This document shows positions 1 through 30,498 of a stretch of 30,498 bases of DNA, piece by piece (position 1 is the stretch's first letter; the number at the start of each line of letters is the position of its first letter). The notes beneath the pieces are model-generated. The model saw only the letters and a list, made by a program, of their open reading frames with translations, was not told where the DNA came from and did not search any database. A program made the translations under genes and the position numbers. The DNA comes from a virus, in the IMG/VR virus record IMGVR_UViG_3300044846_000294, positions 1 through 30,498 of that record; one strand, written 5' to 3'.

Positions 1-3000
1 GGCGTAGTCTCGTATGACTAAGGTGTCCCCAAAAGTCAATTGTTTTAATATAGTAACTGCCGGCACAGTTGAACTAAAGGTATAATCAACACCTTTGGTC
101 AATTGCGAACCGTTATGGTATACTAATACTGCACGATTTCCCAGTGCTGTGTCGTCAAATATTGACGAAATTTCGTACTGAGTCTGTCTAGCATTTAAAA
201 TGCTGTAGGATATCGAAGTGTACTCTGATCCGTAAGGGACCATATCGCTGTAATACCAAGGAAAGCTGCTGTTTTTTACCGAGTTGATACTAGATAGAAT
301 TAAATCAACCCCTGTTACAGGATCATTATAATCTAATGTAGTCAGTGTTACGCAGGCCTGTAAAAACTTATTTTTAAAGCGTTGATATTCTTTACGTGCC
401 AAAGATATACCGTCAACAAAATTTAATTGTTGATCATTTAAAAAAGTCATTGCATACAGCAGAGGTCCGCTATGTTGCAATAGTGTACCACCTTGTGCTT
501 TTACATATTGGTCCTGAATTGGTATATCGTTGTTAGATGTATTTTCAATTAATTTATTGTAATGAGTACGTATTTGTCCGAGTGTAATAGTGTCAAAAGT
601 TTCATTAAGTGGATTATAATCTAAGTTTTCAGGAACAACATAGTATCCTGTTTTGCTAATGGTGTTGCTGTATACCGCCACATCTATCTTGGCACCAATA
701 TTAGGTAACGTGGTTAGTAATACAACATCATAAATTCCCACTTTAGTAACAGTATAATCAGTGTCGGGGTCAAGTAATGCATTATCTAAGAAGACTTTGA
801 TGTAGGGAACGGTTGCTTGATCCACAGGCAATATATCTATTTGCACAAACGCATATTGTTGACCGGAGACTGTTACCACTAGCCCGTCATAAAACTTTGA
901 GAACATTTGGTACTGATCGCTTATTTCTACGCTGTTGACCCAATTGTTAAGTTTTACAGAGGTAGTTAATCCTGAGTTTTTAACTATATAACCAGTACTG
1001 CATTTAACTGGTGCAGAAGCTCCTGTGTAAGTAAAAGACTCTACATCGTAATAGTTCTTAAAGACTATATCGCCAATGTTATTAAAGTTCTGATACTTTA
1101 ACGGAAACCCCAGTAGTAGGTCATTATTGCCTGTGCCTACATCGTAACCAAAGAACTTTGTGCCTGTAAAAGTTGAAGCAGGATAAACGGTAGTATCTGA
1201 AAAACTATACCCATCTGTGTCTACTAGATCAAACAATGGAGCTTGATTAAATGCTGTTTTATTTTGGCATTCACTCCACTCAGTTCCATCAAAGTAAAAA
1301 GTTTTATTTGCATACGTGCCTTGTGTTACTAGTACATTTTCGTAAGGCAGCACCGGATCATCAGTTGTTTCAATCAGTCTGATAAAAAACTGATTATTAA
1401 TTGTTTGTACATCCACTAGCCAAATTTTATTTGTGACATTAACATCGTAATCGTTAGCAAAAACAATTCGCTGCCCAGTTACTAGTTTGATGCCTTGTAT
1501 GTACGCTTCAATTTGCCCAGCATATTCATTGAAAGCATCAGTTGCTGTAAATACAATCAGATTGATATTGTCTTTGGCCGACTTACCAAAATTAAACAAT
1601 TGTAGGCTTGATTCAAATTCAATGATAGGACGCCGTCCTGCAATATTGGGTCCATAGTCTACTTCTGTTTTATTGTATTCAGCGACAGCATTTAATACAT
1701 CAACGTGGAACCAACGATTTGTGCGGCTCCAAGGATTATGATCTTGACTGGTACGGTTAACAGTAATATAGTCCGCTGTTGTTTCTATTAGAGATGTGAA
1801 AGCTGCGGGCACAGTCAGCTGACTGACTGCAATCAATTGAATTGAGGTACCCACACCTTCTACATACCACTGACTGTTGGCATAGGAGCTAGGAACAACC
1901 AAGCTGTCAAATTGGATTTTTAGTCCATTGGTGAATTTTATACCGTTTGGACTAGTATATCCTATTTTACCAAGTATATCGCTGTTTACATCAATCGGCA
2001 CACTGGCATTGTCGACTATTTTAATTTGACCCACAAATCCTGGATTTGCACTGTCTTGATAAAATAGATAATTTAACGGCGCTGTTATTACCGGAACAAT
2101 ATTGTACTGTTCGTTGTTGTTTAACCAAAATTGTGTGCTGGCATAAAGTGTGCCCGATTTAACAAAAACTTTTTCTTTAATTCCAACTGCGTCAATTGGT
2201 ACTAGTTGTATTAGATAGTCAGTTGTACCGACAGGGCTTAGTGTAATCTTCCAGCTGCCTCGACGATACTGTGTCGGTGCTATGCCAGGTAAGTATCCGC
2301 CCGAGTCAAATGGCATAACGTTATTAAATCCGTTGGTGTCAAATGTTCCTTCTGCTGTCCACAAGTCGTCATCGACATCTGAGTTGATAAAAATTATAGT
2401 TTTGTTTTGTAGTTGTGCATTAAGCCCGTCAATGCCTTCTGGAAATTCTCTCAAGAATTGGCTGAGCAATCTATTTTGTATCTGACTATAACTAAAAGTT
2501 GCTGCTGCATCAACCTGCGTAGCAATTGGCATTCTTACATAAAAATCTTGTGCAGTTGCTAATGGTACATTGAATGTTACCGCACCGCTATCTGTACCAT
2601 TGTTTTTAACTCCAAATATTTCTCTTGTGCCCACTGTGGAGATGTTGGAATCTACTCCCGAAGTACCTACTTCATTTTGTAGCCAAAACTTAAAGCCTGG
2701 CTGATCTACTGTAAATGTGTAACGACCACCTCGTGCTAGTGTTAGTTGTGTATTTGGGTGCGGGCCCACACCGCTAAATGTATACCCGCCTACGTTAGTA
2801 TTGCGTGTTACTACATAGTCTGCTCTTAGAGGAGTATCCCCTGCTGTGACTGATACTGCGGCTGTTCCGTTTGGTAACCAATAATAGTTGTTATAGTTTA
2901 CAAACTTGTCGTAATCTGTATGGCTGTCGTAGTTGTAGGAGTTAGTTCTAAATAGTCGTTGTTGATTGTCCGACTTACCATTATAATTTTCAACGTTCTG

Positions 3001-3279
3001 TAACAAATCAGCGTAGGTAGTATTAAAGATTATATCAGCATCTTGATTGCGAATTACAACACTGGGCTCAAGTTGATACTTTGTGCGTTGCTGTGTTGGC
3101 TCAGGTATGTAATTATCCCCTTGCTTGTATGTGGGTGCGAAAGTTCTACCAATGTATCCATTGATCGGCACATTAAAAGAATCTGTCACTAGCTGATCTA
3201 GTGTGCTTCCAAAAAATCGTTGGTTAGTGTCGGATCTAAATACTTCAGGTAAAAAATTTAGGGTGCTAATTAATGCCAT
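1..3279 (-). CDS. Giant virion structural protein downstream of gp6 (partial, C-terminus outside window)
   Basis: The reading frame is open from an ATG at 3279 leftwards to base 1 in the stretches I translated, giving at least 1093 residues with no stop, so the C-terminus lies outside the window. The start overlaps the stop of the gp6 gene as TAATG and has an AGGA ribosome site about 9 bases upstream, so the two are probably translationally coupled. The protein begins MALISTLNFLPEV and is rich in Asn, Thr, Tyr and Val, with no obvious membrane segment or signal peptide, as expected of a beta-rich virion protein. T4 has gp7 (1032 residues, baseplate wedge) directly after gp6, so position and size suggest an analogous wedge or tail-fibre attachment role. 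I see no sequence proof of gp7 homology. The N-terminus resembles large uncharacterised structural proteins of aquatic T4-like phages. Confidence 0.85.
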   Translation of the reverse strand, partial: MALISTLNFLPEVFRSDTNQRFFGSTLDQLVTDSFNVPINGYIGRTFAPTYKQGDNYIPEPTQQRTKYQLEPSVVIRNQDADIIFNTTYADLLQNVENYNGKSDNQQRLFRTNSYNYDSHTDYDKFVNYNNYYWLPNGTAAVSVTAGDTPLRADYVVTRNTNVGGYTFSGVGPHPNTQLTLARGGRYTFTVDQPGFKFWLQNEVGTSGVDSNISTVGTREIFGVKNNGTDSGAVTFNVPLATAQDFYVRMPIATQVDAAATFSYSQIQNRLLSQFLREFPEGIDGLNAQLQNKTIIFINSDVDDDLWTAEGTFDTNGFNNVMPFDSGGYLPGIAPTQYRRGSWKITLSPVGTTDYLIQLVPIDAVGIKEKVFVKSGTLYASTQFWLNNNEQYNIVPVITAPLNYLFYQDSANPGFVGQIKIVDNASVPIDVNSDILGKIGYTSPNGIKFTNGLKIQFDSLVVPSSYANSQWYVEGVGTSIQLIAVSQLTVPAAFTSLIETTADYITVNRTSQDHNPWSRTNRWFHVDVLNAVAEYNKTEVDYGPNIAGRRPIIEFESSLQLFNFGKSAKDNINLIVFTATDAFNEYAGQIEAYIQGIKLVTGQRIVFANDYDVNVTNKIWLVDVQTINNQFFIRLIETTDDPVLPYENVLVTQGTYANKTFYFDGTEWSECQNKTAFNQAPLFDLVDTDGYSFSDTTVYPASTFTGTKFFGYDVGTGNNDLLLGFPLKYQNFNNIGDIVFKNYYDVESFTYTGASAPVKCSTGYIVKNSGLTTSVKLNNWVNSVEISDQYQMFSKFYDGLVVTVSGQQYAFVQIDILPVDQATVPYIKVFLDNALLDPDTDYTVTKVGIYDVVLLTTLPNIGAKIDVAVYSNTISKTGYYVVPENLDYNPLNETFDTITLGQIRTHYNKLIENTSNNDIPIQDQYVKAQGGTLLQHSGPLLYAMTFLNDQQLNFVDGISLARKEYQRFKNKFLQACVTLTTLDYNDPVTGVDLILSSINSVKNSSFPWYYSDMVPYGSEYTSISYSILNARQTQYEISSIFDDTALGNRAVLVYHNGSQLTKGVDYTFSSTVPAVTILKQLTFGDTLVIRDYA

Positions 3280-6200
3280 TAGTATGTTCCTACTAGGTTG
3301 TTGCCAAGATTAAGTTGTGCTGCGGTTACTGCACCAATGATGTCAATGTCGTTAACTGTTGCTGCACTGGTGATAATTTCCCAAGGTTCGCTGTTGATTT
3401 GAAAGTAATTACCAAATACTAAACTATCGCTAGCTGGTACAATTAAAATACTAGCTATGTTAGGAGCCAATGTTGAGTGCAGGTATGCTGATAACTCTGA
3501 AAAATAGAATGTATCACCAAAATCCCAGTTGCCAACATCAAAGTATCTATTGATTGCTGAAATAACTTGACTCTTTATTTCGTTATCGGTTATATTGACT
3601 GCTGGATTTTTCACTACCTGAAAACGTGCCTGTAATGAAGGGTCTGCTTTTGCGCCGAACAATGGTTTAAATTTGGCAGGATTATAGACTATGCTATCGC
3701 TAACAGTTTTGTAGTTATCTAACTCGCTGTAGTCAATTTCCAATGTACTTGAAGTAGGCGGAGTTGGCTGTGTTAGTGTACCAGTTAAATCTCTAAGCCA
3801 AGCAGCATATGTTCTAGTATACTCCGAAGTTAGAATATACAAATCAATGATGTTAATAGGCGTTGGATCAATTCTATTACGGCTAGGAGAATTGTGTTTG
3901 TATCTAAAATACAAATTGTCTCGGCTAGTGCTCGAACCAGCAGTGGTTGTATATAGATCGGGATCGTCCGGAACTCCCTCAAGGTGTGAACTTGGGGATT
4001 TAACTAATATTTTACTGTCGTCGACATATCCATCCACTGCTGTAATTATATCGTAAACTTGCCAAATTACATCAGTGTCCATTGGTTGTGCGCCACCGGG
4101 CTTGGTATTAATTTTTAATAGTTTAATCGAATCTGTTATGTTCTCACCGCTCAACGAATCATAAACTTTAACAGTTGGATCGTAGTAGAATTTAGTCGAT
4201 CCGGTACTGGAGAAAGTGTATGCCAGTGTCTTGTACTCGATATTATATAGCCCTTGATTGTAATTAAACTTCATCAACCATCCAGAATCTGGTGTTGTGC
4301 CAATGTTCGACGGTGGTATGTTTTTCCATACCTGATTTACTTGATCGTATGTTAATCCAAAATTAGTTTTTGCTGCAATCTGACTAACCATTGTGCTAAT
4401 TAAACTGCTGGATAGATCATTTTTATATGTAGGAATAATACTTGAATTTCCCAATAGCCCAGGGCCAGTTATAACAGCTCCAGTGGGCACTACATTAGCA
4501 AATCTAATTAAGTTTGGTGTGGTTGGATCAGTTGCTGCAACTACACCAGCGACCGCTGAGTAAAAAGTTGAGCTGTTGCTGGTGAACTGCACCGTGGCAC
4601 CGGGTGCAATATATTGAAGGTTACCAGTTACTCCTGTGCCTACTTGCAAGGTATTTCCAGCATACTGTAAGTAGCCACTGCTGCTGACTGTGCTATTTGC
4701 TGTTTGAAAAAACGTTACATTGGCATAAGGACTATTATAACGTTGGTAATTAGCATAATAATAATTACGCATACCAGTTGAATTGATTGCTGGAATTACA
4801 TCATTATAAATTGCATTATAAATGTCGTTAGAAGTCAAAAAGTCAAAATTCAATGACCTGGCAGCGGTATTTGCTGTAATAGTGCCATCTTCGCCAAATA
4901 TGTTTGTGCTACTATAGCTCTTGGTTGGGTCCAATGAATCTAAATATAAACTAATTCCTGAACTAGTTCTGTTGACTGCTTTAACTTTTTGTATGCTGGT
5001 AAATGTAGTCAGCGGAAGAATATTATAATCCTCACCGGTAATCATACGATTTTGTGTATAGTACTGTTGCGGTGCATACGACTTAATAGAATTCAATGAT
5101 TGAGTTGATGTAGCATTAGTAACAGTATATTTCAAACTAGCAGTAACAGTTAATGTTTCTACTGTGTTTTTAGAACTGATATAGCTGAATGCCACACTAA
5201 CTGATGACATATCATCTGGCGTTACGCTATAGTTTGCACCTGTGTTGGTACGGTAATAGAATCTGAAGTTTCCCTGAGGAATATTACTAAAGCTACCGTC
5301 GCCAAATACTAATCCAACTTGATCGTTGCTTAACGAATTAATTTGGTATAAGTTTTTATTTGATTCTTGATTGTAAATTACGTTGACACCGGTTAATGCA
5401 GGAACTGCGCCCCATAGTGTTTGCGTTGAGTTATTTGGGCCAAGTTGGTATAACCAATGGTCATTGTTGTTGATATTATTTGTAGCTATTTGTACAAAGT
5501 TATTTGGGATAGCATTTTGAAAATTAATATCTGTTGCCTGCAGATTGCCTTGTTTAAAATACAAGAACATACCAGTATCATTACTACCGTTACCGTTGTT
5601 ATCATTTCTGTATAAAATGTTAAATCTACCCGATACAGTTGGATCAACTTCGTATATGTAACTTTGCCCAACAGATGTTGCACTAACTGCTTCAAATGGT
5701 AAAGTAGTTGACAATAGATTTACGTTAAACTTGGCCACTGGCAAGCTGTTTGGATTTAGTCTTATACTGTATTCATCTGTTTGAATACCGTTTAATACTT
5801 GGCTATTACCGGGCTTGCCCAGTGCTTGTCTAGAAACCAGTGCAGAATTAATAATTGTAGTAAACTGCTCTAACCAATTATCGTTAGTAAGATCGTTCCA
5901 ATTAACTGTAACACCTGACAGGTTAATTCCGCTGCTGTCAGTTATAGTTTCTGTTGTTTGCACTGAATCAATTTTTACTAATCCAGTTGCACTGCTGCTG
6001 CGAGTTGGATTGTAACTTAGCATACGGGATAGCTTTAAAATACTATCTCTGCGCTGTGCTGTGTCTAAGAAGTTTTCCCGTGCATTTAAATCTGAGCGGA
6101 AAGAAAGGCTTTGCCCCAGGAATGCAATACAATCAATTAGGGCCAAATATTCAGAGCTTTCAATGAAATCATTGAATGTTTCTGGATAATATGTCTTAAT

Positions 6201-6329
6201 GTACTCAATCATACTATTACGAAGTGTTTCAAAATCGTAACTGGTAAAATCAGCATTGCTGAAAGATTGGTATACTTTTGTCCAGTCCTGTTCGACTAGT
6301 AAGTTAGTTTGACGAGTAGTTTGTGCCAT
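3279..6329 (-). CDS. 6: Baseplate wedge protein gp6-like
   Basis: This 1016-residue protein resembles T4 gp6, which dimerises to form the ring holding baseplate wedges together. The N-terminal 110 residues carry the clearest family signature: ETFNDFIESSEYLALIDCIA, then LSFRSDLNARENFLDTAQRRDS and a LSRMLSYNPTR-like stretch. The C-terminal region (about 900-1000) has the baseplate J-like ending with INRYFDVGNWDFGDTFYFSE. T4 gp6 has 660 residues, so about 350 extra residues lie in the middle, rich in Asn/Thr/Ser and probably beta-structured surface insertions. It follows gp25 after 48 bases and overlaps the next gene by one base (TAATG). A late-promoter-like box lies at 6350-6357. Confidence 0.93.
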   Translation of the reverse strand: MAQTTRQTNLLVEQDWTKVYQSFSNADFTSYDFETLRNSMIEYIKTYYPETFNDFIESSEYLALIDCIAFLGQSLSFRSDLNARENFLDTAQRRDSILKLSRMLSYNPTRSSSATGLVKIDSVQTTETITDSSGINLSGVTVNWNDLTNDNWLEQFTTIINSALVSRQALGKPGNSQVLNGIQTDEYSIRLNPNSLPVAKFNVNLLSTTLPFEAVSATSVGQSYIYEVDPTVSGRFNILYRNDNNGNGSNDTGMFLYFKQGNLQATDINFQNAIPNNFVQIATNNINNNDHWLYQLGPNNSTQTLWGAVPALTGVNVIYNQESNKNLYQINSLSNDQVGLVFGDGSFSNIPQGNFRFYYRTNTGANYSVTPDDMSSVSVAFSYISSKNTVETLTVTASLKYTVTNATSTQSLNSIKSYAPQQYYTQNRMITGEDYNILPLTTFTSIQKVKAVNRTSSGISLYLDSLDPTKSYSSTNIFGEDGTITANTAARSLNFDFLTSNDIYNAIYNDVIPAINSTGMRNYYYANYQRYNSPYANVTFFQTANSTVSSSGYLQYAGNTLQVGTGVTGNLQYIAPGATVQFTSNSSTFYSAVAGVVAATDPTTPNLIRFANVVPTGAVITGPGLLGNSSIIPTYKNDLSSSLISTMVSQIAAKTNFGLTYDQVNQVWKNIPPSNIGTTPDSGWLMKFNYNQGLYNIEYKTLAYTFSSTGSTKFYYDPTVKVYDSLSGENITDSIKLLKINTKPGGAQPMDTDVIWQVYDIITAVDGYVDDSKILVKSPSSHLEGVPDDPDLYTTTAGSSTSRDNLYFRYKHNSPSRNRIDPTPINIIDLYILTSEYTRTYAAWLRDLTGTLTQPTPPTSSTLEIDYSELDNYKTVSDSIVYNPAKFKPLFGAKADPSLQARFQVVKNPAVNITDNEIKSQVISAINRYFDVGNWDFGDTFYFSELSAYLHSTLAPNIASILIVPASDSLVFGNYFQINSEPWEIITSAATVNDIDIIGAVTAAQLNLGNNLVGTY

Positions 6330-6349
6330 ATGTGTTTACCTATATCATA

Positions 6350-6357
6350 TATTTATT
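6350..6357 (-). promoter_or_regulatory. Late-promoter-like box upstream of gp6
   Basis: On the minus strand the sequence reads AATAAATA, one base different from the T4 late consensus TATAAATA. It ends 20 bases before the gp6 ATG. The same variant appears upstream of gp25 and of the last gene in the window. Sites this AT-rich can arise by chance, so the support is moderate. Confidence 0.45.
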
Positions 6358-6377
6358 TAGGTAAATTATATGGTCAG

Positions 6378-6755
6378 TTAATATGATGATGTTAGGGATC
6401 TTGTGGCTTGATCAAACAATAAGTTGAAAGTTTCAGACTGATCTGTTGGTACATAAGTCAAACTTATTTGTATTTGTAAGCCGTTTGTTTGTTCCGTAAT
6501 TGATACCGATTCTACTGCAAGTCGGGGATCATAACGAACTATACGTTTGACATCGTCTGATATAATCTGTTGGGAATCATCATCCAATGGTTCGAATAAC
6601 ATATCCCATATAATCGTGCCAAAATCAGGATTCATTAATCGAGAACCCTTTCTAGTATTAAAGTAGTTAAATAGATCCTGTTTAGCCAGAGCATAATCCT
6701 CTAAGCTGTACTTTTTCTTGTTAACTAGTGTGCTAAAACCTCTGTATGTTGCCAT
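6378..6755 (-). CDS. 25: Baseplate wedge protein gp25-like
   Basis: This 125-residue protein matches the gpW/gp25 family (T4 gp25 has 132 residues). Gp25 sits at the inner baseplate and helps start sheath assembly in contractile tails and related injection machines. Visible family features are the LVNKKKYSLEDYALAKQDL start, the core MNPDFGTIIWDMLFEPLDDD and the VKRIVRYDPRLAVESV motif, which contains the conserved aromatic-Glu-Pro and DPR elements. It lies between the lysozyme-like gene (13 bases upstream) and gp6 (48 bases downstream), as in other T4-like tail operons. No clear Shine-Dalgarno sequence is visible before its ATG. Confidence 0.93.
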   Translation of the reverse strand: MATYRGFSTLVNKKKYSLEDYALAKQDLFNYFNTRKGSRLMNPDFGTIIWDMLFEPLDDDSQQIISDDVKRIVRYDPRLAVESVSITEQTNGLQIQISLTYVPTDQSETFNLLFDQATRSLTSSY

Positions 6756-6760
6756 ATATG

Positions 6761-6768
6761 TATTTATT
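6761..6768 (-). promoter_or_regulatory. Possible late-promoter box upstream of gp25
   Basis: AATAAATA is read on the minus strand, with only 5 bases before the gp25 ATG. If used, transcription would start at or about the start codon and give an almost leaderless gp25 message. That closeness makes this site weaker than the others. Confidence 0.3.
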
Positions 6769-7434
6769 TTAAATTAGTGTTTGTAGAGCATATCTACCAC
6801 TGTTAAAGTTTGCAATTCCGTTGCCTTTGTTGAAAAATCTCCAGGCATATGCGCCTGTTCCCGACGGGTTATTCCTATTAGGCTTTTTACCTACACCCAA
6901 ATCCCAAGCAACGTATACCATTCCGGCTGCAACATCATTGGTGTCGGTATTTTTAATAGCCCCAATATTTTGTAATTCCAAGTAAAGATCGTTTATTCTT
7001 TGATATGCCAAGTGATCTTGCACTACCTGAGCTATCAGAAACGTATCTATATCCGGCACATCATAGAAGTAATAAGCATAAGAATTGGTATTATTTCTAA
7101 TGTATGTGGGTTGCCAGGTGTTACGATAGTTAACTGCATCAGTTCCATATTGATTGATTGCACCGGCTATCAATAGTCCATAACTTTCTAACTGTGCAGG
7201 TGTAATTTGATAGTAGCCAAGCTCATCATTTGCCCCAATCTTAGACAAGTTCCAGCCGCTTTTGTCGTAGGCAATTTGCGATTGTAAGCTTTGTAATTGC
7301 AAATTAGTCAAAGTACCAATATTGGCCCATGACGGCGGTAGTGTAGGTACGTCGGGGCGACCTAGCCAGCTGATTGGCATAGGGTTAGGAATAGCTTGTC
7401 CCACTGCATTTAGAAATCCAAGATCTTGTAACAT
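6769..7434 (-). CDS. Lysozyme/transglycosylase-like baseplate protein
   Basis: This 221-residue protein lies one base downstream of the gp5-like spike gene. Residues about 45-100 contain a substrate-cleft-like pattern (IAYDKSGWN, then ELGYYQITPAQLESYGLL) resembling the GxYQ(F/I)TPxxLxxxGY element of phage muramidases and transglycosylases. The second half (DTFLIAQVVQDHLAYQRIND, then AGMVYVAWDLGVGK, then AYAWRFFNKGN) looks like the helical repeat and Tyr/Phe-rich end of the same fold. The likely role is local peptidoglycan digestion during tail penetration, supplying the activity that T4 carries inside gp5. The catalytic Glu is not certain; the Glu of NDELGYY is a candidate. Fold and function are inferred, and a non-enzymatic structural protein is the alternative. 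Confidence 0.6.
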   Translation of the reverse strand: MLQDLGFLNAVGQAIPNPMPISWLGRPDVPTLPPSWANIGTLTNLQLQSLQSQIAYDKSGWNLSKIGANDELGYYQITPAQLESYGLLIAGAINQYGTDAVNYRNTWQPTYIRNNTNSYAYYFYDVPDIDTFLIAQVVQDHLAYQRINDLYLELQNIGAIKNTDTNDVAAGMVYVAWDLGVGKKPNRNNPSGTGAYAWRFFNKGNGIANFNSGRYALQTLI

Positions 7435-7435
7435 A

Positions 7436-8983
7436 TTATGGGAATCCAGAGCTGGCTATACTAGATGCTGCCGAGGCACCACTTGCAAAATTACTAACAG
7501 CATTACTTATACCAACTCCTAATAATGCTAGAGAACCACCAAGTACTATATTTTTAAGAGCATTATTGCCAGAGCCGTTTGGACCAGGGCGGGTGCCGTC
7601 TGAGTTTTGCCATGGTTCGTGGCCAGGTACCACAGTACAGGTACTGGCCACGGCATCATCTTGCAGTTCCCAGCGTGTGCCACTGAATTGCACATCCGGG
7701 AAATCTTTAGGCATAGTCGGTATCACAGGGATTGGTATTGGAGGTTTGCCGCTGTTTAGTTTCAGCATACCCAATCCAACAATGCTGGTGATACTAGGCG
7801 AACCAATGGTCAATGGGCCGCCTGACGATATTGTTGTTGTTGCCATACCAGTGATACTTAAAAATCCATTGGTCTTTAGAGAGGCTCCAGTCATACCCGA
7901 AATACCAACAGATGCTAAACTAGATATGTTTACACCCTTTGACCCTTGTATGTTTACTGCTCCGCCGCTGTGTATGTTTACTAACGTGTCACTATGTAAA
8001 TTTAATGCCCCCACAGTGCGCAGATTAAATCCTGCATATCCGTACATATTAATCATACCGTTGTTACTAAATTCCATCCAATGGTATCCGCTAGCACTGC
8101 CTATATAGAATACTTGCTCAGTATCGTTCATTAATATCTGATGTCCCGCAGATGTGCGCAGTCTAATCAATTGATCTGTTCCGTCGGCGGCTGCCCCATC
8201 ATCCATAACAAATTGGTGACCACCTTTGCGCATTATAACCTGCTGAGGATTGTCTTTGACTTGATCTGTGGTTGTAGCTTTGCGTCCCGGAGTACTTATA
8301 CCATATACATTACTAGGACTTTCTCTTAGACTACTTGAACTAATAGAACCGCGAATTTTATCTCTATCTAACCCTTGTCCTATTAACAAAGAACTTTGGT
8401 ATTCGTGAAAGTATCTGGGTGTTTTTTCCAAGCCGTCGGCATCAAATGCTTTAGGTGATGCTGTACTGGATTCTACCACTGGTAGTATACTGTCAGGTCC
8501 CAGGTATGGAGTTACTGGACTGTCTGTGGGTGCTGTAGTATTTTCTGAACCACCGATGTTTCTGGCTAGACCGGGAACCATATGGTGTGTTGGGCTGTCA
8601 TAAACACAAGCGAACCAATAACCACGATCTCTCGATCCTGCAACAAATGTAACTAAAACTTGGCACCCAATATCAGGAGGTACAAACCACATACCGTAAC
8701 TTTGACCCACTGTGTTTGCATTATCAGGAAGAAGTTGACTATCTGTTCCGTAGGTTGTTCCATAGAACGGACTTGCATAACTAACTGTAGTTTGCGAATT
8801 TGGATCTTCTAGGTCGTCGCCCCAGTCCGGGATATAAACCAGTAGCTGTCCCATCCTTGAACCTTCAACGTGTTTTACTACCGTTGCCACATACGGGCCT
8901 GGATCAATTGTGGTGCCGGCTTTTTTACTGTCAGCGGTATATGACGTACTGCCTGCCGACGATCGTTCTGCGTTACTTGCCAT
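7436..8983 (-). CDS. 5: Central spike protein, gp5-like without lysozyme domain
   Basis: This 515-residue protein shows a gp5/VgrG-type layout. Residues about 28-150 form an OB-fold (YVATVVKHVEGSRMGQLLVY, then WGDDLEDP, MWFVPPDIGCQVLVTF and RGYWFACVYD). From about 235 to 410 comes a repetitive beta-helix-like region with GGHQFVMDDG, SAGHQILMND, YHWMEFSNNGMINMYG and then V/I-N-I-x-G-type strands, typical of the needle. T4 gp5 (575 residues) has a lysozyme domain between these two parts; here the linker (about 150-230) is too short and has no such motif. The C-terminal about 45 residues are Ala/Ser/Gly rich. It would form the trimeric membrane-puncturing tip. Upstream is the hub-like gene, downstream the lysozyme-like gene. 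Confidence 0.88.
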   Translation of the reverse strand: MASNAERSSAGSTSYTADSKKAGTTIDPGPYVATVVKHVEGSRMGQLLVYIPDWGDDLEDPNSQTTVSYASPFYGTTYGTDSQLLPDNANTVGQSYGMWFVPPDIGCQVLVTFVAGSRDRGYWFACVYDSPTHHMVPGLARNIGGSENTTAPTDSPVTPYLGPDSILPVVESSTASPKAFDADGLEKTPRYFHEYQSSLLIGQGLDRDKIRGSISSSSLRESPSNVYGISTPGRKATTTDQVKDNPQQVIMRKGGHQFVMDDGAAADGTDQLIRLRTSAGHQILMNDTEQVFYIGSASGYHWMEFSNNGMINMYGYAGFNLRTVGALNLHSDTLVNIHSGGAVNIQGSKGVNISSLASVGISGMTGASLKTNGFLSITGMATTTISSGGPLTIGSPSITSIVGLGMLKLNSGKPPIPIPVIPTMPKDFPDVQFSGTRWELQDDAVASTCTVVPGHEPWQNSDGTRPGPNGSGNNALKNIVLGGSLALLGVGISNAVSNFASGASAASSIASSGFP

Positions 8984-9008
8984 TTATGTGTATTCCGTAT
9001 TTTACTTT

Positions 9009-9016
9009 AATTTATA
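9009..9016 (-). promoter_or_regulatory. Late-promoter-like box upstream of gp5-like gene
   Basis: The minus strand reads TATAAATT, seven of eight bases of the T4 late consensus, in the short gap between the hub-like gene and the spike gene. It ends 25 bases before the spike ATG at 8983, a normal leader length. Confidence 0.5.
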
Positions 9017-9027
9017 GGGTGCCGGCG

Positions 9028-11253
9028 CTATTCATCTGTTCTTTCGGCTATAGCTGTACTTTGTGCTGGTGCAACAAAATCTGAGTTGATTAGCCTCGAC
9101 ATAGTTAAAACCTGCGTAAATTTACCACTAACAAACTTATTGTCAATATCTCTTATAACATATTGTCCCCCAAACAACGAAGGAGTTACACCAATTGGGG
9201 GGTACACTAGCCCTTGACCTGTGATATCTAAGTCCATATCAATTGGGGTATTAATAATCAAACTAATAGGAACCATACCAGTATCAAATCTTATATGCCC
9301 GTATTTTTCGGCAAATTCAGCTTGGCTAACTCCGCTTATATTATTATAATTTATTGCATCTACAGGGTCGGGGGTATAAAACCAATCATCTTGTTTTAGT
9401 AGTGTAGGGTCGCCAAGTATAGTTAGTTTCACATCAATCATTGCAGCTTCGTTGTATACGCCGCGCCTAATAATATCCATCATTTGTTGTGCGTCAGAAC
9501 TATCAATGATATTCAATCCAGCAGTGGAGTTTTGGTCGCCACGAACTGCTCTTACTCTACTTTCTGATACTGTACCCACTGCTCTAAATGCCGGGATAAG
9601 TGCTTTAAACAGAGACGGTGTTAACATGGGATTGGGCAATAGGCTTTTATATATTGAAAGAGCTGTTGACTTAGAAGCAGTTTGTGCGGCCACTGAATTT
9701 GTGTACTTCATGACTGTAACAAAATAGCTAGTATCAAAGTCTATTTTTAAATCAATTACATCACTGTTGCCACCAGTGTACAAATATTCGTATTTTTTAA
9801 CAGTATGCGGACTAGAATCTACAAACTGCGGCAATGCCGGATGTTCAGTTCTCCAATTATCGTAGGGCCTGATATTAATGATCATTTTTTTAGCGCGGGT
9901 GTTACGCAAAGGATCTACATCTCCTATTTCCATCTTAGCTGTAGTTTTAAATGCTTTAAATACCTGAGTTTGAGTAAGACTATTAATTATCGTCGGAGTT
10001 GTACCTCCTGCTGGCGTTTGATTTGCCAATGCAATAGATAATTGATCATTGAGATATCTGCTATGCGACATTATTTTTGTAATGATTGACGTAATCTTTG
10101 TACCGGCAGGTATGTTAAAAGAAGTTTCCTTAATATTAATTAAATTACTTCCAGGATCACCTCGGCTCAATGATATATTGGTTTCATTGAGTATTTTTGA
10201 ATCACCTATCACTGGATCAATTTTAAATTCAATTTGATCCGGTATTCCCATAAATCGTTTAGCAACTTGTGTTTTCCAGTAATCATTTAAGTTGGTTGCT
10301 AGACTGGTAAAAAATTCATTGACTGTCGACACTCCCTCGACACTGATATCCTTATCCAAGAATCCGTATTCTTTCATATACGACAAGTGAGCATAAGGAG
10401 CAAAGGTAACCTTATACTCGGTTCCTTTATTGCTAAGATTTATCTTTACTTGGTTAAGGATTATAGGAAATCTTTTTCTAAATTTTTTATTAACTGGCAT
10501 CGGCCGACCTGCATCGTCATATCCTTTAAAATCTAACTGAAGTATAAATGGCTGTTCTGTCCAATTTTTAAATTGATATCCGTCGTAACTAGCAGCAACC
10601 AATTGATCAATGAATGTAATTCCAATTGGCTCAATTATTGTCATTGACCCTTGTATTAGATTTGTACTTTCTTGAGACAGGCCGCCTGTAGGGCCTGTCT
10701 TAAAATTAACTTCTTGTATATTATAATTTAATCCCAGAGTTCCGGGTATGCGTCGATTTGGATACAGCCCACTATCTTCAGCAACCACATAACTTTTTGG
10801 GCCAAATTCCCATTCTTGCGCCGTTGATACATCTTTGGCGGCGCCCAGTGTTTTAATTTCATCAACATCAGTCCACCACAAACTCCAGGAGTATGTATAC
10901 GAAGCAAATCTATGTAATGGATTGGGTACTAAATTCGTAGGTTTTTGTTGTTTTAATTGGCCAGGTACTGAGGTCGCTGGTGGCGCAGTATTTGGTGCCG
11001 GCTCTTCGTCAACTGTTAAATCAACTCCACCGGGGTGCATTGGTGCATTTCCGGGTATTGTGATATCGCTAGTAACACTGGTCACTGGCAGAAGCAACGA
11101 CTGGGCCGATATTCGTCCTGCAGGATCAATGATTTGTTGTGTAGTTGAAGTAGTGGTACCGGATGCTTCTGTAACAACTACTGTGCTGGTTACAAGTTGG
11201 CCGCCTGGCCCCAAATCTGGAAGTGGTTGTACTGATTGAGAAAAGGTTGCCAC
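9028..11253 (-). CDS. Large baseplate hub-like structural protein
   Basis: This 741-residue protein lies between the gp53-like and gp5-like genes, where T4-like and other contractile tails encode hub proteins. The start is a GTG at 11253, three bases after the upstream stop. Residues 1-110 are low complexity (Thr/Val/Pro rich) and probably extended. The middle contains QGSMTIIEPIGITFIDQL and FILQLDFKGYDDAGRPM, with YGFLDKDISVEGVSTVNEFF further on. Near the C-terminus comes FGGQYVIRDIDNKFVSGKFT followed by a QVLTMSRL-like end, which resembles the hub ending (gp27 and control-protein-D type) where the protein recaps the binding of tail tube and spike. T4 gp27 has 391 residues, so this is far larger. 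The hub role is inferred from position and this C-terminal motif. Confidence 0.6.
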   Translation of the reverse strand: MATFSQSVQPLPDLGPGGQLVTSTVVVTEASGTTTSTTQQIIDPAGRISAQSLLLPVTSVTSDITIPGNAPMHPGGVDLTVDEEPAPNTAPPATSVPGQLKQQKPTNLVPNPLHRFASYTYSWSLWWTDVDEIKTLGAAKDVSTAQEWEFGPKSYVVAEDSGLYPNRRIPGTLGLNYNIQEVNFKTGPTGGLSQESTNLIQGSMTIIEPIGITFIDQLVAASYDGYQFKNWTEQPFILQLDFKGYDDAGRPMPVNKKFRKRFPIILNQVKINLSNKGTEYKVTFAPYAHLSYMKEYGFLDKDISVEGVSTVNEFFTSLATNLNDYWKTQVAKRFMGIPDQIEFKIDPVIGDSKILNETNISLSRGDPGSNLINIKETSFNIPAGTKITSIITKIMSHSRYLNDQLSIALANQTPAGGTTPTIINSLTQTQVFKAFKTTAKMEIGDVDPLRNTRAKKMIINIRPYDNWRTEHPALPQFVDSSPHTVKKYEYLYTGGNSDVIDLKIDFDTSYFVTVMKYTNSVAAQTASKSTALSIYKSLLPNPMLTPSLFKALIPAFRAVGTVSESRVRAVRGDQNSTAGLNIIDSSDAQQMMDIIRRGVYNEAAMIDVKLTILGDPTLLKQDDWFYTPDPVDAINYNNISGVSQAEFAEKYGHIRFDTGMVPISLIINTPIDMDLDITGQGLVYPPIGVTPSLFGGQYVIRDIDNKFVSGKFTQVLTMSRLINSDFVAPAQSTAIAERTDE

Positions 11254-11256
11254 GAA

Positions 11257-11559
11257 TTACAGCCCCAGAGATATTTTTACTACTTCTTTGTTGGGCAAAT
11301 ATATCACCCTCGGGGCAATAAAATCAAACAATGGATCTTTAAGAATATCTGGATTTCTTAAAGTAAATACCCACCAAAGATTAGTATCGCCGTATAAGTC
11401 ATATGCTAAAAGATCTGGGCGACGGTTATATAATGTATCAATTTGATACAAGGCGTCGCTGGGGTCTGGATTTATTGTTTTACCAGCCCACAGGTCCAAA
11501 AATGTGCCCCATAATCCTGTTCCCGAATATAAACTAGTTTTAGAGTATGTAGCTGACAT
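11257..11559 (-). CDS. 53: Baseplate wedge protein gp53-like
   Basis: A 100-residue protein if started at the ATG at 11559. That start overlaps the upstream stop as TAATG and has a strong GGAGG ribosome site at 11569-11573. The longer version from 11595 adds 12 residues inside the upstream gene without such a site, so I reject it. The core pattern YNRRPDLLAYDLYGDTNLWW then VFTLRNPDILKDPLFDF and a final IYLP motif is typical of the gp53 family, a LysM-like fold in which Tyr, RPD, LWW and Pro are conserved. T4 gp53 (196 residues) is needed to join wedges into the baseplate. This protein is about half that length, so it may hold only the core domain. Confidence 0.8.
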   Translation of the reverse strand: MSATYSKTSLYSGTGLWGTFLDLWAGKTINPDPSDALYQIDTLYNRRPDLLAYDLYGDTNLWWVFTLRNPDILKDPLFDFIAPRVIYLPNKEVVKISLGL

Positions 11560-12557
11560 TAAATAAATCCTCCGGGTCCACCGCCTGTGGTCCATTGACC
11601 ACCTTGGCTAGTTCCATAAACAGTAACTCCGCCATTGGCAAATGGAGAATTAATAAGAGCACCTTTACTAAAGTCCCTGAGACTAAATCCTTGGCTCTGT
11701 GAAAGTCTGCTGTATATTGGCTGCAAGGTTAGTGTGATAGTACTCTTTGTTGGCAATCTTGTGCTATTAAGTCTGTAGCTAACTGATTGCGGGTTATATT
11801 GTGTTCTAGTAGCTGCTGGCTCCGGTACTTCTATATAGTCTACATCTGCTGGCATAGTGTGTGCAAAAGACGTAACAATACAAGATACATTTGGTAGATA
11901 ATATTGACCGTAACCATTTAGATAAACGATAGGGGGCGGTGTTCCAGCATCTGGATCTCCACCAAAAAACATTTTTGTAACACTACGGAAAAAGTGTAGT
12001 GTTGCCAATAGGTATTGTCCCTCGTTCACATTCTGCACAGTAAATTCGCCGGCAATAGATATAGCCTGTACTGCGCTGCTATCGTAAAAATAATTTGTAT
12101 AATTGCTATGTGTTAATTTTTGTTCAGAGTAACTGGCCACGTGTGTTACTGTAATGTTTGGGGTGTAGGGAAATACTACACCTATACGTTTTTTTCCGCT
12201 TAATCCAACTGTGTTAGTTAAACTATTAACAATTTGTCCACCGAGACTGTCACCAATTTGATTAACCAATGGACTTAATAAGAAGTTATTGGGATCTTTA
12301 TAAAAATAGTCTGCGCCCGGTGCTAAACTTATACGTACTCGCCAGTCCTGATTGGCATTGGGATACTTTATTTCTGGAGGACTATTTGTACGATCTACAT
12401 AGCGGAACGCCTGGGATAAAGTTAATCTGCTGCCCGACTGTTCGAGCGTGGATGGCCCAAAAGTAGTGGACTGTGGCGCATAGCCTACTTGGCTCATACG
12501 GGGAGTTCCGGAATCTGTTGCTAGGCCAGATCTTAAAGAATTAGGTAGTACAGGCAT
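11559..12557 (-). CDS. Tail tube/baseplate junction protein (gp54/gp48-like)
   Basis: This 332-residue protein is the first gene of the minus-strand tail operon. Residues about 118-200 read KKRIGVVFPYTPNITVTHVA, then KLTHSNYTNYFYDSSAV, a FTVQNVNEGQYLLATLHFFR stretch and TKMFFGGDPDAGTPPPIV. I recognise this pattern from T4-like proteins at the baseplate to tail-tube junction: tube-fold strands, and a conserved NEGQYLLA helix. The part around 220-250 (CIVTSFAHTMPADVDYIEVP) fits the same fold. T4 gp48 and gp54 (364 and 320 residues) cap the hub and start tube growth, and the length matches. Which of the two it corresponds to cannot be settled. The last 35 residues are Gly/Ser rich. An exact late promoter lies upstream at 12578-12585. 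Confidence 0.65.
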   Translation of the reverse strand: MPVLPNSLRSGLATDSGTPRMSQVGYAPQSTTFGPSTLEQSGSRLTLSQAFRYVDRTNSPPEIKYPNANQDWRVRISLAPGADYFYKDPNNFLLSPLVNQIGDSLGGQIVNSLTNTVGLSGKKRIGVVFPYTPNITVTHVASYSEQKLTHSNYTNYFYDSSAVQAISIAGEFTVQNVNEGQYLLATLHFFRSVTKMFFGGDPDAGTPPPIVYLNGYGQYYLPNVSCIVTSFAHTMPADVDYIEVPEPAATRTQYNPQSVSYRLNSTRLPTKSTITLTLQPIYSRLSQSQGFSLRDFSKGALINSPFANGGVTVYGTSQGGQWTTGGGPGGFI

Positions 12558-12577
12558 ATGCGTTCCAATTTATATTG

Positions 12578-12585
12578 TATTTATA
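12578..12585 (-). promoter_or_regulatory. Exact T4-type late promoter box
   Basis: The minus strand reads TATAAATA, identical to the T4 late consensus recognised by gp55-RNA polymerase, in a context CTATAAATAC. It ends 20 bases before the first ATG of the baseplate operon and lies in the divergent gap next to the gp55 gene itself. It probably drives the whole minus-strand module. Confidence 0.8.
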
Positions 12586-12624
12586 GCAAAAATTATATGC
12601 TAAGATAATGTTTTATAAACTCGG

Positions 12625-12654
12625 TTGACTTGCTAAGTTTAAATATGCTAGTAT
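12625..12654 (+). promoter_or_regulatory. Sigma-70-like promoter for gp55
   Basis: TTGACT at 12625-12630 and an extended -10 (TGC then TAGTAT, 12646-12654) are separated by 18 bases. The predicted start of transcription is about 12661, which lies downstream of the ATG at 12653 and upstream of an AAGGA at 12666-12670 and a GTG at 12680. This favours translation from the GTG. Assignment to host sigma-70 is inferred. Confidence 0.5.
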
Positions 12655-13552
12655 GTATCAACTACAAGGATTCCCTAAGGTGAGACACAATTATTTAAAT
12701 AACAAAGATATTCTAAAAGAAATACATAAAAGTAAAAATTCTTATTGTACTTACACTAGTCCCGCAGTAGCAGATTACGATATGATTCTGCCTGATGTTG
12801 GCAAAATTAATAAGAAAAATATACTTCAGGCACGTAAAAATCGTGCAGAAAGACTAGCTAAACTTGCCCACGAAGCTGCTACAGCAGATGGCACTAAACG
12901 TAAGCTAGACGAGTTTGAAATCAAACTCAAAGATGTAGCGGACACCGATGTAGTATTTCGTGTTATGACCTGGGACCACGTTCCAGTTGACGATATTAAA
13001 AGTCGTAAAGCTGCTATTAAGTTAATGGAGGAAGAAGGCGTTCCCCGCAGCGAATATGACGATGACTCGGATATTGACATATCCGGCAGCACAAAATATG
13101 TCAAAGTAAATTTCCCACCATTTGAACACTATCAAGTTGACGCCGATGGTGCCAGCGTGTGTGTTGGCCGTAGCCATTGGGTTGGTGTATTGGATAATGG
13201 TAAGTTTAGCAAAGATCACGGAGCAATGACTCCAAAATTGGCGCATATGTTTATTAAACTGTGCGAACGCTATGCTACTCGCAGCAACTGGCGTGGATAT
13301 ACTTACAACGACGAAATGCGTAGTCAGGCATTATTACAGCTAAGTCAAATTGGGTTACAATTCGACGAATCCAAAAGTCAAAACCCTTTTGCTTACTATA
13401 CGGCTGCAATCACAAACTCATTTACCCGTGTATTAAACATCGAAAAACGTAATCAAAACTTGCGTGATGACATATTAGAAATGAATGGCCTAACTCCCTC
13501 CTACACACGACAAGGTATGGCATCAGGCGGCTATCACGGCGACGACGAGTAA
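12653..13552 (+). CDS. 55: Late-transcription sigma factor gp55-like
   Basis: The product (299 residues from the ATG) resembles T4 gp55, the small sigma-70-family factor that lets host RNA polymerase read late promoters. The N-terminal HNYLNNKDILKEI matches the T4 YNYVNNKELL region. The core, about residues 200-275 (AHMFIKLCERYATRSNWRGY, then YNDEMRSQALLQL, FDESKSQNPFAYYTAAITNS and EKRNQNLRDD), is the sigma-2-like polymerase-binding and melting segment. T4 gp55 has 185 residues; the extra 110 lie between these parts, with a charged helical stretch (60-90) and an acidic patch (EYDDDSDIDI). The start is uncertain: a GTG at 12680 with AAGGA 9 bases upstream gives 290 residues and fits the predicted promoter better. 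Late boxes elsewhere in the window are its expected targets. Confidence 0.85.
   Translation: MYQLQGFPKVRHNYLNNKDILKEIHKSKNSYCTYTSPAVADYDMILPDVGKINKKNILQARKNRAERLAKLAHEAATADGTKRKLDEFEIKLKDVADTDVVFRVMTWDHVPVDDIKSRKAAIKLMEEEGVPRSEYDDDSDIDISGSTKYVKVNFPPFEHYQVDADGASVCVGRSHWVGVLDNGKFSKDHGAMTPKLAHMFIKLCERYATRSNWRGYTYNDEMRSQALLQLSQIGLQFDESKSQNPFAYYTAAITNSFTRVLNIEKRNQNLRDDILEMNGLTPSYTRQGMASGGYHGDDE
12654..12667 (+). repeat. Copy 1 of a 14-base repeat upstream of gp55 and gp47
   Basis: TGTATCAACTACAA occurs here and again at 14287-14300. Both copies are preceded by TTTAAATAT, 7 bases before the repeat here and 1 base before it in the second copy. If gp55 starts at the GTG at 12680, both copies are untranslated leader or promoter sequence. 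Confidence 0.6.
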
Positions 13553-13558
13553 TAGTCG

Positions 13559-14281
13559 ATGAAAATTTATGTAGTTGGTGACTCGCACGTATATGGAGAT
13601 GAATTAAAGTCTCCATCGACAGATTCTTGGCCAGCATTATTGGCTAGTAAACTTGGTGCCAGCTGTGTCAATGACGGAGTACAATGCGGATCTAATCAGC
13701 GTAATGTGTTTAATACTATCAAGCATTGCGCTGATCTAGATATTGATCTATTCATTATTAGTTGGACTACTACTGCTAAATTTACATTTTACAAGTCGGA
13801 CGACAACATCGAAGGCAATTTTAATCCAAAATTAATAGATTATACCTTTGGTGATAAAGATTTTTACAAAATATGGGGTCGTACCTTATTCCAAGTTTGG
13901 TACAATAGAATGTTTGGATTTAAAAATTGGCTGCAACAAATTGTTTTATTGCAAAGTTACTTAAACACAAATAAAAAACAGTATCTAATGGTCAATAGCC
14001 ACAGTAACGAATTAACTCGATGGCTTTCTCCAAAAGATCGATTTATCGAACAGGTTAAACCATTGATCAACTTTGATATAATGGACGATGATCAAATTTT
14101 TGAAGTACACCGAGAAATACAATTTTATGCTAGTCAAATTGACACTTCGAAGTTTTATCGTTGGCACGATTTTGCTATACGGGATATCCTACCATTATTT
14201 CCGTCCGGACCAAGAGGACACTTCCTAGAAGACGGGCACCAACATATAGCTGAGTTACTTTATAAACACCTGTGTTTTTAA
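13559..14281 (+). CDS. SGNH/GDSL hydrolase-like protein
   Basis: This 240-residue protein starts 6 bases after gp55. It begins MKIYVVGDSHVYGDE; the GDS at residues 7-9 right after a hydrophobic strand is the block I nucleophile motif of SGNH hydrolases. GSNQRNV at about 64-70 is in the place of the Gly/Asn blocks, and LFIISWTTTAKFTF follows a beta strand. Near the end, LEDGHQHIAELL (Asp225, His227) fits the Asp-His block. Such enzymes are esterases acting on lipids or acylated glycans; a substrate cannot be named. It sits in a replication/transcription operon rather than with tail genes, which argues against a virion deacylase. No Shine-Dalgarno sequence is clear, so coupling to gp55 is likely. 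Confidence 0.6.
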   Translation: MKIYVVGDSHVYGDELKSPSTDSWPALLASKLGASCVNDGVQCGSNQRNVFNTIKHCADLDIDLFIISWTTTAKFTFYKSDDNIEGNFNPKLIDYTFGDKDFYKIWGRTLFQVWYNRMFGFKNWLQQIVLLQSYLNTNKKQYLMVNSHSNELTRWLSPKDRFIEQVKPLINFDIMDDDQIFEVHREIQFYASQIDTSKFYRWHDFAIRDILPLFPSGPRGHFLEDGHQHIAELLYKHLCF

Positions 14282-14286
14282 ATATT

Positions 14287-14300
14287 TGTATCAACTACAA
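14287..14300 (+). repeat. Copy 2 of the 14-base repeat, upstream of gp47
   Basis: This is identical over 14 bases to 12654-12667 and is likewise preceded by TTTAAATAT (14277-14285). It lies in the 69-base gap between the SGNH-like gene and gp47, just ahead of a sigma-70-like promoter. Confidence 0.6.
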
Positions 14301-14315
14301 ATAACACCATTATAT

Positions 14316-14344
14316 TTGATGGAGCAGAATTAACCTGCTATACT
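14316..14344 (+). promoter_or_regulatory. Sigma-70-like promoter for gp47-gp46
   Basis: TTGATG (14316-14321) and TATACT (14339-14344) are separated by 17 bases, the ideal spacing. Transcription would begin near 14351, the first base of the gp47 ATG, and no ribosome site is visible between. The gp47 message may therefore be leaderless, or another promoter may be used. Confidence 0.5.
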
Positions 14345-14350
14345 TACACT

Positions 14351-15367
14351 ATGACAAATCTCTTTAAGAAAGCTGCGATATTCACGGACATACACTTTGG
14401 ACTAAAGTCCAATAGTCAGTCCCACAACGATGATTGTTTAAATTTTATTAAATGGGCCACTGCCAAAGCCAAGGAAGAGGGCTGCGAAACAGCTATGTTT
14501 CTAGGCGATTGGCACAATAATAGAGCATCAATAAATATTGTCACGCTGAACTATAGCCTAAGGGCGTTGGAGCATTTAAATGACAACTTTGACCGTGTTT
14601 TCTTTATTCCTGGTAATCATGACTTATATTATCGCGATAAACGGGATGTTCAGAGTGTTGAATGGGCAAAGCATCTTAGTAACATTACTATTGTTAACGA
14701 TTGGTTCACTGACGGAGATGTTACTTTTGCTCCTTGGTTAGTGGGTGACGATCATAAGCGCATTAAGAAGCTGTCGGGCAAATATATGTTTGGACACTTT
14801 GAGCTGCCTGGTTACTTAATGAACGCAATGGTCGCTATGCCCGAACACGGCGAGCTAAGACGTGATGACTTTGTTAGATTCGAACACGTTTATTCAGGTC
14901 ATTTCCATAAGCGCCAAACACAAAAAAATATCACTTACTTGGGCAATTGCTTCCCCCATAACTATGCCGATGCCGGAGACGACGATCGAGGACTAATGAT
15001 ACTAGAGTGGGGTAAGCCTCCAGAGTACCATTCGTGGCCCGATCAACCAATGTACAGAGTATTTCAATTGAGCGATGTTCTTAAACATACCGAACTTATG
15101 CTCAAGCCGGGTATGCACGTTAGAGTAAACCTAGATATTGACATCAGTTACGAAGAAGCAACATTTATTAAAGAAACATTCATTGATACTTATAGGTTGA
15201 GAGAAATTACTTTAATACCTGCTAAAACAACAGATTTGACAGATTACGAAATACAGGGTAACATCGAGTTTGAGTCAGTTGATCAAATTGTTGTGGGGCA
15301 GTTGAGTACCATTGACAGCAACCAATACAATCCAAATTTACTTTTAGACATTTACAGGAATCTTTAA
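14351..15367 (+). CDS. 47: Recombination nuclease subunit gp47-like (Mre11/SbcD family)
   Basis: This 338-residue calcineurin-type phosphoesterase is nearly the same length as T4 gp47 (339). Metal-binding motifs are in order: FTDIHFG (Asp13, His15), LGDWHNNR (Asp53, His55), PGNHDLYYRD (Asn89, His90), FGHFELPG (His149) and YSGHFHKRQ (His184, His186). With gp46 it forms a nuclease that resects DNA ends for recombination-dependent replication and helps degrade host DNA. The last about 80 residues form the partner-binding region. The gp46 start lies 2 bases after its stop, so the two are co-translated. No alternative in-frame start fits before the FTDIHFG motif. Confidence 0.95.
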   Translation: MTNLFKKAAIFTDIHFGLKSNSQSHNDDCLNFIKWATAKAKEEGCETAMFLGDWHNNRASINIVTLNYSLRALEHLNDNFDRVFFIPGNHDLYYRDKRDVQSVEWAKHLSNITIVNDWFTDGDVTFAPWLVGDDHKRIKKLSGKYMFGHFELPGYLMNAMVAMPEHGELRRDDFVRFEHVYSGHFHKRQTQKNITYLGNCFPHNYADAGDDDRGLMILEWGKPPEYHSWPDQPMYRVFQLSDVLKHTELMLKPGMHVRVNLDIDISYEEATFIKETFIDTYRLREITLIPAKTTDLTDYEIQGNIEFESVDQIVVGQLSTIDSNQYNPNLLLDIYRNL

Positions 15368-15369
15368 TT

Positions 15370-17142
15370 ATGACCCTTAGAATTAAAGATCTGACCGTTA
15401 AAAATTTTATGAGTGTGGGTAACACCACGCAAGCAGTAAACTTTGATAGACAAGACCTTACATTGGTGCTTGGGGAAAATATGGACCTGGGCGGCGACGA
15501 CTCAGGTGCTCGTAACGGTACAGGTAAGACTACTATTATTAATGCATTAAGCTATGCATTTTATGGTACTGCACTAACAAATATTAAAAAAGATAACTTG
15601 ATCAATAAAACCAATCAAAAAAATATGTTGGTCACAATTGATTTTGAAAAAGATGGACAAAATTATAGAATCGAGCGCGGGCGCAAACCTGGTATTATGA
15701 GATTCTGGATCGGCGAGAACGAAAAAGAAATCACCGACGATGCCCAGGGCGATAGCCGAGAAACACAGTCGGACATTGAGCGTATGTTGGGTATGAGCCA
15801 CGATATGTTTAAACATATTGTAGCATTAAACACTTATACTGAGCCGTTTTTAAGTCTGCGGGCAAATGATCAGCGTACTATAATTGAACAATTACTGGGC
15901 ATTACCTTGCTCAGTGAAAAAGCAGAAACGCTTAAAGAGCAGGCAAAAGAAACCAAAGATGCTATTACTGCTGAAGAATTTCGAATTAAAGCAGTTACTG
16001 ATGCTAATCGCAGAATTGAAGAACAAATTGAAGGACTAAAGCGCAGACAAACGCTGTGGAAAAACAAATACGCCGAAGATGTTAACAAATTACAAACTGC
16101 ACTCGACCAGCTGTTAAAAATAGATATTGATTCCGAAATCCATTCACACAAAGCTCTTACTGCTTACAATCAAAAGCGTAAAGATATTGCTGACTTAACT
16201 ACTGTACTTAAACGTGCTGAATCCGATGAAGCACGTAATCAAAAGCTGCTAGATAAACTTAAAAAAGAACTTGCAGCATTAGAAGATCATAAGTGTAGCA
16301 CTTGCGGTCAAGACTTACACGACGTTACACACGAGCAATTACTCACAGAAAAAAAATCGGCTATACAAGAAGCTGCACTACAAGCACTTAGCGATAATGG
16401 GCAATGGATGGAGCTAAAAGATGCCCTGCGGGAACTAGGAGAACTTGGCATTCAGCCCAAGGTATTCTATGACAAAGAAGAAGACGCAATTCATCATCGT
16501 AGTACTTTGGCTAATTTACAAACTCAGCTGACTGCAAAAATTGATGAAGAAGATCCTTACGCAGAACAAATTGTAGAAATGCAGGAGCAGGGTGTAGAAG
16601 AAATTTCGTATGACACAATGAACGAACTTGCAGTTATGCGGGATCACCAGGATTTCTTACTTAAATTGCTTACCAACAAAGATAGCTTTATACGTAAACG
16701 TATTATTGATCAAAATCTAAGTTATTTAAATGCTAGATTGGGACAATACTTAGATCGCATAGGACTTCCGCATACAGTAAAGTTCAACAACGACCTAACT
16801 GTAGCCATTACAGAGCTGGGACGTGATTTAGATTTTGACAATCTATCACGCGGCGAACGAAACAGACTTATTCTTTCCTTATCGTGGGCATTCCGTGATG
16901 TGTGGGAAAGTTTATATCAACCAATCAACTTATTGTTTATTGACGAACTGGTCGACAGTGGCATGGATGCCAGTGGTGTTGAAAACAGTCTGGCTATTCT
17001 TAAAAAGATGAGCCGAGATGCTAACAAGAGTATTTGGCTAGTTTCGCACAAAGATGAGTTAGCAGGGCGTGTTAATAACACGTTACACGTGGTTAAAGAA
17101 AACGGATTTACTAGTTACAATACTGATGTCGACATTACTTGA
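15370..17142 (+). CDS. 46: Recombination nuclease ATPase gp46-like (Rad50/SbcC family)
   Basis: This 590-residue ABC-type ATPase (T4 gp46 has 560) has all expected parts. Walker A is GARNGTGKTT with Lys53. Coiled-coil halves flank a zinc hook CSTCGQ (Cys309, Cys312), the ABC signature is LSRGE (492-496), Walker B is LLFIDE (521-526), and a late SHKDEL holds the switch His. It regulates and powers gp47, bringing DNA ends together through the hook. The coiled coil is short, as in other phage forms. AGGA lies about 10 bases before the start. Its end overlaps the start of the radical SAM gene. Confidence 0.96.
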   Translation: MTLRIKDLTVKNFMSVGNTTQAVNFDRQDLTLVLGENMDLGGDDSGARNGTGKTTIINALSYAFYGTALTNIKKDNLINKTNQKNMLVTIDFEKDGQNYRIERGRKPGIMRFWIGENEKEITDDAQGDSRETQSDIERMLGMSHDMFKHIVALNTYTEPFLSLRANDQRTIIEQLLGITLLSEKAETLKEQAKETKDAITAEEFRIKAVTDANRRIEEQIEGLKRRQTLWKNKYAEDVNKLQTALDQLLKIDIDSEIHSHKALTAYNQKRKDIADLTTVLKRAESDEARNQKLLDKLKKELAALEDHKCSTCGQDLHDVTHEQLLTEKKSAIQEAALQALSDNGQWMELKDALRELGELGIQPKVFYDKEEDAIHHRSTLANLQTQLTAKIDEEDPYAEQIVEMQEQGVEEISYDTMNELAVMRDHQDFLLKLLTNKDSFIRKRIIDQNLSYLNARLGQYLDRIGLPHTVKFNNDLTVAITELGRDLDFDNLSRGERNRLILSLSWAFRDVWESLYQPINLLFIDELVDSGMDASGVENSLAILKKMSRDANKSIWLVSHKDELAGRVNNTLHVVKENGFTSYNTDVDIT

Positions 17143-18037
17143 AACTGTTAGAGTATTACACTTAGAGCCAACTGATGTGTGTCAGGCGGCTTGTCCGTTG
17201 TGTGCTCGTGAAACAGATACTTCATTTAATAAGGATGTACAGCACGTACTCACTGTCAACGACATCGAGCGTATTGTAGGAGAGCAGGTAATTTATCGCC
17301 TAGACAAAATGTTTATGTGTGGTAACTACGGCGATCCCGCAGCAAGCCACGAAACATTATCTATTTTTGAATACTTTAGAACAGTAAACAGTAGCATTAC
17401 CCTAGGTATGAATACCAATGGTGGGCTACAAAATAGTGCTTGGTGGGCTAGGCTAGCTGGCATACTATACAAACCTGCAGACTATGTGGTGTTTAGCGTT
17501 GACGGCTTAGAAGACACTAATCATCTATACCGACGCAACGTTAGTTGGGATCGCGTAATGCAAAATGCCAAAGCATTTATCCAAGCCGGTGGCAATGCGC
17601 ACTGGGATATGTTAGTATACAAACACAACGAACATCAGGTTGATGCTTGCGAACAGTTAGCAGCACAGATGGGATTTAAATGGTTTCGTGCCAAAGTTAG
17701 TAAGAGGCCTGCTACTGTGGAATGGCTACAATCCCCTAAGGGATGGGCAAGACCAACGGTCGATTCGGGAGAAGTTAACTGTTTTAGAAATAACGACCAA
17801 AGTTTGTATGTTAGTGCAAAAGGCCTTATACATCCTTGCTGCTGGTTAGGGCACGGTATAGAAACTATAAACAACTTTGATCAAATACAGGCCGGCTGGA
17901 GTACAGATACGTGTAATCCTGTTTGTAAAGAGAACTGTTCCACTAGTAACAACCTGTCAAATTTTACAGGGCAATGGCAAAGAAACGTACCATTGGTAGG
18001 CAATACAAAATATTATAAAGAGTTTAAGGGTGTGTGA
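17126..18037 (+). CDS. Radical SAM protein with SPASM-like C-terminus
   Basis: About 303 residues from an ATG at 17126, which overlaps the gp46 end by 17 bases. A longer frame from 17069 exists but adds only gp46-overlapping residues. The CQAACPLC motif near residue 20 is the CxxxCxxC that holds the [4Fe-4S] cluster cleaving S-adenosylmethionine. The GNYGDP and SVDGLEDTNHLYRR stretches match SAM-binding and barrel strands of the family. The C-terminal third has more Cys (VNCFRN, HPCCW, CNPVCKENC), arranged like the auxiliary-cluster SPASM or twitch domain. Family members modify peptides, nucleosides or proteins. No peptide substrate gene is recognisable beside it, so the substrate is unknown. 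It is an accessory gene in the gp47-gp46 operon. Confidence 0.8.
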   Translation: MSTLLETVRVLHLEPTDVCQAACPLCARETDTSFNKDVQHVLTVNDIERIVGEQVIYRLDKMFMCGNYGDPAASHETLSIFEYFRTVNSSITLGMNTNGGLQNSAWWARLAGILYKPADYVVFSVDGLEDTNHLYRRNVSWDRVMQNAKAFIQAGGNAHWDMLVYKHNEHQVDACEQLAAQMGFKWFRAKVSKRPATVEWLQSPKGWARPTVDSGEVNCFRNNDQSLYVSAKGLIHPCCWLGHGIETINNFDQIQAGWSTDTCNPVCKENCSTSNNLSNFTGQWQRNVPLVGNTKYYKEFKGV

Positions 18038-18049
18038 TAAGTATGTACG

Positions 18050-18478
18050 ATGACATGGTATTACCAAGATACACCCGTAAATGAATTACCCGAAGATTGT
18101 GTTGGTTTTGTTTATTTAATAACCAATACTGTAACTGGACGGAAGTACATAGGTAAAAAATTAGCTAAATTCTCTAAAACAACTTATAAAGTAGTAAAAC
18201 TTAAAAACGGTAACAAAAAACGCAAAAAGATTCGAAGCAAAATTGATTCGGATTGGCAACAATATCATGGCTCAAGTACTGAATTAACTGAAGACATCAA
18301 CCAACAAGGCCCAGACAAATTTAAACGCGAAATACTTTACTATTGCAAAAGCAAGGCAGAATGTAGTTATATTGAAGCCCGCGAGCAGTTTAGTCGTAGA
18401 GTATTAGAATCAGATGATTATTACAACGGACAGATCAGTGTCCGTGTCCATGGCTCTCACATCAAAAACAAAATCTAG
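18050..18478 (+). CDS. Putative GIY-YIG nuclease-type protein
   Basis: This 142-residue protein starts 12 bases after the radical SAM gene. Residues 19-36 read GFVYLITNTVTGRKYIGKK, the GIY-YIG pattern, followed by the basic stretch KNGNKKRKKIRSK and WQQYHGSSTELTED, which suits the family's second half. A Glu in SYIEAREQF could be the metal ligand. Unlike the other two GIY-YIG genes it has no NUMOD-like DNA-binding repeats, so it may be a resident phage nuclease rather than a homing endonuclease. It is the last gene before the 509-base structured gap. Confidence 0.72.
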   Translation: MTWYYQDTPVNELPEDCVGFVYLITNTVTGRKYIGKKLAKFSKTTYKVVKLKNGNKKRKKIRSKIDSDWQQYHGSSTELTEDINQQGPDKFKREILYYCKSKAECSYIEAREQFSRRVLESDDYYNGQISVRVHGSHIKNKI

Positions 18479-18480
18479 TC

Positions 18481-18890
18481 TCAGACACCCCGTCTATCTT
18501 AATAGAAAACAGTATTTGACTTGCACAGGTTACGACATCGTGTGCCCAAGATAACCGGCTTAACTGCACGGGGACGGAAGACTCTTCGCTGTAAAGAGCA
18601 CTCAGCAACTATCCTTAACAGGACGTAGATTGGATATGCCTACATACAACCAGTTTTGCTGTTTGAACAAAAATAGATAACCAAGGCTAAAAGATGCGGC
18701 TCTGATGAAAAAGACACAACCGCAGCGTGTATAACAAGCTAACTTTTGTATATGCACGTACCGTCGTATAAAGGCTAGGGTAGAGGTACAGGACGACCGC
18801 CTCTGAACAGTATTGTTGACCCTTTAAGTTAGTGATTGTGCTACTCGGATGATGTACTCAATTTGATCTTTGCCCTTTGCGGGCAAAGTA
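18481..18890 (+). ncRNA. Candidate large structured RNA between convergent genes
   Basis: The 509-base gap 18479-18987 has no convincing gene but is full of complementary segments. Examples: CCCCGT (18488-18493) with ACGGGG (18568-18573); TATCTT (18495-18500) with AAGATA (18548-18553); a GCACA/TGTGC hairpin (18523-18545); TGCGG (18695-18699) with CCGCA (18720-18724); a 13-14 bp hairpin (18725-18759); a three-way junction closed by AGGGT (18777-18781) and ACCCT (18819-18823); and an 8-bp hairpin (18868-18888). Three G-U wobbles in the long hairpin pair only on the plus strand, supporting this orientation, in line with read-through from the upstream operon. Phage-encoded large RNAs such as GOLLD and ROOL are precedents, but I cannot assign a family. 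Boundaries are approximate and the fold is inferred by eye. Confidence 0.55.
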
Positions 18891-18935
18891 TGACTGATTT
18901 ATCTGGATGATATACAAAAACAATAATTAAAAAAG

Positions 18936-18979
18936 ATTGATGAGCGTTAGCGATATCAATAGATGAACGTAGTTCATCT
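18936..18979. other. Paired stem-loops between convergent genes
   Basis: ATTGAT (18936-18941) pairs with ATCAAT (18955-18960). Immediately after, AGATGAAC (18961-18968) pairs with GTTCATCT (18972-18979) around a 3-base loop, an 8-bp perfect stem. The second stem ends 9 bases from the stop of the minus-strand 72-residue gene. Neither strand shows a long T-run after a stem, so a canonical terminator is not supported. The stems may protect message ends or stop opposing transcription. Confidence 0.45.
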
Positions 18980-18987
18980 TAACAGTA

Positions 18988-19206
18988 TTAAAAGAATGGC
19001 ATCCCAGACTTTTCAGCAGTTTCCAAATTACTTTCTATAATCTTATTGATAATACGCCTATCATCATATGATAACATCACTGCATCTTCGTATGAAATGC
19101 TACCGCGCATATACCAGCACATAGTTAAGAGGTCTTTCTTTAAGGCTTTTGATTCTTTGTCGAAGTTGTCGAGCATTTCGACAATGTCCTCATTGGATGA
19201 TGTCAA
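18988..19206 (-). CDS. Small phage protein downstream of gp26-like gene
   Basis: This 72-residue protein starts at a TTG (19206), five bases after the upstream stop, with AAGG just before it. Sequence features are an acidic helical N-terminus (NEDIVEMLDNFDKESKALKK), a central MCWYMRGSISYEDAVMLSYD and a C-terminal MPFF. The pattern CWYMRGxxSYxDAxxLSxDDRxIIxKxI recurs, in my recollection, in small proteins next to gp26 in aquatic T4-like phages. In the mature phage it may be a hub assembly partner or a chaperone. No specific function can be read. Adjacency and near overlap with the gp26-like gene point to a linked role. Confidence 0.75.
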   Translation of the reverse strand: MTSSNEDIVEMLDNFDKESKALKKDLLTMCWYMRGSISYEDAVMLSYDDRRIINKIIESNLETAEKSGMPFF

Positions 19207-19211
19207 AAGCC

Positions 19212-20060
19212 TTAGACGAAAAAATTTGTTTGTTCAAACATAAACGGAGCAGTGAAGTCTTGATTACATTCAGGATTTTCGCAGGTTAACTCTACTAGAT
19301 TATGTTCGCTATTTTGTTTGTTAATTATTTCTAATCGATCTTTAATTAGATCCCAAAGTTTTCTATCACAGTTATTTAGAAATTCTGTAATATAATCAAC
19401 TCTTGTTACCACTGTGCCGTCGTCCATTTTAATGCCAGCAATACTTTTAGTAACTTGCTTTATTCCGGATATAATTAGTTTTTGAAACATTTCGTCAAAT
19501 TTCTTAACTTTTTCTTCTTCGGAAATTTCTTGATCTTGCACTAATTGTAAAATACGCTGTTCTTCGTATACATTAACATTATTTTTATTATAGTCTTCGT
19601 ATGATTGTGGCTTTAGCATTATTTCTAAACCATTGAATAAAACTGTTTGGCTCCAGTCTGACGGATTAATTTTATCTAGTATGAATGATAAATCGATTGC
19701 TTTTTCATTTTCTGTACCGCAATGGGGACACTTGCTTTTAAAATCTAATTGTTTACCGTAAGATGCAATTCTAATAGCTATTAAGATAGCATCCAAATCT
19801 ACAGTTGGTACTTGCCAAGCGTTTTTAATGGCAGGACAGCAACTTTCTATTACGTGAGCAGTACTAGCACCGTTTAATAATGCGTCAGGTGTTTTCATTG
19901 TAAGCTCATCTTTTGCAGTCATTGGGTAAATTGGAATCTCCCCAGTAACTGGCAAATCAATCGAACCTTCGGCATACCACCGTCCTTCGCTTGGCAATTT
20001 AATATAAATTGCAGGTTGTCTAAAATGTTTAGTTAACGGATTGCCGGTTAATACACTCAT
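19212..20060 (-). CDS. 26: Baseplate hub assembly protein gp26-like
   Basis: This 282-residue protein (T4 gp26 has 208) carries the family pattern IPIYPMTAKDELTMKTPDAL, LLNGASTAHVIESC and VDLDAILIAIRIASYG in the first 110 residues. CPHC (about 112-115) and a C-terminal CENPEC make two Cys pairs that could bind zinc together, which T4 gp26 is not known to need. The C-terminal region adds about 70 residues. Its likely role is assembly or capping of the baseplate hub. GGAG lies 9 bases upstream of the ATG. It is transcribed divergently from the tape-measure-like gene. Confidence 0.83.
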   Translation of the reverse strand: MSVLTGNPLTKHFRQPAIYIKLPSEGRWYAEGSIDLPVTGEIPIYPMTAKDELTMKTPDALLNGASTAHVIESCCPAIKNAWQVPTVDLDAILIAIRIASYGKQLDFKSKCPHCGTENEKAIDLSFILDKINPSDWSQTVLFNGLEIMLKPQSYEDYNKNNVNVYEEQRILQLVQDQEISEEEKVKKFDEMFQKLIISGIKQVTKSIAGIKMDDGTVVTRVDYITEFLNNCDRKLWDLIKDRLEIINKQNSEHNLVELTCENPECNQDFTAPFMFEQTNFFV

Positions 20061-20070
20061 GTTTTAACTC

Positions 20071-20078
20071 CATAAATA
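20071..20078 (+). promoter_or_regulatory. Late-promoter-like box upstream of tape-measure-like gene
   Basis: CATAAATA matches seven of eight bases of TATAAATA in the 62-base divergent gap. It ends 44 bases before the ATG at 20123. It would drive the plus-strand tail and head genes. Confidence 0.5.
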
Positions 20079-20122
20079 ATTGATATATGTACTTATCACA
20101 CCAATTAACTGCGTAGATTAAA

Positions 20123-22759
<2,637 letters not shown>

Positions 22760-22790
22760 TCTCGGTAAATATACATAACAGAGAAAATTT

Positions 22791-23345
22791 ATGGCCGGTT
22801 GTAATTATTACGTGTATCAATACCTTACAGAAAATGGATTACCATATTATGTCGGTAAAGGAAAAAATAACAGAATCAATGTTAATCACAAACACATTGC
22901 ATTACCTACGGTTGAACGTAGAGTTATTGTTAAAGATGGACTTACTAACAAAGAAGCATACGAAATGGAATCGGAATTAATTAAATTCTATGGTTGTAAA
23001 AAACACGGTGGTATATTGGATAATAAAAAGATAACCAGATGGGTAGCAGAACCAGGATGGAAACATTCCGACGATTCTAAGAAAAAAATTAGTGCAGGTA
23101 ATAAAGGTAAAGTGCGGTCCGAAGAAGCAAAAGCAAAATATCGCACACCTAAAACAGCAGAACACGCCGAAAAAATTAGACAAGCAAATCTAGGAAGACC
23201 GTATGATCCGATTAGGGCAGCAAAAATATCAGCTACCCTTAAAGGTAATATACCGTGGAATAAAGGTGTAAAAGGTACTCCTTGGACAGAAGCAAGAAGA
23301 AATGCTTACTTACAAAGTAAAGCATTAAAAGGATTTTCATCATGA
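22791..23345 (+). CDS. GIY-YIG homing endonuclease, free-standing
   Basis: The first 30 residues (CNYYVYQYLTENGLPYYVGKGK) show the GIY-YIG motif in a YVYxY...YYVGKG form, and Glu in AYEMESELIKFYG fits the catalytic Glu position. The C-terminal half has two NUMOD3-like DNA-binding repeats: SDDSKKKISAGNKGK with EEAKAKYR, and AEKIRQANLGR with KISATLKGN and WNKG. This is the typical layout of phage Seg-like homing nucleases, which cut related phage DNA that lacks the gene. It lies between the tape-measure-like and portal genes and overlaps the portal start by 4 bases (ATGA). It has its own short leader with AGAG before the ATG. Confidence 0.87.
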   Translation: MAGCNYYVYQYLTENGLPYYVGKGKNNRINVNHKHIALPTVERRVIVKDGLTNKEAYEMESELIKFYGCKKHGGILDNKKITRWVAEPGWKHSDDSKKKISAGNKGKVRSEEAKAKYRTPKTAEHAEKIRQANLGRPYDPIRAAKISATLKGNIPWNKGVKGTPWTEARRNAYLQSKALKGFSS

Positions 23346-25054
23346 CTTGGCGTAAGTATTTTAAGACCAGTAATTTACCTAGTAACGTAAGCCCCTTAGG
23401 TGGCGGCCGTGTACCTGACCCAGGATTTAGAAACTATCAAAGTCAGCTGCCAGAAGTTTATACTGGGCAACCAAATCGTGTTGAGCGTTATAATCAATAC
23501 GAACAAATGGATATGGATTCTGAAGTAAATGCTGCATTAGATATTCTAGCAGAGTTTTGTACACAAAAGAACCAAGAAAATCACACAGCATTTACAGTTA
23601 AGTTCAAAGAACAGCCCAGCGACAACGAAGTTCGTATTATTAAAGAACAGCTACAGCAGTGGGTTGCATTGAATGAATTGAACAAGCGTATGTTTAAAAT
23701 TATGCGCAACGTATTCAAATACGGCGATCAAGTGTTTATTCGTGATCCAGAAAATTTTAAACTATACTGGACAGAAATGTCTAAAGTTACCAAAGTTATT
23801 GTTAATGAAGGCGAAGGTAAAAAACCTGAGCAATACTTAATTAAAGACCTAAATCCCAACTTTGAAAACTTAACAGTTACCGCAGTTGCCACTACAGATA
23901 CCTATATAAATCACCCGCAAACAGGTGGCCCGTCAGGTGCATACGTACAACCTCAAGCCCCATTTGGTGGCGGTTCACGTTTTAGCCACGCACGTAACGA
24001 AGCTGCAATCAATGCAGAACACGTGGTACATATTAGTTTAACTGAGGGTTTAGACGTATATTGGCCGTTCGGTAATAGCGTTTTAGAGAACATTTTTAAA
24101 GTTTTTAAGCAAAAAGAGCTCCTAGAGGACAGCATTATTATCTACCGTGTACAACGTGCTCCGGAGCGTAGAGTCTTTAAAATTGACGTAGGTAATATGC
24201 CAAGTCATATGGCTATGGCATTTGTTGAGCGTATTAAAAATGAAATTCACCAGCGACGTATTCCTACACAAACAGGTACCGGCGGGCAAAATATGATGGA
24301 TGCTACGTATAATCCATTGAGTCAAAACGAAGACTACTTCTTCCCGGTTACAGCAGACGGACGTGGATCTAGTGTAGATGTATTCCCGGGTGGTCAAAAT
24401 CTAGGCGAAATCACAGACTTACGATTCTTTACCAACAAGTTATTCCGTGGTTTACGTATTCCTAGCAGCTATTTGCCTACCACAGCCGAAGACGGCAGTC
24501 AAGCATATACAGACGGTCGTGTAGGTACAGCACTGATACAAGAATGGCGTTTTAACCAGTATTGCCAACGTTTACAGCAAATGGTTGCAGACAAACTAGA
24601 CAGCGAATTTAAGCTGTTTATGAAATGGCGCGGATTTAACATTGATGGTTCTTTGTTCGATTTGCAGTTCAATGAACCACAAAACTTTGCACAATATCGT
24701 CAAGCAGACATTGATGCTGCCCGTATTGCTACATTTACACAGCTAGAAGCGTATCCTTATCTAAGCAAGCGTTGGTTAATGAAACGTTATTTAGGTATGA
24801 CTGAACAAGAGATCAGTGAAAACGAACAACAGTGGGCCGAAGAGCGTGGCGACAATGAATTAGCAACGCCGGATTCTCCAGGACTACGTTCAGTTGGTAT
24901 TAGCCCCGGTACAGTTAATGCTGACCTAGAAGGATTAGGTCCTGAAGCACCAGCTGGCGGCGAAGCCGGCGGAATTAATGCCCCAGTAGCAGGTCAAGGC
25001 GGTGCTCCTAATATTGGTGCAGCAGGTGCAGTTGGCGCAACCCCCGGACTTTAA
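23342..25054 (+). CDS. 20: Portal vertex protein gp20-like
   Basis: This 570-residue protein (T4 gp20 has 524) forms the dodecameric ring at the capsid vertex where DNA enters and the tail joins, and which starts prohead assembly. The N-terminus matches the family: ERYNQYEQMDMDSEVNAALD, ILAEFCTQ, then MFKIMRNVFKYGDQVFIRDP. In the middle, LTEGLDVYWPFGNSVLEN, ELLEDSIIIYRVQRAPERRV and YNPLSQNEDYFFPV are typical. The end (about 515-570) is Gly/Ala/Pro rich. It starts inside the last codons of the GIY-YIG gene (4-base overlap). No separate promoter is visible. Confidence 0.96.
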   Translation: MTWRKYFKTSNLPSNVSPLGGGRVPDPGFRNYQSQLPEVYTGQPNRVERYNQYEQMDMDSEVNAALDILAEFCTQKNQENHTAFTVKFKEQPSDNEVRIIKEQLQQWVALNELNKRMFKIMRNVFKYGDQVFIRDPENFKLYWTEMSKVTKVIVNEGEGKKPEQYLIKDLNPNFENLTVTAVATTDTYINHPQTGGPSGAYVQPQAPFGGGSRFSHARNEAAINAEHVVHISLTEGLDVYWPFGNSVLENIFKVFKQKELLEDSIIIYRVQRAPERRVFKIDVGNMPSHMAMAFVERIKNEIHQRRIPTQTGTGGQNMMDATYNPLSQNEDYFFPVTADGRGSSVDVFPGGQNLGEITDLRFFTNKLFRGLRIPSSYLPTTAEDGSQAYTDGRVGTALIQEWRFNQYCQRLQQMVADKLDSEFKLFMKWRGFNIDGSLFDLQFNEPQNFAQYRQADIDAARIATFTQLEAYPYLSKRWLMKRYLGMTEQEISENEQQWAEERGDNELATPDSPGLRSVGISPGTVNADLEGLGPEAPAGGEAGGINAPVAGQGGAPNIGAAGAVGATPGL

Positions 25055-25077
25055 CAAAAAAGGTTAAATAGTTACAT

Positions 25078-25311
25078 ATGTTTATTACTGAATTATTTAA
25101 CCCAGCGCCTAAAGGCTATCGCGACGAAAAAGCAGACCAAAGTGTTGCTAAAATGACCGATAGTCGTAAGACCAGACTGACCTTAGCGCACATAAATCAG
25201 CTAAGAAAGTCACACGATGTTCGTAAATTAGAACACGAAAAAAAGCTAGAAGCAGTAGCAAAACAATATACACCAGCCCCAGAAGGCGGTGCTATTCCCG
25301 GCGGACTTTAA
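25078..25311 (+). CDS. Small prohead protein, gp67-position
   Basis: This 77-residue protein lies 23 bases after gp20, the position of T4 gene 67 (80 residues, a prohead core protein). It is highly charged (KADQSVAKMTDSRKTRLTLA, then INQLRKSHDVRKLEHEKKLE), predicted helical, and ends with a Gly-rich GGAIPGGL tail. Positional and size similarity suggest a core or head-completion role. I cannot see sequence similarity to T4 gp67 itself, which is acidic, so homology is not claimed. Confidence 0.8.
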   Translation: MFITELFNPAPKGYRDEKADQSVAKMTDSRKTRLTLAHINQLRKSHDVRKLEHEKKLEAVAKQYTPAPEGGAIPGGL

Positions 25312-25368
25312 TTAGTCCGATCAAATCCTTCAAAAAACACCCATTTAACCCCTAAATATGCGCAGTTT

Positions 25369-25376
25369 TGTAAATA
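25369..25376 (+). promoter_or_regulatory. Late-promoter-like box upstream of gp68-like gene
   Basis: TGTAAATA differs at one position from TATAAATA and ends 32 bases before the ATG at 25409, in the 97-base gap after the small prohead gene. An AAGGAG ribosome site lies between, just before the ATG. Confidence 0.4.
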
Positions 25377-25408
25377 AACATACAAAGCCAACTTATTAAG
25401 GAGTTCTC

Positions 25409-26401
25409 ATGAACAAGTTTGAAAAACTAATTGAATACATCATTAATGATGAAGATCAAAAAGCTCGTGAATTGTTTCACGACATCGTAGTAGAAAAATC
25501 CCGCGACATTTATGAATCTATCATGGACGAAGAGTCAATGGAAGAAACTGTCCACGGAATGGAAGTTGAAGATATGGTCGACGAAGTGGGTGCTGAAGAA
25601 GCAACTATGGAAACTGATGAAGAAGGCGAAGAAGAATTTGAACTTGGTGCCGATGACGAAATGGGCGACGAAATGGGTGCCGATGACGAAATGGGCGACA
25701 TGGGTGGCGAAGAAGAATTAGAAAGCCAGGTAATGAACATTGATGCTAAATTAGACGAGCTATTAGCTAAGTTTGATGAAATCATGGGCGACACTGGTGC
25801 AGAAGAGCCTGCAGACGATATGGGTGCCGAAATGGGCGCCGACGATATGGGTGCAGAAGAGCCAGAAATGTTTGAAGCTAAAGAAGGTTCAGGTAAATCG
25901 GGTAACCCATTTGCTAAGAAAGGTTCAGCAGAATCAGGCAAGTCAGGCAAAGCCGGTTCAGCAGCTAGCGGTAAAGCTGGTTCAGCAGCGTCAGGTAAGT
26001 CAGGTAAATCGGGCAAAGGTTCCGCAGAAATGATGCGCGAATATGTTGACCGTATTGGCGACATTTACGGCGGTGCAGGCGACGAAGCTGAAGGCGCAGC
26101 AGTTGGTGCAGCAGGTAAGAAGACATCGGTTAACGATCGTTCAATTACTGGCCCAGGTGCAGACTTTGGTGGTAGTGTTGTAAAGCGTACTGGTGCTGAT
26201 GAATCAAATCCAGACGGCAACAGCGCACCAAGCAGCGACAAGCCACAACAAATTAAGTCAGGTAACATTAACGTTCCTGGCGGCAAAGCAGGCGGTGCTT
26301 TCAAATCGAAAGAATCTGCAAAAACTGGTGAAGGCCAAACTACAAACGGTTCATTGTCTGTAGCTAAAGGTTCAGTACAAAAGCAGAACACTGGCAAGTA
26401 A
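25409..26401 (+). CDS. Prohead core protein, gp68-like, low-complexity
   Basis: This 330-residue protein begins MNKFEKLIEYIINDEDQKAR followed by ELFHDIVVEKSRDIYES, an N-terminal helical region like gp68-type prohead core proteins. Residues about 40-150 are extremely acidic with GADDEMGDEMG and GADDMGAEEPE repeats. From about 158 to 210 the sequence switches to Lys/Ser/Gly repeats (SGKSGKAGSAASGKAGS), and the rest is polar and disordered. A strong AAGGAG precedes the ATG. Position (after the gp67-place gene, before gp21) matches T4 gene 68 (141 residues). The likely role is an internal scaffold that is digested by gp21 during maturation. The antisense frame over the repeats is long only because of codon bias. 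Confidence 0.75.
   Translation: MNKFEKLIEYIINDEDQKARELFHDIVVEKSRDIYESIMDEESMEETVHGMEVEDMVDEVGAEEATMETDEEGEEEFELGADDEMGDEMGADDEMGDMGGEEELESQVMNIDAKLDELLAKFDEIMGDTGAEEPADDMGAEMGADDMGAEEPEMFEAKEGSGKSGNPFAKKGSAESGKSGKAGSAASGKAGSAASGKSGKSGKGSAEMMREYVDRIGDIYGGAGDEAEGAAVGAAGKKTSVNDRSITGPGADFGGSVVKRTGADESNPDGNSAPSSDKPQQIKSGNINVPGGKAGGAFKSKESAKTGEGQTTNGSLSVAKGSVQKQNTGK
25646..25699 (+). repeat. Tandem 24-base repeat in gp68-like gene
   Basis: A 24-base unit (GGTGCCGATGACGAAATGGG plus CGAC) occurs at 25646-25669 and 25676-25699, period 30. It encodes GADDEMGD twice and indicates recent expansion of the acidic region. Confidence 0.85.
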
Positions 26402-26419
26402 TAGATTAGGGAACATAAA

Positions 26420-27052
26420 ATGGCTTTGTACCTAAAAGAGAGTCTTACATTTGATCGGGCGGGTTTGATCGTTGAATCCGTTGACGAGAATGGCAAGAAG
26501 AGTCTCAAAATGGAAGGGATATTCATTGAAGGAGGCGTGCGTAACGCTAACGAACGTGTATATCCCGTCCACGAAATTGAAAAAGCTGTTAATGCCATCA
26601 ATAAACAAATCAATGGAGGCTACTCTGTCTTAGGCGAAGTAGATCATCCAGATGATTTAAAAATTAATCTCGACCGAGTCAGCCACATGATTGAAAAGAT
26701 GTGGATGGATGGGCCAACAGGTCGCGGCAAACTAAAGATTTTACCAACTCCGATGGGGCAGCTTGTAGAAGCTATGATTACCTCTGGCGTCAAGCTAGGT
26801 GTAAGCAGCCGTGGATCGGGGCAGGTCAACGAAGGTACAGGACACGTTAGTGATTTTGAAATCATTACTGTGGACATTGTAGCACAACCCAGTGCACCAC
26901 ACGCTTATCCAAAAGCAATCTATGAAAGCTTAATGAATATGCAAGGTGGGGCTCAGGTATTTGAAATGGCACGTGAAGCCACGAAAGATCAAAAAGTACA
27001 GAAGTATTTGAAAGAAGCTATGACAGGCTTCATTAAGGATTTGAAGTTATGA
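26420..27052 (+). CDS. 21: Prohead protease gp21-like
   Basis: This 210-residue protein is close in size to T4 gp21 (212), a serine protease that cleaves the scaffold and trims the capsid protein before DNA packaging. GEVDHPDDLKINLDRVSHMI carries the catalytic His76. GVKLGVSSRGSGQV holds the nucleophile Ser (129 or 130), followed by VSDFEIITVDIVAQPSAP with candidate third-residue Asp. The fold resembles herpesvirus proteases. It follows the gp68-like gene after 18 bases with an AGGGAA ribosome site. Its stop overlaps the GIY-YIG gene start by 4 bases. Confidence 0.95.
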   Translation: MALYLKESLTFDRAGLIVESVDENGKKSLKMEGIFIEGGVRNANERVYPVHEIEKAVNAINKQINGGYSVLGEVDHPDDLKINLDRVSHMIEKMWMDGPTGRGKLKILPTPMGQLVEAMITSGVKLGVSSRGSGQVNEGTGHVSDFEIITVDIVAQPSAPHAYPKAIYESLMNMQGGAQVFEMAREATKDQKVQKYLKEAMTGFIKDLKL

Positions 27053-27591
27053 CAATAGCGTATGTGTACAAATGGACTCATTTACCTACAATGATGTGGT
27101 ATGTTGGTTCACGCACAGCTAAGAATTGTCATCCTAATGATGGATATATTTGCACTAGCAGATACGTTAAGCCGTTAATTCTAGAGTCTATAGATCAATG
27201 GCATCAAGAAATTATTGCAACTGGTTCAATAAAAGATATGATCAAATTTGAAACAGAAATCTTACAACTTTTTGATGCTAAACACGATCCTAGAAGTTTT
27301 AATAAACATAATGGTGATGGTAAATTTAGTGTTGCAGGTAAAAAAATAGGACCACAAAGTCAGCAGCATAAAGCTAACTTGAGCGAATCTAAAAAAGGTC
27401 GTGTGGCTTGGAACAAAGGATTGTCTGGCGATACAAGATGTAAAAGGTCGGATGATACAAAAAGAGCAATTGGTTTAGCACGTACAGGAATAATTATGGA
27501 CGAGCAAACTAAAGCAAAAATCTCTCTTACTGAAAAGAGAACGAAACAATCAATAAAAATGATTAATCGAAACACAAAAGGAGAATACTAA
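27049..27591 (+). CDS. GIY-YIG homing endonuclease between gp21 and gp22
   Basis: The N-terminus AYVYKWTHLPTMMWYVGSRT is a GIY-YIG form (YVYKW...WYVGSRT), and FETEILQLFDAK holds a Glu at the catalytic place. The second half (QHKANLSESKKGRVAWNKGL, then SDDTKRAIGLARTG and EQTKAKISLTEKRT) has NUMOD-type repeats that bind DNA. This is a second homing nuclease, little like the one at 22791-23345. It starts at an ATGA overlap with gp21 and ends at a TAATG overlap with gp22, so it is fused seamlessly into the head operon. A GGAG-containing site just before its stop serves gp22. Confidence 0.86.
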   Translation: MTIAYVYKWTHLPTMMWYVGSRTAKNCHPNDGYICTSRYVKPLILESIDQWHQEIIATGSIKDMIKFETEILQLFDAKHDPRSFNKHNGDGKFSVAGKKIGPQSQQHKANLSESKKGRVAWNKGLSGDTRCKRSDDTKRAIGLARTGIIMDEQTKAKISLTEKRTKQSIKMINRNTKGEY

Positions 27592-28706
27592 TGTTAGATG
27601 CAATTCGACCTTTGTTGGATAACGGAATTATTAACGAAAGCACACGTACAGCTATTGCTGAAGCCTGGGAAGCCAGAATTGCTGAAGCAAAAGAAACTGT
27701 TCGTGCTGAACTACGTGAGGAATTCGCACAACGTTACCAGCATGACAAGCAAGTTATGGTTGAAGCTCTAGACAAAATGGTAACCGAGTCTCTCACTGCC
27801 GAACTTTCAGAGTTCGCAGACGAAAAGAAACAATTAGCTGAAGACCGTGTTAAGTTTAAACACCACATGGTTGAAAGTGCAGGCAAGTTCAATAATTTCA
27901 TGGTTGCAAAACTATCAGAAGAAATTCGCGAACTACGCAGCGACCGCAAAGTATACGAAAGTGCCGTAGGCAAACTAGAAAACTTTGTTATCCGCGCACT
28001 GGCAGAAGAAATCAAAGAATTTGAAGCAGACAAACAAGCGGTTGTTGAAACCAAAGTTCGTCTAGTTGCTGAAGGTAAGGCTAAGTTAGCTGAACTACAG
28101 CAGAAATTCGTTGTGCAGTCTGCCCAAGCTGTTAAAGAGGCTGTAACCAGTTCGTTAGAGTCAGAATTGACTCAACTAAAAGAAGACATTCAAATTGCTC
28201 GTGAGAATATGTTTGGACGTCGTCTTTTCGAAGCATTTGCCAGCGAGTTTGCAGGTACTCATTTAAATGAGAACAAGCAGATCCGTGAGCTACAGGGCCA
28301 AGTTGGTATGTTAGCTCAGAAACTATCTGAAGCAGTTAAGGTGGTCGAAGACAAGCAATGTTTAGTTGAATCAAGAGAAAAAGAAATTAAGATTATCAAA
28401 GAGTCAGCAGAACGCAAGGAAAAACTTGCAGAATTGTTGAAGCCTTTGAATAAAGAGAAGTCGGCAATTATGCGCGATTTACTCGAAAGTGTGCAAACTG
28501 AAAAGTTACAAAATGCATATGAAAAGTATCTACCAGCAGTACTAAACAATTCTTCTGTTGCTACACCAGCCCCCAAAGCTGCGGTACTAACAGAAAGTCG
28601 TCAAGTAGTAACTGGTGATAAAACTGCTAAAACTGCCGTTGAAGCTCAATCTACACTGTCGTATGACAATGTATTTGAAATGAAACGTTTAGCAGGGCTT
28701 AAATAA
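27591..28706 (+). CDS. 22: Prohead scaffold protein gp22-like
   Basis: This 371-residue protein is rich in Ala, Glu, Lys and Leu over almost its full length and predicted to be long helices and coiled coil, like T4 gp22 (269 residues), the main scaffold around which gp23 assembles. Characteristic stretches are IAEAWEARIAEAKETVRAEL, AEEIKEFEADKQAVVETK and GRRLFEAFASEFAGTHLNEN. The C-terminus ends SYDNVFEMKRLAGLK. Candidate gp21 cleavage sites of (L/I)-x-E type include VLTE near residue 336. Translation is likely coupled to the GIY-YIG stop (TAATG), helped by an upstream GGAG. Confidence 0.93.
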   Translation: MLDAIRPLLDNGIINESTRTAIAEAWEARIAEAKETVRAELREEFAQRYQHDKQVMVEALDKMVTESLTAELSEFADEKKQLAEDRVKFKHHMVESAGKFNNFMVAKLSEEIRELRSDRKVYESAVGKLENFVIRALAEEIKEFEADKQAVVETKVRLVAEGKAKLAELQQKFVVQSAQAVKEAVTSSLESELTQLKEDIQIARENMFGRRLFEAFASEFAGTHLNENKQIRELQGQVGMLAQKLSEAVKVVEDKQCLVESREKEIKIIKESAERKEKLAELLKPLNKEKSAIMRDLLESVQTEKLQNAYEKYLPAVLNNSSVATPAPKAAVLTESRQVVTGDKTAKTAVEAQSTLSYDNVFEMKRLAGLK

Positions 28707-28731
28707 ACCCTAAAAGGAAAAAGGAAATAAA

Positions 28732-29910
28732 ATGACACAAGCATTATTAGAAAGCCGTTGGGGCGAAACAAAAGAAGCCCTGTTAGAAGGCCTAAATGGT
28801 TCGAAAAGAACCACAATGGGTGTAATCTTAGAGAACACTCGCAAGATGTTGGCAGAAAACGCATCTGGAGGTGCAACACAAGCCGGTAACGTAGCTACAC
28901 TTAACCGTGTAATTCTACCTGTTATCCGTCGTGTTATGCCAACTGTTATCGCTAACGAAATCGTTGGTGTTCAGCCAATGACTGGTCCAGTCGCTCAAAT
29001 CCACACATTACGTGTACGTTATGCAGACAGCGTTACTGATTCGTCAGCTTACGCTACAAGCACAGCAGCCGGTGATGAAGCACTAAGTCCATTCAAGATC
29101 GCTGTTGCTTACTCAGGTAGCGCAACAACAGGTCAAGCTGCTTCAACAAGCACATTAGAAGGTGTAGCTGGTAACAAGATCAACGTTCAGATCTTGAAGC
29201 AAGTTGTTGAAGCTAAGACACGTAAGTTGTCAGCTCGCTGGACATTTGAAGCCGCACAAGACGCACAGTCAATGCACGGCTTAGATGTTGAAGCAGAAAT
29301 TATGGCTGCTCTTGCACAAGAAATCACAGTTGAAATTGATCAGGAAATCTTAGGTTCGTTACGTGCCTTGGCTGCAACTGATTTCACATTTGACCAAGCT
29401 GCTGTTTCAGGTACTGCTACATTCGTTGGTGACGAACACGCTGCTTTAGCTGTTCTAGTTAACCGTACAGCTAACTTGATCGCTCAGCGTACACGTCGTG
29501 GTGCTGGTAACTGGGCTGTTGTTTCCCCAGCTGCTTTAACTGTTCTACAGTCGGCAACCACAAGTGCATTTGCTCGTACAACAGAAGGCACATTCGAAGC
29601 TCCTACAAACACCAAGTTTGTTGGTACATTGAATGGCGCAATGAAGATTTATGTTGACGGCTACGCTAACGACAGCCAAGCTGTTCTAGTAGGTTATAAG
29701 GGTTCGAGCGAAGCTGATGCAGCAGCGTTCTATTGCCCATATATTCCTCTAATGAGTTCTGGTGTTGTTCTAGATCCTAGCACATTCGAACCAGTAGTTT
29801 CGTTTATGACACGTTATGGATACGTGGAATTGACTAATACTGCTTCGTCGCTAGGTAACGCTGGCGACTACGTAGGGGAGATTGCCGTTGCGAACCTATC
29901 ATTCCAGTAA
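28732..29910 (+). CDS. 23: Major capsid protein gp23-like
   Basis: This 392-residue HK97-fold capsid protein is shorter than T4 gp23 (521). Family signatures are TLNRVILPVIRRVMPTVIAN, EIVGVQPMTGPVAQI and ALAQEITVEIDQEILGSLRA, then a C-terminal LDPSTFEPVVSFMTRYGYVE. The first about 42 residues are a likely propeptide: the sequence MLAENASGG contains a Leu-x-Glu site (Glu42/Asn43) of the kind gp21 cuts. Two purine-rich AAGGA sites precede the ATG, consistent with very high expression. A UUCG terminator follows 31 bases after the stop. Confidence 0.97.
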   Translation: MTQALLESRWGETKEALLEGLNGSKRTTMGVILENTRKMLAENASGGATQAGNVATLNRVILPVIRRVMPTVIANEIVGVQPMTGPVAQIHTLRVRYADSVTDSSAYATSTAAGDEALSPFKIAVAYSGSATTGQAASTSTLEGVAGNKINVQILKQVVEAKTRKLSARWTFEAAQDAQSMHGLDVEAEIMAALAQEITVEIDQEILGSLRALAATDFTFDQAAVSGTATFVGDEHAALAVLVNRTANLIAQRTRRGAGNWAVVSPAALTVLQSATTSAFARTTEGTFEAPTNTKFVGTLNGAMKIYVDGYANDSQAVLVGYKGSSEADAAAFYCPYIPLMSSGVVLDPSTFEPVVSFMTRYGYVELTNTASSLGNAGDYVGEIAVANLSFQ

Positions 29911-29941
29911 TCTCTGATAGCAGTATATCTGTAAAAACAAG

Positions 29942-29964
29942 AAACCCACTTCGGTGGGTTTTTT
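29942..29964 (+). terminator. Rho-independent terminator after gp23
   Basis: An 8-bp perfect stem (29942-29949 with 29954-29961) closes a UUCG tetraloop and its 3' side runs into six T (29959-29964). Placed 31 bases after the gp23 stop, it would separate capsid expression from the next gene. Confidence 0.95.
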
Positions 29965-30053
29965 GTTGACTTTGATATTAAGTATATCTCTGCCATTGAG
30001 CCAATAGCGCATATAGATATATTATTATAAGACTGGATAAAAGTCAAGTTTGT

Positions 30054-30061
30054 AATAAATA
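30054..30061 (+). promoter_or_regulatory. Late-promoter-like box before last gene
   Basis: AATAAATA, the same variant as before gp25 and gp6, lies 79 bases upstream of the ATG at 30141 and after the gp23 terminator. The leader between includes a CTC-GAAA-GAG mini-hairpin (30071-30080) and a GGGGT/ACCCC hairpin (30088-30103). Confidence 0.45.
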
Positions 30062-30140
30062 TATAGTTCGCTCGAAAGAGAGTTTATGGGGTAACCCAAC
30101 CCCGTAGGCCTAGAACGCCAACTTATCAGGAGAAAACAAA

Positions 30141-30498
30141 ATGGGACGTCCGTTAAAACAAAAATTCTTTGACCCAGTAGAGGGTTCAGTAACATTTGGT
30201 GGTGAAAGCATATCCACTATTAATTTAATCACAAAAGGTCAAGGTTATTATCTAGCCAACGCAGCGGTATCTTTTGGTGCACCAAATTTACCGGGTGGTG
30301 TACAGGCAACTGCTAGTGTAACTACCGTTAATGCTGGTGGATATATTACAGCAGTCAGTATTACCAATGCAGGTTCTGGGTATACCTCAGCACCAGCAGT
30401 GACAATTACTGGAGCCAATTCAACTCCAGCAAGTTTTACAACAACACTCACAAGTGCAGTGACCAACGTTATTGCTACTAGCGCATATATTCCTGCAG
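30141..30498 (+). CDS. Structural protein with GxGY repeats (partial, C-terminus outside window)
   Basis: The frame is open from ATG 30141 to the right edge (119 codons visible), preceded by CAGGAG at about 8 bases. It begins MGRPLKQKFFDPVEGS. Two repeats of a G-x-G-Y...P-x-V type follow (KGQGYYLANAAVSFGAPN and NAGSGYTSAPAVTITGAN), a beta-rich pattern I recall from capsid- or tail-associated proteins of aquatic T4-like phages that start MGRPL. No membrane segment is seen. Its place after gp23 and its own late-type promoter suggest a virion surface or decoration role, which is inference. Confidence 0.72.
   Translation, partial: MGRPLKQKFFDPVEGSVTFGGESISTINLITKGQGYYLANAAVSFGAPNLPGGVQATASVTTVNAGGYITAVSITNAGSGYTSAPAVTITGANSTPASFTTTLTSAVTNVIATSAYIPA

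Follow-up and report, generated by a model that had tools for sequence, protein, structure and literature searches.

A large plus-strand RNA with two matched heptamers, shared by T4-like phages and Polynucleobacter islands, has the Rfam family Polynucleobacter-1 as its 5' domain

A 509-base gap between convergent genes of a T4-like phage is, judging by comparison with its homologues, a genuine feature that encodes a structured RNA on the plus strand and is not a product of chance. The RNA is much larger and stranger than the Rfam entry that it matches, and it carries a clear and testable anomaly, namely two heptamers (R1 and R2) that vary from phage to phage yet match each other within each RNA. 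An earlier inspection of the DNA alone (hereafter the sequence-only reading) had proposed a large structured noncoding RNA on this strand, and covariation and noncoding tests now agree on it.

The window, i.e. the whole stretch of DNA analysed here, is a 30,498-nt (30.5-kb) viral contig with T4-type genes for a baseplate wedge, late sigma factor, SbcC/D (gp46/47), portal, head protease and major head protein. The gap (18479-18987) is bounded on the left by a GIY-YIG gene on the plus strand and on the right, on the opposite strand, by an unassigned 72-aa ORF (18988-19206, minus) that is accompanied by a T4 baseplate-type gene. The wider surroundings include a radical-SAM type protein (phrog_21308; 17069-18037) directly upstream of the GIY-YIG gene and two further GIY-YIG type genes (phrog_314 homing endonuclease), one before the portal gene (22791-23345) and one after the head protease gene (27049-27591). 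The main features of the locus are:

18050 to 18478, plus strand: upstream GIY-YIG gene, SegE-like (PF19835, 3e-34), the fixed neighbour of the RNA
18518 to 18664, plus strand: 5' domain, Rfam RF01718 Polynucleobacter-1 (97.9 bits against a gathering cut-off of 37; full model, 1-141)
18505 to 18982, plus strand: proposed full-length structured RNA, ends approximate, from whole-gap nhmmer matches and tree-null covariation (homologues can be aligned over about 18508-18985)

Polynucleobacter-1 was proposed in 2010 from Burkholderiales and fresh-water or estuary sequences (Weinberg et al. 2010, PMC2864571) and is listed in Table 1 of that paper as RNA 'y', cis-reg 'y' and switch '?', i.e. a probable RNA, probably cis-regulatory and ambiguous as a riboswitch; we found no other literature naming it. 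The 5' 147 nt of the RNA match the full model, and the freshwater and Burkholderiales setting is common to both. However, the published model has 141 positions and the RNA described here runs about 300–320 nt further 3', a pseudoknot of the leader (PKa, below) is absent from the structure line of the published alignment, and the element thought to be cis-regulatory in 2010 has T4-like phages as its main carriers here. When the whole gap is used as an nhmmer query, more than 100 phage loci align, most of them from position ~30–40 to ~500–505 of 509, which gives an RNA of ~450–500 nt of which the RF01718 model covers just the 5' third. An Rfam search, which had been proposed as a check that could undo the finding, thus had a divided outcome: RF01718 is the sole Rfam match in the window and explains 147 of the 509 gap bases, and the remaining bases match no family. 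The suggestion that the RNA is a member of a known giant family or a new class also needs revision on both sides, given that no giant family matches it and that 'new class' overstates the case of the window copy, whose 5' domain belongs to RF01718; what is new, at the level of sequence and predicted structure, is the full-length architecture together with two sister types that have no Rfam match at all.

No coding signal was found in the gap, either in the stop-free frames of 60 homologues or in the spacing of conserved motifs. The longest stop-free plus-strand frame averages 53.5 aa in the homologues and 53.6 aa after shuffling, in line with the earlier remark that the gap has no clear ORF, and the spacing between conserved motifs is not preserved modulo 3. 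The minimum free energy of the gap is weakly unusual (z of −1.74 on the plus and −0.89 on the minus strand). The plus strand had been chosen from G-U pairs in a single hairpin, and the same preference holds family-wide: conserved pairs comprise 83 G-U cells and 21 A-C cells, which indicates that it is the RNA of one strand that is under selection.

Covariation was assessed on 60 distinct sequences of the window-like form (type A) with an R-scape-like script of our own and a tree-preserving null, at E<0.05. Twenty column pairs pass this threshold: 14 canonical pairs, six of which lie outside RF01718, 2 neighbour effects in P4 and 4 pairs that reflect identity between the heptamers. The compensatory changes expected of a structured RNA are therefore present in the homologues, and they back at least ten helices and three pseudoknots. 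After correction of the register of P1 and P2, the named helices are paired in 84–100% of type A sequences. In the 3' domain 94.5% of cells are paired, with 130 double changes against 30.9 in shuffled alignments and at most 19 when the partners are slid. The elements, with percentages referring to type A, are:

18509 to 18592, plus strand: pseudoknot PKa, 5' leader 18509-18512 with P3 loop 18589-18592 (90% paired)
18580 to 18599, plus strand: P3 hairpin (98% paired; pairs 18580-18599 and 18585-18595 significant)
18603 to 18661, plus strand: P4 (18603-18607/18657-18661), closing P5 and P6 (100% paired; 18607-18657 E 6e-5)
18696 to 18723, plus strand: P7 hairpin, GCGG/CCGC (84% paired; 18697-18722 E 0.014)
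18725 to 18758, plus strand: P8 long hairpin (at least 9 bp in 60/60 homologues, 51 distinct arms)
18740 to 18831, plus strand: pseudoknot PKc, P8 loop 18740-18745 with 18826-18831 (97.8% paired)
18763 to 18797, plus strand: pseudoknot PKb, 18763-18767 with 18793-18797 in the P10 loop (98% paired; 18765-18795 E 0.022)
18777 to 18823, plus strand: P9 (18777-18780/18820-18823), enclosing P10 (18783-18786/18800-18803) (18777-18823 E 7e-6)
18847 to 18853, plus strand: heptamer R1, GGATGAT, in repeat module 1 (GUGAC..NNACUC-R1-G)
18868 to 18888, plus strand: P11 hairpin, between the repeat modules (95% paired)
18905 to 18911, plus strand: heptamer R2, GGATGAT, in repeat module 2 (GUGAC..NNAUCU-R2-A)
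18936 to 18960, plus strand: P12, a stem-GAG..CGA-stem hairpin read from the sequence, its motif common to types A, D and E
18961 to 18979, plus strand: P13, 3' terminal hairpin (AGATGAAC GTA GTTCATCT), a perfect arm of at least 7 bp after R2 in 101/106 loci

All three pseudoknots change in a compensatory manner. PKa has a significant pair (18511-18590, E 0.035) and recurs in the related types D and E, in which leaders CTACTG, CTACCG or CTACGG match loops CAGTAG, CGGTAG or CCGTAG (23/24 complementary); PKb occurs in versions such as GTTGT/ACAAC, GTCGT/ACGAC and GTCAT/ATGAC; and PKc shows double compensatory changes at 6/6 pairs. Both sides also change at all 4 pairs of P9. The complementary segments named in the sequence-only reading lie where it had placed them and differ in their conservation. 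Its 13–14 bp hairpin (18725-18738/18745-18758) corresponds to P8 and forms in every homologue, with a mean of −12.0 kcal/mol against −4.1 when arms are swapped, and the inner pairs of TGCGG/CCGCA (18695-18699/18720-18724) are conserved with compensatory changes. The stems CCCCGT/ACGGGG (37/130 cells paired) and TATCTT/AAGATA (99/278) lack such conservation and probably arose by chance.

P13 and its homologues are nearly palindromic and covary freely, with 43 distinct stems. A U-run follows in just 12 of 106 loci, and no clear intrinsic terminator was found at the RNA 3' end in these 106 loci. Instead of a terminator, P13 may therefore be an element for dimerisation or protection. Near the 3' end there is also a hammerhead-like UGAUGAG..CGAAA string, which was dropped as a candidate, as its flanks simply pair with each other.

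The anomaly lies in the 3' domain. The stretch from P9/PKc to the 3' end holds the module GUGAC-N(5-9)-NNAYYY-R twice, with P11 between the copies, and the heptamers in them are identical in 60/60 type A sequences, though four of the seven columns vary between phages and chance agreement at these columns would be about 31, 52, 30 and 31 of 60. Identity pairs 18847-18905, 18851-18909 and 18853-18911 are significant against the tree null (E 7e-4 to 7e-3). The heptamer is constrained, with A at position 6, and the flanks differ between the copies (CUC vs UCU before the heptamer and mostly G vs A after it in type A). Type B shows the same identity in 19/19 sequences with five different heptamers, and matching repeats also occur in type D (11) and type E (9), with cores such as GTCAAG, AGCGAAAG and GAGAAAG, the shorter shared strings in these two types being individually weak against shuffles.

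Complements of the heptamer gave chance matches only in cis, within the RNA, from −420 to +230 and within ±3 kb, and pairing in cis does not account for the identity. In four phage records (106–160 kb) the phages' own heptamers did no better than those of other phages; the own sites of one record (G009) were not recovered, and it serves as a control only. From the matched sequences we infer that one trans-acting partner recognises both heptamer sites, and given the lack of a cis complement and of any excess in the long phage records, this partner may not be a nucleic acid. CsrA-type GGA sites were considered and dropped, several heptamers having no GGA.

Viral contigs were gathered in two ways, by the 5'-domain motif and by the GIY-YIG protein, the latter without reference to the RNA. 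The best 80 matches to this protein (70–85% identity) represent one phage group and not all T4-like phages. Downstream sequence of about 350 nt or more is present in 69 of them, and 69/69 carry the RNA or a variant; in 64 the RNA core lies 0.2–2 kb downstream of the GIY-YIG gene, even past an inserted gene, and the other 5 are of type C. The carriers are uncultured, mostly freshwater T4-like phages, and whole-record searches found no phage contig with more than one RF01718 copy. Type D is phage-borne and shares the RF01718 domain with type A, and type E is bacterial. Type B has a different 5' half without Rfam match and, like type C, shares its 3' domain with type A. Type C (L200:3600-4060, L187:6700-7170, L126, L144 and L197) is without the core hairpin or an Rfam match, keeps matched heptamers (ACATGAA) and the 3' end, and may by its sequence be a separate RNA class; no Rfam family reaches an E of 1 in types B or C. 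A covariance model of the type A 3' domain, built from 46 sequences, matches type B at E 1e-8 to 1e-18, type D at 1e-4 to 1e-14 and type C at 0.001 to 0.03. Type E is matched weakly, at E 0.4–3.2 where matched at all, and its homology is based on the RF01718 5' domain (up to 104 bits) and collinear motifs. When the window RNA and types A, B and D were compared by BLASTN with 50,697 phage records, no match was obtained, i.e. no cultured phage in this collection carries the RNA by BLASTN, and type E had no match in plasmids. The 3' domain is absent from Melnitz, ACP17 and V45v66, phages with related GIY-YIG genes. No recognisable promoter was found upstream of the RNA in phages, and the late promoter TATAAATA was present in 0/67.

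Of 186 Polynucleobacter genomes, 20 carry the RNA as well, 19 of them with a score above the RF01718 cut-off; MWH-HuK1 is one strain with the island. The bacterial carriers further include other Burkholderiales bins and two otherwise-labelled MAGs that may be misbinned. In the four island regions that were read, an integrase, an AAA+ homologue of T4-type phage clamp loaders (phrog_168, 5e-20) and a 188-aa tyrosine recombinase recur and no capsid gene was recognised. DUF6641 is divergent from the RNA in 12/12 bacterial loci examined, and no relatives of it were found in viral contigs. Integrase-bearing Polynucleobacter islands with the clamp-loader homologue, the small tyrosine recombinase and DUF6641 are seen at L229:2181-8997, L231:3068-9947 and L228:282-9992, and in L204, L209 and L202 a second conserved, apparently structured element of ~200 nt (GGGTATAGGTAGAAAATCA...GGGCTTATAAATAC) follows directly downstream of the RNA. 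A CTAAATAA or ATAAATAA string stands upstream of the leader in 9/9 of the type E loci first fetched; these strings resemble motifs that precede late genes of the window, which suggests that the CTAAATAA-like string is a late-promoter motif. Gene content, this motif and the patchy distribution together suggest that the islands are satellites of T4-like phages. Like phage satellites such as PLE and PICI, these putative satellites, described here from their gene content, are integrase islands that have phage-type replication genes, in this case along with the phage RNA, and no recognised capsid genes.

A DNA-level element, such as a replication origin, packaging signal or recombination site, could also account for matched repeats, by strand pairing or recombination. 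The repeats are direct, and with fixed flanks around identical 7-bp cores they look similar to recombination overlap sequences; the islands have the same element beside the tyrosine recombinase and clamp-loader homologue. However, the excess of G-U over A-C in stems points to selection on a single strand as RNA, the heptamers are constrained and not free, and recombination between R1 and R2 would delete a conserved hairpin, so this explanation is unlikely. Functionless concerted evolution of a tandem duplication is another candidate explanation of the identity, and the two modules (GUGAC..NNAYYY-R) are clearly duplicates in the alignments. Gene conversion tracts would nevertheless not stop 60 times at the CTC/TCT and G/A differences that persist beside identical heptamers; because the identity ends at these fixed flanking differences we reject gene conversion, and its probability is very small.

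The 2010 classing of Polynucleobacter-1 as cis-regulatory (PMC2864571), provisional and outside the model itself, would make the RNA a 5' UTR or riboswitch. It is hard to reconcile with the gene order, in which the upstream gene lies on the same strand and the next gene downstream is convergent in 57/83 phage loci, which argues against a 5' UTR. Where a gene has been inserted the RNA stays behind different genes, at offsets of 1.0–2.0 kb from the GIY-YIG gene, and conserved RNA extends about 300 nt beyond the Rfam model; a cis-regulatory role is accordingly improbable. Least credible is a divergent GOLLD, ROOL, OLE, HEARO, tmRNA or self-splicing intron. GOLLD and ROOL are similar in size, pseudoknots and phage or prophage-like setting (PMC12286853), and the RNA has the traits of large phage-borne structured RNAs, being >400 nt long with several covarying pseudoknots in phage genomes. 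Like GOLLD it has a conserved 3' and a variable 5' part, and like ROOL it has no known protein partner. However, it is shorter than GOLLD and lies beside a GIY-YIG gene and not tRNA arrays, and its neighbourhood differs from that of ROOL. ARAGORN finds no tRNA and no tmRNA in the 30,498-nt window, so the tRNA-island location typical of GOLLD and ROOL is not seen. The membership in GOLLD, ROOL or HEARO that had been raised fails, as no covariance model other than RF01718 matches the window region or the variants at E<=1, including those of OLE and group I/II introns, apart from one sub-threshold chance match elsewhere.

We consider it somewhat more probable than the opposite that this is a free-standing plus-strand phage RNA that acts as a trans-acting scaffold for one phage-specific partner at the two heptamers. 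An RNA of ~450–500 nt would probably be made by read-through from, or processing of, the GIY-YIG transcript, and its folded helices would hold R1 and R2, identical and single-stranded, each behind a GUGAC element. Both heptamers would then be bound by a single phage-specific partner, either a protein or a nucleic acid, that differs between phages, and the island copies would probably act on this same step in a T4-like helper phage, taking advantage of it or disturbing it. A bolder extension, which we regard as possible but doubtful, is a new phage-RNA superfamily with RF01718 as one of its 5' domains, forming a bivalent device whose heptamers co-evolve with the partner, while the islands encode a counterfeit that has its own heptamer and serves to block the phage or to take advantage of it.

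An Rfam orphan of 141 nt, formerly regarded as a cis-regulator, becomes the 5' domain of a large RNA retained by all examined members of one T4-like phage group. Two related RNA types without Rfam match are added, and a phage and a bacterial island are linked by a common RNA. The strictly matched yet variable heptamers provide a testable signature of a co-evolving partner, and since the islands are present in cultivated Polynucleobacter strains, the function of the RNA is accessible at the bench.
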